Below, in pieces: positions 1 through 64,000 of a stretch of DNA of 64,000 bases. A program made the translations under genes and the position numbers. The notes under the pieces are model-generated. The model was not told the origin of the DNA, did no database searches, and saw only the letters and a list, made by a program, of their open reading frames with translations. The DNA is taken from NCBI RefSeq assembly GCF_019703855.1, contig NZ_AP024086.1, forward strand, positions 3,988,501 to 4,052,500, read 5' to 3'. The stretch comes from Desulfomarina profundi. GTDB taxonomy: Bacteria > Desulfobacterota > Desulfobulbia > Desulfobulbales > Desulfocapsaceae. How positions within the stretch are numbered: position 1 is the first letter of the stretch; the number at the start of each line of letters is the position of its first letter.

Positions 1-51
1 ACAAATACGATAATAACAAGTAACCAAATTCAATCTTTAGAGGAGATTATC

Positions 52-300
52 ATGTCTGATTTAAGCAATGTTACCGCAGCTTCCACCATCGATTCCCGTG
101 GATCCGCATGCCCCGGTCCCCTGCTCGAAGCCAAGAAAGGCATTGGCAAGGTCAAGGTGAGTGAAGTGTTGGAAATTTACTCTAACGATGAGGGCACCCG
201 CATCGATCTCAAGGCCTGGGCCAACAAGGTTGGTCATGAGTACATGGGATATATGGAAGCCGACGGGTATGACAAGCATTATATCACCCGTAAGAAATAA
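52..300 (+). CDS. tusA: TusA/SirA-like sulfur carrier protein
   Basis: An 82-residue protein of the TusA fold. The family carries persulfide sulfur on the Cys of a CPxP motif and hands it to cytoplasmic partners. Here the motif reads SACPGPLLEAKK with the active Cys at residue 20, followed by the usual helix and a beta strand ending in a GY-rich tail. The ATG at 52 has AGGAGAT at 41-47. It is the first gene of a run with MvhD-, HdrA- and QmoC-like genes, so a role in delivering sulfur to, or receiving it from, that complex is a fair inference; the sequence alone does not show the partner. The gene could have upstream operon neighbours outside the window. Confidence 0.85.
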   Translation: MSDLSNVTAASTIDSRGSACPGPLLEAKKGIGKVKVSEVLEIYSNDEGTRIDLKAWANKVGHEYMGYMEADGYDKHYITRKK

Positions 301-398
301 CAACAGACAGTAAATGGCAATCGGCAAGATTCGGACCAGGGTGGTGACCCGGTCCGGAGCATGCCGATCAAGGCGATTTTCTTGATAAAGGTTTGATC

Positions 399-851
399 AT
401 GGCAACTGATGCACAAGAAGGAAAAATTCTGATACTGGCCACTGAATCCTGTGCCTACCCCGGTGCAAACTCGGTAGGACAGGCTCATTCAAGCTACCCT
501 GCCAATACCTACATCATGCGGGTCATGGCGCCGGTTCTCTTTCCGGAGCATTTTTATATCGACTGTTTCAGAAAGGGAATCAGCGGTATCATTGTCATGT
601 CCTGTGGTGAGGAATGTCCCTATGAAGGAGCCTATCACGCTTTTGCTAAACGAATCGACAACGTATTTCAGTTGATGAAAAAATATGATCTTGACCTGCG
701 CCGTCTGCGGCTGACTGCCATCTGCACGGTCTGTAACCGGCCCTTTTTAAAAGAGGTCAATGACATGAATAACCTGATCAGGGAACTGGGCCCACCGGTG
801 CTCAAAGATCCGGCCGAGGTTGAAGCGGCTGCCGCACCTGATCAGGAATGA
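399..851 (+). CDS. mvhD: MvhD/FlpD-type iron-sulfur electron-transfer subunit
   Basis: A 150-residue protein matching the small hydrogenase/heterodisulfide reductase iron-sulfur subunit (MvhD, FlpD) that passes electrons to HdrA through a 2Fe-2S cluster. Cysteines at residues 18, 56, 69, 73, 109 and 112 include the typical motifs ESCAYPG, SCGEECPYEGAYHA and ICTVC. I chose ATG 399 (AAAGG upstream) rather than the in-frame TTG at 393. In canonical QmoB the MvhD domain is fused to the C-terminus of an HdrA domain; here it is a separate gene in front of two hdrA genes, which sets this cluster apart from a standard qmoABC operon. Cytoplasmic. Identity is confident, electron donor unknown. Confidence 0.82.
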   Translation: MATDAQEGKILILATESCAYPGANSVGQAHSSYPANTYIMRVMAPVLFPEHFYIDCFRKGISGIIVMSCGEECPYEGAYHAFAKRIDNVFQLMKKYDLDLRRLRLTAICTVCNRPFLKEVNDMNNLIRELGPPVLKDPAEVEAAAAPDQE

Positions 852-910
852 CAGACATGGGTTTTGTCAGAATATAAAAAAACAAGCAGTGACGAGGAAG
901 GGAGAATTTC

Positions 911-2251
911 ATGAAATCCAAGGGTGAACTCCAATTTGATGCGGTTGTTATCGGCGGCGGTATTGCCGGTCTGCAGTCCGCGCTTGACCTGGGCGACCAG
1001 GGCTACAAGGTCGCTGTGGTGGACAAGGACGCTACCATTGGCGGCAAGATGATCCGGTTGTCCAAGGTATTCCCAACCCTGGACTGTGCCAGCTGCATTA
1101 CAACCCCCAAGATGTCGTCAGCCGCCCATCATGAGAACATTACCCTGTTCACATATTGTTCGATGGACAAGCTGGACAGGGAAAATCCGGAGCGGGTGGT
1201 AGTCAAATTGACCCAGAAACCACGCTACGTGGATCCGGACCTGTGCATCGGCTGTCGAAAATGTGAATACGGGTGCCCGGTTTATGTAAGCGATCCTGAA
1301 CAGGGCGGTTTCAACATGCGCAAGGCCGTGTATATTCCGTTCTCCAACGCCATTCCGCAGATTGCTCTGCTGGACGCGGAGAATTGCTCACTCTGTGGTA
1401 AATGCGCCCGGGTCTGTCCCACAGGGGCTATTGATTATTTTATGAAACCGGAGAAATTTACCATTGTGGCCAAGACGGCAATCCTGGCCACCGGTTTTGA
1501 GCTCTCTCCCATGGACCAGAAACCGCAGTATGGCCTGGGCAGGTTACAGAACGTGGTCAGTTCCATGCAGATGGAACGCCTTCTGGCACCGCATGGACCG
1601 TACAATCGGGTGCTGCGTCCATCGGACGGCAAGGAACCTGATTCCATCGCCTATGTGCAATGTGCCGGCTCACGCGACAAGAGTCTGGGCATTCCTTACT
1701 GCTCGCGTGTCTGCTGCATGTACGCCATCAAACAGGCCATGCTTCTGTCCGGTGCTCTGCCCCTGGCGGATATCACAATTTACTATATGGATATCCGAGC
1801 TTTCGGCAAAGGGTATGAGCAGTTTTACCAGAACGCCAAAGCCATGGGTATTGAGTTTGTAAAGGCCAAAGTGGCCAAGATCACCCAGGGCGATGAACAG
1901 ACTGTTAAACTCCGCTATGAAGACCAGGAAGGCGACGGTGGGGTCATGGAACGGGAGCACGATCTGGTTATTTTGTCTCTGGGCATTGTTCCGCAATGGG
2001 ATCCGGAAGGTATCTGTAACGTCAGTTGTGGGCAGGACGGGTTCATCCAGTCATCCATGCCCAAGATTGCGCCCACGGTCACCGATCTGGAAGGTGTATA
2101 TACCGCCGGTGTTGCCGCCGGGCCCAAAGATATTGTCGACACTATTACCGAAGCCGGTGCCGCGGCCATGGAGGCTTCCAACTATCTGAAAGGGTTGGGC
2201 CAGGCAGGTCAGGGGCAGGAAGAAACCGCCGAGGCTGAAGCCGGGGCATGA
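911..2251 (+). CDS. HdrA/QmoA-like FAD iron-sulfur protein
   Basis: A 446-residue flavoprotein of the HdrA/QmoA family. An N-terminal FAD Rossmann motif (VIGGGIAG, residues 14-21) is followed by the QmoA-type CASCITTPKM motif (residues 59-68). Two 4Fe-4S ferredoxin motifs follow, Cys112/115/118/122 and Cys159/162/165/169, then the HdrA signature CAGSRD and YCSRVCC around residues 251-269. The C-terminal part returns to the FAD domain (YTAGVAAGPKDI) and ends in a Glu/Ala-rich tail. Such proteins move or bifurcate electrons at a flavin between cytoplasmic iron-sulfur donors and a membrane subunit. RBS GGAAGGGAG precedes ATG 911. The downstream gene is a second, longer HdrA, so the pair resembles QmoA plus QmoB. 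A role next to APS reductase or a sulfur-transfer complex is inferred, not shown. Confidence 0.82.
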   Translation: MKSKGELQFDAVVIGGGIAGLQSALDLGDQGYKVAVVDKDATIGGKMIRLSKVFPTLDCASCITTPKMSSAAHHENITLFTYCSMDKLDRENPERVVVKLTQKPRYVDPDLCIGCRKCEYGCPVYVSDPEQGGFNMRKAVYIPFSNAIPQIALLDAENCSLCGKCARVCPTGAIDYFMKPEKFTIVAKTAILATGFELSPMDQKPQYGLGRLQNVVSSMQMERLLAPHGPYNRVLRPSDGKEPDSIAYVQCAGSRDKSLGIPYCSRVCCMYAIKQAMLLSGALPLADITIYYMDIRAFGKGYEQFYQNAKAMGIEFVKAKVAKITQGDEQTVKLRYEDQEGDGGVMEREHDLVILSLGIVPQWDPEGICNVSCGQDGFIQSSMPKIAPTVTDLEGVYTAGVAAGPKDIVDTITEAGAAAMEASNYLKGLGQAGQGQEETAEAEAGA

Positions 2252-2314
2252 TCGGCGAGTTCAAGCCGGAGATAAACAGGCGAATCAACGAGTGCTGTTA
2301 ACGGAGATAGAAGT

Positions 2315-4162
2315 ATGTCTGAGATAAAAAAACAGGAAAACGGTGAGCCCAGGGTCGGGGTCTACATCTGTCACTGCGGTGGGAACATTTCCGACCATGT
2401 AGATGTTGAGAAGGTTGCCGAGGTGATCAAGGATATCCCCGGGGTTGAGGTGTCGCACACCAACATGTTCATGTGCTCTGATCCGGGCCAGGAACTGATC
2501 CAGGAGGATATCAAGAAAGGAAACATCAACCGGGTGGTTGTGGCCTCCTGTGCGCCCAGCCTCCACGAGCTGACCTTTCGTGGTGCTATCAGCAGGGCCG
2601 AAATGAACCCGTATCTGTATGAGCACGCCAATATCCGCGAGCAGGATTCCTGGGTCCACCACGGTGATCCGGCAACGGCCAAGGCCATTACACTCGTGGC
2701 GGCTGCCATCGCCAAGGCCCGTGGTCTGGAACCACTGGAGCCAATCAGGGTCGACGCGGCCAATCATGCCACCATCATCGGCGGAGGTATCGCCGGTCTG
2801 CGGGCTGCAGTTGACCTTGCCCGAAGCGGTATCAAGGTGGCTCTCGTGGAGAAGACTCCCTTTCTCGGCGGTAACGCTTCCAAGCTGGACCGGGTTTTTC
2901 CCACCGGTGAAAAAGCGGGTGATTTAATCACATATCTTGCAAAAGCCGTGGTCAAAGATCCGAACATCACGGTATCGACCTGCTCCGAAGTTACGGGGTT
3001 TGAAGGTTATATTGGTAATTTCAAGCTCACCGTCACAAAAACACCACCAGAAAACGATGTTGTCAAGGGTCTTCCCACCGGTGATTTTGCATCCTTTGCT
3101 GGTTTTTACCCGGGTAATAGCCCGACAGTGGCTGGAGAAGAAATTCTGAACACGGGTGTGATTATCTTTGCAACCGGTTTTGAGCTATATGAACCCAAAC
3201 AGAGTGAGTTCGGCTACAAGGATAACGAAGAAGTTATGACCCTGCGTCAATTTATCCGTGCCATGGCTGACGCGCCTGAGGATACCGGCACCCTGACAGT
3301 GAATGGGAAAAAAGTTCGTCGGGTGGCCATGATCCACTGCGTGGGTAGTCGTCAGATTCCCGGTATCCACGAAGCGGATGAAAACGATTACATGAATGAG
3401 TACTGTTCCCGCACCTGTTGCGCTGCCACCCTGCAGGCGGCTCTTGAGGTCAGGGACGGTTACCCGGACACCCAGGTTCTGGATTTCTATCGTGACATCA
3501 GGACTTACGGTCATAACCAGGAAGACTACTACGACCGTGCCTCGGAACAGAATGTACTGTTTTTCCGCTACGAGCCTGAAGACTCCCCGGTCATCACCAG
3601 AGAGTCGGGGGAATATCCACTCAAGATTACAGTGCGCGATAAACTGACCTTTAATGAGGAGGTTGAGGTTGGTGTAGACCTGGTGGTTCTGGCGACAGGT
3701 ATGAAGGCTAAAGACATCACCCCTCTGGTTGAGATGATGAAACTGCCGGTAGGTTCGGACAAGTTTCTCCAGGAAGTTCATCCCAAGCTGCGGCCGGTAG
3801 AAATGGCCAACGGCGGTATCCTGCTGGCCGGTACCTGCCAGGCACCCATGGACATCAACGAGTCCTGTAACGCGGCTCAGGCGGCGGCGGCCAAGGCGGC
3901 AGCCTTGCTTGGCAAGGGCTACGTGGAACTCGATCCCTTTGTGGCCAAGGTTGATATAGACAAATGCCAGGGGCATGGCAATTGTGCCAGGGAATGTCCG
4001 GAGAAAGCAATCACCCTTGAAAACGGCAAGGCTGATGTCAATCCCGCCCTCTGTACCGGCTGTGGAATGTGTGTTGCGGTCTGTCCGGAAAATGGTATTG
4101 ACGTTCAGGGCTGGACCCTGAAGGAATACGAAGACATGGTTGATGCCATTGTGAAATTTTAA
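2315..4162 (+). CDS. HdrA/QmoB-like FAD iron-sulfur protein
   Basis: A 615-residue HdrA. Residues 13-140 are the N-terminal Cys-containing HdrA domain (YICHCGGNISDHVD, MFMCSDPGQ, ASCAPSLHE). An FAD domain starts with IIGGGIAG near residue 154, with the GSRQIP and EYCSRTCCAA motifs in the middle, and two ferredoxin motifs sit at the C-terminus. The last motif is canonical (Cys580/583/586/590), but the first reads CQGHGNCARECP: Cys551, His554, Cys557, Cys561, so the second ligand position is His, not Cys. It lacks the MvhD-like C-terminal domain of full-length QmoB; that domain is encoded separately at 399-851. RBS GGAGATAG precedes ATG 2315. It should form the flavin core of the cluster's cytoplasmic electron-transfer module. 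Confidence 0.82.
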   Translation: MSEIKKQENGEPRVGVYICHCGGNISDHVDVEKVAEVIKDIPGVEVSHTNMFMCSDPGQELIQEDIKKGNINRVVVASCAPSLHELTFRGAISRAEMNPYLYEHANIREQDSWVHHGDPATAKAITLVAAAIAKARGLEPLEPIRVDAANHATIIGGGIAGLRAAVDLARSGIKVALVEKTPFLGGNASKLDRVFPTGEKAGDLITYLAKAVVKDPNITVSTCSEVTGFEGYIGNFKLTVTKTPPENDVVKGLPTGDFASFAGFYPGNSPTVAGEEILNTGVIIFATGFELYEPKQSEFGYKDNEEVMTLRQFIRAMADAPEDTGTLTVNGKKVRRVAMIHCVGSRQIPGIHEADENDYMNEYCSRTCCAATLQAALEVRDGYPDTQVLDFYRDIRTYGHNQEDYYDRASEQNVLFFRYEPEDSPVITRESGEYPLKITVRDKLTFNEEVEVGVDLVVLATGMKAKDITPLVEMMKLPVGSDKFLQEVHPKLRPVEMANGGILLAGTCQAPMDINESCNAAQAAAAKAAALLGKGYVELDPFVAKVDIDKCQGHGNCARECPEKAITLENGKADVNPALCTGCGMCVAVCPENGIDVQGWTLKEYEDMVDAIVKF

Positions 4163-4179
4163 ACTGTCCAGGTGAACCG

Positions 4180-4470
4180 ATGAGTGACAAAAAGAATAAA
4201 AAAATGGAGGCAATGGTCATCAAGATGCTGCGCCAGGAGCGGGCAGACTCAATTGCTCGGGCCAGGGCGGCCATCAAGGAGCAGAACTCGGTGATCAAGG
4301 CCATCAAAGAAGTTTTGAAGGCTGGGCCGAAAACCATTCCCGAAATTGCCGGGGCTGTTGCCATGGAAACCGAACCGGTACTCCAGTACGTATCGACGTT
4401 GAAGAGATACGGCATTGTCGGTGAAGGGCCCAAGGATGGGGACTATTTCAAGTACGAACTGCTCAGCTGA
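4180..4470 (+). CDS. Small winged-helix-like protein in the Hdr/Qmo cluster
   Basis: A 96-residue basic protein. The N-terminal third is a Lys/Arg-rich helix; residues about 35-95 look like a winged helix (repeated short helices, then VSTLKRYGIVGEG and a short beta wing ending DYFKYELLS). It lies 17 bp after the HdrA/QmoB-like gene and 49 bp before the QmoC-like gene on the same strand, so it is almost certainly co-transcribed. I do not recognise a specific function. It could be an assembly or structural subunit or a DNA-binding regulator of the cluster. Confidence 0.6.
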   Translation: MSDKKNKKMEAMVIKMLRQERADSIARARAAIKEQNSVIKAIKEVLKAGPKTIPEIAGAVAMETEPVLQYVSTLKRYGIVGEGPKDGDYFKYELLS

Positions 4471-4519
4471 GCATCTGTCCCGCATGAGAGAAACAACACA
4501 ATAATAATCGGAGAGAATC

Positions 4520-5692
4520 ATGGCCATCTCAGTTGATCCCGGTCTTCTGGTCCAGTTGAAAAAATACGGTGTGCAGGATGCGACGACCTGCTTTAACTGC
4601 GGCAACTGTACCGCAGTCTGTTCCCTGTCAACGGAAAACACACCGTTTCCCCGTAAGGTAATCCGCTACCTCCAGATAGGGGCAGAGGAGAAACTACTTC
4701 ACGCGCCGGAACCGTGGCTTTGCTACTACTGCGGCGACTGCTCCGAGACCTGCCCCAGGGACGCCAATCCCGGTGAGGTCATGATGGGGCTGCGCCGTTA
4801 CCTGACTGCCCGCTACGACTGGACAGGCATTTCGCGCCTGTTCTACACCTCCAAAGTGTTTGAGATCTTTGCCATCCTCTTTGTAGGTGCGCTGGTGGGG
4901 TTGGGCTTTTTCTTTTTTCACGGTCCCGTGGTTACCGACAGGGTTGCACTCAATGAGTTTGCCTCCAGTCATGTTATTGAGATTCTTGACTTGATCATGC
5001 TGGTCATCCTGTCGGGATTCCTGCTTTCCAATGCAAGGAGAATGGCAAAGGCGGTGCTTGGCGATCCTGCCCAGTATGAGAAAACGGCTGATGGGGAAGA
5101 AGGTGCTACTGCTCCTCAGCAGGAGGTCAAAAAATGGAACGGTATTCCGGTCAGCCTCTATATCAATGAGCTCAAGACCCTGCTGGTCAACTTTGTGACC
5201 CAGAAAAAGTTCAAAGACTGCAACAGCAAGACCCAGAGCATGCAGTGGTTGGTCCACCTGCTGATCATGACCGGTTACTCCACCATCTTCGTGCTGGTTG
5301 TCGTCTTCCTCCGCTGGTTCCAGCGGGATGAGATCCTGCCCTTCTGGAGCCCGGTCAGATTGCTTGGCTATTACGGTACCTTCGCCATCCTGTACGGTAC
5401 AACTTATGCCATCATCGGCCGCCTGAAAAAGGTCAGAACCGTGTACAAGTATTCACATTCCTCGGACTGGGCCTTTCTGATCCTGCTCTGGCTGACTACC
5501 TTTACCGGGATTCTTATTCACTTCACCCGGTTGCTTGGTATGCCTTTGTCCACCTATTACATCTATGTGATCCATATGATGATCGCGGTGCCCATGCTGG
5601 TTCTTGAAGTGCCGTTTGCCAAATGGGCTCATTTGCTGTATCGACCGCTGGCACTCTATCTGATGCGGGTTAAGGAACGGGCTTTGACATAA
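4520..5692 (+). CDS. qmoC: QmoC/HdrE-like membrane subunit (4Fe-4S plus cytochrome b)
   Basis: A 390-residue protein with an HdrC-like ferredoxin half and a membrane cytochrome b half, the QmoC architecture. Two CxxCxxCxxxC motifs are at Cys24/27/30/34 and Cys68/71/74/78. Hydrophobic segments follow at roughly residues 110-135 and 150-170, then after a charged loop about four more helices between 240 and 380, with His residues suited to heme b binding. QmoC passes electrons between menaquinol and the cytoplasmic Qmo subunits. RBS CGGAGAGAATC precedes ATG 4520. It is the last gene of the cluster and links it to the quinone pool. Strong similarity in layout to QmoC; the exact partner oxidoreductase is uncertain because the upstream subunits are not a standard QmoAB. 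Confidence 0.8.
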   Translation: MAISVDPGLLVQLKKYGVQDATTCFNCGNCTAVCSLSTENTPFPRKVIRYLQIGAEEKLLHAPEPWLCYYCGDCSETCPRDANPGEVMMGLRRYLTARYDWTGISRLFYTSKVFEIFAILFVGALVGLGFFFFHGPVVTDRVALNEFASSHVIEILDLIMLVILSGFLLSNARRMAKAVLGDPAQYEKTADGEEGATAPQQEVKKWNGIPVSLYINELKTLLVNFVTQKKFKDCNSKTQSMQWLVHLLIMTGYSTIFVLVVVFLRWFQRDEILPFWSPVRLLGYYGTFAILYGTTYAIIGRLKKVRTVYKYSHSSDWAFLILLWLTTFTGILIHFTRLLGMPLSTYYIYVIHMMIAVPMLVLEVPFAKWAHLLYRPLALYLMRVKERALT

Positions 5693-5771
5693 GGATGCTT
5701 TGAGAAATGAGAATTTTTGTTCGAGAATCGGGCGAAAAGGTAATTTTTTGGCAGTAATATAGGTGAGTGAC

Positions 5772-5817
5772 TTGAATACACACGGAAAACCAAGGAGGAA
5801 AATCCGTGTGTATTCAA
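5772..5817. repeat. Perfect 15-bp inverted repeat hairpin
   Basis: The arms TTGAATACACACGGA (5772-5786) and its exact complement (5803-5817) enclose a 16-nt loop containing AAGGAGG. There is no T-run after the stem, so it is not a textbook terminator, but it lies 80 bp after the QmoC-like gene and could end or stabilise that transcript. The Shine-Dalgarno-like loop has no start codon at a useful distance. Confidence 0.6.
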
Positions 5818-5860
5818 AACTACAGCATAAGCTGATTGCTCTTGCAATAAAGAAACCTTA

Positions 5861-5965
5861 GGTGAACATTGTGTAAATTTTTATGGGTCACTGAACATTG
5901 TCTAATTATTTGTGTTTTATAGTTATTCTCAAAATTGACACAATGTTCATGAGAAATGTGGGTTA
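5861..5965. repeat. MITE-like repeat, partial copy (right half)
   Basis: About 105 bp nearly identical to the right half of the complete copy that follows at 5964. It begins GGTGAACATTGTGTAAATTT and ends with the terminus ATGAGAAATGTGGGTTA. Its own ends form an internal inverted repeat (GAACATTGTGT at the left, ACACAATGTTC at the right). It abuts and shares TA with the next copy. Confidence 0.75.
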
Positions 5966-6205
5966 ATCTGGATTTCTCATCAGTTCAGGCGGCGTCAGGT
6001 TCAAAGTTTTCGGAGTCTTCGCTTACCTGGCAGTGAATTATAGTGATCTATATTTACTGCCGAAATACTGCAGAAGATGGCGTTGCCTGGACTGACCTCT
6101 GGTGAACATTGTGTAAATTTTTCTGGGTCACTGATAATTGTCTCATTGTTTGTGTTCTATAATTATTCTCAAGATTGACACAATGTTCATGAGAAATGCG
6201 GGTTA
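5964..6205. repeat. MITE-like repeat, complete copy (about 242 bp)
   Basis: Terminal inverted repeats TAATCTGGATTTCTCAT (left) and ATGAGAAATGCGGGTTA (right) bound a non-coding body. The body has GGCGGCGTCAG, an AGTGAATTATAGTGATCTATATTTACT-like segment, CAGAAGATGGCG and the GAACATTGTGT unit. The same order is found, inverted, at 19053-19276. The ends carry TA, as expected of elements duplicating a TA target. The final TTA is the stop codon of hslO on the minus strand. Confidence 0.75.
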
Positions 6206-7084
6206 ATGTGCCTGAGACAATACAAGGAGTGTCTCAAGTTTTTTCCTGTCAAACCGGTAACTGTCCCGGCAGAATTCACAGCGTACTTCAGTTCCCCCTT
6301 CCTGTTTTAAAAGTTGATTAAGATCCTCCCGGCCAAGGGAAAGGAGTGCCTTTTCCATTTTTTCAAGGGAGCAGCTACAGGAAAATCTGAGGGGAGTTGC
6401 AGCTGTTATTTTATGGGGAATGTCAGCAAAGAGCATTGCAAGAATATCTCCCGGGCTTTTACCAGTTTTCAATAAATCTGCCAGGGATGAAAGTTTTTTT
6501 ATTCTTTTTTCAATAAGCAGCAGATTCTGTTCGTTGGCAGGAGGGAGAGACTGGACCAGCAGGCCAGCCGCCTTTACAACTGTACCCTTCCTGCTCAACT
6601 TGATGGAAAGTGCAATTGCGGAGGGAGTCTGCTCTGAAACGGTGAGGTAATAGGCAAGGTCTTCCCCGATTTCGCTGGTATAGAGCTGGATTGTTCCAGG
6701 ATATTTCCTGTTGTCGCCAATATTCTTGGTGACGGTTAGAAACCCGGCTCTGCCAATTCCTGCCGCCACGTCTATGACATTGTTTTTCAATGGCAGATCT
6801 GCGTGGGGATTGGCAATATAACCCCTGGCCCAACCCTCGGCACCAGCTTCTGTTATAATTTTTCCCAGTGGACCGTTACCCTCGAATTTCAGCTGAACGG
6901 ACTGGTTGTTTTTCAGGAGAGCGGCAAGAAGAACAGCACCGGTCAGGCTCCTGCCGAGTGCTGTCGCCGCCAGGGGTCCCACATCATGTTTTCTGCATGC
7001 TTCGTTGACCAGTTCAGTTGCATCGCAGCAGATCCCAAAAAAATCTCCAGATTGAGTAATGATTCTTTCCAGTATATCGCCCAT
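6203..7084 (-). CDS. hslO: Hsp33 redox-regulated chaperone HslO
   Basis: A 293-residue Hsp33. The N-terminal domain starts GDILERIITQSGDFF, then residues such as GRSLTGAVLLAALLK and GPLGKIITEAGAEGWARGY, typical of the family. The C-terminal zinc switch has CSC (in FSCSCSLEKM) and CEFC, the four redox Cys. Oxidation releases zinc and turns the protein into a holdase for unfolded proteins in the cytoplasm, a useful job in an anaerobe exposed to oxygen. I chose the ATG at 7084 because homologs start MGDxLxR; the frame is open 36 codons further upstream with unrelated sequence. The stop codon TAA is formed by the end of the adjacent MITE-like repeat. Confidence 0.92.
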   Translation of the reverse strand: MGDILERIITQSGDFFGICCDATELVNEACRKHDVGPLAATALGRSLTGAVLLAALLKNNQSVQLKFEGNGPLGKIITEAGAEGWARGYIANPHADLPLKNNVIDVAAGIGRAGFLTVTKNIGDNRKYPGTIQLYTSEIGEDLAYYLTVSEQTPSAIALSIKLSRKGTVVKAAGLLVQSLPPANEQNLLLIEKRIKKLSSLADLLKTGKSPGDILAMLFADIPHKITAATPLRFSCSCSLEKMEKALLSLGREDLNQLLKQEGGTEVRCEFCRDSYRFDRKKLETLLVLSQAH

Positions 7085-7367
7085 ATTGTTTCCATATTGT
7101 GAATTTATTGAGCAGAAGACGCATAGTACCTGAATCCGGGATTTCAGAAAATAAAAAATTATTTTACAATATTTTTCAGGAAACTTCGCCACTGAAGGTT
7201 GTTTTGCTCCAGCCGGACCTCCTCCTTGTTATTGAGGAGTCATTGAGTATAGCCATGTCGGGCAGGATACGAACAAAAGTTAACGTTTACGTATTCGTAA
7301 TAACAATGTATTGTGTTTTCAGGTATGAGGTAATGAGTCAAATCCGCATTTTCCAGGGAGGAGAACC

Positions 7368-7931
7368 ATGCGAGCATTAATTATCGGTTGTGTATTGTTG
7401 ATGGCCTTACCAGTCTGCGCCAGGGAGATTGAAGGGGTCAACGTGGCGGAAACTCTGCAGGGGGCAGGAGGGAAAACTTTGCAACTCAATGGTGCAGGAG
7501 TTCGAACAAAGTTTTTCTTTAATATTTATATTGCTGAACTCTATATGGAACATCCGTCAGCTGTTGCCCGGGAGGTTCTGGCAGCTGATGGTGAAAAAAG
7601 AATGGTCATGCATTTTCTTTACAGTGAAGTCGGAAAGGAAAAACTTGTCGACGGCTGGAACGAGGGATTTGAAGCAAACTGCACGAAAACGGAATTGGAG
7701 AATCTGCGGGTAAGGATCAACCAGTTTAATTCTTTTTTTACTGATGTGAAAAAAAATGACATCATTGTTCTGGACTTCGTGCCGGGACAGGGTACAGCTG
7801 TAACTATTGCCGGGAAGGACAAGGGACGAATAAAGGGCAGAGATTTCAATGATGCTCTGTTGAAAATCTGGCTTGGTAAAGAGCCGGTTACTTCAAGCTT
7901 GAAGGAGAAGCTGCTCGATTATAGAAAATAG
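7368..7931 (+). CDS. Exported chalcone isomerase-like protein
   Basis: A 187-residue protein with a clear signal peptide (RALIIGCVLLMALPVCA, cleavage near residue 18). The mature part starts REIEGVNVAETLQ and has the segments LNGAGVRTKFFFNIYIAELY and MHFLYSEVGKEKLVDGWNEGF, characteristic of the bacterial chalcone-isomerase-like domain. The family is usually periplasmic and non-catalytic; fatty-acid binding has been proposed for relatives, but no function is certain. RBS GGGAGGAGAACC precedes ATG 7368. Single-gene unit, followed by a shared hairpin terminator. Confidence 0.75.
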   Translation: MRALIIGCVLLMALPVCAREIEGVNVAETLQGAGGKTLQLNGAGVRTKFFFNIYIAELYMEHPSAVAREVLAADGEKRMVMHFLYSEVGKEKLVDGWNEGFEANCTKTELENLRVRINQFNSFFTDVKKNDIIVLDFVPGQGTAVTIAGKDKGRIKGRDFNDALLKIWLGKEPVTSSLKEKLLDYRK

Positions 7932-7940
7932 AATTCATCT

Positions 7941-7970
7941 GTGCCGGAGATCCGTTATATTTTCCGGCAC
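7941..7970. terminator. Bidirectional hairpin terminator
   Basis: The arms GTGCCGGA and TCCGGCAC (with an extra paired T/A-rich step) close around GATCCGTTATATT. The T-rich 3' arm (ATATTTTCCGG) and its position between the convergent chalcone-isomerase-like (ends 7931) and cupin (ends 7995) genes suggest it serves both strands. Confidence 0.6.
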
Positions 7971-7994
7971 AGCATTGCCAGTGATAATGAGGAT

Positions 7995-8345
7995 TTAAAT
8001 TTCATCTACTCCGGATGGAATAAGGCAGACAAAAACAAAATCCTCCCCGCCCCCGTTCATGAACTGGTGTTCTTCTCCGCCGGGAATAAATACCACGGTA
8101 CCACTCTGGATATCGCGCCATTCACCCTTCTGGAAGACTTTTCCCTTTCCCGAGTGGACGAATATTTCATGTTCCCAGTCGTGGGAGTGCCTCGGCGTGA
8201 AACCACCAGGTTCCAGGGTAAACACACGCATGCAGAAGTTGTCGGCACAATCTTCTTTGCCGATCACCACACGCCCTGTAACGCCCTTCACCGTTTCGTT
8301 GTCAAATTTATGGACAGGACTGTCCTTGTAGTCTGCAATTTTCAT
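7995..8345 (-). CDS. Cupin domain protein
   Basis: A 116-residue single cupin. The metal-binding motif 1 is recognisable as GGFTPRHSHDWEHEIFVHSGKG (His, His, Glu) and motif 2 as PGGEEHQFMNGG with the last His. The beta-barrel covers almost the whole protein. The ATG at 8345 has AGGTGAG six bases upstream, so I prefer it over the GTG at 8354. It sits 18 bp downstream of the EamA transporter gene on the same strand. Substrate unknown; small cupins of this kind are often metal-binding sensors or isomerases. Confidence 0.8.
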   Translation of the reverse strand: MKIADYKDSPVHKFDNETVKGVTGRVVIGKEDCADNFCMRVFTLEPGGFTPRHSHDWEHEIFVHSGKGKVFQKGEWRDIQSGTVVFIPGGEEHQFMNGGGEDFVFVCLIPSGVDEI

Positions 8346-8363
8346 TGTTCTCACCTGTTATCT

Positions 8364-9326
8364 TCATCTTTCCGGGTTTTCCCGGTCTGGCAATAATAAG
8401 CTTTTCCGGGAGGATTGCAAGGGTGCGGTCTCTTCTGGGCGATGTACACCCATGTAGATTGCAGAAAGAGTGATAATGATTCCCAACCAGTTGAGGAAGT
8501 CGGTCGGCCTGGAAAAGAAGATGACATCCCATAAAAAGGAAAGAGTCGGCTGCAGGAGAAGGATGAAACCGGTGAGAGAAGCACGGATCAGGGAAATGGC
8601 GTTTGTGATCAGGATCCAGCCGATAACCTGGCTGAAGAGGGCAAGCATCAGCAGGAAAAAAAGATTTCTGCTGTCGGGAATAATAAAGGTTTTTCCCTGA
8701 AGGTTCATTTCCAGCCCCATGCAGAGGGTACTGAAGAATGAAATCAGCATCAAAGTGAAGAAAAATGAAGTTCTGTTGTTATCCTGCTGGATTTTTCGCA
8801 GGCTTATCAGGAAGGCCACATAGCAGAGTGCTGTCAGAAGACCGAAAAAAATTCCAATTTTATAATTGGCGCTTAACTGATTCCAGTTGACTCCGACCAC
8901 AAGAAACAGACCAAGAAAGGCGGTCGGAATGGAGAGGAGAAAGTGAAGCCTGATTTTTTCCTTTAAAAATACAATCCCGTAGATTGCCAGAAGAAACACC
9001 TGGAAATTACTGATGATTGTGGCCAGTCCCGGACCGATATAGAGAATGGATTGATGCCAGAAAAGAAGGTCAAGCCCGAAAACAAGGCCACAGAAAAAAA
9101 TCAGGCGGAGTTTTGGTTCGGAAATTTTGTGTATCTCCCTTCTCCAGAAGGTAACAGGAAAGAGAATAAGAAAACCGAAAAAAACACGGTACAGTCCGGA
9201 TGTTGCTGGCGGAACCTCCGCAAGTTTTACCCAGACGGCAGAAAAACTGATAAGAAACGCACCCAGCAGAACGTGAATCACAGGCCTGTTCACTGAGTAA
9301 AACCGTATGGTATTTTTAAGAATCAT
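8364..9326 (-). CDS. EamA/DMT-family inner-membrane transporter
   Basis: A 320-residue protein with about ten hydrophobic helices in two EamA repeats (first repeat from VIHVLLGAFLISFSAVWVK, second from IGIFFGLLTALCYVAFLIS). The family exports metabolites such as amino acids; substrate cannot be predicted. I chose ATG 9326, which overlaps the end of the 5'-nucleotidase-like gene by 11 bp, indicating coupling; the frame is open 16 codons further upstream without a good start. The C-terminal tail is polar (HRPEETAPLQSSRKS). Confidence 0.82.
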   Translation of the reverse strand: MILKNTIRFYSVNRPVIHVLLGAFLISFSAVWVKLAEVPPATSGLYRVFFGFLILFPVTFWRREIHKISEPKLRLIFFCGLVFGLDLLFWHQSILYIGPGLATIISNFQVFLLAIYGIVFLKEKIRLHFLLSIPTAFLGLFLVVGVNWNQLSANYKIGIFFGLLTALCYVAFLISLRKIQQDNNRTSFFFTLMLISFFSTLCMGLEMNLQGKTFIIPDSRNLFFLLMLALFSQVIGWILITNAISLIRASLTGFILLLQPTLSFLWDVIFFSRPTDFLNWLGIIITLSAIYMGVHRPEETAPLQSSRKSLLLPDRENPER

Positions 9327-10941
9327 GGTGCAGGTTAAACTGACTCTTTGACCGCAGAATAGTGATTCTTCCATCAGGTTTTGCCGGGCTGACGGTCTGT
9401 TCCCGGAGAAACCTGTCTATCATGATTGACCCCATGGTTGAGTAGGTATTGCGGATATCATGACCATACTGTCTGAACTGACCATAACCGTCTCCACCAT
9501 GAAGTGCGAGAAAATCGTTGGTTGCCAGGAGGTAGTCGCGTTCGGGGTCCAGGGGATGAAGGGAACCATCTGGGTCAACTGTTTTTATACTTTTGATTCT
9601 TGAGGAATCTGCGTTTGCGGGGGATGCCGGTGAGATAGACAGACGTATGCCGGAGACCTGGAGAAACCCACCGGTTCCGAGTTTTCCTGCAGAAGTTTCA
9701 AGGATCTGCAGAAGATGTTTTCCCTTGATTGTCAAAAGAATAATATCATTTTCAAATTCGTCAATTTCGGCAATCATTGTATCTGTCACCGGTCCGGCAG
9801 GATAGCTGGTGTTTCCCCGGAAAGCGCCACTGTTAAAGAGGACGATATCGGCGTTGAAGCGGGTTCGGATGGTGTCAGTTACAAGGTCGGCAACAGGGGA
9901 TTCCCCGGTGCGCAGAGCTGTTTTTGTCAGATCCCAGTTTTTGAGCGTGTTTCCGATGATTGCCGCTTTGGGAAGTTGATCCCTGTAATGCTTTAATGTG
10001 TCTGCAACCCGTTTTTCCGGCGCAATTGATGCTGAAACCGGAAGAAGAGTATATTTGGCAGAGTCAGGGATAATATGGCCGGAACTGTCCAGGTTCACGT
10101 CAAGCCTGACCAGGGCCATACCTTTTTCTCCCCCGTTGACAATCAGGGTGTCACCTGTTTGTTCCACGGTAGCAGTGTAGTCGTGGGAATGTCCTCCGAA
10201 AATAATATCAATTCCGGTTGTTTCCCCGGCCAGCTTATGATCTTCCCGGTTACCGGTATGGGTTACGGCTATGATAATCCGGGCTCCCTTTTTCCGCAGC
10301 AGACTGACCATTTTCCGAGCTGTATTCTTCCTGTCGATGCTGAGTTTTATTTTACCAGTTGACGTTATAACAGGAAAATTTCTGGTCATCAGGGAAAAGA
10401 ATCCTATACGGATTCCCTGGTAGTTTCGTATCAGGTATGGACTACAGCTTTTTTCCATGACGGTCCCCTCAACCTGCAGATCCGAGCAGAGTGCGATCAT
10501 GGATACGGATTCAAGTGCTTCCGCCAGTACACCAGGGCCTCCGTCAAAGTCGTGATTCCCAAGACCAAGGATATCATACCCTGCCATTTCCATCAGTGTG
10601 AAAATTGCTTTTCCCTTGAACTGGTGAAAATATCTACCCATCAGATCATCTCCGGATGAAAGGACAATGACCGGGTTTTGGGTTTCCTGGCGGATCTGTT
10701 TAATCAGTGTTGCGATTCGGCTGATTCCTCCGGTAACAGCTGTTTTTCGGGAAGCCATGCCAGGGACAAATTCCCGGACCGGGTCAAGACGGCCCTGCAG
10801 GTCACCTGTTCCTATAATCGTCAGCTGTTTTGCAGCTGAACGGGGAGATGCCGACAGGTCAGCAATACTGACTGAAAAGAAGAGGCCCGTAAAGAACAGG
10901 CTGCAGGAGAAAACAAGTGAATAGAATGTTGTTTTTTTCAT
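9316..10941 (-). CDS. 5'-nucleotidase/UshA-like metallophosphoesterase
   Basis: A 541-residue exported protein. The signal peptide starts MKKTTFYSLVFSCSLFF, so I take ATG 10941; the frame continues 19 codons upstream. The calcineurin-like metallophosphatase domain (residues about 40-280) has GDLQG, SSGDD, GLGNHDFDGG, VTHTGN and GGHSHDY metal-ligand motifs; the first motif has Gln where most members have His (NDxHG). The C-terminal 5'-nucleotidase domain includes FNSGAFRGN and TNDFLALHGGDGYGQF. It probably hydrolyses nucleotides or related phosphoesters in the periplasm for phosphate or nucleoside salvage. Upstream of and overlapping the EamA gene. Substrate not predictable. Confidence 0.85.
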   Translation of the reverse strand: MKKTTFYSLVFSCSLFFTGLFFSVSIADLSASPRSAAKQLTIIGTGDLQGRLDPVREFVPGMASRKTAVTGGISRIATLIKQIRQETQNPVIVLSSGDDLMGRYFHQFKGKAIFTLMEMAGYDILGLGNHDFDGGPGVLAEALESVSMIALCSDLQVEGTVMEKSCSPYLIRNYQGIRIGFFSLMTRNFPVITSTGKIKLSIDRKNTARKMVSLLRKKGARIIIAVTHTGNREDHKLAGETTGIDIIFGGHSHDYTATVEQTGDTLIVNGGEKGMALVRLDVNLDSSGHIIPDSAKYTLLPVSASIAPEKRVADTLKHYRDQLPKAAIIGNTLKNWDLTKTALRTGESPVADLVTDTIRTRFNADIVLFNSGAFRGNTSYPAGPVTDTMIAEIDEFENDIILLTIKGKHLLQILETSAGKLGTGGFLQVSGIRLSISPASPANADSSRIKSIKTVDPDGSLHPLDPERDYLLATNDFLALHGGDGYGQFRQYGHDIRNTYSTMGSIMIDRFLREQTVSPAKPDGRITILRSKSQFNLHHDS

Positions 10942-11010
10942 GTCAATAGAATGAGTTGATCTGTTAAAAGTTCTCCCATGCCTGGATTCAGCCCGCATGA
11001 GAAAGGCGGG

Positions 11011-11616
11011 TTAGAGTCCGCTGACAAGAGCATTTTCTTTTCTGAACTGTTGTACAGTGTACAAGGTATTGGCAGGAAGAGAAGAACGGATATTTTTCAG
11101 ATCGTCTCTGGAGAGTAGAGAAGGGACAAATGTTGTCCTGAAATGGTGAGGTACATTACCTGCCGATATGATTTTGATTGAATGTCTTATTGCCGAATAG
11201 TCTATTTCGGTCCCGCACAGGGTTGCATATTTTCCCGGGGGAGCCTTGATGTCCATGGCTATATAGTCCAGGAGATTGTTTTGAATCAGTTTTGCAATGA
11301 TTTCAGGTCTGGAACCGTTTGTATCAAGTTTTACGGCGTAGTTCATTGATTTGATACGTTCAATGAACTTCTCAAGATTATTCTGCAGGGTCGGTTCTCC
11401 TCCGCTGAGAACTACTCCGCCGAGTCTGCCCCTTTTTTTCTCCAGGAAATTCATAATATCAGCGACCGGAACCGGTGGAGATTCCGGTCGCATGGGCAGA
11501 AGAGAACCGTTATGGCAGAATGGACAGCGGAAATTACAACCCTGGAAGAAAATGATAGCCGCCGGTTTTTCCGGAAAGTCACTGAGGGTAAATCGCTGGA
11601 GAGCACCGATGATCAT
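11011..11616 (-). CDS. nrdG: Anaerobic ribonucleotide reductase activating protein
   Basis: A 201-residue radical-SAM enzyme that installs the glycyl radical on NrdD using S-adenosylmethionine and a 4Fe-4S cluster. The cluster motif is CNFRCPFC within FFQGCNFRCPFCHNGSL; SGGEPTLQ and AMDIKAPPGKY follow as in the pyruvate-formate-lyase-activase-like NrdG type. I chose ATG 11616, four bases after the nrdD stop, because homologs begin just before GALQRFTLSDFP; the longer upstream frame overlaps the nrdD C-terminus. Co-transcribed with nrdD. The stop TAA lies in a short inverted sequence (GCCCGC...GCGGGTTA) that resembles the ends of the dispersed repeat. Confidence 0.9.
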   Translation of the reverse strand: MIIGALQRFTLSDFPEKPAAIIFFQGCNFRCPFCHNGSLLPMRPESPPVPVADIMNFLEKKRGRLGGVVLSGGEPTLQNNLEKFIERIKSMNYAVKLDTNGSRPEIIAKLIQNNLLDYIAMDIKAPPGKYATLCGTEIDYSAIRHSIKIISAGNVPHHFRTTFVPSLLSRDDLKNIRSSLPANTLYTVQQFRKENALVSGL

Positions 11617-11620
11617 GGTT

Positions 11621-13744
11621 TCAGGCAATTTTGTAATGGTTTCTCTTTTTAAATTCTGCCCGCTTGCCTTCGTTCCATTGCTGGACAGGACGCAGGTAGC
11701 CAACGACCCTGGAATATACTTCCGTTCTTGCGCCACACTGCTCACATTCTTCCTGTTCTCCAAGTAAATAGCCATGTTCGGGGCAAATGGAAAAAGACGG
11801 TGTTACAGTAAAATAGGGAAGTCGATAATTTTCACAGACTGTTTTGACAAAGGCTTTGACCGCATTTGGATCGGGGGTCGCTTCCCCGAGAAAGACGTGT
11901 TGAACTGTTCCGCCAGTATACTTTTGCTGCAGTGTGTCCTGCAGGTCGAGTATTTCAAAGATATCCTCGCTGTAGTTGACAGGAAGTTGAGTGGAATTAG
12001 TGTAGATCGGAACTGTGGCTTCGGCCCCGTTAAAGAGACTGTTGGTCATTTTCGGGAATCTTTTGGCATCCAGTTTTGCCAGTCTGAAACCGGTTCCCTC
12101 CGCCGGCGTGGCCTCAAGATTATACAGGTTGCCCGTTTCTTCCTGGAATTTCTGGAGCCTGTCCCGCATGAAATCAAGAATTTCCATACCGAACATCCGA
12201 CCGGTTTCTTCTCCGATGCTAACACCAAGCAGGTTGAGGCAGGCCTCGTTGGCACCGATAATTCCGATAGTGGAAAAATGGTTCTCCCAGTATTTCCTGA
12301 ATCGTTTTTCCACATCCCTCAGATAGTACCTGGTATAAGGATAGAGGCCTTTGGCGGTATAACGTTCCAGAACTTTTCGTTTGAGTTCAAGGCTCGTGCG
12401 GGCGATGTTCATTTTCCGGGCAAGTTCCGAAAAAAAAGAATCCTTATCACGGCAACTGCAGCCAAGGGCAGCCAGGTTAATGGTGACCACACCGATGGAA
12501 CCGGTCAGGGGGTTGGCGCCGAACAGTCCGCCGCCTCTTTTTTTCAGCTGCCTGGTGTCAAGGCGAAGCCGGCAGCACATTGAGCGGGCATCGTCAGCCG
12601 AGAGATCAGAGTTGATAAAATTGGCAAAATAGGGAATGCCGTAGCGGGCGGTTACTTCCCAGAGTCGATCAAGGCTTGTGTTCTCCCAGTCAAAATCGTC
12701 AACAATGTTATACGTGGGAATGGGAAAGGTGAAAACCCGTGATTTTGCGTCCCCCTCAGCCATGATTTCCAGAAAGGCCTTGTTGATCATACTCATTTCT
12801 TTCCGGTATTCGCCATAGGTGTTTTTCCTGTATTCTCCTCCGATGATAACCTGCTGATCCCGGAGGGTCGAGGGCGGTTGCAGATCCATGGTAAGATTGG
12901 TAAACGGCGTCTGGAAACCGACCCGTGTCGGTACATTGAGATTAAAGATAAACTCCTGGATGGCCTGCCTGACCTCTCTGTCGGAGAGATTATCTTCCCT
13001 GACAAATGGAGCTAGCAAGGTGTCAAAGGAGGAAAATGCCTGGGCACCGGCTGCTTCACCCTGCAGGGTATAGAAAAAATTAACAATCTGGCCCAGCGCA
13101 CTGCGAAAATGTCTGGCAGGTGCCGATTCGGCCTTGCCGGGTACGCCACGAAAACCGCAACGAAGCAGGTCCTGCAGATCCCAGCCCACACAGTAGACGG
13201 AGAGCAGTCCCAGGTCGTGAATATGGATATCCCCTTCTTCATGGGCTTTTTTTACTTCCGGAGGATAGATTCGATTAAGCCAGTAGGTTTTGCTGGTCTC
13301 ATTGGCAATATAATTATTGAGGCCCTGGAGAGAGTAGGCCATGTTCGAATTTTCTTCAACCTGCCAGTCGAGGCGGTCAAGGTAATTGTCTATGAGCTGT
13401 ATATCCGCCTGTTCCACCATTTCCCTGAGGCGGGCCTGCCGGTCGCGGTAGAGGATATAGGCTTTCGCTGTTTTCTTATAAGGTGAGGAAATAAGAACTT
13501 CCTCCACCAGATCCTGGATTTCCTCAACTTCGGGAATCTGGTGAGAGAAAAAATTATGGGCGAGATTGAGAACGCGGATAGTCATTCGTTTTGCTTCAAT
13601 TTCGTCAAATTCACCGGTTGCCTTACCGGCTTTGGCAATGGCTGTGGTAATTTTTTGTGTTTCGAAAGGTACAAGCTGGTTATTACGTTTTTTGATAGCT
13701 GTAAAGACCGCAGAGCGGGATTTCGCATGGATTGCTAGAGACAT
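11621..13744 (-). CDS. nrdD: Class III anaerobic ribonucleoside-triphosphate reductase
   Basis: A 707-residue NrdD, which makes deoxyribonucleotides under anoxia. The N-terminal ATP-cone (about residues 15-105, KKRNNQLVPFETQKITTAI...) is followed by the catalytic barrel (IHDLGLLSVYCVGWDL, GCSCRD). At the C-terminus is a zinc-binding region (CPEHGY and CEQCG) and the glycyl-radical segment SRVVGYLRP with the radical Gly at residue 682, followed by WNEGKRAEF. RBS AAGGAG precedes ATG 13744. A cobalamin riboswitch lies directly upstream, so transcription or translation should fall when B12 is plentiful. Operon with nrdG. Confidence 0.95.
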   Translation of the reverse strand: MSLAIHAKSRSAVFTAIKKRNNQLVPFETQKITTAIAKAGKATGEFDEIEAKRMTIRVLNLAHNFFSHQIPEVEEIQDLVEEVLISSPYKKTAKAYILYRDRQARLREMVEQADIQLIDNYLDRLDWQVEENSNMAYSLQGLNNYIANETSKTYWLNRIYPPEVKKAHEEGDIHIHDLGLLSVYCVGWDLQDLLRCGFRGVPGKAESAPARHFRSALGQIVNFFYTLQGEAAGAQAFSSFDTLLAPFVREDNLSDREVRQAIQEFIFNLNVPTRVGFQTPFTNLTMDLQPPSTLRDQQVIIGGEYRKNTYGEYRKEMSMINKAFLEIMAEGDAKSRVFTFPIPTYNIVDDFDWENTSLDRLWEVTARYGIPYFANFINSDLSADDARSMCCRLRLDTRQLKKRGGGLFGANPLTGSIGVVTINLAALGCSCRDKDSFFSELARKMNIARTSLELKRKVLERYTAKGLYPYTRYYLRDVEKRFRKYWENHFSTIGIIGANEACLNLLGVSIGEETGRMFGMEILDFMRDRLQKFQEETGNLYNLEATPAEGTGFRLAKLDAKRFPKMTNSLFNGAEATVPIYTNSTQLPVNYSEDIFEILDLQDTLQQKYTGGTVQHVFLGEATPDPNAVKAFVKTVCENYRLPYFTVTPSFSICPEHGYLLGEQEECEQCGARTEVYSRVVGYLRPVQQWNEGKRAEFKKRNHYKIA

Positions 13745-13789
13745 GAATTACTCCTTTCCTCGAAGGTTGTAATGGTTGTGTAAGATATT

Positions 13790-13980
13790 TCGGCAGGTTT
13801 TCGGACTTATGAACAAATGCACGGCAGCTGAGTTGCCGTGCCGGCCTACTGACCATCGCTTCCCGGGGTATTCCCAGTGCCTGATGATGGTGGTCGTTTT
13901 CAATTACCGCTGCGGGACAGTCCTGGATTCTCACCTGGTTCCCTCTTTTAACACCTGACTGCAGGTGTACCGAAACACGT
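13790..13980 (-). promoter_or_regulatory. Cobalamin (B12) riboswitch upstream of nrdDG
   Basis: Read on the minus strand, the leader contains the class hallmarks in order: AGGGAACCAGGTGAGAATCC, GACTGTCCCGCAGCGGTAA (B12 box core), CACTGGG...CCCGGGAAG and finally AAGTCCGAAAACCTGCC. It ends about 45 bases before the nrdD start. This is an unusually clean match. Binding of adenosylcobalamin would be expected to reduce nrdDG expression, presumably because the genome also has a B12-dependent reductase (inference). Confidence 0.93.
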
Positions 13981-13986
13981 TATGTC

Positions 13987-14014
13987 AATATATAGGGGGT
14001 TTTTCTTTTGTCAA
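13987..14014 (-). promoter_or_regulatory. Putative sigma-70 promoter for nrdDG
   Basis: On the minus strand TTGACA (14014-14009) and TATATT (13992-13987) are separated by 16 bases, just upstream of the riboswitch. Position and match are both good. Confidence 0.6.
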
Positions 14015-14501
14015 TACAAAATATAGTGGTGTTTGGAAAGGCCTGCCGATATATTGGAAGGTAAGAATCGATGGGAAGAAGAGATTCGAATGGCTTTTCT
14101 CTGAACCGGGAGGAAAACCGGACTGGACAAAACTGTTAAGTAAAAGGTAAAGTAGTTTTGAAAAGGTGGAAGGGGGTATATGTTCATAAAAAAAGATTCA
14201 TAAACATGAATTTGCACAAATAGTTGATTTTCTATTTTGTGTCTGAAATGTGTGAAGGAAATCGACGCATTAAACCCGGCAGGAGGACGGTGTGCCCGTT
14301 GTTTGCTATAAACATGAGTAGGTTATTCCTTTTTTTAGAAAAAAAGTTCTTGATTGTAGGGATAAATTCAGCTATTCATTTTTGGTCAATCGTCTTGTTG
14401 GCAGGTCTAGTTTGTTTAGTGAGCGCACAAAGTGCACAACACGAACATTTTTATATTTGAGCTATTATCTTAATCATTCATAGGAGAGTGGATCAGACGA
14501 T
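14015..14501. other. Intergenic region between divergent nrdD and the DHOD-like gene
   Basis: About 490 bases without a supported gene. It holds upstream sequence of the nrdD promoter and the leader of the DHOD-like gene, whose AGGAGAG lies at about 14481. A 78-codon open frame at 14224-14460 with a hydrophobic C-terminal half was considered, but it has no convincing start or ribosome binding site. Confidence 0.4.
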
Positions 14502-15485
14502 ATGAAGAATCTTTCAACAAAGTATCTTGGACTGGAATTGAAGAATCCAGTTATAGTCGGTAGTTGTGGATTGACTCGTTCTGTCGACAAGATAAAAGAG
14601 CTGGCGGACAATGGTGCTGCTGCTGTTGTTCTGAAATCTCTCTTCGAGGAGCAGATACAGGCGGAATTTTCCAGTAATCTCGACAGCTATAACACTGATT
14701 ACCCGGGGGCTGCCGATTATGTCAGGGAATATACCCGCTCCAGTGAAATCCAGGAATATCTCGATCTGATTCATGATGCGAAAAAGGCGGTTGATATTCC
14801 CGTTATAGGATCGGTTCACTGTATTTCCGGAGATGAATGGGTAGCCTTTGCGGGGCAAATGGAAGAAGCGGGGGCTGATGCTCTGGAGTTGAATATTTCA
14901 TTGCTGCCCAGTGACCTGAGACTGACCAGTGAGGCAAGTGAAAAGCGGTTCTTTGAAATTATTGACAGGGTGGGAGAGAAAGTTGCCCTGCCGACCGCAC
15001 TGAAAATCAGCCATTTTTCAGCATCTCTTGCCAATTTTATTGCTAAGTTGAGCTGGCATGACAAGGTTTCAGGCCTGGTGCTTTTTAACCGGTTTTATAG
15101 GCCGGATATTGACATTGATCAGATTTCGCTGAAATCTTCAAACGTATTGAGCAGTCCGGATGAAATCAGTACTTCCCTGCGCTGGATAGCGCTTATGTCG
15201 GGAAGAATAGAAAAAGACCTTGCTGCTTCCACGGGGGTTCATGATCATGAGGGGTTGGTTAAACAGCTTCTTGCCGGAGCGGCAGCAGTTCAGATTGTTT
15301 CGACACTGTATAACAACGGAGCCGGTCAGATCAGTAAAATGCTGGAAGGACTTGAAAACTGGATGGAGGAAAAATCCTTTAATTCCCTGGACGATTTCAG
15401 GGGCAGACTCAGTTATAAAGAGGTGGATGACCCGGCGGTATTTGAACGGATTCAGTTCATGAAATATTATGCAGGATTGACTTAA
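14502..15485 (+). CDS. Dihydroorotate dehydrogenase-like FMN protein
   Basis: A 327-residue TIM-barrel protein of the DHOD-like group. It starts STKYLGLELKNPVIVGSCG, as in class 1 DHODs, with FMN-contact elements LKSLFEEQI, VIGSVHCISGDEW, LELNIS, TALKISHF and the phosphate-binding LAGAAAVQIVSTLY. The segment after LELNIS reads LLPSD rather than the SCPN-type catalytic loop of genuine class 1 enzymes, so orotate formation is doubtful. Such proteins are common in anaerobes beside redox genes. It precedes rnfC by about 210 bp on the same strand, but a MITE fragment at its stop codon separates them. AGGAGAG precedes ATG 14502. Confidence 0.75.
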   Translation: MKNLSTKYLGLELKNPVIVGSCGLTRSVDKIKELADNGAAAVVLKSLFEEQIQAEFSSNLDSYNTDYPGAADYVREYTRSSEIQEYLDLIHDAKKAVDIPVIGSVHCISGDEWVAFAGQMEEAGADALELNISLLPSDLRLTSEASEKRFFEIIDRVGEKVALPTALKISHFSASLANFIAKLSWHDKVSGLVLFNRFYRPDIDIDQISLKSSNVLSSPDEISTSLRWIALMSGRIEKDLAASTGVHDHEGLVKQLLAGAAAVQIVSTLYNNGAGQISKMLEGLENWMEEKSFNSLDDFRGRLSYKEVDDPAVFERIQFMKYYAGLT

Positions 15486-15509
15486 TCCGTATTTCTCATG
15501 AACAGTGTG
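15483..15509. repeat. MITE-like repeat, end fragment
   Basis: TAATCCGTATTTCTCATGAACAGTGTG matches the left terminus of the copy at 19053 with a few changes, then diverges. Its first three bases, TAA, are the stop codon of the DHOD-like gene. The remaining body of the element is not recognisable. Confidence 0.6.
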
Positions 15510-15614
15510 CTAGTTTTGCCATGATTTTGTAAATTCACAAAGTCAGCCAGGCTGGTGCTGCCGTCAGAGGCAGAGTCGGCCGAAACGAAGCATGAAATTC
15601 ATTCAGCCGCAACA

Positions 15615-15640
15615 AGCAATGAAAATCCCGACTGCGACAA
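15615..15640. repeat. 26-bp motif shared with the apbE leader
   Basis: AGCAATGAAAATCCCGACTG then CGACAA matches 21836-21861 (AGCAATGAAAATCCCCACTG then CGCCAA) at 24 of 26 positions. One copy lies 58 bp before rnfC and the other 47 bp before apbE. It could be a binding site or leader element shared by the two halves of the Rnf system, or a small dispersed repeat. Confidence 0.5.
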
Positions 15641-15697
15641 AAAGATTATTTGCTGTGGGGTTTTCGAATAACCAGAGAAAAATCAAATACAGAACCT

Positions 15698-17011
15698 ATG
15701 CTGACATTTTCGAAAGGCGGTACACATCCGCAGGAATTCAAAGAACAGACTTCGGGACTGGCCATTGAGGAGATGCCGATACCGGACGAACTTGAGATCG
15801 TTCTGGGTCAACATATCGGTGCACCCTGTACACCAACAGTGGCCAGGCGGGAGGATGTAGAAGAGGCCGGTCTGATTGGAGAGGTAAAAAAGGGACTGGG
15901 TGTTCCACTGCATTCTCCGGTGACCGGCAAGGTGAAGGCCATCGGCATGTCAGCACACCCCATGCGCGTGAGTGTGCCTTCAATTACTGTTTCTGTGAAT
16001 CATGAAGCGGAACCAAAAAAATATGAACTGCAGGATTACCAGGGGCTCAGTGGAAAAGAACTGCTGAAAAAAGTACATGACGCGGGGATTATAGGAGTTG
16101 GAGGGGCAGGATTCCCAACCCATGTGAAATTGAGTCCTCCGCCGAATTCTCCTGTTGATGTCCTTTTACTCAACGGGGCGGAGTGCGAGCCATATATCAC
16201 ATCCGACCATCGCCAGATGCTGGAACATGCTGAAGGTGTAGTTGAAGGTGCGAAGATTATTCTGAAGATTCTGGGTATTACTGAATGTCATATCGGAATT
16301 GAGGCAAATAAACCCGATGCTATTCAGGTTATGAACGAGGCAGCAGAGGCGGCCTCCTCAGGGGATTGCTCCATCAGGGTGAGGACGCTTCAGGTCAAGT
16401 ATCCCCAGGGATCGGAGAAGCAGTTGATCGAGGCCATTACCGGCAGAAAGGTGCCCTCAATGGCCCTGCCTTCGGCAGTTGGTGTGGTTGTTCAGAATGT
16501 CTCCACGGCCAAGGCCATTTATGATGCCGTCGCATACGGGAAACCGCTCTATGAAAAGGTTGTGACCATTGCCGGAAAAGGCATTCACAGGCAGGCAAAT
16601 CTCCTTGTCAAAGTTGGTACGAAAATCAAGGATATTGTTGATTACCTCGGCGGACTGGAACCCGGACTGACAAAGATTATCATGGGAGGACCCATGATGG
16701 GTTTTGCTGTATCAAGTCTTGATATTCCCATAACGAAAACGAGTTCCGCTATTCTGTTTCTGAGAGAAGATGAGATTGATACCAGACCTCACTCCCAGTG
16801 TATCAGGTGCGGCTGGTGTCTTGATGCCTGTCCCATGGGACTCGAACCGAAGGAAATCGGCATTTATGTGGAGGCTAACCGGGCAGAGGATACGGAGCCG
16901 TTTGGTGTCTTTGACTGTTTTGAATGTGGCTCCTGTGCCTATGTCTGTCCCGCGAAGCGGCCATTGGTGCAGTTTATCCGCCTGGCAAAGATGAAGGCGA
17001 AGAGAACGTAG
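15698..17011 (+). CDS. rnfC: Rnf complex subunit RnfC
   Basis: A 437-residue RnfC, the peripheral NADH-facing subunit of the ion-translocating ferredoxin:NAD oxidoreductase. GGTHPQEFK marks the N-terminus. GVGGAGFPTHVKL and NGAECEPYITSDHR form the NuoF-like NAD/FMN region. Two 4Fe-4S motifs close the protein: CIRCGWCLDACP and CFECGSCAYVCP. I chose ATG 15698 because homologs begin near FxGGxHP; the frame opens 16 codons earlier. First gene of rnfCDGEAB, 134 bp before rnfD. Confidence 0.93.
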   Translation: MLTFSKGGTHPQEFKEQTSGLAIEEMPIPDELEIVLGQHIGAPCTPTVARREDVEEAGLIGEVKKGLGVPLHSPVTGKVKAIGMSAHPMRVSVPSITVSVNHEAEPKKYELQDYQGLSGKELLKKVHDAGIIGVGGAGFPTHVKLSPPPNSPVDVLLLNGAECEPYITSDHRQMLEHAEGVVEGAKIILKILGITECHIGIEANKPDAIQVMNEAAEAASSGDCSIRVRTLQVKYPQGSEKQLIEAITGRKVPSMALPSAVGVVVQNVSTAKAIYDAVAYGKPLYEKVVTIAGKGIHRQANLLVKVGTKIKDIVDYLGGLEPGLTKIIMGGPMMGFAVSSLDIPITKTSSAILFLREDEIDTRPHSQCIRCGWCLDACPMGLEPKEIGIYVEANRAEDTEPFGVFDCFECGSCAYVCPAKRPLVQFIRLAKMKAKRT

Positions 17012-17145
17012 GCAGGGGAGAAAAACAGAGAGTTTCTGCCCGGGAGAACCGGATGGGCAAGCCACACGGTTCGGTAATGCATTAAATTTGAGGTTGAAGG
17101 AGAATCGTCATCAAACAGCAAGCGTCAGAAGACCGGCCTGCTGCA

Positions 17146-18162
17146 ATGATGGGGCTATGGAAGGTTTCAGTATCGCCCCATCTCAGGAGCAGTGAATCGG
17201 TAGAAAAAATTATGTGGACTGTTGTGGCCTGCCTTGTGCCGCCACTGATTCTGTCACTCTTTGTTTTCGGTATTCAAACGCTTTTCATAACGGCTGTCTC
17301 TGTTGTCAGTTGCGTCATTGTGGAAGTTGTAAGCCAGAAGGCGCTGGGAAGAAGGGTGACCATCAAGGATGGAAGCGCAGTGTTGACCGGAATGCTTCTC
17401 GCCTTCGTCATCCCACCCGGAGTTTCGCCGCTCCTGCCGATTCTGGCGGCAGTTTTTGCCATTTATATCGGCAAGCATCTTCTGGGTGGCATCGGCTATA
17501 ACTTTTTTAATCCGGCACTGCTCGGACGTGCGTTTTTACTGGCCTCGTTCCCGGTCGCCATGACTTCTGCCTGGCTGCCTCCAATCCATGACATGGCTGT
17601 TTTTTCATACCTGGGGGTTCCAATTGATGCCGTTTCCACAGCAACACCGCTGGCGGTGATGAAAGAACATGGTATGGCAGCTTTTACCGAGGCATTTGGG
17701 TCTGGCTCGTCTCTTTATTCCAGTTTTTTCCTTGGATGGCGTCCAGGTTGTATCGGTGAAACTTCCGGATTTCTCCTGATGCTTGGTGGAGGTTATCTGC
17801 TCTATAAAAAGTATATAACGTATCATATTCCGGTTTCAATCCTGGGGACTATTGCCCTTCTGACCTGGATTTTCGGAGGAGAGACGTATTTCAGTGGAGA
17901 CCCGTTGCTTGCCCTGGTGACCGGTGGTGCTATTCTCGGCTCAATTTATATGGCAACAGATTATGTGACTTCTCCCACCACGAAAACAGCCCAGGTGATT
18001 TTCGGAATATGTATCGGTGGTCTGACAGTTCTGATTCGTCAGAAAGGCGGTTATCCTGAGGGAATATGTTATGCTATTCTTCTGATGAACCCTTTGAGCA
18101 CAGTACTGGACGGTTGGTTTAAACCGAAACGTTTTGCTCCACCCCAGGGAGGTGCAGAATGA
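17146..18162 (+). CDS. rnfD: Rnf complex subunit RnfD
   Basis: A 338-residue polytopic membrane subunit with about eight to ten helices. The sequence DAVSTATPLAV includes the Thr that receives a covalent FMN (S(T/G)AT pattern), around residue 166-167. GYNFFNPALLGRAFL and ATDYVTSPTT are family signatures. It works in the inner membrane, coupling electron flow to Na+ or H+ movement. Its stop overlaps the rnfG start by four bases (ATGA). The start ATG 17146 (or 17149) has no strong ribosome binding site. Confidence 0.92.
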   Translation: MMGLWKVSVSPHLRSSESVEKIMWTVVACLVPPLILSLFVFGIQTLFITAVSVVSCVIVEVVSQKALGRRVTIKDGSAVLTGMLLAFVIPPGVSPLLPILAAVFAIYIGKHLLGGIGYNFFNPALLGRAFLLASFPVAMTSAWLPPIHDMAVFSYLGVPIDAVSTATPLAVMKEHGMAAFTEAFGSGSSLYSSFFLGWRPGCIGETSGFLLMLGGGYLLYKKYITYHIPVSILGTIALLTWIFGGETYFSGDPLLALVTGGAILGSIYMATDYVTSPTTKTAQVIFGICIGGLTVLIRQKGGYPEGICYAILLMNPLSTVLDGWFKPKRFAPPQGGAE

Positions 18163-19055
18163 AAGATATAATGACAATTGTCATGCGGCTGACTGTCTCC
18201 TGTCTCCTTGCCGCAACTGTTATCGGGCTGACTTTTATCTTCACCAGTAATGCCAAAAAGCACAATGAGCATGTCAAGGAACAGCAGGTGATGTATGAAT
18301 TGCTCGGCTACAAGGCCGGCATGACTGTGCCCGCTTCTGTCTCCATGCATGAGTTATACCGCTATATTATTTCAGGGCAGGGAAAGCAGTCAATCGCCTA
18401 TCTGGTTCCTGCAGGACATGACGGAGAAGGTGGTTTTTATTATGTGAATATTGATCTTGACGGGCGGGTCCTCGGTACAGAGAAGGTGGAACTGAGCGAA
18501 GCTGAAGCCCTTGAAGCAGAGACCAGAAACAGGGCTGTGGCAGGTACGGCTGGCACAGGTTTTGATGTGCGTTTTGCAGATCAGACTATTATCGTGACCG
18601 ATAACGGCAAGAGAATAGCTTATCTGCTCAGTGGCAGGTTTCCGGGGTTTAAAACCTTTATCAGTGTCATGCTGGCTCTCGACCCTCGATTCGGCATGCT
18701 GGGCATGGAGATCCTCGAACATGAAGAAGACCCGGGTCTCGGTGCCGAAATCGAGCAAGATTACTTCAAGAATCAGTTTATGGGGAAACCCTTTGAAGTG
18801 CTGAAAAAAATAGGCGTAGTCAAGGAACCCCTGCCCGATGAATACCGGGCCGCCCTGGAAGGGAAGGTGGGGCAGGATGAGATTATGAAGATCCGCGAAA
18901 AGTATCAGGATAAGGATATATATGCCCTTACCGGTGCAACCATCTCTTCAAGATCTGTGAGCAATGGAGTCAAGGCTATCGTCCGGAAATTTGCCTACCG
19001 GGTGGGTATTCTGGATAAAGTGTTGAAGGAACAGCAGCTGGATGTGCCCTTTTAG
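18159..19055 (+). CDS. rnfG: Rnf complex subunit RnfG
   Basis: A 298-residue subunit with one N-terminal membrane helix (about residues 10-30, LTVSCLLAATVIGLTFIF) and a periplasmic FMN-binding domain. YALTGATISSRSV holds the SGAT-like motif whose second Thr carries covalent FMN added by ApbE. EILEHEEDPGLGAEI is another family signature. It is longer than typical RnfG (about 200 residues) because of an inserted central segment (about residues 65-165). It overlaps rnfD by four bases. The TAG stop is formed by the first bases of the MITE-like element at 19053. Confidence 0.9.
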   Translation: MKDIMTIVMRLTVSCLLAATVIGLTFIFTSNAKKHNEHVKEQQVMYELLGYKAGMTVPASVSMHELYRYIISGQGKQSIAYLVPAGHDGEGGFYYVNIDLDGRVLGTEKVELSEAEALEAETRNRAVAGTAGTGFDVRFADQTIIVTDNGKRIAYLLSGRFPGFKTFISVMLALDPRFGMLGMEILEHEEDPGLGAEIEQDYFKNQFMGKPFEVLKKIGVVKEPLPDEYRAALEGKVGQDEIMKIREKYQDKDIYALTGATISSRSVSNGVKAIVRKFAYRVGILDKVLKEQQLDVPF

Positions 19056-19276
19056 CCCGTATTTTTCATGAACATTGTGTCAATTTTGAGAATAGGTGTA
19101 GATTACAAATAATGAGCCAACTATCAGTAATCGAACAAATTTACACAATGTTCACCCAAGGTCAGCCCAGGCGACGCCATCTTCTGCAATATTTCAACAG
19201 TAAATATAGGTCACTATTATTTACTATTGAAAACTTCGAAGCTGACGCCGCCTGAACTGATGAGAAATGTGGGTTA
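19053..19276. repeat. MITE-like repeat, complete copy inside the rnf operon
   Basis: A 224-bp element with termini TAGCCCGTATTTTTCAT and ATGAGAAATGTGGGTTA, the same body as the 5964-6205 copy but in the opposite orientation. It contains the GAACATTGTGT unit, CGACGCCATCTTCTGCA, a TAAATATAGGTCACTATTATTTA palindrome and GCTGACGCCGCC. It separates rnfG from rnfE and may form a long stem in the mRNA. Confidence 0.78.
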
Positions 19277-19303
19277 GAGCAAAAGATTAGAGAGGAAAAC
19301 GAC

Positions 19304-19921
19304 GTGGCAAACGATAAATCAAGTATGCAGCTTGTTGCAAATGGTATTCTCAGTGAGAATCCTATTTTTCGGCTGGCACTGTCCATGTGTCCTGCCGTGG
19401 GAATCTCAACCACTGTAATGAACGGGATAATGCTGGGGATTGCTGTACTCTTTGTGCAGGTTTTTTCCAGTGTGACCATCTCACTCTTTAAAAACGTAAT
19501 TCATCCGAGAATCAGGATTCCCACCTATACCCTGACCATCGCCACCTGGGTGACGGTCATTGATCTGGTACTGGCGGCAACCCTGCCGGAAGCGTATGCC
19601 AAAATGGGTATTTTTGTAAAACTGATTGTGGCTTTTGCCATTATTACCATGCGCCTTGAGATGTTTGCCTGCAAAGAGAGTGTCTCGGATTCGTTCTGGG
19701 ATGGTCTCGGCATGGGGGTCGGTTTTATGGTGGGCATGGTTGTGATCGGTTTTGTGAGAGAACTGCTCGGGTCCGGTGCTATTCTCGGTTATGATGTACT
19801 TGGTTTTAAACCGTTGCTCTTTTTCATCCTTCCCAGTGCCGGTTTTTTCGTGGTCGGCTTGATGATGGCCTTTTTTAACTGGATTGAAATCTATTACAAA
19901 CGATCAAAAGGGTTAAAATAA
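19304..19921 (+). CDS. rnfE: Rnf complex subunit RnfE
   Basis: A 205-residue membrane protein with six helices, paired with RnfA in the membrane core. Family features include NGILSENPIFRLALSMCPAV near the N-terminus and ACKESVSDSFWDGLGMG, each with a conserved Cys expected to hold the intramembrane iron-sulfur cluster with RnfA. I chose GTG 19304, preceded by AGAGG at eight bases; the next ATG would remove the first seven residues. The stop overlaps the rnfA start (TAATG). Confidence 0.92.
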   Translation: MANDKSSMQLVANGILSENPIFRLALSMCPAVGISTTVMNGIMLGIAVLFVQVFSSVTISLFKNVIHPRIRIPTYTLTIATWVTVIDLVLAATLPEAYAKMGIFVKLIVAFAIITMRLEMFACKESVSDSFWDGLGMGVGFMVGMVVIGFVRELLGSGAILGYDVLGFKPLLFFILPSAGFFVVGLMMAFFNWIEIYYKRSKGLK

Positions 19922-20862
19922 TGATTTCAGTAAAAAAACATTTTTTTATATTGGCCACCCTGGTTTTCATGCTCATGCCGATGCTGGCCCGGAGTGCCGA
20001 TTTTATAGCCGGGCAGAGTTTTGGGGATGACAACGAGATAACCGTCTCTTTTTCAGTGCCGGTTGATAAGGCAATTCTGGAGGATACATCCAGGTACACC
20101 GTATTTGAAGAGCCGGACCCTGATATCAGATTGACGGTGGAATCGGCAACGCCGGGTCCGGATGGCAAGTCGGTTTCCCTTTACTTTCAGGAACCCCTGA
20201 ATATGGTTAAGACTCATGTTGTCACTATTTCCGGTATTCCAGGGAAAGATGTGGTAAGTTTCAAGGTGAGCAAATCCTATTTCGGTTACCTTTTTTCCAT
20301 CCTTATTTCAGCACTGCTCATCAACAATTTTGTGTTCACCAAATATCTTGGTCTCTGTGTGTTTTTCGGAACATCAAAACGGAAGAGTACAGCCAAGGGA
20401 ATGGGTGTCGTTTTTACCCTGGTGATGGTAGCTTCTGCAGTCATGAGCTGGTTTTTCTACCAGTTTATCCTGGTACCGTTTAATTTGAATTTTCTGCAGA
20501 TTCTCGTTTTTATCGGCCTTGTTTCCCTGACCGTTCAGGCGGTCGATACTATTCTCAGAAAGGTTAATCCTATTCTGTTCAACTCCTTTGGAGTGTACCT
20601 GGTTCTTGTTATTGCCAACTGCGTTATTATTGCCGTACCTCTTATTCTGGCCAATAACAATTATAATATTCTGGAAACACTTATGCTGTCCCTGGGAGCG
20701 GGGGGTGGTTTTCTGCTGGCACTCTATTTAATGAGTTCAGTCAGTGAGCGTATGCAGCTTGCCAATATACCGCCAACTTTCAAAGGATTGCCTATTGCCT
20801 TTATTGTGGCTGGACAGTTTGCCATGGCATTCTTAGGTTTTTCCGGACTGCAGATATTTTGA
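19921..20862 (+). CDS. rnfA: RnfA with N-terminal exported beta-sandwich domain
   Basis: A 313-residue protein, while RnfA is usually about 190. Residues 120-313 are a normal RnfA: LISALLINNFVFTKYLGLC, six helices, Cys at the conserved positions and LGAGGGFLLALYLMSS. Residues 1-25 form a signal peptide (FFILATLVFMLMPMLARSA) and residues about 26-112 a beta-rich domain (EITVSFSVPVDKAILEDTSR, VSLYFQEPL, VVTISGIPG) that resembles SbsA/CopC-type Ig-like domains. If the signal is used, the domain sits in the periplasm in front of the first RnfA helix. No frameshift or internal start is needed, although the second part could in principle be translated alone. Overlaps rnfE by one base. Confidence 0.9.
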   Translation: MISVKKHFFILATLVFMLMPMLARSADFIAGQSFGDDNEITVSFSVPVDKAILEDTSRYTVFEEPDPDIRLTVESATPGPDGKSVSLYFQEPLNMVKTHVVTISGIPGKDVVSFKVSKSYFGYLFSILISALLINNFVFTKYLGLCVFFGTSKRKSTAKGMGVVFTLVMVASAVMSWFFYQFILVPFNLNFLQILVFIGLVSLTVQAVDTILRKVNPILFNSFGVYLVLVIANCVIIAVPLILANNNYNILETLMLSLGAGGGFLLALYLMSSVSERMQLANIPPTFKGLPIAFIVAGQFAMAFLGFSGLQIF

Positions 20863-20912
20863 TCCGTCCTCCGGACGGGTAATTATTGGACTTAAAGTGA
20901 GAAAATTTGATT

Positions 20913-21788
20913 ATGGATCCGGCATTAATTAAAATAGCGTTAGGCGGTCTGGTTCTGCTTGGTTGTATCGGGCTCTTTTTTGGCATAGGGCTGGCCATTG
21001 CCGCACATAAATTTGCGGTGGAAGTTAATCCGCTCATCGAAGAGGTCGTTGAATCCCTGCCGCTCGCCCAGTGTGGTGGTTGCGGTTATCCCGGTTGTGA
21101 GGGCTATGCCATTGCAGTGGTCAATGACCCCGACGTTCCTCCTAATCTCTGTTTCCCTGGAAAAGAAAAAGTCGCCCAGCGGGTGGCGGAACTGACCGGC
21201 AAAAAACTGGTGGCGGTTGAAGATCAGATTGCCGTAGTTCGCTGTTCCAGGATTGAGGGACGTGTCAGTCACAAACATGAATACTATGGTTTTGCCTCGT
21301 GTACTGCGGCAAATCTTTCTTTCGGTGGCCCGTCAGCGTGTAATTATGCCTGCATTGGTCTTGGAGAATGTGCTGAAGCATGTCCATTTGATGCCATTGA
21401 AATGGTGGAAAATTTTCCGGTGGTGAATCCTGACAAATGTGTTAGTTGTGGTGTCTGTGTCAAGACCTGTCCGAAAAACATTATTGAACTGCAGACCCTG
21501 AAGGCGCGGGTTTTTGTTCCCTGTTCAACCAGGGATCTCGGGAAAAATGTAAAACAGGTTTGTCAGGTGGGCTGCATTGGGTGTAAGATGTGTGTGAAGG
21601 CTTGTCCGGCTGATGCGGTAACTTATGTGGACAGTCTTATCACGATTGACCATAAGGCATGTATAGAATATGGGGAGTCATGTGAAACTGCCTGTGTTAC
21701 CAAATGCCCCCGTGATATTTTCAGGCATTATGAAGGGCCTCAGGCAATTTCCAGAAATATGGACGATGGTCTGAAAATGGCGGGCTGA
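20913..21788 (+). CDS. rnfB: Rnf complex subunit RnfB
   Basis: A 291-residue ferredoxin-accepting subunit. One N-terminal membrane helix is followed by the Fe-S domain CGGCGYPGCEGYA and several 4Fe-4S motifs in the second half: CIGLGECAEACP, CVSCGVCVKTCP, CIGCKMCVKACP and a final ACIEYGESCETACVTKCP segment. RnfB takes electrons from reduced ferredoxin on the cytoplasmic side. I chose ATG 20913 over TTG 20907. Last rnf gene; apbE follows after 119 bp. Confidence 0.92.
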   Translation: MDPALIKIALGGLVLLGCIGLFFGIGLAIAAHKFAVEVNPLIEEVVESLPLAQCGGCGYPGCEGYAIAVVNDPDVPPNLCFPGKEKVAQRVAELTGKKLVAVEDQIAVVRCSRIEGRVSHKHEYYGFASCTAANLSFGGPSACNYACIGLGECAEACPFDAIEMVENFPVVNPDKCVSCGVCVKTCPKNIIELQTLKARVFVPCSTRDLGKNVKQVCQVGCIGCKMCVKACPADAVTYVDSLITIDHKACIEYGESCETACVTKCPRDIFRHYEGPQAISRNMDDGLKMAG

Positions 21789-21835
21789 AGGAAAAGGTCC
21801 TGTGCCAGGGAAAACACAAAACAACCAAAACGCAA

Positions 21836-21861
21836 AGCAATGAAAATCCCCACTGCGCCAA
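21836..21861. repeat. 26-bp motif shared with the rnfC leader
   Basis: Matches 15615-15640 at 24 of 26 positions and lies upstream of apbE. The similarity continues more weakly on both sides (CGCAA before, TTTTCTGCAGTTG versus ATTATTTGCTGTGG after). Confidence 0.5.
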
Positions 21862-21907
21862 TCTTTTCTGCAGTTGATTTTCGCATACTTTAAGAGTGGA
21901 AACTGAT

Positions 21908-22945
21908 ATGAAAAAGACAGAGACTCAAATTGATCAGAAAAGAAGATCGTTTTTGAAACTTTCCGGCCTTCTCGGCCTCGGGGCCGCATCCGCTGCTTTA
22001 CTGCCGGCTGAGAGTGCGGAAGCGTTTCTTTTCAATAAAAAAGAGTACAAGGTGACTAAAACCCGTCTTGCCATGGGTACTTTTGTTGCCATGACAGCCA
22101 TTCACCCCTCAAGGGATGAGGCTGAACATGCGATTGGTTTAGCTTTTGAGGAAATTGACCGGCTGAACAGCCTCCTGACGAAATTTGATGCAGATTCTCC
22201 AATAGGCCAGCTGAACAGAGTCGGCAAGCTGGAAGGCGCGCCGGAGGAGGTTCTTGAGTTGGTTGCCCGTTCACTCTATTTTCATCGGGAGACCGGAGGC
22301 GCATTTGATATCACTGTCAATCCGTTGATTGACCTGTATAAGAAGGATTTTGCCGAAGGCAAGATTCCGGACAGCACTCAGATAGAAGCGGCGCTGAAAC
22401 TGGTGGGAACTGAAAAACTGAGGTTCCACTCCGGTACTATTGAGTTTACCGACAGCGATATGTCCATTACCCTCGATGGGATTGCCAAGGGCTATATTGT
22501 AGACAGAGCATCGGATGTGCTGCGGAAAAATGGAATAGGCAACCATCTGATCAATGCCGGAGGAGATATCCGCACAAGTGGTACTGCCGCAAAGGGCCGT
22601 CCCTGGACTGTCGCTGTGCAGGACCCCAATAAAACAAAAGAGTATCCCGATATTATCACCATGAAAGACGGTGCAATCGCGACCTCCGGTAACTATGAAA
22701 TATATTATGACAGGGAAAAGCTCTTCCACCACATAATTGACAGTCGCACGGGGCTGTCTCCACAGCTCTCAACAAGTGTTACCGTGATGGCACCAACTGT
22801 AATGGACGCTGATGCGCTGTCAACTTCGGTTTTTGTTCTGGAACCGAAGGCCGGTGTCCATTTTATCAACGGTCAGCCTCACTGTGAGTGTTTTGTTATT
22901 ACCAGGGATGGTACGGTTTCCCACTCTTCAGGATGGCAGGCATAA
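21908..22945 (+). CDS. apbE: FAD:protein FMN transferase ApbE
   Basis: A 345-residue flavin transferase that attaches FMN to Thr in RnfD and RnfG. The N-terminus has a twin-arginine-like signal (KRRSFLKLSGLLGLGAAS), so the protein is exported, where its RnfG and RnfD targets lie. Family motifs: LAMGTFVAMTA, ITLDGIAKGYIVDRA, NAGGDIRTSG and HIIDSRTGLSP. I chose ATG 21908 with GTGGAA eight bases upstream rather than GTG 21896. Its place after rnfB fits its job in maturing the complex. Confidence 0.92.
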   Translation: MKKTETQIDQKRRSFLKLSGLLGLGAASAALLPAESAEAFLFNKKEYKVTKTRLAMGTFVAMTAIHPSRDEAEHAIGLAFEEIDRLNSLLTKFDADSPIGQLNRVGKLEGAPEEVLELVARSLYFHRETGGAFDITVNPLIDLYKKDFAEGKIPDSTQIEAALKLVGTEKLRFHSGTIEFTDSDMSITLDGIAKGYIVDRASDVLRKNGIGNHLINAGGDIRTSGTAAKGRPWTVAVQDPNKTKEYPDIITMKDGAIATSGNYEIYYDREKLFHHIIDSRTGLSPQLSTSVTVMAPTVMDADALSTSVFVLEPKAGVHFINGQPHCECFVITRDGTVSHSSGWQA

Positions 22946-22946
22946 C

Positions 22947-23056
22947 GTAACAGGTCACAGGGTACCGAATCTTTCCACGATCAGCCCGGCTTACGTATGA
23001 CCAATACGCTGCGCCGGGCTGCTTGCGAAAATCTCCGGCACCCTGTAACCTGTTAC
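22947..23056. repeat. Second palindromic repeat family, copy A
   Basis: The arms GTAACAGGTCACAGGGT (22947) and ACCCTGTAACCTGTTAC (ends 23056) are inverted copies around a GC-rich core with CAGCCCGGC...GCCGGGCTG. Further single arms follow at about 23089 (GCCCTGTGATCAGTTAC) and 23233 (GCCCCTGATCACTTAC). A related element is at 50267-50424. Confidence 0.65.
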
Positions 23057-23249
23057 AAATACAATGATTGATACAACGAGGTTGCATGCCCTGTGATCAG
23101 TTACGGCATAACCGGTATGGGAAAAGCTGGAAAAGGTGTTGCTGTAAACTGAAAAATCCTGGTAAAAAGTTAAAAAGATTATGTATGAATCTCCAGCAGG
23201 CTTTTGGCCCATTGGGGATTTTTTTTTGCCGAGAATACGGTGCCCCTGA

Positions 23250-24611
23250 TCACTTACGTTGGTTTTTGAATTTTGAGGCATCAATATTGTATTTTTTTGA
23301 CTTGTATTGAATTGCCCTGCGGCTGATACCCAGGAGTTCGGCAGCATCTTTTTTGACTCCTCCCGTCTGTTTCAGGGCCCGGATAATGGCTTCTTTCTCG
23401 CTTTGCTTTATGGAAAACGCTGATCCGTGCTGGCTGTTTTTATCTCCATCCTTTTCAGAAATGATTTCAAGTTGGAAGTCTTCAGGTGTTATTGTATTGT
23501 TTTTACAAAGAATAATGGCTGTTTCCAGGGAGTTTCTCAGTTCCCTTACATTGCCTTTCCAGGGGAGCCCGGTAAGCCATGAAAGGGTTGAATCGGGTAG
23601 CTCAATATCCTGCAGGTTATTGCTCCGTACAGAGTTGTCGAGAAAGTGATATACCAGCTCCGGAATATCTTCACGTCTGTCACGAAGGGGAGGTATCTGA
23701 ATCGTCACTACCTTCAGGCGATAGTAGAGGTCACTTCTGAATTCTCCCTGCTCTATGGCTTCCTGAAGGTCGGCATTGGTTGCGGCAATAACCCGGCAGT
23801 CAATCTCTTTTTCCTTGATGGCACCAACCTGACGGATTTTTCTCTCTTCCAGGAACCGCAGAAGGCGGCTCTGCATTTCGGCGGAAATATTGCCAATCTC
23901 ATCGAGAAACAGACTCCCCCCGTGTGCCGCCTCGATGAGTCCCTTTTTGTCCTGAATAGCATGGGTAAAAGAACCTTTGAGATGACCGAACAGTTCACTT
24001 TCGAGAATGCCGGGAGGAGTTGAACCGCAGTCGACAACCATGTAGGGCTTATCTTTTCGGGGGCTGAGGGTATGGAGCAGTTTTGCAATACATTCCTTAC
24101 CGACCCCACTTTCCCCGAGGATCAGAACATTTGCATTACTGGAGGCCACTTTTTCCACCAGTTCCTTGAGTTCTGCCATAACTTTGCTCCTCCCCCAGAC
24201 AAAATCAAGGCTTTCATCATTATTGCTTTCCCGTGCGGCCGGGGAAATAGAGAGGATGGTGTTGATTTTTTTGACAAGCTCCTTACCGTCAAACGGTTTG
24301 GCGATATAATCAATTGCTCCGGCCCTGACGGCCTTGACCGCATCGGGAATGGTTCCGTAGGCCGTTAGAAATATTATAGGCAGTTGAGGATGCAGTCTGC
24401 TGGTTTCGGTAAGAAGATCCATTCCGCTCATTTCCGGCATTTTCATGTCCGATACGAGGATATCAATTTTCTGTTTTTCGAGAAGATTGAGGGCGGAAAA
24501 GCCATTGGTAGCCTGAAAAACAATAAAGCCTGACGCGGTGAGTCGTGCGTCAAGTACTTCGAGAATATTAGTATCGTCATCAACTATAAGGACGTGCTTG
24601 AGGTCATTCAT
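23250..24611 (-). CDS. glrR: Sigma-54-dependent response regulator, GlrR/NtrC family
   Basis: A 453-residue three-domain regulator. The receiver has acidic pocket DDD (11-13), phosphoacceptor Asp55, Thr83 and Lys105. The AAA+ domain has Walker A GESGVGKE (166-173) and Walker B SLFLDEIG. A Fis-type helix-turn-helix is at the C-terminus (KKDAAELLGISRRAIQYKSKKY). The sigma-54 contact loop reads GSFTHA (213-218) instead of GAFTGA; the key Phe and Thr remain. It overlaps the lipoprotein gene by four bases, and a histidine kinase lies beyond, the same order as GlrK-QseG-GlrR, which in enteric bacteria senses envelope stress. Targets unknown. Confidence 0.85.
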   Translation of the reverse strand: MNDLKHVLIVDDDTNILEVLDARLTASGFIVFQATNGFSALNLLEKQKIDILVSDMKMPEMSGMDLLTETSRLHPQLPIIFLTAYGTIPDAVKAVRAGAIDYIAKPFDGKELVKKINTILSISPAARESNNDESLDFVWGRSKVMAELKELVEKVASSNANVLILGESGVGKECIAKLLHTLSPRKDKPYMVVDCGSTPPGILESELFGHLKGSFTHAIQDKKGLIEAAHGGSLFLDEIGNISAEMQSRLLRFLEERKIRQVGAIKEKEIDCRVIAATNADLQEAIEQGEFRSDLYYRLKVVTIQIPPLRDRREDIPELVYHFLDNSVRSNNLQDIELPDSTLSWLTGLPWKGNVRELRNSLETAIILCKNNTITPEDFQLEIISEKDGDKNSQHGSAFSIKQSEKEAIIRALKQTGGVKKDAAELLGISRRAIQYKSKKYNIDASKFKNQRK

Positions 24612-25180
24612 AACGGTTTTCTCTTTTCCTGAAACGTTTGGTCAATTTTTTCCAGTTCTTCAATCTGATTCTGGAGTTTTTTCACAATGGTGGCCATTTG
24701 GGAAATTTTCTTTTTCTGACTCCTGATAAGTATATTTTTATTTTTATCATGGAGGGCCTGGATAGTGTTTTTCTTCCGGATAAGTTCACCCTGCTGTTTC
24801 AATGCAAGAATCAGCATATGGTAGTTTTCAACGAACGCTTCTCCTCCCTTCAGGGCATCCCATTTCTGCAGGTTGCCAATGGCTTTAAGCAGTTCTGTAT
24901 CATTTGTGGCCTGAATCAATTGACTGCAGGCAAGGCCATACAGGGCAATCTGGTATTCCTGGGCGGTCGAAGCAGTGGCAAGTAATTTTTCATATTCATC
25001 TTGAGCATCTTTGAAGTTTCCGTTTAGAAAGAGGATCTCCGCTTTGGTGACGGTCTGTTTTTTGTCTTTTTGTACAAGATTTGTGATCGGCAGTGTATGA
25101 CAACCGCCAAGGAGTTGAATTATGAAGAGAACAAGGAAGAGCCTGGATAACTGTACTGTTCGTCCGGGGGAAAACTTCAT
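24608..25180 (-). CDS. QseG-like outer-membrane lipoprotein
   Basis: A 190-residue lipoprotein with lipobox LLGGC (Cys27). Residues about 45-110 look like a TPR-type helical repeat (LFLNGNFKDAQDEYEKLLA), and the C-terminal third is a coiled coil (KKISQMATIVKKLQNQIEELEKI). It sits between a sensor kinase and a sigma-54 regulator and overlaps the regulator start by four bases. QseG in enterics activates the GlrK kinase by direct contact; the same role is likely here from synteny, although sequence similarity is weak. Confidence 0.68.
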   Translation of the reverse strand: MKFSPGRTVQLSRLFLVLFIIQLLGGCHTLPITNLVQKDKKQTVTKAEILFLNGNFKDAQDEYEKLLATASTAQEYQIALYGLACSQLIQATNDTELLKAIGNLQKWDALKGGEAFVENYHMLILALKQQGELIRKKNTIQALHDKNKNILIRSQKKKISQMATIVKKLQNQIEELEKIDQTFQEKRKPL

Positions 25181-25213
25181 TGATTGTAACCTCCTGAAAG
25201 TACAATAATAAAT

Positions 25214-26656
25214 TTAAGATTTCCGCTTTAAGGGCAGTGTAAAAGTAAAGGTGCATCCCGCTTTATCGTTATTTTTAACGCTGAGGGTTCCACCGTAGTC
25301 AGCAACGATTTTTCTCGAGATGGAGAGCCCGAGACCTACTCCGTCCTGATGGTTTCTGACGTTTGCCGTTCTGTAATACCTGGTGAAAATAAGAGACATT
25401 TCTTCTTCAGGAATACCGGGGCCATTGTCTGAGACATCAAAATGAATCATTTTTTTCACGCGTTTGACTGTAACCGTGACCGCGCTGTTTTCAGGGGAAT
25501 ATTTGATTGCATTGCCGATAATATTGACAAATACCTGCTGTAGTTCTTCCCTGACTCCATACAGGGGAGGTATCTCCACGGCTGCCTGAATGGAGAGGTT
25601 GATTTTCTTTTTTTCCGCCAGAGAAGCAAAAGAATAAAACCCACTGTGGATGAGTTTTCTGCAGTCGAGCAGGGTAAAATTTTTGGTGGTCGGATCGGCC
25701 TCCAGCACGGAAACATTGAGCAGATGATTCAGCAACCGTTTTATTCTTTCGATTTCAATGCTGGCGATTTTTAAAAATTTGAGCTGCTTGGGATTCATCG
25801 GGCCAAAAACTTCCTCGATAATCATATTGACCGATTCATGGATTGAAGACAGTGGGGTTCGTATTTCATGGCTGAGGCTTGCGATAAATTCGTTACGGAT
25901 ATTTTCCTCCTCATAGAGCTGGCGGCTCATATCATTATATGCGTCGGCAAGTTCCTGAAACTCATTTCCCCCCTTGAGGGAAATAGGTTTGTAGACTTTG
26001 TCAAAGGAGAGTCGTTTGAGCTCCTCCGTCAATGTTTTCAGGGGAGTGAAGATAGATCTCGAAATAAAGAAAAGACCGAGAACACCTACTATTATTGAAA
26101 CGCAGAAACCATAAAGCCCATTTCTGGCACTTTTTCTGCTCTGTTCATTCAGATCGAGAAGGGCCAGGTCAATTTCTCTCTGGTTCTGTCTTTTTATCCG
26201 GGTTATCCGATCAATCCACCTGGTGACAACCTGGTCGGATACGAATTTCAGACCTGGGGGTGGCTTGGATTTCTGGTCCCATAATCCACTTTTATGCCGA
26301 AAATAGCTGTAAATAAAGTCTTCCCAGATTCTCCCGGTTTTGGTTCCAGGAGCCTGAAGTGCCATTGCCTGCTGGAGGGCTGATTCAAAGTTGGCCTTTG
26401 CCTCTTCAAAAAATTGGGAGTATTTTTCTTTTTTCAGCAGTTTCAGTTTCTTGTGGTTAGCCTCCATGTCCAGCAGGCTTGAAAGAAGTATTTCAGTCAG
26501 CTGGTCAATTCTGTTATTCTTTTCAACTATATTTTCAGTGGTTTGCACCATATGCTGGACGTTGAAAAGAAGCAGGTACACCGTTCCGGAAAAGATAAGA
26601 AAAAACAGAAAGAAAATGAGTGACAATTTCTGGGTAATTCCATATCTGGATCTCAT
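25214..26656 (-). CDS. glrK: Membrane sensor histidine kinase, GlrK/QseE-like
   Basis: A 480-residue kinase. Two membrane helices (about residues 8-30 and 180-200) frame a periplasmic helical sensor region. A HAMP segment follows (FTPLKTLTEELKRLS), then HisKA with phospho-His in SLSHEIRTPLSSIHES, and HATPase motifs NIIGNAIKYSP, VSDNGPGIPEE and GVGLGLSIS. I chose ATG 26656, preceded by GGTGAG, because it opens directly before the first helix; the frame continues 36 codons upstream with polar sequence. First gene of the kinase-lipoprotein-regulator operon. Confidence 0.87.
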   Translation of the reverse strand: MRSRYGITQKLSLIFFLFFLIFSGTVYLLLFNVQHMVQTTENIVEKNNRIDQLTEILLSSLLDMEANHKKLKLLKKEKYSQFFEEAKANFESALQQAMALQAPGTKTGRIWEDFIYSYFRHKSGLWDQKSKPPPGLKFVSDQVVTRWIDRITRIKRQNQREIDLALLDLNEQSRKSARNGLYGFCVSIIVGVLGLFFISRSIFTPLKTLTEELKRLSFDKVYKPISLKGGNEFQELADAYNDMSRQLYEEENIRNEFIASLSHEIRTPLSSIHESVNMIIEEVFGPMNPKQLKFLKIASIEIERIKRLLNHLLNVSVLEADPTTKNFTLLDCRKLIHSGFYSFASLAEKKKINLSIQAAVEIPPLYGVREELQQVFVNIIGNAIKYSPENSAVTVTVKRVKKMIHFDVSDNGPGIPEEEMSLIFTRYYRTANVRNHQDGVGLGLSISRKIVADYGGTLSVKNNDKAGCTFTFTLPLKRKS

Positions 26657-26860
26657 AAACTCACCGTGTCTGTATTCTGCCGGAAGCATTCTGCACTTCG
26701 ACTCATCTTCATCAGAAGAATAGATCAATCTGCAGATTGTAGCAAAGGGTATGCCACATGTCATTCATTCTAATCATGGAAGAGAAATTTTAAAACTACC
26801 GTATCTGTTGAAAAGAGTTCTTTTACCGGGATCTGAAATATTTCCGTTGAAAAAACCAGG

Positions 26861-26893
26861 CAGGAAAAAGTGCAATAATTGCACTTTTCCCTG
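26861..26893. other. A/T-rich perfect-type hairpin
   Basis: CAGGAAAAAGTGCAAT and ATTGCACTTTTCCCTG form a near-perfect stem with almost no loop, between the divergent kinase gene and the small secreted protein gene. It may be an operator-like palindrome or a transcript stem; it does not have a terminator T-run. Confidence 0.5.
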
Positions 26894-27073
26894 GGAAATG
26901 AGCAGAAAACAGTCAGGGATTAAAAGAGGAAAAATGATAACCATTTGTGGATTAACGCAAAAAAAAGCTGGCATGGCAATTGCAATAATTTTAATGACTT
27001 CAACTTTGAGTTGAGTCGTTTTACCGGCAGAGTATCTGATTGTTCTCTGTTGTCCGCATCGGGGGGAGTAAAG

Positions 27074-27388
27074 ATGATCAAGAAAATTACAGTTGCCAGT
27101 CTCTTGTCATTGTTGCTTGTCTTGCATTCCGCCATAGCCCAGAAGGTTGTGCCGACGGCATATCCGGAAATGGGAAGGTCTCTCAGCCAGATAATCATCC
27201 ATGAAAGAAGTATGTTTTCCGGACTGGTTCTGAAGACCGATGAAGGGATAGCAATTACGACCAACAGGGGAACGTTTCTTCTCAGGGGAGCAGACCTGGA
27301 GGAACTGGTGGGGAAAAACGTTCTGGTTACGGGGGTAATGAGGGGAGGAGCGATTTTTGCTGTGAAAATTGACGTCGTTCAATTGTAG
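27074..27388 (+). CDS. Small exported protein of unknown function
   Basis: A 104-residue protein with a clear signal peptide (IKKITVASLLSLLLVLHSAIA). The mature 80 residues are beta-rich (SGLVLKTDEGIAITTNRGTF, GKNVLVTGVM, AIFAVKIDVVQL) and could form a small OB-like barrel of the kind found in periplasmic stress proteins; this is only a structural guess. ATG 27074 has a strong GGGGGGAG ribosome binding site. It is a single gene followed by a hairpin. Confidence 0.7.
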   Translation: MIKKITVASLLSLLLVLHSAIAQKVVPTAYPEMGRSLSQIIIHERSMFSGLVLKTDEGIAITTNRGTFLLRGADLEELVGKNVLVTGVMRGGAIFAVKIDVVQL

Positions 27389-27400
27389 GACCGGAGCCGG

Positions 27401-27448
27401 GCAGAGACCAGTTGAAGTTTTTCTCTCTCCTCTTCAGCTGGTCTCTGC
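27401..27448 (+). terminator. Hairpin terminator after the small exported protein
   Basis: GCAGAGACCAGTTGAAG pairs with CTTCAGCTGGTCTCTGC with one mismatch around a pyrimidine-rich loop (TTTTTCTCTCTCCT). It starts 12 bp after the stop codon. No T-run follows, so termination strength is uncertain. Confidence 0.55.
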
Positions 27449-27458
27449 GTGGTGTTAT

Positions 27459-27540
27459 CCCAAGGTCAGTCCAGTCGGCGCCATCTTCTGCAGAAAACTT
27501 TGAAGCTGACGCCGCCTGAACTGATGAGAAATGCGGGTTA
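27459..27540. repeat. MITE-like repeat, internally deleted copy
   Basis: 82 bp starting CCAAGGTCAGTCCAGTCGGCGCCATCTTCTGCA and ending ATGAGAAATGCGGGTTA, matching one end of the complete 19053-19276 element but lacking the AGTAAATA palindrome and the left terminus. The final TTA is the stop codon of the racemase gene on the minus strand. Confidence 0.7.
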
Positions 27541-28236
27541 TTTCCCGTTGAGAGCAAACTCGATACCCCTTTCCACATGGATGCGTGTTGTGTCATAGAA
27601 CGGCAGGCTCAGGTCTTCTGGGCTGATGAGCATACCGATTTCGGTACAACCGGCAATAACCCCTTCCGCTCCCCGGTGCTGCATGCCACCTATAATTTCC
27701 TGATATCGAACCTTTGATTCTTCCACAATCTTACCACGACAGAGTTCTTCAAATATGATCCTGTGGATTTCTTTTCTCTCAGTTTCCGAGGGAATTATGA
27801 TATCCAGTCCAAATGTACTGGCGAGTCTTCCCCTGTAAAAATCCTCTTCCATGGTGAATTGTGTGCCCAGAAGGCCGATTGTCTGGAGATGATCCTTTTG
27901 AATCGCTCTGGCAGTGGCGTCGGCAATATGTAATAACGGGATCGAAATGGCTTCTTGAATGGCTGGTGCAACCTTATGCATGGTATTCGTACATACAAGG
28001 AGACATTCGGCGCCTCCCTGTTCTACTCTCCTTCCCGCTTGCGCCAGAAGAGTGGCTATCTGTCGCCATTTTTCTTTTCGCATCAATTGTTCAACGGGTT
28101 CGAAATTCACACTTTCCATGACAATTTCCGCAGAATGGAGGCCACCCAGTCTCTGGTTAATACCCTCGTTGAGCAGTGCGTAATAGTGGGTAGTGCTTTC
28201 CCAGCTCATACCTCCGAGCAATCCAATGGTTTTCAT
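27538..28236 (-). CDS. Aspartate/glutamate racemase family protein
   Basis: A 232-residue cofactor-independent racemase. It starts KTIGLLGGMSWESTTHYY, with the two catalytic cysteines in LLVCTNTMHK and IAGCTEIGM, as in the aspartate racemase group (YgeA-like). It interconverts L- and D-amino acids in the cytoplasm; the exact substrate cannot be assigned. The stop codon TAA is provided by the end of a MITE-like repeat. The next gene upstream ends only 10 bp away, so the two may be co-transcribed. Confidence 0.85.
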   Translation of the reverse strand: MKTIGLLGGMSWESTTHYYALLNEGINQRLGGLHSAEIVMESVNFEPVEQLMRKEKWRQIATLLAQAGRRVEQGGAECLLVCTNTMHKVAPAIQEAISIPLLHIADATARAIQKDHLQTIGLLGTQFTMEEDFYRGRLASTFGLDIIIPSETERKEIHRIIFEELCRGKIVEESKVRYQEIIGGMQHRGAEGVIAGCTEIGMLISPEDLSLPFYDTTRIHVERGIEFALNGK

Positions 28237-28246
28237 GTGGGGAGCC

Positions 28247-28764
28247 TCATTTTCGGACTGTTTTCAGTATTTCGGACAATTCAGTTCTGCCTGATTTTTC
28301 CATCAGTTCCTGAAGAGACAGAAGGACTTCACGGGCCACTGCAGTCTTGGGACGGGGAGAGAGAAGCTGGATCTCCAGAGTCTTTATATCGAAAACAATC
28401 TCCTCCAGCAGTGTGTATTCCACGTTGTTCTGTGCCGTGGCAAGTCTGATTTCAACAAGCAGATCGGCAATGCCTTTTTTTTCAGATTCTTCAAGAACCG
28501 GTCCGTCTCCCAAAGAAAGGCCGGTGTTTTCAGGGATATTGACTGTTTTGGTGATGCCAAGCTCCTCCAACCCCGGTTGGTGATGGCAATACCGCCGGAA
28601 AGGGTCTTGAGCTCGGCCAGTCCCTGGATCATTATCTCTTCGGCGGTGGCACCGGCGTCTGCCTTGTCCAGACCAATGGCCCTGCCCACGTCATACATGG
28701 ACACCTGTTGTTCCATGTTTCCGCCGGTCTGATTGTACAGTTCCTTTAAAAAGGGCATTATCAT
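28247..28764 (-). CDS. Unknown protein, frameshifted (about 172 residues restored)
   Basis: Two overlapping minus-strand frames make one protein if a single G is added to the run GGGG (28571-28574 as CCCC on the + strand). The first reads from ATG 28764 through MYDVGRAIGLDKADAG and GGIAITNRG; the second continues LEELGITKTVNIPENTG to the end and has no proper start codon of its own. The joined product is acidic, helical and not recognised; GLDKADAG and a winged-helix-like middle suggest a small regulatory or structural protein. Either a sequencing error or a true single-base deletion. Confidence 0.6.
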
Positions 28765-28796
28765 TGAAATCGTCCTTGTTTTGAAGAAATGGTTGA

Positions 28797-28886
28797 ACCC
28801 GTATTTCTCATGACCAACAGGCTACATAATTTCCTGCCGGGAACTTGGGACCTGATACCGCCTGAACTGATGGGAAATCCGGGTGA
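28797..28886. repeat. MITE-like repeat, degenerate copy
   Basis: Starts AACCCGTATTTCTCATGACC and ends ACCGCCTGAACTGATGGGAAATCCGGGT, matching both termini of the family with a short diverged body. The remaining gap up to the LytS-like gene at 29170 holds nothing else I can support. Confidence 0.6.
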
Positions 28887-29169
28887 GTTGTCTTTTCAGA
28901 TATTACCATGGATGAACAGGAGTAGAAAGCCGGGAGGGATAAATCGGGGGAAGATGACTGGCAGATCAGGCAGAAAAACCGGTTAATGAAGTATATTGCC
29001 GCTTGAGTCGAAAAAAACACCGCCTGGCAGAAAAAACATTGCAAAGCTTCTGAAAACCGGTTCACTGAAAAGAAAGATCTCTTTTTATAATCTGATTCCC
29101 CATGAAACTCAGCCAGATTGAAGATGTGCCTGCTTTACCAGGCTGGCCAACAGTCAAAAATCACTGAAA

Positions 29170-30854
29170 ATGTCCCTTCTTTCCCTCGATCCCCAACCGA
29201 TTTTCAGACTGTTGCAGCAAATGTCTGTTTTTCTCGTGGTTGCCTATCTTTTTATAAAATCACCCATTTTCAAATCCATCAGCTGGGAAACCCTGCATGC
29301 CAGACAGAAGATCTATCTTTACTTTGTTTTCAGCCTGTTTTCCATTCTCGGTACATATTTCGGACTGCCGGTACAGGATGCGATTTCCAACACGAGGGCC
29401 ATCGGTGCAGTTTTAGCCGGGTTGATCGGCGGGCCTCTCCTGGGGAGCATGGTCGGTGTAACAGCAGGGCTGCATCGGTATACCCTTGGCGGGTTTACTG
29501 CATTTTCCTGCGGTATTTCAACAACGGTTGAGGGCCTGCTTGGCGGATTGGTTCATCTTTATCTCGTGAAAAAGCATCGCCCCCATATGATTTTTAATCC
29601 CTGGGTTGCCCTTTGTACAACTTTCCTGGCAGAGATACTGCAGATGATCATTATCATCATACTGGCCAAGCCCCATACCGAGGCCCTTGCCCTGGTACGG
29701 GTTATTGCCCTGCCGATGGTTCTGGCCAACAGTGCAGGAGCTGCCCTTTTCACCTCTATCATACGGGATCAGAAGAATACATATGATCGGTTCAGTGTTA
29801 TTTTCTCTGCCAAGGCATTGAAGGTGGCTGAAAGAACCCTGGCGATCCTGGTCAAAGGTTTTAATGAGGATACGGCTCTGCGTGTTGCCAGAGTAATCCA
29901 TGAAGAAACCGGAGTGGGCGCTGTTGCCATTACTGACAGAGAGATGGTGCTGGCTTTTGTGGGGGAGGGACATGATCATCATAAATCAGGGCAGCCCATC
30001 ACCTCTTCCCTGACAAAAAGGGCCATTCGGGAAAACAGGATTATTTACGCAGACGGTGTTAATGAACACTGGGTCTGTTCAGTGTCGAGGAGCTGTCCAC
30101 TCGGTTCTGCCCTTTCCGTACCTCTTCGTGTCGATAATGAGCTGATCGGTACGGTGAATCTTTTTGAACCCAAGAACAAGATTTTTCTTAACCTGAACAG
30201 GACACTCGGTATTGGTATCACTAATCTATTATCCGATCAGATACTCAGAGCGCGCTATGATGAGCAGAAAAACCTGCTGGTTCAATCAGAGTTGAAACTG
30301 GTTCAGGCCCAGATCAATCCGCATTTTCTTTTTAATGCGCTCAACACCATCATTGCTGTCACCCGGAAAGATACGGACAGGGCCAGGGACCTGCTCCTTC
30401 ATCTCTCTAATTTTTTCAGGAAGAACTTGAAACGGGGGGAGATATCGCCACCCTGGAGGAAGAGCTGAATCATGTCAATTCCTATCTCAAAATTGAAAAG
30501 GCGCGGTTCGAGGACCATTTTCAGCTGGAAATGGATATTGACAGCGAACTGCTCCCGGTAAAACTGCCGATTTTCACCCTGCAGCCGATTATTGAAAATG
30601 CAATAAAACATGGTATTTCTCATATGTTACGGCAGGGAAAAATCAGGGTCAGTGCCGGCAGAAATGATAACGGGATTACCATCATGGTAGAAGATAATGC
30701 AGGAAAGTTCACGAACCCGAGTGACCGGAAAGGACTGGGATTGAACATCGTCGATAAACGGATAAAAAATCTCTATGGTGACAGATATGGCGTGGAAATA
30801 TCATGTGTGCCGGATAAACAGACTCTTGTTTCGATTCTGTTACCGGCAAAGTAG
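29170..30854 (+). CDS. lytS: LytS-type sensor histidine kinase, frameshifted
   Basis: The first frame (29170-30468) has several membrane helices of the 5TM-Lyt type, a GAF-like region (ALRVARVIHEETGVGAVAIT...) and the phosphorylation motif QINPHFLFNALNTI with His385. It breaks at the six-G run 30434-30439; adding one G restores KRGGDIATLEEELNHV and joins the second frame, which carries the ATPase part (LQPIIENAIKHGI and GLGLNIVDKRI) to 30854. The restored kinase is about 561 residues, normal for LytS/BtsS. The LytTR regulator follows after 12 bp. Either a sequencing error or a recent inactivation. Confidence 0.8.
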
Positions 30855-30866
30855 AGGAGAAGTGCA

Positions 30867-31577
30867 ATGATCCGAACCCTGATAGTCGATGATGAACTGC
30901 ATGCCCGGGAGGAGATGGAAATTCTTCTCAGGGAAACAGGGGCCTGTGAAATTGTCGCCACCTGCGGGAATGCAATTGAAGCCCTGAAGATTATCAAGGA
31001 GTCACGACCTGAGGTGATTTTTCTGGACATTCAGATGCCCGTGATCGGCGGTTTTGAATTGTTGAGCATGATTGATCAATCCATAATGCCCCATGTTGTT
31101 TTTGTCACTGCCTACGACGAGTATACCCTGAAGGCCTTTGAGGAGAAAACCCTGGACTATCTTTTAAAACCTGTGGAGAAGTCCAGGCTGGACAAGACCA
31201 TAGCAAAACTGCTGCAGATGCTGAGAAAAGGGGACAGGCCCCGTCGCGACAGCAATCAGGTACGTCGTATTCCCTGTGTTACCGGTCACACAATTAAAAT
31301 TCTGGATATCCGCAATGTTGAATATGTCTATTCCGGGCCGGGCGGCGTGTTTGCGGTTACACCGGAGGGAGAATTCTATACAGAGCTTACCCTGAAAACA
31401 TTTGAAGAAAAAACAGATCTTTTTCGCTGCCATAAACAATACCTGATCAACCTGGTTCACCTCGATGAAATGACGCTTCTTGCCGGTGGTGGTGCTGATA
31501 TCAGAACCGCTACAGGCAGCACCCTGCCTGTGAGCAGGCGTTATCTGAAAAAGCTCAAGCGAAAACTCATGATCTGA
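30867..31577 (+). CDS. lytR: LytTR-family response regulator
   Basis: A 236-residue regulator. The receiver domain has VDDE (7-10), phosphoacceptor Asp54 in IFLDIQMP, Thr in FVTAYDEY and the conserved Lys in DYLLKPVEKSR. Residues about 130-234 form the LytTR DNA-binding domain (VRRIPCVTGHTIKILDIRNVEYVYS, FRCHKQYLINLVHLDEM, LPVSRRYLKKLK). It is paired with the LytS-like kinase upstream. The TRAP transporter genes begin 220 bp downstream and are a plausible target, since related systems regulate pyruvate or organic acid uptake; this is inferred from position. Confidence 0.9.
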   Translation: MIRTLIVDDELHAREEMEILLRETGACEIVATCGNAIEALKIIKESRPEVIFLDIQMPVIGGFELLSMIDQSIMPHVVFVTAYDEYTLKAFEEKTLDYLLKPVEKSRLDKTIAKLLQMLRKGDRPRRDSNQVRRIPCVTGHTIKILDIRNVEYVYSGPGGVFAVTPEGEFYTELTLKTFEEKTDLFRCHKQYLINLVHLDEMTLLAGGGADIRTATGSTLPVSRRYLKKLKRKLMI

Positions 31578-31796
31578 TTTGTGTCCTTCCCGTATTCTTC
31601 CGCAACCGGTTACATGGTTAATATAACCGTTCACAAAAGAATAGTTCCGCTTGCCTGAATGGAGGTTGTTTTTCATTTCCCGAAGTGTAAACTTTCACTT
31701 ATCTCATTGAATCTCCAGTGAATCATGCCGCAGTTTCTTGCTGCGGAGATAATGTGGTTCCGGTGATTTTTCAATAACATGAATAATGGAGGGAGT

Positions 31797-32900
31797 ATGA
31801 AAAAGGCAACTCAATTTGCAAAAATTTCTGCAAGTCTGCTGGTCACTTGCGGGCTGCTTCTGGGTACATTCACTGCGGACAATGCAGTAGCGGCCGATAA
31901 AAAAAAGACCTATCACTGGCGGCTTGCCCAGACATGGCCAAGTAATTTTCCCATTTTCGGGGATGCCGTTAAAAACATGGTGAAGATGGTAAAAACCATG
32001 TCTGATGGCAGGTTGATTATCAGGGTTGATTCAAAGAATAAGCACAAGGCCCCCCTGGGCATTTTTGATATGGTGCGGGCAGGACAGTATGACATGGGAC
32101 ACTCCGCGTCCTATTACTGGAAAGGCAAGGATCCGGTCTTTATGCCGTTTACTACCATGCCCTTCGGAATGATTGCCGCTGAGCAGTATGCCTGGTTCTA
32201 TTACGGAGGAGGCATGGCATTAATGGAGAAGGCGTATGCAAAGCATAATCTGCTGTCTTTTCCAGGTGGTAACACAGGTAATCAGATGGGTGGCTGGTTT
32301 CGCAAGGAGATCAAAACGGTTGATGACCTGAAAGGGTTGAAAATGAGGATTCCCGGTTTTGCCGGGGAGGTTATTTCTAAGCTCGGTGTAGCGGTGACTA
32401 ATATTCCGCCGGGAGAACTGTACACCTCTCTTGATCGGGGAACCATCGACGCCCTGGAATGGGTTGGACCTTCCCTGGACCTGAACATGGGATTCCACAA
32501 AATTGCTCCTTACTATTACACAGGTTGGCATGAGCCGGGAACCGAACTGCAGTTTCTGGTCAATAAAAAGAGATTTGAAAAGCTTCCGGCGGATCTCAGG
32601 GAAATTCTTGTAGTGGCCATGAAAACAGCCGCCTATGATATGTTTGCCCAGTCATATCACGCCAGTGCAGAAAATCTTGCTCTCATCAGAAAGGATTATC
32701 CCAATATAAAAATCACAACTTTTCCAAAAGAGATAATTGACAGACTGAAAGTGGAAAATGATAAACTCATTAAAGAGATGTCTGCCAAAAACCCTGCTTT
32801 CAAAGAAGTCATTGACTCCCAGAAGGCATATATGGAAAAAGCCAGAGACTGGACCCGTATCTCCGATTTTGCCTATCTGAAAGACAACGTATCCCGCTGA
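31797..32900 (+). CDS. dctP: TRAP transporter substrate-binding protein, TakP-like DctP
   Basis: A 367-residue periplasmic binding protein with signal peptide (ASLLVTCGLLLGTFTADNAVA, cleaved near residue 34). The sequence YHWRLAQTWPSNFPIFGDAV, GGWFRKEIKTVDDLKGLKMRIPGFAGEV and DALEWVGPSLDLNMGF matches the TakP/2-oxoacid branch of DctP proteins, in which Arg in MRIPG binds the carboxylate. ATG 31797 follows GGAGGGAG. With the two membrane genes downstream it forms a sodium-driven uptake system for a small organic acid such as pyruvate or lactate; the substrate is inferred. Confidence 0.9.
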   Translation: MKKATQFAKISASLLVTCGLLLGTFTADNAVAADKKKTYHWRLAQTWPSNFPIFGDAVKNMVKMVKTMSDGRLIIRVDSKNKHKAPLGIFDMVRAGQYDMGHSASYYWKGKDPVFMPFTTMPFGMIAAEQYAWFYYGGGMALMEKAYAKHNLLSFPGGNTGNQMGGWFRKEIKTVDDLKGLKMRIPGFAGEVISKLGVAVTNIPPGELYTSLDRGTIDALEWVGPSLDLNMGFHKIAPYYYTGWHEPGTELQFLVNKKRFEKLPADLREILVVAMKTAAYDMFAQSYHASAENLALIRKDYPNIKITTFPKEIIDRLKVENDKLIKEMSAKNPAFKEVIDSQKAYMEKARDWTRISDFAYLKDNVSR

Positions 32901-33026
32901 TACATTTCTGTCTCTCCCCTTTTCGGGAGGGACAGATTCTGACCTGAATTCCGTACTTTGGAAAATGAAAAAAGTTTAAAGAATTCTTCTGTCCCGACAG
33001 GGGCCGTGCATTTCCAGGGAAATATC

Positions 33027-33529
33027 ATGCTACTGAAAATAGAAAGGTTTTTTGACAAATTTGCAACAGTTGTCGGCTATTGCTGCGGACTTCTCATGGT
33101 GGCCATGCTGCTGAATGTTTTTTACGATGCCATCATGCGTTACCTGTTTAACACAAATTCAATAGCGCTCCAGGAGATGGAATGGCACATTTTTTCGGTC
33201 GTTTTTCTTTTCGGTATTTCCTACTGTCTTCAGGAAGATGGCCATGTTCGTGTGGATGTGATCTATGATCGGCTGGGGCAGCGTGCCAGGGCGATTATCA
33301 ATATTGTCGGTACACTGCTTTTCATACTGCCATTCTGCTGGCTGATTATTGATGGTTCATTTGATTTTGTCAAGGAAGCGTATGATCTGCACGAGATAAG
33401 CGGTGATCCGGGGGCCTGACCCACCGATACCTGATCAAGTCCGCCATTCCGGTATCTTTCATATTTTTGACGTTTTCAGCCTGTGGCTTTCTGGTGAGAA
33501 ATATTAATCAGTTGCGTAAGAGTGAGTGA
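33027..33529 (+). CDS. dctQ: TRAP transporter small membrane subunit DctQ, frameshifted
   Basis: The frame from ATG 33027 (AGGGA upstream) gives three helices of a DctQ (VVGYCCGLLMVAMLLNVFYDA, MEWHIFSVVFLFGISYCLQE) and stops early at 33419. Adding one G to the five-G run 33410-33414 continues as GLTHRYLIKSAIP and a fourth helix (VSFIFLTFSACGFLV) to a TGA at 33527-33529, giving 167 residues, the normal size. That stop overlaps the GTG of dctM by four bases, which supports the restored frame. Confidence 0.82.
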
Positions 33530-34920
33530 TTTACATTCTCCAGGTAGTTTTTTTCCCAATCGCTCTGGGATTCATTTCTGGCTGGATGGTTTCTGTTGTC
33601 CGGCCTTCAAGACAGGTGGGTAGATCAATGATTGGAATTATAATGTTTATTACGGCCCTGGCCATGCTGCTTTTCGGCTTTCCGGTGGCCTTTACCTTTG
33701 GTGCTGTTTCCGTTTTTTTCGGTGTGTTTGCCGAGGGTGTGGGGATGTTTGCCATGATGCCACACCGCATCTGGTCTATCATGAACAATACGATTCTGAT
33801 GGCCATACCCCTGTTTATTTTTATGGGCATAATCCTCCAGAAATCCAAGCTGGCAGAGCGCCTCCTGGAATCCATGGGCTTCCTTTTCGGCGAAGTCCGG
33901 GGCGGTCTTGCGATTTCAACTGTCCTGGTTGGCGCACTTCTTGCCGCGTCCACCGGTGTGGTCGGGGCAAGTGTGGTGGCAATGGGCGTCATTTCCCTGC
34001 CGGTCATGCTGAAATACAATTATGATAAACAGCTGGCAACCGGCGCTATCTGTGCCTCCGGCACATTGGGTCAGATTATTCCTCCATCGGTTGTACTCAT
34101 TATTCTCGGAGATGTTTTTCAGCAGCCGGTTGGTGATCTTTTCAGGGCCGCCTTCTGGCCGGGAATCACCCTTGTTGTTGTCTATGTTCTCTATATTCTC
34201 GCTGTCTGTTATTTCAAAAAAGATGCAGGTCCGGCAATCAGGATGGAGGGACAGGTCGGCAACAAAATGACTCAGGTAGGCAGTGCTCTGAAGGCGATAG
34301 TGCCTCCGTTGACACTTATTGTCATTGTTCTCGGGTCAATTTTTGCCGGACTGGCAACACCGACGGAATCGTCTGCCGTGGGTGGAGTGGGGGCCATACT
34401 CCTGGCTTTTTTCTATAAGCGGTTATCGTGGAAAATGGTTATTGACAGTGCCATGGAAACGGTAAAAACTTCTTCAATGGTCTTTGCCATTCTCATTGGA
34501 GCCACTGCTTTTTCAATGGTCTTCACCTACACAGGGGGTGATTACCTTGTGGAAGAGCTGATGTTGAATCTGCCGGGAAATAAATGGGGATTTATCGGAC
34601 TTTCCATGCTGGCTATTCTGCTGTTGGGATTTTTTATCGACTTCGTTGAAATCTCGTATATTATCGTGCCGATACTTGCACCCATAGCCGAAACCCTCGG
34701 AATAGATCCGATCTGGTATGCTATCCTGGTTGCAATGAATCTGCAGACATCATTTCTGACGCCTCCCTTTGGTTTCAGCCTGTTTTATCTGAAGGGAGTT
34801 GCTCCGCCTTCGGTGCGAACAACCGATATATACCGTGGGGTTATGCCATTCATCTGTCTCCAGGCTTTTATTTTGGCAATACTGACAATTTTTCCTCAGA
34901 TCTTCGGTTTTCCTGGATAA
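33526..34920 (+). CDS. dctM: TRAP transporter large membrane subunit DctM
   Basis: A 464-residue (from GTG 33526) or 430-residue (from ATG 33628, GGTGGG upstream) protein with about 12 helices. Typical DctM segments include LLFGFPVAFTFGAVSVFFG, ASTGVVGASVVAMGVISLPVM, ICASGTLGQIIPPSVVLIILG and MNLQTSFLTPPFGFSLFYLKGV. It is the ion-coupled transporter core. I list the GTG start because it overlaps the restored dctQ stop (GTGA) and an in-frame hydrophobic segment (LQVVFFPIALGFISGWMVSV) precedes the shorter start; the choice is uncertain. Confidence 0.88.
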   Translation: MIYILQVVFFPIALGFISGWMVSVVRPSRQVGRSMIGIIMFITALAMLLFGFPVAFTFGAVSVFFGVFAEGVGMFAMMPHRIWSIMNNTILMAIPLFIFMGIILQKSKLAERLLESMGFLFGEVRGGLAISTVLVGALLAASTGVVGASVVAMGVISLPVMLKYNYDKQLATGAICASGTLGQIIPPSVVLIILGDVFQQPVGDLFRAAFWPGITLVVVYVLYILAVCYFKKDAGPAIRMEGQVGNKMTQVGSALKAIVPPLTLIVIVLGSIFAGLATPTESSAVGGVGAILLAFFYKRLSWKMVIDSAMETVKTSSMVFAILIGATAFSMVFTYTGGDYLVEELMLNLPGNKWGFIGLSMLAILLLGFFIDFVEISYIIVPILAPIAETLGIDPIWYAILVAMNLQTSFLTPPFGFSLFYLKGVAPPSVRTTDIYRGVMPFICLQAFILAILTIFPQIFGFPG

Positions 34921-34924
34921 CCTG

Positions 34925-36310
34925 TTACCGGGTTGCGAACTGTTCCAGGTTGATATGCTGTCTGAAAAGAGGGTGGTGCTCATCTTCCCGGTGGCTGACA
35001 AAAAGAATGGTTGCCAGTCGCCGGGTGGCGATTTCCAGCATGAGTTCCATGAGCCGGTTCCTGTTGAGGTCATCGAGTCCCTGGGAGGGCTCGTCAAGGA
35101 TCAGGAGCCTGGGTTGCTTGATCAGTGCTCTGGCGATCAGTACAAGTCGTTGATGTGCATGGGAGAGATTTCTGAATGGTGTTGTCTCCCTGTCTGCAAG
35201 TCCAATTATATGGAGAAAATTCCGGGCCGTTTCAAGCTGCTGCACATTGACTTTTCTGTAGAGACCGATGGAATCAAAGAAGCCAGATACGACAGCCTGC
35301 AGAGTTGAACTGGGAACATGGTAATCCCGGTGGAGGGCCGGGGAGACAATACCCATATATTGCTTGATTTCCCAGATGGATTCACCGCTGCCCCTCTGCC
35401 TGCCGAATATGGAAAGATCGTTTGCGTAGCATTTTGAATTGTCGCCGGTAATAATGTTGAGCAGGGTCGATTTGCCGCAACCGTTTCTGCCGGTGATGAG
35501 GATGTGGTCTCCAGGGAAAATTTCCAGATTCAAACCGGAAAAGAGTATGTGATCCCCGTAACCGCCAAAACCGTTACGGAGCCGAACCAGAGGAATTGCT
35601 GTTTTGTCCCCGTTTTGCGTAGTTTGGGAAAATAATGGTGTCCAGTCGCTATTAAAATCGGCAGCTGGTTTGGAGATACCGGAAAGAACTGTGTGTTTTT
35701 CGCCCTGCCGGGCCAGTTGTCCCCGATGGAAATAGCCAACATGACTGCACCAGAAGGGAATGTCTTTCGGTGAATTGACCAGGGTAAAAACCTGGATGCC
35801 ATTTTCAATACATTTTTCCATGACACGGTCAAGTTCCTGACAACTCTGCCTGTCCAGCCCGTCATAAGGGTTTTGGATAATGATTACATCTTTCCCCTCT
35901 GTAACCTGCTGCAGGACAAGGAGTTTTTTACACTGCCCTGAACTCAGTTGTCTGTATCCAGTGTTGAGTACATGGTCCATATCAAACGATCTGATAAGCT
36001 CCCTGTGTTTTCGGCAGTCGGTAAGAAACGCTTTCACGGGAGTCCCGGGGTCAATTTTATCGAGGAAATCGGAATCGTCCCGTCTCAGTTCTTCTTCGAA
36101 CAGCAGCTGTTGCCTGGTAAAGGAAATGATTCCCGGGTTTATCGGCAAGGTCAGCACGGAAGCGGAAAAATCATCCAGATCGCCCGCAAGAAGTGCCATG
36201 AATGCATCAATACCGGAATTATTGTCTCCGCAAAAACACCAGGTTTCTCCAGGTATTGCAGTAAATGATTCGATCTTGAGCGTTTTGTGGTGTAAATTTT
36301 GAATTTCCAT
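34925..36310 (-). CDS. Duplicated ABC ATPase, ModF-like
   Basis: A 461-residue soluble protein with two ABC ATPase domains, like ModF. Domain 1 has a degraded Walker A (GDNNSGID, no Lys) but a good signature (LSSGQCKK). Domain 2 has a good Walker A (GRNGCGKST) and Walker B (LLILDEPSQGLDD) but a degraded signature (LSHAHQR). In a head-to-tail pair this leaves one consensus ATP site and one degenerate site. ATG 36310 has GAGG upstream; the open frame continues 70 codons further but with no family similarity. No permease is nearby. The divergent membrane protein gene starts 31 bp away. Confidence 0.8.
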   Translation of the reverse strand: MEIQNLHHKTLKIESFTAIPGETWCFCGDNNSGIDAFMALLAGDLDDFSASVLTLPINPGIISFTRQQLLFEEELRRDDSDFLDKIDPGTPVKAFLTDCRKHRELIRSFDMDHVLNTGYRQLSSGQCKKLLVLQQVTEGKDVIIIQNPYDGLDRQSCQELDRVMEKCIENGIQVFTLVNSPKDIPFWCSHVGYFHRGQLARQGEKHTVLSGISKPAADFNSDWTPLFSQTTQNGDKTAIPLVRLRNGFGGYGDHILFSGLNLEIFPGDHILITGRNGCGKSTLLNIITGDNSKCYANDLSIFGRQRGSGESIWEIKQYMGIVSPALHRDYHVPSSTLQAVVSGFFDSIGLYRKVNVQQLETARNFLHIIGLADRETTPFRNLSHAHQRLVLIARALIKQPRLLILDEPSQGLDDLNRNRLMELMLEIATRRLATILFVSHREDEHHPLFRQHINLEQFATR

Positions 36311-36340
36311 AAAACCTCTGCAAACGTTTTGGGAAATGAC

Positions 36341-37138
36341 ATGGCAGACACCATTATACATCTTTCCTTGCAATGGAAAATAACACTTTATTATCTGGTT
36401 ATACTGGCAGGTATTATTATTACGGCAAAAATGATCAGCCTTGTAATAGAAAGAGAAAGAGTAACTCACCCCGGATTTGTGATATTCCTGTTTTTCATCG
36501 CCCCTGTCCTGTCCTTTCACAGTATGAAGGATGTTAAACCAACCTCCGAAAAGATGAGAAGGAGAGCCGGGAAAACCGTGTTGCTTTTGTTCTGTCTCTC
36601 TGCTGTTTATTCTGTACTGATACCTGAAATGCAGGGGTTTTCCCAGACCGTTCGTTCATATCTGGCCATATGGCCATTCTGGTTACTGATTGAAACCATT
36701 CAGGCAGTGGTGGAATTGTCCTGGCTGGCATTCGGGTATGGCGTGCCCGGTATCAGTAACAGACCACTTGTTGCGGGGAGTGTGGCGGAGTTCTGGGGCA
36801 GGCGATGGAACCGTCTTTTCGGAGACTGGTTGTTTCGGGTCTGTTTTCGACCTCTGTCACGAAATCCATATGGTGCGTTGTTCTTCACTTTCCTTGTTTC
36901 AGCCCTTATTCATGAACTGCTGGTCAGTGTTCCCCTGTGGCTTGTCTATAGGGTAAACTGTTTTGGCTGGATGGTTTTTTATTTTGTCATCCAGGCAGTT
37001 GCGGTTGTGGTGGAACGAAAATGGCTGCGGAAAAATCCTTTTTTAAATCGATGTTTTACCTGGCTGTCAGTAGTCGGCCCTGTACCACTTATTCTTAACA
37101 GGGGAACGCTGCTGATCTTCCATCTGAGTTCGTCCTGA
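36341..37138 (+). CDS. Wax-synthase-like MBOAT membrane acyltransferase
   Basis: A 265-residue membrane protein with about seven helices. The segment SVAEFWGRRWNRLFGDWL followed by FFTFLVSALIHELLVSVPL matches the plant-type wax synthase branch of MBOAT acyltransferases, with the invariant His in SALIHEL and the FWGRRWN motif. Such enzymes transfer an acyl chain to an alcohol. I chose ATG 36341 (GGGA upstream) over an earlier start that would overlap the divergent ABC gene. Next to a lipid A deacylase-like gene, so a role in envelope or storage lipids is possible. Confidence 0.65.
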   Translation: MADTIIHLSLQWKITLYYLVILAGIIITAKMISLVIERERVTHPGFVIFLFFIAPVLSFHSMKDVKPTSEKMRRRAGKTVLLLFCLSAVYSVLIPEMQGFSQTVRSYLAIWPFWLLIETIQAVVELSWLAFGYGVPGISNRPLVAGSVAEFWGRRWNRLFGDWLFRVCFRPLSRNPYGALFFTFLVSALIHELLVSVPLWLVYRVNCFGWMVFYFVIQAVAVVVERKWLRKNPFLNRCFTWLSVVGPVPLILNRGTLLIFHLSSS

Positions 37139-37158
37139 AACCGAGATGGCTCTGTGGT

Positions 37159-37692
37159 TTATAAAGTGTAAGTTATTTCCATCTGAAAAGTATTGAGACT
37201 GGCATTATACGAGTATAATCCTGCATTGGACTGGTGAAAAAACAGATACCCCAGGGAAAGCTTTTTGGTCACATGTATTGAAATTCCCACTTTTGACTGG
37301 AAGAAAAATGAGCCTCCCAGGTTATGCCTGGGATATTCAGTTTCTCCAGACATGTATCCTGCTCCAAACCCGAGAATGAGGTCAAAATAGTGTGAGGGGG
37401 TGAGGAGGAGACGTGGCATTACAGCGAATCTCATTGTTGAATCGCCTCCCGGTGAGGTGTCTTCCAGAAAACCGAGACTGTATTCCATTTGGGTAGACAG
37501 TTTCAGGGAGTCGGATATCAAAGAGTCAGGCCGGGAAAAAGGCTGCAGGTAAAACATTTCATACAGTTGCAGGTCACTGTTCTCACGCAATTCTCTGCTG
37601 ATACTTGTCCCGATCTTTGGCCTGGCATCAGTTGATGCAGTTGAAAGAGCGGGAAGAGATAGAAAAAGAAAAAATAATATTGCTGTTCGCAT
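37159..37692 (-). CDS. PagL-like lipid A 3-O-deacylase
   Basis: A 177-residue outer-membrane protein with signal peptide (RTAILFFLFLSLPALSTA) and a beta-barrel pattern ending in an aromatic/hydrophobic strand (FQMEITYTL). The motif FFHQSNAGLYSYN contains the His and Ser of the PagL active site (HxSN). PagL removes the 3-linked acyl chain from lipid A. ATG 37692 has GGGAG upstream. It converges on the MBOAT gene with 20 bp between them. Confidence 0.75.
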   Translation of the reverse strand: MRTAILFFLFLSLPALSTASTDARPKIGTSISRELRENSDLQLYEMFYLQPFSRPDSLISDSLKLSTQMEYSLGFLEDTSPGGDSTMRFAVMPRLLLTPSHYFDLILGFGAGYMSGETEYPRHNLGGSFFFQSKVGISIHVTKKLSLGYLFFHQSNAGLYSYNASLNTFQMEITYTL

Positions 37693-37813
37693 ATCATACT
37701 CCCATCGCAAAAGTTAATAATGGGTATATGTTGTAAACATGTAATGCAGAAGCAGCCGAATGCAATTCATTATTGAACCGCGGAACGATAATATATAATT
37801 GAGGGGTGGTGAA

Positions 37814-38221
37814 TCAGCAGCAGTCGCGGTTGATTGGTTGTTTTTTCCCGTTTTCATCAACTGAAACGTAGGTAAAAGCAGCCTTGGTAACCAGGAATTC
37901 ATCAGCGGAGTCGCCGGGGTTTTCCACCGCAGGTTTTACCAGCACTTCAAGGTTGATAGTGATGGATGTGGTGCCGACCTTTACAACTTTACCGTAGCAG
38001 CAGACCACATCCCCCACGTGCACCGGTTTGATGAAGGTGATTGTGTCGACTGCGACAGTGACCACCCGGGAACATGTTGCCTCCCGGGCCATGATGCCTC
38101 CGGCTATATCCATCTGGGACATGATCCAGCCACCAAAGATATCACCAAGGGGGTTTGTGTCCGCCGGCATGGCAAGGGTTCTGAGGAGCAGCTCTCCCGA
38201 TGGGTGGATATGGTCAGTCAT
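37814..38221 (-). CDS. Acyl-CoA thioesterase, YciA-like hotdog protein
   Basis: A 135-residue hotdog-fold protein. LAMPADTNPLGDIFGGWIMSQMD holds the conserved Asn and Asp region of the YciA/BFIT group, and the long central helix follows (AGGIMAREAT). It hydrolyses acyl-CoA in the cytoplasm. The start overlaps the dppF stop by four bases, so it is translated as the last gene of the dpp operon. Confidence 0.85.
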   Translation of the reverse strand: MTDHIHPSGELLLRTLAMPADTNPLGDIFGGWIMSQMDIAGGIMAREATCSRVVTVAVDTITFIKPVHVGDVVCCYGKVVKVGTTSITINLEVLVKPAVENPGDSADEFLVTKAAFTYVSVDENGKKQPINRDCC

Positions 38222-39237
38222 GGGGAAATCCTGTCTTCTTCAACACCATGGCATGCAACTCTGCTTCCATCATCCAGAACTGTCAGCCTGGGGATTTCCG
38301 TGCGGCAGCGTTCATCAGCATAGGGACAGCGGCCATGGAAGACGCAGCCGGGTGGCAGCTGGATCGGCGTGGGTACATCTCCTGTTAATTTGACATGGTC
38401 CATGTCCTTTTTCCCAAGCTTGGGAATGGCTGACAGCAGGGCGCGGGTGTAGGGGTGTCGCGGATTTGAATAAAGGGTTTCCGTTTCCGCAAATTCGCAG
38501 AGGGTACCCAGGTACATGACCGCCACATTGGTAGATATATGTTCCACAACGGAGAGGTCGTGGCTGATGAACATATAGGTCAATCCGTGCTCATCCTGAA
38601 GGTCCATCATCAGGTTGAGAATCTGGGCCTGGATGGAAACATCCAGGGCTGCAATCGGTTCATCGGCAACAATAAATTCGGGGTCAACTGCAAGAGCCCT
38701 GGCTATGGAGATTCTCTGGCGTTGTCCCCCGGAAAATTCGTGGGGAAACCTGGTGCGCCAGTCGGGATCAACCCCAACCTGTTTCATGACTTCGGTTACC
38801 CTGTCTGCCGCGTCACTTCGGGAAATACCGGGATTATGGAACCTGATCGGCTCCTCCAGCGTTTCAAAAACAGACATCCGTGGATTGAGCGATGAATAGG
38901 GATCCTGGAAGACCATCTGCATTTTGGTGCGATATGGTTTCATGGCATTGTTGTCCAGGTTGTCTATCCGTTTTCCTTCGTAGAGGACCTGGCCGCTGTT
39001 TGGCGGGTAGAGTCGGATGACACTGCGAGCAAGCGTTGACTTGCCGCATCCGGACTCGCCAACCACACTGACAGTCTCACCTTTTTTGATATCGAAACTG
39101 ACATTGTTCACGGCTCTTACAACAGTCTGCTCCCGACTGAAACGGCCATTTCTGAATCGTATCTGTTCCAGAAAACCGCCTGAAATATCAAAGTGTTTTA
39201 CTACATTCTTTATGCTGAGAAGTGGTTCTTTTTCCAT
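38218..39237 (-). CDS. dppF: Dipeptide/oligopeptide ABC transporter ATPase DppF
   Basis: A 339-residue ATPase. Walker A GESGCGKST, signature SGGQRQRISIARAL, Walker B FIVADEPIAALD and the C-terminal oligopeptide extension with Cys residues (PPGCVFHGRCPYADERC) that in relatives binds a 4Fe-4S cluster. It pairs with DppD to drive import. It overlaps the thioesterase gene by four bases and follows dppD by nine. Confidence 0.92.
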   Translation of the reverse strand: MEKEPLLSIKNVVKHFDISGGFLEQIRFRNGRFSREQTVVRAVNNVSFDIKKGETVSVVGESGCGKSTLARSVIRLYPPNSGQVLYEGKRIDNLDNNAMKPYRTKMQMVFQDPYSSLNPRMSVFETLEEPIRFHNPGISRSDAADRVTEVMKQVGVDPDWRTRFPHEFSGGQRQRISIARALAVDPEFIVADEPIAALDVSIQAQILNLMMDLQDEHGLTYMFISHDLSVVEHISTNVAVMYLGTLCEFAETETLYSNPRHPYTRALLSAIPKLGKKDMDHVKLTGDVPTPIQLPPGCVFHGRCPYADERCRTEIPRLTVLDDGSRVACHGVEEDRISP

Positions 39238-39246
39238 TATGACTTC

Positions 39247-40218
39247 CTACTTCACCATATGACAGGCTGCAAGACAGCCGGATGATTTTCGGGTTAGAGG
39301 CGGTACTTCCTCACGACAAATCTGAGCGCACTGGTTACAGCGATTGTTGAACTGACAGCCGGAAATCTGTTGTTTGATGCCCGGCATGGTGCCCGGGATC
39401 TGATTAAGTCTGCCCCTTCTGGAAACATTCTGTGGAAGTGCCGCCAGAAGCCCCTTGGTGTAGGGATGCCGGGGATTGGTGACGATCTGCTCTGTTTCTC
39501 CCAGTTCCACAATCCGGCCGGCGTACATTACCGCGATTCTCTGGGCCACCTGGGAGACCACGGCCAGGTCATGGGTGATAAGGATCAGGGCCATATTTTC
39601 GGATTCACAGAGGGAGAGGAGGAGGTTCATGATATCAGCCTGTATGGTGACATCAAGGGCAGTTGTCGGCTCATCCGCAATAATCAGAGCAGGGGATGTC
39701 AGCAGGGCTATGGCGATAACTATCCGCTGGCGCATACCACCGGAAAATTCATGGGGATACTGTTTCAGCCGTTTTTCAGGGGAAGGTATGGCAACCTTTC
39801 TGATCTTGTCAAGGGCAATTTCTTCGGCTTCTTTTCTGCTGATATTCCTGTGCGCGAGCAGGGTTTCAACCATCTGTGTGCCGACAGTCAACACAGGGTT
39901 CAGGGTCATCATTGGATCCTGAAAAATCATACTGATTCTGTCCCCCCTGATCTGCCGCATCTCCTCCAGTGAGAGTTTTGCCAGATCCGTACCCTCGAAC
40001 AGGATAGATCCACCCGAGATAAATCCCGGTTTACTGATAAGATTGATAATGCCGAAGCCGGTGACGGATTTTCCGGCGCCGGATTCACCCACCAGACCGA
40101 GACGCTGACCCCGGTCCAGGTCAAAACTGACTCTGTCAACCGCGGTGAGGACATTGTCCCGTAATTTAAAGGCGACCTCAAGGTCGCGAACAGATAAGAG
40201 TGTTTCTTGCTGATCCAC
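39247..40218 (-). CDS. dppD: Dipeptide/oligopeptide ABC transporter ATPase DppD
   Basis: A 323-residue ATPase. Walker A GESGAGKSV, signature SGGMRQRIVIAIAL, Walker B LIIADEPTTALD and the Cys-containing C-terminal segment (CQFNNRCNQCAQICRE). Companion of DppF. It starts two bases after the dppC stop. Confidence 0.92.
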   Translation of the reverse strand: MDQQETLLSVRDLEVAFKLRDNVLTAVDRVSFDLDRGQRLGLVGESGAGKSVTGFGIINLISKPGFISGGSILFEGTDLAKLSLEEMRQIRGDRISMIFQDPMMTLNPVLTVGTQMVETLLAHRNISRKEAEEIALDKIRKVAIPSPEKRLKQYPHEFSGGMRQRIVIAIALLTSPALIIADEPTTALDVTIQADIMNLLLSLCESENMALILITHDLAVVSQVAQRIAVMYAGRIVELGETEQIVTNPRHPYTKGLLAALPQNVSRRGRLNQIPGTMPGIKQQISGCQFNNRCNQCAQICREEVPPLTRKSSGCLAACHMVK

Positions 40219-40220
40219 AC

Positions 40221-41137
40221 CTACTCCTTGTACAGTTTGGGGTTCAGGAAGTCCCGCACCCAGTCACCAAGAAGGTTGATTGACAGAATGAGAACAACCA
40301 GCGCAATACCCGGAAAGAGGGTAATCCACCAGGAACCACTGAATATATAGTCAAAACCGGACTTGATAAGAGAACCCAGGGACGGCTGGGAAACCGGCAT
40401 GCCGAGACCGATAAAACTGAGGGCCGCTTCGCTCATGATCGCATTGGCAACCTGTACCGTTGAAATAACCATAACCGGAGTCATGGTATTGGGGAGAATA
40501 TGGCGCAGCATGATGCGGGTGGAGGGCAGGCCGATTACCCTGGCCGCTTCCACGTATTCCTTTTTCTTTTCCGCCATGACGGAAGCCCGGACGGTTCTCG
40601 CGTACTGGGGCCATTCAGCAAAACCGATGATCAGGATCAGGATGGGGATGGCGTAGTGTTCATAGACACCCATGCCGAAAATACCCTGGAAAAGGGCACC
40701 GATAAAAATTGCCACCATGTATGTGGAAAAGGAGAGCTGTACATCGGCCAGCCGCATGAGAAAAGCCTCGAGTTTTCCTCCCTTGTATCCGGCGATCAAT
40801 CCCACAACGATTCCGAGTATTGACTGGAGTGCCACTGCTCCGAGGCCGATCAGGATTGAAACCCGCATACCGTAAAACATGGTGGAGAGCATGTCTCTTC
40901 CCTGGGGATCAGTACCCAGGACAAACCGGGAATCTCCGCCATCCTTCCAGATGGGGGGCAGTTCCGAGTCCATGATATCTATTGTAGTCTGGTCGTATGG
41001 ATCATGGGGGCAAGAACCGGTGCCCCGAAACTGACCACGCAGAGGGCAAACAGAACGACAAAACTCGTAATTGCCAGTGGATCACGTATAAAGCTGTAGA
41101 GAAAAAATGATTCTCTGAATGTTTTTATCAGGCCCAT
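40221..41137 (-). CDS. dppC: Dipeptide/oligopeptide ABC permease DppC, frameshifted
   Basis: From ATG 41137 the first frame gives the N-terminal cytoplasmic segment and first helix (LAITSFVVLFALCVVSFGAPVLAP) and then stops. Adding one C to the five-base run on the minus strand (GGGGG at 41006-41010 on the + strand) continues as HDPYDQTTIDIMDSELPP into the long second frame with the EAA-type permease loop (EYVEAARVIGLPSTRIMLRHILPN). The restored protein has 305 residues, normal for DppC. The start overlaps the dppB stop by one base (TAATG), which supports this start. Confidence 0.85.
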
Positions 41138-42114
41138 TATTTCCTCCCCGCAACTCTGACCATGGGATTAACAAGGCCATAGATCAGGTCGACAACCGTG
41201 TTGACAACGACAAATATCAGACCGACGAAAACCAGGTAGGCCACCATGAGCGAGGTGTCCGCCCGTTCCACCGATTCGATAAACATCGACCCCATACCCT
41301 GCCACTGGAAGACCGTTTCAGTGAGAATGGTAAAGGCGATAAGGGTACCCAGCTGGACACCGCCCACCGTAATAACTGGAAGCAGTGTATTCTTGAAAGC
41401 GTGCACAAAGAGAACCCTGGCCGGCTTCAGTCCCTTTGCCCGTGCGAATTTGACATATTCCGTCTCCAGCGATTCTTTCATTTCGGCCCGGATAAGTCGG
41501 ATAAAGAGGGGCAGCATGATGGAAGTGAGGGCTATTGACGGCAGGATAAGATGTTTCAGTCCGTCTGCGGTGAAAAAGCCCGATTTCCAACCGGGTAAAA
41601 TTTCAACCAGTTCCCCTCTGCCAAATGACGGCAGCCATCCCAGGCTGACCGAAAAGATATAGATCAGGAGAATGGCCGTCAGAAAAACCGGTATGGACAC
41701 CCCGATGATGGAGGCTCCCATGAAAAAACGGGAGAGCCAGTCGTTTGGCTTAACCGCGGCATAGATCCCGAGGGGGACGGAAAAGAGAATGACCAGCAGG
41801 GAGGTGGCAAAAACCAGCTCCAGGGTTGCCGGGGCCTTGGACATAATCACCTTTGTGGCCGGTTTCTTGAAATAAAAAGAATTGCCGAGGTCTCCGTGGA
41901 GGGCGTCTTTCACGAAGCGGACCCACTGGATCATGAATGGATCATTCAGACCCAGTTTATCCCGGAGGATTTCCCGCTCTTCAGCGGAAACGGAAATACC
42001 CGTTATCTCCCTTACCGGATCACCGACACTCTGCTTGATGGCAAAACCTATGATGCTGATGACCAGCATGACAAAGATTGCCTGGGTAACTCTGCGAATA
42101 AAGAATGCTATCAT
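41137..42114 (-). CDS. dppB: Dipeptide/oligopeptide ABC permease DppB
   Basis: A 325-residue permease with six helices. The large N-terminal periplasmic loop (GDPVREITGISVSAEERE) and the EAA loop (YVKFARAKGLKPARVLFVHAFKN) are typical of DppB/OppB. ATG 42114 lies just before IAFFIRRVTQAIFVML; the 11 codons upstream overlap the intergenic hairpin. Second gene of the operon after dppA. Confidence 0.92.
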   Translation of the reverse strand: MIAFFIRRVTQAIFVMLVISIIGFAIKQSVGDPVREITGISVSAEEREILRDKLGLNDPFMIQWVRFVKDALHGDLGNSFYFKKPATKVIMSKAPATLELVFATSLLVILFSVPLGIYAAVKPNDWLSRFFMGASIIGVSIPVFLTAILLIYIFSVSLGWLPSFGRGELVEILPGWKSGFFTADGLKHLILPSIALTSIMLPLFIRLIRAEMKESLETEYVKFARAKGLKPARVLFVHAFKNTLLPVITVGGVQLGTLIAFTILTETVFQWQGMGSMFIESVERADTSLMVAYLVFVGLIFVVVNTVVDLIYGLVNPMVRVAGRK

Positions 42115-42137
42115 GGGTTTTTTGCAGATGGAAAAAT

Positions 42138-42168
42138 GGCCCTGCAACAGAATGTCCAGTGCAGGGCC
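42138..42168 (-). other. Intercistronic hairpin between dppA and dppB
   Basis: GGCCCTGCA and TGCAGGGCC form a perfect 9-bp stem with a 13-nt loop. Hairpins at this place often trim or stabilise the binding-protein transcript so that more DppA than permease is made; this is inferred here. Confidence 0.55.
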
Positions 42169-42219
42169 GGGGAAGGTTGGATCTTTTTCCCGTACGGTTG
42201 ACCGGGAAAAAAATATCCT

Positions 42220-43770
42220 CTATTTCATGTTCAGGTCACCGAAATAGGGGAAGTTCATAACATTTATGATTTCGTCAGCATTGAGCAGTTTTTTGTTTCC
42301 CGCCCAGGAGAGCATCTGCCAGTGCAGCGGAACAAACGCAGCCTCGTTGTAGAGAATGTTTTCAACTTCTTTTAACATTTCCGAACGTTTGGCAAGATCA
42401 GTCTCGGACTGGGTCGCCAGGGTAAGCTCATCCACTTTCTTATTGCAGTAGTTGCCGCTGTTATACTGTCCTTTGCCGGTCTCCTTGTTGGGACACATGT
42501 AAAGGTACTCGTAAAAGTTGGCACTGTCTTCGGTATCGGAATGCCAGCCGATCATCTGAATATCGGCAACCTGAGCATCAAATTCATCCCAGTACTGGGC
42601 CTTGGGCATGGTCTTCAGCTCAACTTTGATATTGATCTTGGAGAGCATGGAGGCGACAGCCTGGGCAATTTTTTCGTCGTTGACATAGCGGTTGTTGGGG
42701 GCGACCATTGAGACGGTGAACCCTTTTTCGTAGCCGGCTTCCTTCATCAGCTGTTTGGCTTTTGCCAGGTCATAGCGTGGAGTAAGCTTCGGGTCGTATC
42801 CATCATATCCCTTGGGGGAGTTGAGACCGGCGGCGGTGGCACGGTTTTTCATGATTTTTTTGACGATACCGACGTTGTTGACAGCATAGACGATTGCCTG
42901 GCGGACTTTCACGTTTGCCAGTTCAGGTTTACGTTTGCCGTTCATCTGGAAAGTGATAATCCTTGAGCCGGGCATGGTGATAAGCTGCAGGTCTTTGTTG
43001 TTTTCGATCCTGTCGTAATCCTGCGGGGGTACGGGCATGATGAAATCGACATCTCCGGAGAGCAGTGCGGCAATACGGGTTGCATTTTCACTGATGGGGG
43101 TGAGAATAATTTCATCAACATTTCCGGTATTCTTATCCCAGTACTGCGGGAACTGCTTGAGGACCCAGCGTTGTCCCTGTTCTCTTTCCACTACCTGGTA
43201 TTTGCCGGTTCCTGATTCGTTCTCGTTGGCAAAGGAGTAGTCGGTTTTGATAATGGCATCCTTGGGGTTACCCTTGGCATCTTTTCCACTGTAGAAAACG
43301 GAATCCATCGGGAAAATATAGGTGCACATGTTGAGGGTCAGTCCGTAAGGCTCTTTTGTCTTGATATCAACAGTATAATCGTCGACTACAACCGCATCGG
43401 CAAAAGGTTCGAAAAGACCTTTGAAATCCTGGCTTTTCTTCAGTCGGGCCAGGGTCCAGGCCACATCTTTTGCTGTGAACGGATTGCCTGAATGGAATTT
43501 GACATCGTGGCGAAGATACATACGGAGGGTGAGTGGATCAAGTCGTTCCCATTTTGTGGCGAGACGCGGCACTATTTTCATGTCTTTAGTCCAGCGAACA
43601 AGCGGATCAAAAACCATATGGGAATACTGCAGCATGCCACCGGACAGCTGCACATGGGGGTCAAGGGAAACGGGATCCGCGTCCATTGCAAGTTTTAAGG
43701 TTTTGGCTCCAACAATCGTCCCTCCAAACAGAAGCATGGAGGCCAGACATAAGGTTATGAGTTTTTTCAC
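42220..43770 (-). CDS. dppA: Peptide ABC transporter periplasmic binding protein
   Basis: A 516-residue family-5 extracellular binding protein with a signal peptide (KKLITLCLASMLLFGGTIVGA). The mature part begins KTLKLAMDADPVSLDPHVQL, and DVKFHSGNPFTAKDVAWTLARLK is the family signature. It binds di- or oligopeptides or a similar solute and delivers it to DppBC. First gene of dppABCDF. It could also serve a non-peptide solute, which sequence cannot settle. Confidence 0.9.
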   Translation of the reverse strand: MKKLITLCLASMLLFGGTIVGAKTLKLAMDADPVSLDPHVQLSGGMLQYSHMVFDPLVRWTKDMKIVPRLATKWERLDPLTLRMYLRHDVKFHSGNPFTAKDVAWTLARLKKSQDFKGLFEPFADAVVVDDYTVDIKTKEPYGLTLNMCTYIFPMDSVFYSGKDAKGNPKDAIIKTDYSFANENESGTGKYQVVEREQGQRWVLKQFPQYWDKNTGNVDEIILTPISENATRIAALLSGDVDFIMPVPPQDYDRIENNKDLQLITMPGSRIITFQMNGKRKPELANVKVRQAIVYAVNNVGIVKKIMKNRATAAGLNSPKGYDGYDPKLTPRYDLAKAKQLMKEAGYEKGFTVSMVAPNNRYVNDEKIAQAVASMLSKINIKVELKTMPKAQYWDEFDAQVADIQMIGWHSDTEDSANFYEYLYMCPNKETGKGQYNSGNYCNKKVDELTLATQSETDLAKRSEMLKEVENILYNEAAFVPLHWQMLSWAGNKKLLNADEIINVMNFPYFGDLNMK

Positions 43771-44143
43771 TGCTATCTCCTCTTGTAAATTAATAATTAA
43801 CCTCGCAAAAGAACAGAGCGAGGACCTTGGCGGTCATATTACGCTACTTGGGGACAAACGGCAAGATATTGCATGTAATTTGCTGTAAGATGGAAACCAT
43901 CCTTGTCTGTAAGTCCTGCCAGTTAAGTTCTACATTCTATACAGTGAAATGGATGAGTTTTCAATGTGAAATATTACGAATTATGGCAAATAATGATGTA
44001 AAAACTACGAAATGAGTGGGTTTTGCATGAAATCCACTTAAAGAATTTCACTTTGATTCCACGCTATCATAGCTTGAATTTTCATCAGCTTCAAGATAGA
44101 TATACATCAAAGAGGTTGAAGACATGGATTAAGGAGGTTGCAG
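43771..44143. other. Intergenic region between divergent dppA and the PilZ gene
   Basis: An AT-rich stretch that should hold the promoters of both genes. I see a short inverted sequence CTTGAA...TTCAAG near 44072-44095 and the PilZ ribosome binding site AAGGAGG at 44131. No gene is supported. Confidence 0.4.
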
Positions 44144-44503
44144 ATGACGGAAAAGAGAAGATTTACCAGGATTGTCTTTACTGTCCGGGCTGAATGTACT
44201 GTTGCCGGGAAGACATTTGCTGTCAAGAGGCTGATAAACCTCAGTGTCGGGGGATGTATGATAGAGATCAATGCCGAGGTGGCAATTGATGATGAATGTG
44301 AGGTTGTCATTCCCCTGGGAGCTGAAGGTCTGTATGTGAATGTGAAAGGTCGGGTTGCCAGAATTGCCGACGATCATATCGGGGTAAAGTTTGTTTCGAT
44401 TGATCCTGAAAGCCTGCAGCATCTGCAAAATATCATAAAGTACAATTCTCCTGATGCCGAGACCATTGAAGATGAGCTGAAGGATCATCCCGGTCTGTTG
44501 TAA
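44144..44503 (+). CDS. PilZ domain protein
   Basis: A 119-residue single-domain PilZ protein, a cyclic-di-GMP receptor. The binding motifs are KRRFTR (RxxxR, near the N-terminus) and NLSVGG (D/NxSxxG), followed by the beta-barrel (VVIPLGAEGLYVNVKGRVARI and HIGVKFVSID). ATG 44144 follows AAGGAGG, a strong site. Stand-alone PilZ proteins often control motility or surface structures; no target is adjacent. Confidence 0.88.
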   Translation: MTEKRRFTRIVFTVRAECTVAGKTFAVKRLINLSVGGCMIEINAEVAIDDECEVVIPLGAEGLYVNVKGRVARIADDHIGVKFVSIDPESLQHLQNIIKYNSPDAETIEDELKDHPGLL

Positions 44504-44575
44504 CTGGTGTCACAGAGATGTGCTTGAGTGAATCGAGAAGAACGAAGAATGAAAACTGACAAATGGGAGTAATCT

Positions 44576-45129
44576 ATGGAAACGAAAGTATTGGTTCCAG
44601 TAGCTGAAGGGTTTGAGGAAGTCGAAGCATTAAGCATTGTCGACGTGTTCAGAAGAGCAGGAGTCCAGGTGGATCTGGCTGCTGTGGGTGGAAATCTGCA
44701 GGTTATATCCTCCCATGACGTCAAAATAATAGCTGACAAATTAATCGAAGACTGTAAGGACGAGACCTATGATCTGGTTGCCCTGCCGGGTGGTATTCCG
44801 GGGCGGAGAATCTCAGGAATTCAGGTGTGCTGGCGGAAATACTGAAAAAACAGAACAGGGAAGACAGGCTTTACGGTGCAGTCTGCGCGGCGCCCGCTGT
44901 TGTTCTGGAGCATCACGGTCTTCTTGACGGGAAAAAGGCCACATGCCACCCTCTCTTTATGGAAAAATTGAGTGATGGTGACCAGGCGGGGATGAGTGTG
45001 GTCCACGATGGGAACTGCGTGACTTCAAGGGGAGCGGGCACATCAATTCAATTTGCCCTGGAAATGCTGGGTATTCTCCTGGGTGAAGAAAAGAAACAGG
45101 AAGTCGCGAAGGGAATGGTTGTCGGGTAA
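44576..45129 (+). CDS. DJ-1/PfpI family protein, frameshifted
   Basis: The first frame (TKVLVPVAEGFEEVEALSIV...) stops after VALPGGIPG. Adding one G to the four-G run 44800-44803 restores AENLRNSGVLAEILKK and continues into YGAVCAAPAVVLEHHGLLDG, which holds the nucleophile Cys (VCAAPA), through TSRGAGTSIQFALEML to the stop. The restored length is 184 residues, exactly normal for DJ-1. The family includes ThiJ/YajL-like stress and deglycase-type proteins. GGGAG precedes ATG 44576. Confidence 0.85.
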
Positions 45130-45135
45130 GTAAAA

Positions 45136-45617
45136 TCAGTCCCGGTTCCGTTTGTAGACAATAACCGAAAACGGTTCCTTTCCATCTGGAAAATGTTCCC
45201 GTGAAACTTCCTGGAAACTCTTTTCAGGAAGTTCGGGAAAAACAACGTCTCCCTCCACTTCCCGTTCAAGGGTTGTCAGGCGGATCGTGGTTGCCACATC
45301 CAGGCCGTGGCTGAAAACCTGGGCACCACCAATGATGAATACTTTTTCTTCCCCTTCGCACATTTCCAGTGCTTTTTCCAGAGATTCAGCTTTTTCCACG
45401 TTTTTCGGGATGTAGTTCGCATTCCTGCTGAGGACTATATGACGTCTTCCGGGCAGGGGGCAGGAAAGGATTCGAATGTTTTTCTTCCCATAATCATGGG
45501 ACATCCCATGGTTGTTTTTTTAAACAGGCGCAGTTCTTCCGGGATATGCCAGGGCAGGGTGTTGTTTTTGCCGATGATTCTGTTTTGAGCCATGGCTGCA
45601 ATTATTATTATTTCCAT
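45136..45617 (-). CDS. folA: Dihydrofolate reductase, frameshifted
   Basis: The first frame starts [33 protein letters not shown], with the catalytic acidic residue and MGRKTFES, then stops. Adding one C to the five-base run (GGGGG at 45456-45460 on the + strand) gives [18 protein letters not shown] and joins the second frame, with [10 protein letters not shown] (NADPH site) and the DVVFPELP C-terminus. The restored protein has 160 residues, normal for FolA. It reduces dihydrofolate to tetrahydrofolate with NADPH. Converges on the DJ-1 gene with six bases between stops. An essential-type gene broken in this way suggests an error in the sequence. Confidence 0.87.
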
Positions 45618-45809
45618 AAGAGGGTCCGTAATGTTGGTTGGAGAAGCAGTTGCGGGATGATTGCAGCTGGAAAATAAATGATCGATATTGAGAGAATAAT
45701 ACGAAAAATATAGATTTTGTTCAAATTTTTTTATACGCTGAAAGGGTAAATGGTTTTTTGAGTTACAGGAATCAGTGGGCGATTATTCATAAAGGGCTGG
45801 AGGATGTCG

Positions 45810-47314
45810 ATGAAAATGCTATGTCCGAACTGTGGAGTGAAAGGTTCTGCAGACGATTCGTATATAGGGAAGAAGGTCAAATGTCCGAAATGCAAAGAAA
45901 TATTTGAAGCTGTCCCGAAGAGGAAAAGATTGAGGAGAGTTTTCGGGAACCGGCTTTGGAAGAATTGGTGGAAGAACCGGTTGTGTCGGATCAGGAGGAT
46001 ATTCTTCCGGAAGAAGGTGACGTGGCAGGGTCGGAAGAAGAATTCGACGATGAACCTCTGGAGATTGATGAGGAGGAAATATTGTCGGCAGTGGAATCTG
46101 AACCCGAATCATTCGACGAAGAATCGGCACCAGCTGGTCCTGCTGATGAGCCTGCTGGCGAACCCGTGGATGACTTTGCAGTACAACTTGATGAAACTTT
46201 GCCTGAAATAGATGACTTTGACGAACCTCTGATCAGCGACGACATACAGGAAATTGAAGGACAGCCCCTGCTGGACGAGGTGGATGTGATTGATGACCCT
46301 GATTCCATTGAATCACAAGAGGATATTGGAGTCGAAATAGAGGAGAGTGAGATTATAGAAGTTTTTGACGAGGAGGACGAAACTGACACTCTCCTTGAAG
46401 ATCCTCTGGAAGAGCCTCCTGAAATTGAAACGGAAAAATGTTCTGTCTGTGGCAAAGAGGACAGTATTGGAGAGCCGTTTATTGCAAAGAATGGTCAGCT
46501 GTTCTGTACAGACTGCCTGCCGGAGGTCATGGAAGATGAAGAAAAAGTTATTCCTCCCGGGGAAGATGTGACATCGACTCTGCGGGCCAGGGGCCTCCAG
46601 GGAAATGATCCGGAAGTCACCGAAGTTAAGACATTCCGTTCTTCATTCACGGTTTCGGGAGTGATCAGGGAGGCGTGGCGGGAAACAAAAGGGGCCAAAG
46701 CTTCCATCTGGGCAGGTGCGGCTGTGTTCTACCTGCTGCTCCTGATCCTTACAGCCGGATCAGCTTTTCTTGCACCGTACCTCACGACCAATCCTGCTGC
46801 ATCTGGTGGCCTGACCAATTTCGGGATACAGGCTTTTTCAGGTGTGCTTACCAGTATTGTCTCTGCTCTTTTCACCGCGGGGCTGTTCTACATGGGGGTG
46901 AGAAAGGTTGCCGGGGATACACTTTCATGGAAAATGATTTTCAGCGGCTTTCCAAAATTCGGTAAAGTGATTGTTGCCAGTCTCCTGCAGACATTGCTTG
47001 TGAGTATCGGTATGCTTCTTTTTATAATTCCGGGAATTTATCTTATGATAGGGTACGGCCTTGCCATACCGTTAATCCTGGACCGGGATATGGGGCCGTG
47101 GCAGGCACTTGAGGCTTCAAGAAAAGCCATCCACAAGGTGTGGTGGAAGGTGGCCGGTGCGGTAATTGTGATGGGATTGATTTACATGGTCTCTGTTATT
47201 CCGCTTGGGCTCGGTATGATCTGGACACTGCCCATGTCGTTTGCCCTTGCGGGAGTTATTTATCGACATCTCTTTGGCTCAAAGACGAGTGGGCAGTCGG
47301 AGAAGAGATCGTAA
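45810..47314 (+). CDS. Zinc-ribbon/acidic/multi-helix membrane protein, frameshifted
   Basis: From ATG 45810 (GGAGG upstream) the protein opens with an MJ0042-type zinc ribbon (CPNCG...CPKCKEIF), then shifts frame: adding one C to CCC at 45914-45916 gives VPEEEKIEESFREPALEE and leads into the long second frame. That frame has about 150 very acidic residues, a second zinc-binding pair (CSVCGKED...FCTDCLPEV) and five or so membrane helices with a conserved-looking DRDMGPWQALEASRKAI loop, as in DUF4013/YciC-like proteins. Restored length is 501 residues. Function unknown. Confidence 0.68.
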
Positions 47315-47341
47315 AGATCGAAATTCTGGGAGAAAACCGGC

Positions 47342-47799
47342 ATGACAACGATTCCATTTCCTCTTTTCTGGCTTATCATGGGGGTAATGCTGCTTTTTCT
47401 GGAGATGGCCCTGCCCGGGTTTGTGCTGTTTTTTTTCGGCCTGGGAGCCCTGATTACTTCTCTGGTCACCTACCTGTTTCCCATCAACATCAGCTGGCAG
47501 CTTGCCCTTTTTATCGCGGCTTCACTGGCTTCCCTTTTTTCCCTGCGAAATGTCATTCAGCGCCGGTTTTTCAAGCAGCCAACTGGAGAGGGGAGGAAAA
47601 AAAGGTGGACGAGGATGTGCTGCTTGCTGTGGCCGGCGAGCGGGGTGTAGTCTGCATGACAATCGTACCGCCGGCTGAGGGAAGAATTAAATACGCTGGA
47701 ACATTCTGGCGGGCAACAGCGGATGAGAGGATCGATGAAGGTGAAATAATCTCTGTGGTTTCCCAGGATGGTCTGGTTATCCATGTTGAAAAGGTCTGA
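47342..47799 (+). CDS. NfeD-like membrane protein, frameshifted
   Basis: The first frame has the three or four helices of a short NfeD protein (FWLIMGVMLLFLEMALPGFVLFFFGLGALI). Adding one G to the four-G run 47590-47593 joins GEGEEKKVDEDVLLAVAGERG and the OB-fold C-terminal domain (GRIKYAGTFWRATADERIDEGE, SQDGLVIHVEKV). Restored length is 152 residues, normal for the family. NfeD proteins pair with SPFH/stomatin proteins, and a stomatin gene follows after 21 bp. Confidence 0.83.
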
Positions 47800-47820
47800 A
47801 TTTCCGAACAGGAGAAAAGA

Positions 47821-48779
47821 ATGGAACAGAATCTGATTGCCCTCGGGTTTATTTTATTGCTTGTGGTTGTTGTTCTTATCAAAACGGCTGTTGTGGTTCC
47901 CCAGAGGTCGGAGTTTGTGGTGGAAAGACTGGGAAAATACAGAACGACCCTGAGTGCCGGATTTCATATCCTGGTCCCGTTTTTCGATAAGATTGCCTAC
48001 AAGAGAAGCCTCAAGGAAGAACCTATCGATATCAGTGCCCAGACCTGTATCACCGCGGACAATGTCACCCTGGAAGTTGATGGCATTCTCTATCTTCAGG
48101 TGGTGAACTCGAAAAAGTCGGCCTACGGGATTGATAATTACCATTTCGCTGCAACCCAGCTTGCCCAGACCAGTCTGCGTTCCGCCATCGGCAAGATTAC
48201 CCTCGACAACACCTTTGAGGCGAGGGAGACACTGAATGGTCAGGTGGTCATGGCTCTGGACGAGGCCGCAGAGAACTGGGGAATCAAGGTTCTCCGTTAT
48301 GAGATCAAGGATATACAGCCCCCCGGACCGTTCTTGATGCCATGGAAAAGCAGATGAAGGCCGAGCGGGAAAAAAGGGCTGAGATAGCCCGGTCCGAAGG
48401 TGAAAAGCAGGCGATTATAAACCGGGCGGAAGGTGACAGGGCCGAGGCCATTTCTCTTTCCGAAGGAGAGAAGATGAAACGGATCAACGAGGCTGAAGGA
48501 AGGGCCCGTGAAATCCTCATGGTGGCTGATGCCACCGCCAAGGGAATACGGAAGGTTGCGGAAGCACTGTCTTCTCCCGGCGGAAAGGAAGCGGCGAATC
48601 TTGAGGTGGCCAAACAGTATATCGGAGAATTCGGTAAGCTGGCCAAGGAAAACAACACCATGATCATTCCCGGCAATCTGACGGATATGAGCAGTATGGT
48701 TGCAACGGCCATGTCCACTTTTGAACATGTCAGGAGCCGGAAAGAGTCTGCTGCTGAAGAGGTACGGTCCAGGGGTTGA
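47821..48779 (+). CDS. Stomatin/SPFH (paraslipin, QmcA-like) protein, frameshifted
   Basis: One N-terminal membrane helix (LIALGFILLLVVVVLIKTAV) is followed by the SPFH domain (VVPQRSEFVVERLGKYRTTL, FEARETLNGQVV). The frame breaks at the six-C run 48319-48324; adding one C restores DIQPPRTVLDAMEKQMKAEREKRAE and the long coiled coil and C-terminal tail (SEGEKQAIINRAEGD). Restored length is 319 residues, normal for QmcA-like proteins. It organises membrane microdomains with its NfeD partner. Its stop overlaps the next start (TGATG). Confidence 0.85.
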
Positions 48780-49687
48780 TGTCTTTCTCGGGTCGGAGGA
48801 TCGGGTTTTATCGGATTCATCTGCTGATGGTACTTTGTGCTGCCCTGGTTTCCACGTCTTTTACCGTGGGGGCCGCCATTACGGAGACGCTTGATCCGGC
48901 AGTGCTCACGTTTATCCGTTTTGTTATTGCCGCGCTCTGCTTCGGTCCCCTGGTTCGTTTCAGGTATGGGGCCACCTACTCCTTTTCCCTCTTCTGGCGA
49001 TGCGGAATTATCAGCTGCAGCCTGGTTGTCTTTTTCTGGTGCATGTTTCTTTCTCTGCGTTATACAACAGCACTGAATACCAGCGTGATCTTTACCCTTG
49101 TCCCATCTTTTTCAGGAATCTACGCCTTTTTTCTTTTAAAAGAGAAGCTGACAAAAGCTCAGCTCATTGCCCTTGCCTGTGGAATGATTGGCGCTGTCTG
49201 GGTTATTTTTCGCGGGAATATGACGACTTTTCTGGAGATGAACTGGAACAGGGGAGATCTGATTTTTCTGGCGGGAGGATTCGCCATGGGGCTCTATACT
49301 CCCCTGATACGTCTTTTCCACCGGGATGAACCCATGGCCGTCATGACGTTCTGGGTGCTGGTTACCGGGGCTCTCTGGCTTTTTCTGTTCAGTGGGCATC
49401 GATTACTGACCATGGACTGGTCAGCAGTTCCTCTGAAAGGGTGGGCAGGGGTTGTGTATCTGGCAATTTTTACAACAGTGATCACCTTTTTTCTCACCCA
49501 GTATGCCGTACCCTTTATCGGACCGACCAGGGTGATGGCCTACTCCTATCTTTATCCCGGACTGGTTCTGCTGCTGGACCTGGTACTGGGGCATCCGCTC
49601 CCGCCTTTCAGGGTCTTGCCCGGGGTAGTTGTGGTTCTGTTCGCCATGGGTGTTATACAGTTTTCAGAAAAAGAATCAGATCCGTGA
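48779..49687 (+). CDS. EamA/DMT-family transporter
   Basis: A 302-residue membrane protein with ten helices in two EamA repeats (ALVSTSFTVGAAITETLDPAVLTFIRF; FLAGGFAMGLYTPLIRLF). I chose ATG 48779, which overlaps the stomatin stop, over TTG 48776; AGGGG lies upstream. Substrate unknown. It is the last gene of the NfeD-stomatin run and the second EamA protein of the window, not closely similar to the one at 8364. Confidence 0.82.
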   Translation: MSFSGRRIGFYRIHLLMVLCAALVSTSFTVGAAITETLDPAVLTFIRFVIAALCFGPLVRFRYGATYSFSLFWRCGIISCSLVVFFWCMFLSLRYTTALNTSVIFTLVPSFSGIYAFFLLKEKLTKAQLIALACGMIGAVWVIFRGNMTTFLEMNWNRGDLIFLAGGFAMGLYTPLIRLFHRDEPMAVMTFWVLVTGALWLFLFSGHRLLTMDWSAVPLKGWAGVVYLAIFTTVITFFLTQYAVPFIGPTRVMAYSYLYPGLVLLLDLVLGHPLPPFRVLPGVVVVLFAMGVIQFSEKESDP

Positions 49688-49779
49688 GAATTAAAAAATT
49701 TTAGTGTATAGTTGGTTGTTCGTATCGTGCTGTAACTTCGAGATGTTCTGCGTCTGAAATTCTGCAACGGAGGTGATGA

Positions 49780-50250
49780 ATGAAAACAACTGCCGCTGAT
49801 ATCATGATCACGGAATTTTCAACTTTGCTTCCCGGGACCCCTGTTATAGATGCCATAAAGGTATTTCAGGAAACCTCAAAAAAACAGGGCAGGCGGCTCT
49901 TCGGCATCATAGTCACCGATGAGAACCAGCGTCTGGCTGGGATGCTCTCCATGTACGATATTCTTCTTTACCTGCGACCCAAGCATATTCATCTCTGGGG
50001 AACCATGGAGGATTTTGATATTGCCGGGGTGATTGATGCCGCAGGAAACAGGATAAAAAACATTCTCGTTGGTGACATCATGACTCCGGAGGTGGTGACC
50101 ATTGATGCCGGGGCCAATCTGATGATGGTCCTTGATATCATGATCAAGAAACATGTCCGCAGGCTGCCTGTGGTGGAGGATGAGCGAATCGTCGGAATTG
50201 TTTATATCTCCGACCTGTTCAACCATCTTCTCGATCAGATCAGCCATTGA
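49780..50250 (+). CDS. Two-CBS-domain protein
   Basis: A 156-residue protein consisting of a CBS pair (TAADIMITEFSTLLPGTPVIDAI and VGDIMTPEVVTIDAGANLMMVLDIM, with HVRRLPVVEDERIVGIVYISDLF). CBS pairs bind adenosine nucleotides and act as energy or redox sensors. GGAGGTG precedes ATG 49780. A four-CBS protein lies 200 bp downstream. Partner unknown. Confidence 0.85.
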   Translation: MKTTAADIMITEFSTLLPGTPVIDAIKVFQETSKKQGRRLFGIIVTDENQRLAGMLSMYDILLYLRPKHIHLWGTMEDFDIAGVIDAAGNRIKNILVGDIMTPEVVTIDAGANLMMVLDIMIKKHVRRLPVVEDERIVGIVYISDLFNHLLDQISH

Positions 50251-50266
50251 ACGAATACGATATTTC

Positions 50267-50424
50267 GTAACTGGCCACAGGGTAGTCAACTTGGTGTCAT
50301 ATCAAGAAAAAATTTAAGAGGTCGCAGGGTGCGCCTGATGTGGGCAAGCGACAAGCCGCCGTGTACTAATGCTACATAAGGCTTGCCGATTGTCCGCAGC
50401 AGGTGTGCCCTGTGACCTCTTACG
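50267..50424. repeat. Second palindromic repeat family, copy B
   Basis: The outer arms CGTAACTGGCCACAGGGT and GCCCTGTGACCTCTTACG are imperfect inverted copies of the arms at 22947-23056. An extra inner arm GGTCGCAGGGTGCGCC and a core with GGGCAAGC...GGCTTGCC lie between. It separates the two CBS genes and overlaps nothing coding. Confidence 0.6.
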
Positions 50425-50449
50425 ATATTTCAGGCAGGGAGAATATGTG

Positions 50450-51352
50450 ATGGTCGTAATTGAGCGGAAAAATACTCTTCGAAACCTCTCAGTCAGTGAT
50501 GCCATGCGACGCCAGGTTGTTCAACTTGAGCAGACGGTGTCCCTGGATCACGGAATAAATATCCTGATCAAATACAAGGTAAACGCCCTGCTGACAATTG
50601 ATGCGGAGAGAAAACCGATTGGTGTCGTTTCCAAAACTGATATCATGGGGGCCTATTATGCCGGGCTGCCCATTGAGTCTCCCCTTGAATATATCATGGT
50701 TTCTCCACCGCTTTTCTGCCACTCGGAAGACAGCCTGGAGGCGGCCCTGGAGCTGATGCGAAGCCACGGTGTTTACCGGCTGTATGTTCTTGACAGCGAA
50801 TCGGATAAACTGGTGGGGGCTCTCGCCTATCCGGATATTGTCGGGCTGTTGTACCAGTATTGCCGCCAGTGTGAGTTCAATCACCTCAATATTCTCAAAC
50901 ACCATGAAGAAAATGATTCCATGCGCAGGTTTTCCGTGCGTGAAGTGATGACTTCGCAGGTCAAGAGTGTCGGGAGAAACGAGACTCTGAGCAGTGTAAT
51001 GGAAGAACTTTCCGCTCACAGGTTCGGGGCTATTCTGGTTGCGGATGATGATGGAGCGCCTTGCGGTGTTATTTCAAAAACGGATCTGGCACTTACCTTC
51101 AAACATGGGGTGGACCCGCAGGCGCCCGCCCATACGGTTATGAGCTCTCCGGTACATACCTGTGATGTGGAGTTGCTGCTTGAAGAGGCGATCAGGAAAA
51201 TGATATTGACGGATACCCACCGTCTCTTTGTCCATGAGGGTGATAGGGGGAATATCGTCGGGGTTCTCTCTCTTTCGGATGCGGCCAGGGTGCGTTCAGG
51301 TTCTTGTCATGGCTGTGTTTCCAGCAGAATTAAGGTGGAAGATCACGACTGA
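50450..51352 (+). CDS. Four-CBS-domain protein
   Basis: A 300-residue protein with two CBS pairs: residues about 10-135 ([33 protein letters not shown]) and about 160-290 ([54 protein letters not shown]). It ends in a Cys-containing tail ([11 protein letters not shown]). No catalytic domain is attached. Likely a nucleotide-sensing partner protein. ATG 50450 follows GCAGGGAGA; the upstream frame is inside the palindromic repeat. Its 3' end overlaps the convergent dnaJ-like gene by 10 bp. Confidence 0.83.
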
Positions 51353-52134
51353 CCGGATGATTGTTCCACAAGATTAAGGTAGAGGTCTCCGCGGCCATAA
51401 GGGCCGGGGCGGCCTTTTCCCTTTATTCTCAGCTTCTGACCGTTTCTACTGTTCGGTGGGATTTTGACCTTCAGGGTCTGTTCGCCTCGGTTACCGTAAA
51501 CGACGACCTGAATGGTTTTTCCCCGCTTCAGCTCATCCGCGGAAAGGGGAGTATGGTAGGTTGTATCATAATCCGGTAACTGTTTCGTTTCTTCCTTCCT
51601 GTCCTCCTGCCTGCCGTGTCCGCCCAACAGTGAGCCAAGGGTCGAGGTGAGGGATTTGAGGAGAGATGAATTATTACCAATGGATTTTTTCGCAGTTCTC
51701 GAGAGCAGAGGACCGGCCATGGAACCGACGAAAAAGATACCACCAAGAAAAATACCCCCCTTTCCCCTGAAAAAACTGTTTTTGATGAAATGTGAGCTGG
51801 AACGGAATCCAGATCGTTGGAATTCCCGCAGCAGCCCGTTGAACATCTGTTGAAACCTTGGGTCTTTAAAGAGATCGCGGAGAATATCCTCTTGGCTGTA
51901 GGTGAAACCGGTTGCGCCGTTTCCGGAAGCCTTCATCCTGTCGTACTGCTGCCGCTTAACCGGATCTGTGAGGACACCGTACGCTTCCGCGATTTCCTTG
52001 AACTTTTCTTCCGCCTCCGGGGAGTCCGGGTTTCTGTCGGGGTGGTAGCGCATGGCCAGCCTGCGATAATTACGACGGATTTCATCTTCCGTGGAAGTGG
52101 CGGTTACCTGGAGAATTTCATAATAATTTTTCAT
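51343..52134 (-). CDS. DnaJ-domain co-chaperone-like protein
   Basis: A 263-residue protein. The J domain is residues 1-70 ([20 protein letters not shown], with MRYHPDRNP carrying HPD). The middle has a hydrophobic Gly-rich segment ([20 protein letters not shown]) that may enter the membrane. The C-terminus resembles a DnaJ substrate-binding domain ([39 protein letters not shown]). There is no zinc domain. It should stimulate Hsp70 ATPase. ATG 52134 chosen because homologs begin at the J domain. Confidence 0.83.
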
Positions 52135-52332
52135 GATGACAGGGCAGGTGCGGAATATTTTTATTGCTGTATTGTAACCTAATTTCAGCAATTGGCAAGT
52201 TCATCAGAACCAGGCGGTGGCAACTGTGCAGGGGCATTTGTTTTCCGATTCAATAAAAAAGAGAATAAAGAGAAGGTACGAGACCTCTTACCTATTAAAA
52301 CCACCTTATTCATTTTTTTCGGACAGGTAACT

Positions 52333-54483
52333 ATGAAGAAATTATTTGTGCTTCTTGTGATTATTGCTCTTGTGGCCGCTTTTTTTATTTTTGATTTTGA
52401 TCAGCTTCTGACCCTGGAAGCAATCAAATCACGCCAGGCGGAGTTTGAGCAGCTGAAGGCAACCTCTCCAGTGATGGTCAGTCTTGTCTTTTTCGGGCTC
52501 TATGTCCTGGTCACAGCCCTTTCGCTTCCCGGTGCGGCCCTGATGACCCTTGTGGCCGGCGCTTTGTTCGGCCTGGTCTGGGGACTTGTGCTTGTCTCAT
52601 TTGCTTCAACCATCGGGGCGACTCTGGCCTTCCTCGTCTCCCGCTATCTCCTGAAAGAAACCGTGCAGAACCGCTTCGGCGACAGGCTGGCACCGATCAA
52701 CAAGGGCATAGAAAGGGAAGGGGCCTTTTATCTCTTTACCCTGCGTCTGGTACCGGTATTCCCCTTTTTTCTCATCAATATCCTCATGGGACTGACTCCC
52801 ATCCGAACCATAACCTATTACTGGGTCAGCCAGGTCGGTATGCTGGCGGGAACCGTGGTATATGTGAACGCGGGGACCCAGCTGGCCAGAATTGACAGCC
52901 TGGGGGGAATTATCTCACTGCCGCTTCTTCTCTCTTTTGCGCTGCTCGGTCTTTTTCCGCTTATCGCCAAAAAAATTATCGACTGGCTGAAGAGAAGAAA
53001 GGTGTATGCCGCCTGGCCCAGGCCAAAGCGTTTTGACAGGAACCTGATTGTCATCGGGGCCGGGGCGGCGGGACTTGTGAGTTCCCTGATCGGTGCGGCA
53101 GTCAAGGCGAAGGTCACTCTTGTTGAGGCCAATAAGATGGGGGGTGACTGCCTGAATTACGGTTGTGTGCCAAGCAAGGCATTGATCAAAAGTGCGAAGA
53201 TTGTCCATTTTATGAAAAATGGTGAACATTACGGCCTGGAACCGGTGGAGCCGCAGTTCAGTTTCAAAAAGGTGATGGCGCGTGTCCATCGGGTGATCAG
53301 CGAGGTGGAACCCCATGACAGCGTGGAGCGCTTCACCTCCCTGGGTGTGGAGGTCCTGGAAGGATACGGAGAGCTGGTGGACCCGTGGACGGTGATCGTA
53401 AAACTGAAAAATGGCGAGACCAGGCGGCTTACGGCCAGGTCAATTATTATTGCGGCCGGCGCCGAACCTTTTGTTCCTCCCCTGCCGGGGATTGAAGATT
53501 CGGGTTATCTCACCAGTGATACCCTGTGGGAGGAGCTGGCAACCCACGACAATCCTCCGGAAAAACTGGTTATCCTGGGAGGAGGTCCCATCGGCTGTGA
53601 ACTGTCCCAGTGTTTTGCAAGACTCGGCTCCACTGTCTGGCAGGTTGAGCGGGGCGGGACGATCATGAGTCGGGAGGATGCGGAAGTTTCCGCCTTTGCC
53701 AGGGCGGCTCTTGAAAAGGATGGCGTCCATGTCCTTACGGGGCATAGTGCCCTGCGTTGTGAGCGGGAAGGTGATGTCAAATACGTGGTTGTTGAGCATG
53801 AAGGGCAGGAAAAAAGGCTCGACTATGATGTTCTTATCTGTGCCGTGGGTCGCTCAGCAAGGCTGAAGGGCTATGGTCTTGAAAACCTGGGCATTACCAC
53901 TGAACGCACTGTTGTCACCAACGATTACCTGGAAACCCTCTATCCCAATATCTATGCAGCCGGTGATGTCGCAGGTCCTTACCAGTTTACCCATACGGCT
54001 GGACACCAGGCCTGGTATGCCACGGTCAACAGCCTGTTCGGGGAATGGAAGAAATTCAGGGTCGATTATTCAGTCATCCCCTGGACAACCTTCATTGATC
54101 CGGAGGTGGCACGGGTCGGCCTGAATGAACAGGAAGCAAAGGAAAAGAAAATAGCCTACGAGGTGACCCGTTTCGGTATTGATGATCTTGACCGGGCCAT
54201 AGCCGACGGGGCAGCCCATGGGTTTATAAAAGTGCTTACCGTCCCCGGAAAAGACAAGATTCTCGGGGTGACCCTGGTGGGCGAGCATGGCGGAGATCTG
54301 CTGACCGAGTTTGTCCTGGCCATGAAGCACGGTCTCGGGCTGAACAAGATTCTCTCAACCATTCACACCTATCCGACCCTGGCGGAAACAAATAAATATG
54401 TGGCCGGGGAGTGGAAAAAAAGCCATGCGCCGGAGAAGCTGCTCGGCTGGATCGAACGTTATCATACCTGGAAAAGGGGGTAG
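52333..54483 (+). CDS. VTT/SNARE-associated membrane domain fused to FAD disulfide oxidoreductase
   Basis: A 716-residue fusion. Residues 1-220 are a TVP38/DedA-type (VTT) membrane domain (KKLFVLLVIIALVAAFFIF; GAALMTLVAGALFGLVWGLVLVS; LRLVPVFPFFLINILMG). Residues 235-716 are a mercuric-reductase-like pyridine nucleotide-disulfide oxidoreductase: FAD motif VIGAGAAGL, redox pair Cys273-x4-Cys278 (GGDCLNYGCVPSK), NAD motif LGGGPIGCELSQ, and dimerisation domain ending HTYPTLAETNKY. The natural electron acceptor is unknown; no MerA-type metal Cys pair is seen at the C-terminus. ATG 52333 has AGGT upstream. DUF547 follows after two bases, an association seen widely. Confidence 0.87.
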   Translation: MKKLFVLLVIIALVAAFFIFDFDQLLTLEAIKSRQAEFEQLKATSPVMVSLVFFGLYVLVTALSLPGAALMTLVAGALFGLVWGLVLVSFASTIGATLAFLVSRYLLKETVQNRFGDRLAPINKGIEREGAFYLFTLRLVPVFPFFLINILMGLTPIRTITYYWVSQVGMLAGTVVYVNAGTQLARIDSLGGIISLPLLLSFALLGLFPLIAKKIIDWLKRRKVYAAWPRPKRFDRNLIVIGAGAAGLVSSLIGAAVKAKVTLVEANKMGGDCLNYGCVPSKALIKSAKIVHFMKNGEHYGLEPVEPQFSFKKVMARVHRVISEVEPHDSVERFTSLGVEVLEGYGELVDPWTVIVKLKNGETRRLTARSIIIAAGAEPFVPPLPGIEDSGYLTSDTLWEELATHDNPPEKLVILGGGPIGCELSQCFARLGSTVWQVERGGTIMSREDAEVSAFARAALEKDGVHVLTGHSALRCEREGDVKYVVVEHEGQEKRLDYDVLICAVGRSARLKGYGLENLGITTERTVVTNDYLETLYPNIYAAGDVAGPYQFTHTAGHQAWYATVNSLFGEWKKFRVDYSVIPWTTFIDPEVARVGLNEQEAKEKKIAYEVTRFGIDDLDRAIADGAAHGFIKVLTVPGKDKILGVTLVGEHGGDLLTEFVLAMKHGLGLNKILSTIHTYPTLAETNKYVAGEWKKSHAPEKLLGWIERYHTWKRG

Positions 54484-54485
54484 CC

Positions 54486-55283
54486 ATGAGATGGATTTCT
54501 GTTGTTCTTTTTCTGGTTTTTACTGTGGTTCATGGGGAGGCGGCGGAGTTTGATCATGGAGCATGGACAGCATTGCTGCAAAAACATGTTGTTGTTTTTG
54601 ATGGAGGCAGGAAAACTCAGGTCGATTATAACGGTTTTCTGCGTGATCGCGCAGATCTGAAGCGCTACCTTGACAGCCTTACCGGAATAGATCAGAAAAC
54701 GTTTGATACCTATTCTCCCGATGAACAGCTTGCCTTTCTTATAAACAGTTACAACAGCTGGACTGTGGAGTTGATTCTGACTGAATACCCTGATCTTGAG
54801 TCCATAAAAGATCTTGGCTCCTTTTTCCAGTCTCCCTGGAAGAAGCGTTTTTTTTCTCTGCTGGGAAAGACAAGGTCGCTTGATGAGATAGAGCATACAC
54901 TTATCCGCGGCTCAGGCAGGTATAATGACCCGCGTATTCACTTCGCGGTCAACTGCGCCAGTATTGGATGTCCTGCGCTGCGGGCGGAGGCCTATAACGG
55001 CAGGGATCTGCAGCGGCAGCTGCAGGAGGCCGCCGATCTTTTTCTCTCCGATTCAACAAGAAACCGCTACAGAAACAACCGGCTTGAAGTGTCATCTCTT
55101 TTTAAATGGTACAAGGAGGATTTTGAAAAGGGCTGGAAGGGGATAACGTCACTGGGCCGGTTCTTTGCTGACCATCGCCACTCCCTTGGCCTCAATGAAC
55201 AGGAGGCTGCACGGGCGGCAGACAACGCCATTGATATTACCTATTTGAAATATAACTGGAAATTGAATAGTATAGTGCGCTGA
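54486..55283 (+). CDS. Exported DUF547 protein
   Basis: A 265-residue protein with signal peptide (RWISVVLFLVFTVVHGEA). The DUF547 core is visible as FLINSYNSWTVELIL, LDEIEHTLIRGS and IHFAVNCASIGCPALRAEAY with a conserved Cys pair. Function unknown. It starts two bases after the stop of the VTT/FAD oxidoreductase gene with GGGGG upstream, so the two are co-translated and probably act together at the membrane. Confidence 0.83.
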   Translation: MRWISVVLFLVFTVVHGEAAEFDHGAWTALLQKHVVVFDGGRKTQVDYNGFLRDRADLKRYLDSLTGIDQKTFDTYSPDEQLAFLINSYNSWTVELILTEYPDLESIKDLGSFFQSPWKKRFFSLLGKTRSLDEIEHTLIRGSGRYNDPRIHFAVNCASIGCPALRAEAYNGRDLQRQLQEAADLFLSDSTRNRYRNNRLEVSSLFKWYKEDFEKGWKGITSLGRFFADHRHSLGLNEQEAARAADNAIDITYLKYNWKLNSIVR

Positions 55284-55354
55284 TCTGTTGTCGGGGAGTC
55301 GGGGAGAGAAATAACTGAGACCTGAGGTTAAGCAATACCGGTCGGATAATAAAA

Positions 55355-56389
55355 ATGTCGAAAGTAAATCTGATGGATGATTACAGTGAAGGGTGTCATC
55401 CGCGTATTTTAGAGATTCTTGCAGAAACCAATCTTATACAGCAGGAAGGTTATGGTGAAGATGCCTATTCCCGGGAGGCACGACAGTTTATCCGGGAAAG
55501 AATCAACTGCTCTGATGCGGATATTTTTTTTGTTTCCGGAGGAACTCAGGCCAATCTGATTGTTATTGCCGCCTCCCTGCGGCCACATGAATCGGTAATT
55601 GCTGTGGACAGTGGTCACATTAATGTCCATGAGGCGGGAGCAATCGAGGCCACCGGCCACCGGATAAACGGTGTTCCCGGTTCGGACGGAAAAATGCAGG
55701 TAACGGATATAGAATCCGTGCTTGATGGACATGGCGATGTCCCCCATATGGTCAAGCCGAAGATGGTCTATATTTCCAATTCCACAGAAATCGGAACCTG
55801 CTACCTGAAACACGAGCTGGAAGAACTGTCAGCATTCTGCAGGGATAGGGGACTTTTTCTTTTTATGGACGGGGCCCGTCTCGGGTCCGCGCTCTGTGCG
55901 GATGGAAATGATCTCAGCCTTGCTGATGTGGCCGAACTGACGGATGTCTTTTATATCGGTGGTACAAAAAACGGCGCCCTGCTCGGGGAGGCCATTGTTA
56001 TAACCAATAACAGCATTAAAGAGGATTTTCCCTTCCATCTGAAACAGCACGGTGCCCTGACCGCCAAAGGTCGTCTGCTCGGTATCCAGTTTGTCGCCCT
56101 GTTCCGGGATGACCTGTTTTTTGAACTTGCCGCACACGCAAACAAAATGGCAGGTATACTCGCCGGGGCAATCAAGGCAAAAGACTATCCATTTCTTGTT
56201 GAAACACCTTCAAACCAGATCTTCCCGATTTTCCCAGATACCAGGATTAAACAACTGGCAGAAAAGTACGCATTCCATATCTGGCAGAGGGTTGATGATA
56301 CCCATTCGGCAATCAGGCTGGTGACATCCTGGGCGACAGAGCAGCACGTGGTTGATCAGTTTATTCTTGACCTGGACAGCTTCCAATAA
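55355..56389 (+). CDS. ltaE: Low-specificity L-threonine aldolase-like PLP enzyme
   Basis: A 344-residue fold-type I PLP enzyme of the beta-eliminating lyase/threonine aldolase group. VNLMDDYSEGCHPRIL marks the N-terminus, FVSGGTQANLIV the cofactor phosphate region, FLFMDGARLGSAL the Asp that holds the pyridine nitrogen, and FYIGGTKNGALLGEA the Lys forming the Schiff base. It cleaves L-threonine (or allo-threonine) to glycine and acetaldehyde. Last chromosomal-type gene before the AT-rich island. Confidence 0.87.
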   Translation: MSKVNLMDDYSEGCHPRILEILAETNLIQQEGYGEDAYSREARQFIRERINCSDADIFFVSGGTQANLIVIAASLRPHESVIAVDSGHINVHEAGAIEATGHRINGVPGSDGKMQVTDIESVLDGHGDVPHMVKPKMVYISNSTEIGTCYLKHELEELSAFCRDRGLFLFMDGARLGSALCADGNDLSLADVAELTDVFYIGGTKNGALLGEAIVITNNSIKEDFPFHLKQHGALTAKGRLLGIQFVALFRDDLFFELAAHANKMAGILAGAIKAKDYPFLVETPSNQIFPIFPDTRIKQLAEKYAFHIWQRVDDTHSAIRLVTSWATEQHVVDQFILDLDSFQ

Positions 56390-56709
56390 CGGCTGGATGT
56401 TCGGAAAAATCCCTGTATAATCGGCCCGTGAAGAAAAAACCCAACATAATATTGACGTCGTAAAATATTCTATTATAATCCTTACAAATTACAGATTCAT
56501 TGGTGGATGGTGGGCAGGATTTTTTTCCACTTTTACCCGCATAATATCGGATATGGTGGAAAACTGGTTCAGATATAGGGTGTTATCCTGTTAAGCTGAT
56601 ATCCGTCAATATTTACATGATATAAAGCATAAAATGACCTAACATGTTGAATTTAGGTTGTCAAAGATTTGGGGATTTTCGGAGTTATACGGAAACCAGA
56701 TAATAACTT
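56390..56709. other. Gap between the chromosomal gene block and the cassette island
   Basis: About 320 AT-rich bases with no gene. It contains an inverted sequence GACCTAAC...GGTTGTC (about 56636-56662) that does not pair like an attC, and several TTGTCA/TATAAT-like hexamers. A cassette attachment site (attI) or promoter could lie here, but I cannot identify either with confidence. Confidence 0.4.
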
Positions 56710-56710
56710 G

Positions 56711-58827
56711 TTATAACAAAAATAGCCATACAAAATAATATTAATTGAAAGGATATAATTTAGATGACTGAAAGAACATTTCCCGGCACACATCCAAACC
56801 TGAAAGATGGTCATTTCACAGTTCATGAAAAGAAAATATTAGAAACCTTATCTAAAGAGTTTTTCATAACAAATGGGGGAAGGGAAATAAAAGTTGGGTA
56901 TAACAGCAGGTATAAATATTTAATAATAAGCCCAACAGACATATATAAGGACATGTTTAATTTGGATAGAGAGATAATTGTACTTTTTAGTCCTTATACA
57001 AGTATAGAGCCTAGAACATTGAGTGTATTTGACTATGTTGCAAATGGCCATTCGGCTTTAAGAATAGAGAAAATATGTAATGTTTTAATAAGTAACGATC
57101 CAAATGTTGAGAATTCTCTGAATGAGTTAATCAAGAGTGAGCCTGAATCACAAATTATTATTCCTTTTTTTTCAGATGAGCTCTTAAAGGTAAGCGACCC
57201 ATTTTTCTTTAGGAATAGATTCAAAAAATATTTTTATACAAGGGATCTCTTTGCTTTTGAAGCCCCGCTAAAAAAAGATATTTATTTTTTCGGAAGAAAT
57301 GATCTCATTCAAGTAATTATCAATAGGTATAAAAGCAATGAAAACTCAGGTCTATTTGGTCTAAGGAAAACAGGAAAAACATCATTAATAAATGGAATAG
57401 AGAGAAATCTAAATAAAGAAGGTATAACCCCAATAATCATTGATTGTCAGGATACTTCATTTAATCAGAGAAGGTGGTACGAAGCACTATACTATATCTG
57501 TGAAGCCGCAAAAAAAGCACTACAATCTAAAGCTAAATTACCTAGTGAATCAGAATTCACAGAAAAAAATTCTTCAATATTGACAGAGAGCTATTTTAAG
57601 GAATGCAGAGAAGAAGTTAATAACCCACTCCTGTTCATATTTGATGAAATTGAAAACATATCAATTAATACGTCTCCGGCTAAACACTGGTGCACCGGTT
57701 TGGATTTTGTATTATTTTGGCAAACATTACGATCAATATTCCAAAGGAATACAAACTTAATTTCATACTTGCTTGTAGGTACAAACCCATCTTGTATTGA
57801 GTTACCGAAAATAAATAATGTTGACAATCCAATATTTAATCATTTTGATCCGATATATATACCTGGTTTTGATGTTAAAGATACACGTGAGATGGTTAGA
57901 AAACTCGGCAAGAGAATGGGTATTAAGTTTGAGGAGACTGTATATTCAAAGTTAACTGAAGACTTTGGTGGCCATCCATTTTTAATGAGGCACGTTTGCA
58001 GTTTGATTTCAAAAAAAGTAATCGAGCTTGACCGTCCAGTAACAATAGGAAGAAATTCATACACTACCAGCAAAGACGAATTTATAAACAATCACTATAA
58101 TTATCTAGAAATGATAATTAATATTCTTAAAACGTCATACCCTGATGAATATGAAATGTTAACAATGCTTGCTATAGGTGATGTTGATACATTTAATGAA
58201 TTTTCTGAACTACATCCTTCATTTACTTCCCACCTAATCGGATATGGCTTAATAAAAAGAGATTACTCAGGCTTTGATTTTAATATTGATGCCATTAAGA
58301 GTTATATCTTAAATCAATCAAAATATAAAAGAATTGGCCTGTCTACAGATGATATGTGGGCTGAAATATCTCAGAGAAGAAACTCAACAGAAATAAAGCT
58401 CAGAAAACTTATTAAAATGCTTTTGCAAGCAAATGTTGGTGCTTCAAAAGGAAAAGAAAAAATATTAAATATATTTGGCGGCTCCAGAAAAAGCAAATTA
58501 AATAAATTATCTTATGATGACTTATTTAATGCCTCCGTCAGTGAAATATACTTCTCTGATCTGTCAAAAATATTATCAAAAAACTGGGATATATTTCATA
58601 ACGTATTTAATCATACCCAAAAGGAAACATTTGAAAAACTAGAATTCATCAACAAAACAAGAGCTGATGCACACGCCAAGGAATTATCAGAAGAACAATT
58701 CGCCTATTTCAGAGTGTGCATGTCCAATATCGAAAAAGACTTAAATAATTTTATGTAATACATGTGTTATAACAATTAGCTACAGCGGATGCTACGCAAA
58801 AAACGCTTCGCACCGCTGAGCATAGCG
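56711..58827 (+). mobile_element. Putative integron gene cassette 1
   Basis: The unit starts after the G of GTTATAAC (56710-56717) and ends at the G of GTTATGT (58827), with one gene and an attC-like site at its 3' end. The attC first arm is GTTATAAC (58766-58773), the reverse complement of the cassette start, as required when a cassette circle is cut at its own attC. Length 2,117 bp; the gene starts 53 bp inside. Base composition is clearly more AT-rich than the flanking chromosome. Confidence 0.72.
56764..58758 (+). CDS. AAA/STAND-like ATPase, possible defence protein
   Basis: A 664-residue protein. Residues 1-175 are of unknown fold. An ATPase domain follows, with Walker A GLRKTGKTS near residue 200 and Walker B LLFIFDEIENI near 295, then VGTNPSCIELP and a helical lid (DTREMVRKLGKRMGIKFEE, GGHPFLMRHVC) typical of archaeal-type/STAND ATPases. 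After a helical region the C-terminus (about 590-664) ends INKTRADAHAKELSEEQFAYFR, which recalls HEPN/Swt1-type domains, although the R-to-H spacing (RADAH) is short. It is the sole gene of putative integron cassette 1. A phage-defence or toxin-like role is a guess from architecture and context. Ribosome binding site AAAGGAT; codon use is AT-rich and foreign-looking. Confidence 0.75.
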   Translation: MTERTFPGTHPNLKDGHFTVHEKKILETLSKEFFITNGGREIKVGYNSRYKYLIISPTDIYKDMFNLDREIIVLFSPYTSIEPRTLSVFDYVANGHSALRIEKICNVLISNDPNVENSLNELIKSEPESQIIIPFFSDELLKVSDPFFFRNRFKKYFYTRDLFAFEAPLKKDIYFFGRNDLIQVIINRYKSNENSGLFGLRKTGKTSLINGIERNLNKEGITPIIIDCQDTSFNQRRWYEALYYICEAAKKALQSKAKLPSESEFTEKNSSILTESYFKECREEVNNPLLFIFDEIENISINTSPAKHWCTGLDFVLFWQTLRSIFQRNTNLISYLLVGTNPSCIELPKINNVDNPIFNHFDPIYIPGFDVKDTREMVRKLGKRMGIKFEETVYSKLTEDFGGHPFLMRHVCSLISKKVIELDRPVTIGRNSYTTSKDEFINNHYNYLEMIINILKTSYPDEYEMLTMLAIGDVDTFNEFSELHPSFTSHLIGYGLIKRDYSGFDFNIDAIKSYILNQSKYKRIGLSTDDMWAEISQRRNSTEIKLRKLIKMLLQANVGASKGKEKILNIFGGSRKSKLNKLSYDDLFNASVSEIYFSDLSKILSKNWDIFHNVFNHTQKETFEKLEFINKTRADAHAKELSEEQFAYFRVCMSNIEKDLNNFM

Positions 58828-58833
58828 TTATGT
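58767..58833 (+). other. attC-like recombination site of cassette 1
   Basis: 67 bp. First core arm TTATAAC, last arm GTTATGT; internal arms GCTACAGCGG and CCGCTGAGCATAGC pair with unpaired extra bases on one side, and the centre ACGCAAAAAACGCTTCG forms the loop region. The order, the size and the extrahelical bases match attC. It starts eight bases after the ATPase gene stop. Confidence 0.72.
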
Positions 58834-60347
58834 GTAAGAAATCCAGAGTTGAAAACGGTTTTTAAAGGAGACAATAGAAAATGAGATTAACACAAGCACG
58901 AGTTCAGAATTATCGAAGTATTGTAGACTCTGGAGAATTTGAAATAGAAGAGCTGAAAACAATTTTGGTCGGTCCTAATGAAGCAGGAAAAACGGTTTTA
59001 TTGAAAGCTTTGCAGCAGCTTAACAAGCCTGAAGATGTTGAAGGGTTCGATGTATTGCGTGATTATCCAAGATCAAAATATAATGATATTACTACTGGTA
59101 AAACAGACCCTAAAACAACAACTGTAGTAACTGGCTACTTTGAATTAGAGGAAGAGGATAAGGAACTGATTCCGGAATTATTTCATAAATGTCAGTATAA
59201 ATTATACAGAAACCTCAATAATGAGGCCTACCACCATCTAATTGGTGCCCCAGATAAAATTACATTTGGAGTGTTAAAAACGAAATTTTCAAGAATGACC
59301 TCGCACATGGATAAGCAAGTTGAGCCAGCGAATGATGACGAAGAATCTATAAAACCCAGTGGTTCTTTCAAAGAAATAACTATGAATTGGTCGGATAGTA
59401 AAATAATTGACAACGAATCAGCTAAGTTATTGAAAGACTGGTTGGATACAAATTATGATTTTGTGGAAGAAGGCAATGAAAAGGAAGAAGCAAGACATGC
59501 GGAATTGTTAGAATTAATTCAAGCAAACGCCAAGCATGATGAAGTTCTAAAAATATTGGACAAGAGAACGCCAGTATTCATATTATTCAATAACTACTTC
59601 AAGGTTAAGCCTTCAATACATTTAGATCATTTGGCCAAAAGAGTTGAGCAGAATATTCTTGATGACGAGTATTTTGATTATGGGAATTTATGCTTGCTGA
59701 AGTTACTAGGGTTTACACCTAAAGAATTAGCAGATTTGGGTAATGCACAAAGTCCCAATATTAATGATAAGGATGCTTTGAAGATATACAAAGATAATCT
59801 GGACAAAAGAAGCTATCAGCTCAATGCGGCAAGCGTTAGATTGACGCAAGAAATTTGTTCAGCATGGATGCCTGACGCAAAGAGAGCAGAAGCAGATAAA
59901 CTCAAGATTACAGCCGATGGACAATATCTAAAAGTAGTAGTTGAAGATGATCTTGGTGTCGATATTGAGCTGGATCAACGGTCAGAAGGTTTTCAATGGT
60001 TAGTTTCATTTTTTGTAGTATTTTTTGCAGAGGCTATGGATAAGCATGAAAATGCAATACTACTTTTGGATGAACCAGGAATGAGTTTACATGGTCTTAA
60101 ACAACGAGAATTCAGAAAAACAATATCAAAGCTTTCAAAAAATAATCAGACGATCTTTACTACTCACTCACCTTTTCTTGTGGGACCAGACGAATTAGAT
60201 ATTGTAAGGGTTGTTGAGCTTAAAGATAGGACTACTGGAACCGAGGTTCATACTACAATTTCTTCAAGTGATCCAGCAGGATGATCATGCTATGAAATAG
60301 TGGACACTCAGTTAAGCCATTGTTACAAATATGGCAGGAGGAAAAAT

Positions 60348-60653
60348 ATGAGTGTTCAACAGAGAAGAAAATACGATCCAGATTTTAAACGCAATGCGGT
60401 TCTATTGTCAGAAGAACCTGGGAAGGCAGTAACTGAAATAGCTGACAACCTTGGTATCTCAAGAGATTTGCTTTACCGATGGAGAAGAGAATACAGAGCC
60501 AGAGAAAACTATTCTTTTTCAGGGAATGGCAGAGAGTCTCTGACACCTCAGGAGCAAAAAGTAAGAGATCTCGAAAAGAGGCTCAGGGATGCCGAGATGG
60601 AGCGGGATATATTAAAAAAAGCCATGGCCATCTTCAGCAGGACACCGAAATGA
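60348..60653 (+). CDS. IS3-family transposase OrfA
   Basis: A 101-residue protein with the helix-turn-helix of IS3-type OrfA (RRKYDPDFKRNAVLLSEEPG, ISRDLLYRWRREY) and a C-terminal leucine-zipper-like helix (VRDLEKRLRDAEMERDILKKAM). It binds the IS ends. ATG 60348 follows AGGAGG. The stop overlaps the OrfB start (ATGA), and a slippery A7G lies near its 3' end. Confidence 0.93.
   Translation: MSVQQRRKYDPDFKRNAVLLSEEPGKAVTEIADNLGISRDLLYRWRREYRARENYSFSGNGRESLTPQEQKVRDLEKRLRDAEMERDILKKAMAIFSRTPK
60614..60621 (+). other. Programmed -1 frameshift signal (A7G)
   Basis: AAAAAAAG read as TTA AAA AAA GCC in the OrfA frame. Slippage by -1 joins OrfA to the OrfB frame (continuing KKSHGHLQQDTE) and would give the OrfAB transposase, as known for IS3 elements. 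Confidence 0.65.
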
Positions 60654-61531
60654 TATTTAAGTTCATCAAGGAAAATCGCTCATCATTTCCGGTGAAGAAG
60701 ATGTGCCATGTATTCAATGTCTCCCCGAGCGGTTATTATCGCTGGATCAAGGCCCCTATCTCTACGAGGCAGATAGAAAAGGACCATTTGAAAAAACGTA
60801 TACAAGAGCTGTTTGAGCAACACAACGGCATGGTCGGGAGTCCGATTATCACTGCTGATCTTCACGATCAACCTGAGTTTTCAAATGTAAGCCGACAGCG
60901 TGTAGCTCGTATGATGAAGGAAATGGGTTTGAAATGCCGAACTGTAAAAAAGTTTGTTGTTACCACGGATTCAAAGCACACTGAGCCAGTGGCTCCCAAT
61001 CTGTTGGACCGCAAGTTCACCGTGTCCTCCCCCGACTTGGTGTGGGTTACCGATATCACCTATCTGAAGATAGGCAGTAAATGGCACTATCTCACAGTTT
61101 TCATAGACCTGTTTTCTCGAATAGTTGTGGGTTGGGATCTCAGCGATTCCCTTGAAAGACATTCTGCAATTAGGGCGCTAAACAAGGCCATATTGAGGAG
61201 ACACCCTGGCCAGGGATTAATGGTTCATAGTGATCGTGGAGTTCAATATGCAAGTAGCGATTTCAGAGCATTGCTGCAGAAACGAGGATTTGTTCAAAGC
61301 ATGAGCAGAAAGGGAAACTGCTGGGACAACGCAGTAGCTGAATCGTTTTTCCATACTATTAAAACCCAAATGATTCATCACTGCACATTCCACAATGTGG
61401 CTGAGGCTGAGCAGACCATATTCCATTACATCGAGGTCTACTACAACCGACAAAGGAAACATTCTACAAACGGATATAAAGCTCCTGCTCAATATGAGTT
61501 GGAGTGGTGGGACGATAGAAAAGCGGCTTAA
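60650..61531 (+). CDS. IS3-family transposase OrfB (DDE integrase core)
   Basis: A 293-residue protein from ATG 60650 (or fused to OrfA by frameshift). The HTH_21-like part (VKKMCHVFNVSPSGYYRWIK, then GSPIITADLHDQPE) is followed by the integrase core with the catalytic acids in WVTDITYL, VHSDRGVQY and NAVAESFFHTIK. Typical of the IS3 family, nearest in feel to the IS51-type group. Intact and probably active. Confidence 0.93.
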   Translation: MIFKFIKENRSSFPVKKMCHVFNVSPSGYYRWIKAPISTRQIEKDHLKKRIQELFEQHNGMVGSPIITADLHDQPEFSNVSRQRVARMMKEMGLKCRTVKKFVVTTDSKHTEPVAPNLLDRKFTVSSPDLVWVTDITYLKIGSKWHYLTVFIDLFSRIVVGWDLSDSLERHSAIRALNKAILRRHPGQGLMVHSDRGVQYASSDFRALLQKRGFVQSMSRKGNCWDNAVAESFFHTIKTQMIHHCTFHNVAEAEQTIFHYIEVYYNRQRKHSTNGYKAPAQYELEWWDDRKAA

Positions 61532-62185
61532 CCGTGACTCCACTTTTTTGTGGCAAGATCAGGATTGCTTCCATTGCAGGAAGCGCTGGGATACGATCTT
61601 GCTAGCAGTTTATTTTCACAAGAAAGAAATTTAATTTTAGAGGGAATTACAGATTACTGGTATATTGAAGCGACTGCCGAGATATTGAGGGAGGCTAAAC
61701 TCTCAAACTTGAATAACAAAATTGCTTTGGTGTTTGCAAATTCAGCTGGTAAAGTCGTCTATTATGCGACAATTCTCCACGCTCATAATCTTAAAGTGGC
61801 GGCTCTATTAGATTCGGATGCAGCAGGAGATCAAGCCGCTAATCAAGAAAATCTTGTTCATGCTTTAGGGAATAAAAATATTCTACGAACCAAAGATTAT
61901 TGCACAGATATTCCAAAAGCTGAAATCGAGGATCTTTTGAGGCAAACTCTAATTAGAATTGTAGCAGATGAGTTCGGTGACGATGTTTCAGAGCTTGCAG
62001 ACCAGCAACCAAATAGACCCATTATTGACTTATTCTCAAAAGAAGTATCAAGTTTTTCAAAATATAAATTAGCAAAAGCTTATGTCAGATGGACAAGAAG
62101 TCATAATGCAAAAGATTTAGAAGAAAATGAAATAGAAAAATGGGGTAAATTGATAGTTACGATCAATAAGGTATTGAAATAGATC

Positions 62186-62257
62186 ACATAACAAATCACT
62201 GCACTGGATTTTTACTCCGCTGCGCTCCGTAAAAACCAGTGAGTTCAAACGTTCAAG
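62186..62257 (+). other. attC-like recombination site of cassette 2
   Basis: 72 bp. First arm ACATAAC, last arm GTTCAAG; internal arms CACTGCACTGG and CCAGTGAGTTCAAAC pair with extra unpaired bases, and the centre TTTTTACTCCGCTGCGCTCC then GTAAAAA forms a stem-loop with the CGCTGCGCTCC loop seen in many attC sites. It begins four bases after the OLD gene stop. The last arm is an imperfect GTTRRRY, so the right border is less certain. Confidence 0.72.
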
Positions 62258-62369
62258 CTGTAGAAAAAGTCAACAAAACAAATTAACTACTGAATAATAC
62301 GTGTAAAAATGTTATACTGCTGTCGCAAATTGATCGAAATACCCCTTACCTTCGATAAATGGAGCTGCA

Positions 62370-63923
62370 ATGGCACGGTATAAACCTTATTCCTATGCTC
62401 AGGGCAAGTTCATTCCCATCCATTTTGCAAATCAGATCCTTCCCGGCACATTTGAATATACGCTGAATTATCTCATTGATCATGAACTTGATCTTTCCAT
62501 CTTTAATGATCGCTATCACAATGATGATTCCGGTGCCCCGGCCTATGATCCGAAGATTCTGCTTAAAATCATTCTCTTTGCCTATTCCAGAGGGATTGTG
62601 AGCAGCCGTAAAATAGAGAGAGCCTGTCGTGAGAATGTAATCTTTATGGCACTGTCTGCCGACAGTCGTCCCCATTTCACCACAATTGCAGATTTTATTT
62701 CCAGCATGGACAAGGAAATAGTCTCACTGTTTCTTGAAGTACTTCTGGTTTGCGATGAACAGAAATTGATCGGCAGAGAGATGTTTGCCATTGACGGCTG
62801 CAAAATGCCCAGCAACGCCTCTGTTACCTGGAGCGGAACCAGGGCTGATTTTCAGAAAAAAGTAACGAAGATGGAAACAGCTATAGCAAATATGGTCAAC
62901 CACCATCATATGAATGACCAGGAAAAGAGTGATGAAAATATCAAAGAGAAAAAAGAAAAATATGTAAAATCCCTGCGTAAAAATATAAAGAAGGTACGGA
63001 AATGGCTGGATAATAATGATGATCGGAGAGGAAAAGGCAAAAGACCTGTCAAATCCAATATTACCGACAATGAATCCGCCAAGATGAAGACCTCAAAAGG
63101 TGTTATCCAGGGCTATAACGGTGTTACCGCCGTGGACAGTAAAACCCAGGTGATAGTAGCCGCCGAAGCCTATGGTCAAGGCAGTGAGCAGGACCTGCTG
63201 GAACCGATGATAGACAAAATCAGCGAAAATTTACAGGAAACCGGAAAAGACAACGATGTCTTTAAAGATGCAAAACTCCTGGCAGACAGCGGATACCATG
63301 CAAATAAAAATATGGAGATGCTGGCAGAAAAAGAGATAGACGCGTATGTAGCCGATAACCAGTTCAGAAAACGGGATCCCAGGTTCAAAGATTACGGCAG
63401 ATATAAGGATCGAACAAGAAAAGAACGGGCCAAACGAGAAGGCAGAAAGAACCTCTTTGTACCTGCTGATTTTACCTTTCCCGAAGATCTGAGTTACTGT
63501 ATCTGTCCTGCCGGGAAACGGCTCTATAGAAGTGGTGGGAATATCTTTACCAAAGGCCATCATTCTGTCCGGTTCCAGGCACCCCAATCCGCCTGTGTTC
63601 CCTGCAAACTGAGGTCAAAATGTCTTCGCTATCCTGATCGCACCAAAACACGTCAGGTTGCCTATTTTACTGGGCGCATGGATAAAAAGAAGAAAACCAG
63701 TTGTGCAGAAAAGATGAAGCGAAAAATAGATTCAGCCGCTGGCAGGGCCATCTATTCCATGCGATTGGCAATAGGAGAACCACCTTTTGCCCATATCAGA
63801 TCAACAATCGGTCTGAACAGGTTCACCCTGAGATCGAAAAAGAAGGTGAATATCCAGTGGAACCTTTTCTGCATTATCCATAACCTTAAAAAGGTGCATG
63901 CATATGGAATGGGTTTTGTGTAG
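62370..63923 (+). CDS. IS1182-family transposase
   Basis: A 517-residue transposase. The N-terminal DUF772-type domain (FIPIHFANQILPGTFEYTLNYLIDHE, YDPKILLKIILFAYSRGI) and the DDE core with FAIDGCKMPSNAS and LADSGYHANKNM, then CPAGKRLYRSGG and the Cys-rich CVPCKLRSKCLRYP segment, match the IS1182 family. Start ATG 62370. I could not find its left inverted repeat in 62252-62369, and the right end may lie beyond the window. It borders the right edge of the cassette island. Confidence 0.88.
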   Translation: MARYKPYSYAQGKFIPIHFANQILPGTFEYTLNYLIDHELDLSIFNDRYHNDDSGAPAYDPKILLKIILFAYSRGIVSSRKIERACRENVIFMALSADSRPHFTTIADFISSMDKEIVSLFLEVLLVCDEQKLIGREMFAIDGCKMPSNASVTWSGTRADFQKKVTKMETAIANMVNHHHMNDQEKSDENIKEKKEKYVKSLRKNIKKVRKWLDNNDDRRGKGKRPVKSNITDNESAKMKTSKGVIQGYNGVTAVDSKTQVIVAAEAYGQGSEQDLLEPMIDKISENLQETGKDNDVFKDAKLLADSGYHANKNMEMLAEKEIDAYVADNQFRKRDPRFKDYGRYKDRTRKERAKREGRKNLFVPADFTFPEDLSYCICPAGKRLYRSGGNIFTKGHHSVRFQAPQSACVPCKLRSKCLRYPDRTKTRQVAYFTGRMDKKKKTSCAEKMKRKIDSAAGRAIYSMRLAIGEPPFAHIRSTIGLNRFTLRSKKKVNIQWNLFCIIHNLKKVHAYGMGFV

Positions 63924-64000
63924 ATTGCTGGAAAATGGTTAGGAAAAGCTGGAAATTGGTGAGATAAATTGCTTTATTGAGGATGTTAGAGAAAAAAGTA

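Follow-up and report, generated by a model that had tools for sequence, protein, structure and literature searches.

The rnf operon of Desulfomarina profundi and its fused rnfA gene

The window, i.e., the whole stretch of 64,000 nucleotides of D. profundi DNA analysed here, holds an rnf operon in the order rnfC-D-G-E-A-B-apbE (Table 1). The start codon of its rnfA gene overlaps the stop codon of rnfE (TAATG), and the gene encodes a signal peptide and an Ig-like domain ahead of the RnfA membrane core. The flavin transferase ApbE would load FMN onto RnfG and RnfD. The neighbour of rnfC on its upstream side is a dihydroorotate dehydrogenase-like gene (14502-15485, NCBIfam NF005741), which keeps this position in many Desulfocapsaceae loci.

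Table 1. Genes of the rnf operon and parts of the fused rnfA gene, in positions of the window.
Feature	Position	Strand	Remarks
rnfC	15650..17011	+	true start probably ATG at 15698
rnfD	17146..18162	+	
rnfG, long form	18159..19055	+	298 aa; FMN_bind PF04205 at 163-274
rnfG region holding the extension, residues ~50-135	18306..18563	+	net gain of ~62 residues over short RnfG
rnfE	19304..19921	+	GTG start codon in the ORF listing
fused rnfA	19921..20862	+	single frame, 313 codons, ATG start, TGA stop
signal peptide, residues 1-26	19921..19998	+	MISVKKH n-region, hydrophobic core, Ala/Ser cleavage region
S-layer/Big_5-type Ig-like domain, residues 28-117	20002..20271	+	~90 residues
conserved acidic motif EEPDPDI, residues 63-69	20107..20127	+	P67 and D68 invariant in 72 sequences
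RnfA six-helix membrane core, residues 122-313	20284..20859	+	PF02508; VIA-align Z 17.0 to 9eri_A
Cys146 codon	20356..20358	+	presumed [2Fe-2S] ligand of the RnfA/E cluster; invariant in alignment A3 of relatives
Cys234 codon	20620..20622	+	presumed [2Fe-2S] ligand; invariant in alignment A3 of relatives
rnfB	20907..21788	+	
apbE	21896..22945	+	PF02424

We assign the protein to the RnfA family on the basis of its PF02508 score, two cysteines at the half-helix cluster positions, and rnfB, C, D, E and G in the same operon. The Pfam model Rnf-Nqr (PF02508) matches residues 125-310 with 142.6 bits (gathering cut-off 23.8). Cys146 and Cys234 are the only cysteines of the entire protein, and Cys146 corresponds by alignment offset to position 25 of A. 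woodii RnfA. Among NCBIfam models the rnfA model TIGR01943 scores best, yet its 189.1 bits stay under the curated cut-off of 229.3, which is an annotation threshold and not a biological criterion; the fused clade is divergent in the tree of core sequences. The genome has four PF02508 genes, namely rnfE and rnfA of this operon and a pair at C1:2894317-2895527. As this other pair is nqrDE-like, the fused protein is the sole RnfA of D. profundi.

The N-terminal part is less readily recognised by sequence. Pfam Big_5 matches residues 37-104 with 15.9 bits, below its gathering cut-off of 23.6, and the best of 59 relatives reaches an E-value of 1.2e-4.

Distribution and phylogeny

The same fusion occurs in other Desulfobacterota, and cultured organisms of the fused type include Desulfopila, Desulforhopalus, Desulfofustis and Desulfoprunum. 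Within the order Desulfobulbales, 87 of 258 genomes from ten families carry it (82 near-complete and 5 fragmentary copies), and in a sample of the phylum outside the order it was found in 12 more genomes, which belong to five further families. A pattern scan across whole genomes yielded 64 loci. Most of these belong to Desulfobulbaceae and Desulfocapsaceae, and a few were found in other groups, e.g., in Syntrophus and on two contigs labelled as Pseudomonadota. The search of viral contigs gave no relatives of fused RnfA. Two fused genes on contigs labelled Pseudomonadota/Gammaproteobacteria (L080 and L084) are placed within the Desulfobulbales part of the tree, and may represent either transfer or mislabelled MAGs.

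In a tree of the core sequences, all fused RnfA proteins form one clade with a support of 100/100, or 100/92 once L183 is added. The rnfA gene of L183 (L183:2329-2928) branches just outside this clade and has no additional domain; the RnfG frame of its operon is short, with 229 codons from stop to stop. Comparison with L183 should be helpful in tracing how the fusion arose. We also considered whether fused RnfA is related to NqrE, and rejected this, as it clusters neither with NqrE nor with ordinary RnfA in the tree.

Evidence for a genuine fusion

An extension of this kind could be an artefact of annotation, i.e., an upstream gene that is misannotated or a stretch that is not translated together with RnfA. 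The sub-threshold Pfam and NCBIfam scores are in line with such an artefact, but the comparison with relatives contradicts it, and we consider it scarcely credible. The extra part is in frame in the 87 genomes of the order, and in 59 aligned relatives it carries invariant residues, which puts the fusion far beyond chance. For pairs with estimable dS (up to 1.7), the dN/dS of the domain is about 0.09-0.15 (e.g., 0.054/0.589 and 0.200/1.297). Judged by these substitution rates, the Ig-like domain is under purifying selection; it evolves faster than the core and is still constrained.

The initial annotation had named two observations that would speak against its reading of the gene, a translation start near residue 115 and a separate, unrelated gene in close relatives. 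Across residues 115-126 of 13 aligned genes there is no conserved start codon; the candidate V116 is GTG in 6 of the 13 and GTC or GTA in the others. Neither was an intact separate gene for the domain seen in any relative. The sole split case, G018:C59, lies on a 10-kb draft contig, and a single base pair sets it apart from an intact copy in the same genome. This gene (G018:C59:3813-4702, L024) is a second fused rnfA copy whose frame is broken by the 1-bp difference. The fusion stands on both counts.

Predicted fold and membrane topology

An AlphaFold2 model of fused RnfA, built on 59 sequences, predicts a signal helix at 2-26, seven strands within 29-116, and helices from 121 onward. The pLDDT is 76-86 across most of the Ig-like domain and low in the membrane core, with a mean of 68 for the whole protein. 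In structural comparisons by VIA-align, residues 28-117 superimpose on the Ig domain of SbsC with Z 14.0-14.3 and 1.5 A over 88 residues, followed by the Ig domains of SbsB and Sap (Z ~12; rmsd 1.3-1.5 A across the S-layer matches) and, after these, by CopC-type Ig folds (Z ~9). A PDB sequence search with the domain profile gave nothing beyond sub-significant S-layer matches. By its predicted structure, the N-terminal domain has an S-layer Ig-like fold. It shares the seven-strand fold with SbsC, SbsB, Sap and Big_5 domains (Z 12-14) and differs from them in a sequence score below the Pfam cut-off and in its attachment to a membrane redox subunit. The reading of the gene in the initial annotation as RnfA with an N-terminal signal peptide and an Ig-like domain in one frame is thus borne out by frame, conservation, model and fold match.

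In the same comparison, residue 122 of the model pairs with residue 1 of A. woodii RnfA, so that the extra part stops where ordinary RnfA starts. The RnfA chains of C. tetanomorphum (7zc6), A. woodii (9eri) and A. vinelandii (8ahx) have the six-helix core, the two cysteines and the rnfBCDGE partners in common with the fused form, but they begin at its residue ~122 and have neither signal peptide nor extra domain. About four residues link the Ig domain to the first membrane helix, and this region is conserved (V116, K118, Y120, G122, L124). A linker that is both short and conserved argues for a fixed position of the domain.

With respect to topology, K32 of A. woodii RnfA, seven residues past position 25, faces the cytoplasmic B8 cluster of RnfB (PMC11889175), and RnfA and RnfE have inverted topology relative to each other (PMC12174285). 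K153 of fused RnfA has the same offset from Cys146, which puts the end of the first helix in the cytoplasm and the N-terminus in the periplasm. The loops of the core that carry its positive charges are 1, 3 and 5, in agreement with a periplasmic N-terminus. The signal peptides of most relatives end in an AxA site. Some families have a lipobox instead (L087, L093, L094 and L124-L129), while most lineages lack one; that the type of signal peptide switches while the domain stays supports export. A periplasmic location of the domain, as initially proposed, is thus supported by the signal peptides of relatives and by the published topology (PMC11889175).

Enlarged RnfG and operon cytochromes

At every complete operon, the fused form is found in the order C-D-G-E-A-B, and it is accompanied by an enlarged RnfG. 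The RnfG extension of ~62 residues falls between the membrane helix and the FMN domain, and it lies on the same membrane face as the RnfA domain. In RnfG of fused operons, 159-168 residues separate the helix from the GLGA motif (5th percentile to maximum), with split or truncated genes accounting for the outliers L033, L069 and L090. For ordinary operons, which were hand-picked from the top matches (28 loci, 17 measurable for this distance), the figure is 92-106. The long RnfG is present in every measurable fused operon, and the short one in ordinary operons, also where these are the second Rnf operon of a genome with the fused form. Within the extension, R68-Y69 are invariant and R123 occurs in 68 of 69 sequences. 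Both the RnfA and the RnfG extension hold residues conserved across all families.

The predicted structure of long RnfG (pLDDT 89) can be aligned to full-length V. cholerae NqrC of the Na+-NQR over 213-222 residues, compared to 179-183 residues for known ordinary RnfG. By sequence, however, it scores higher to RnfG than to NqrC models, and, unlike NQR, the operon has rnfB and rnfC and lacks nqrA and nqrF.

A further difference concerns cytochromes. Of 75 fused loci, some of them on short contigs, 1 has a multiheme gene on the same strand at a distance of up to 5 kb, versus 12 of 28 ordinary loci. The one fused case, L150, has its heme gene 2.3 kb downstream. Ordinary operons of the same lineages often start with a 4- to 8-heme cytochrome gene adjoining rnfC, and the RnfB of second, ordinary operons in the same genomes (L155-L167) has ~690-780 residues, compared to ~290 in fused operons. 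These differences suggest that Rnf comes in two types of different function, and they speak against a cytochrome dedicated to the fused type. The window holds no ORF with at least two CxxCH motifs. Genes of the cytochrome c3 type are present elsewhere in the D. profundi genome, and a general periplasmic cytochrome is a possible partner.

Possible function of the RnfA domain

Comparative sequence analysis establishes one conserved reading frame, a single clade and a strict pairing with long RnfG. Starting from here, we propose that fused RnfA is a subunit of a distinct Rnf subtype, in which a periplasmic RnfA-RnfG module holds or guides the flavin shuttle, and we give this proposal about an even chance. 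The signal peptide would export the N-terminus of RnfA, and the small S-layer-type Ig domain would fold in the periplasm, held rigidly above the RnfA/E pair by the linker of ~4 residues to the first membrane helix. An acidic EExDPDI face (E63, D66, P67, D68) might then contact R68-Y69 and R123 in the membrane-proximal extension of RnfG. Such a contact, which we infer along with its role in the shuttle, would hold or guide the FMN domain of RnfG as it carries electrons between the [2Fe-2S] cluster of RnfA/E and the flavin of RnfD; a flavin shuttle of RnfG has been described for Rnf (PMC12174285, PMC11889175). The acidic motif and the basic RnfG residues are suggestive as partners, no more. Due to the single origin of the fusion, the pairing with long RnfG counts as one or few events and may reflect shared ancestry instead of interaction.

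Two other roles have to be weighed against this proposal. S-layer-type Ig domains are commonly structural, and several families have an N-terminus predicted to be that of a lipoprotein. Both would be expected if the domain served in assembly, in anchoring or in the envelope, stabilising RnfA or tying the complex to the cell wall or to a lipid layer, and took no direct part in electron transfer. Most lineages lack the lipobox, however, and a specific partner inside the complex is indicated by the conserved motif and by the strictness with which long RnfG accompanies the domain, which makes such a role rather unlikely, at perhaps one chance in several. Still less probable is a dock for a periplasmic electron carrier, e.g., cytochrome c3, that joins Rnf to the periplasmic cytochrome pool. 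The host lineage consists in large part of sulfate reducers, c3-type proteins are encoded in the genome, and the acidic motif is conserved, all in favour of docking; the scarcity of cytochrome genes at fused loci, set against ordinary loci that include second operons of the same genomes, and the window free of multiheme ORFs stand against it. The initial annotation had suggested a stabiliser or a cytochrome dock near RnfG. Its stabiliser fits the strict pairing with long RnfG, and its dock finds no support in the counts of operon cytochromes.

Beyond the RnfA-RnfG module as such, fused RnfA and long RnfG may together mark an Rnf subclass with a function of its own. It would be the counterpart of the cytochrome-linked Rnf in the same genomes, and its module would alter the gating of the shuttle or the electron partner. 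We regard this wider reading as tentative and somewhat less probable than the module itself.

Relation to known Rnf complexes and significance

Our search covered chiefly the open literature. It returned no description of an RnfA with an N-terminal extension, and for an RnfA with an Ig-like domain the only match was, by title and abstract, an unrelated toxin paper. The fused form goes unmentioned in the searched passages of a 2014 study of Nqr origin, and a 2025 review of Rnf and Nqr mentions no fusion, additional domain or signal peptide (PMC12174285). Within this literature, the subtype with fused RnfA and long RnfG was nowhere found described.

Among the pumps by which anaerobes conserve energy, Rnf holds a central place. 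In the solved Rnf structures RnfA is nearly bare on its outer face, and the question of how RnfG places its flavin between RnfA/E and RnfD is a current one. A variant found across a lineage, which adds a domain exactly there together with an enlarged RnfG, represents a natural experiment. From a practical point of view, fused RnfA can serve in annotation as a marker that tells Rnf with an operon cytochrome from Rnf lacking one; the fused subtype is present in many sulfate-reducing and related bacteria.
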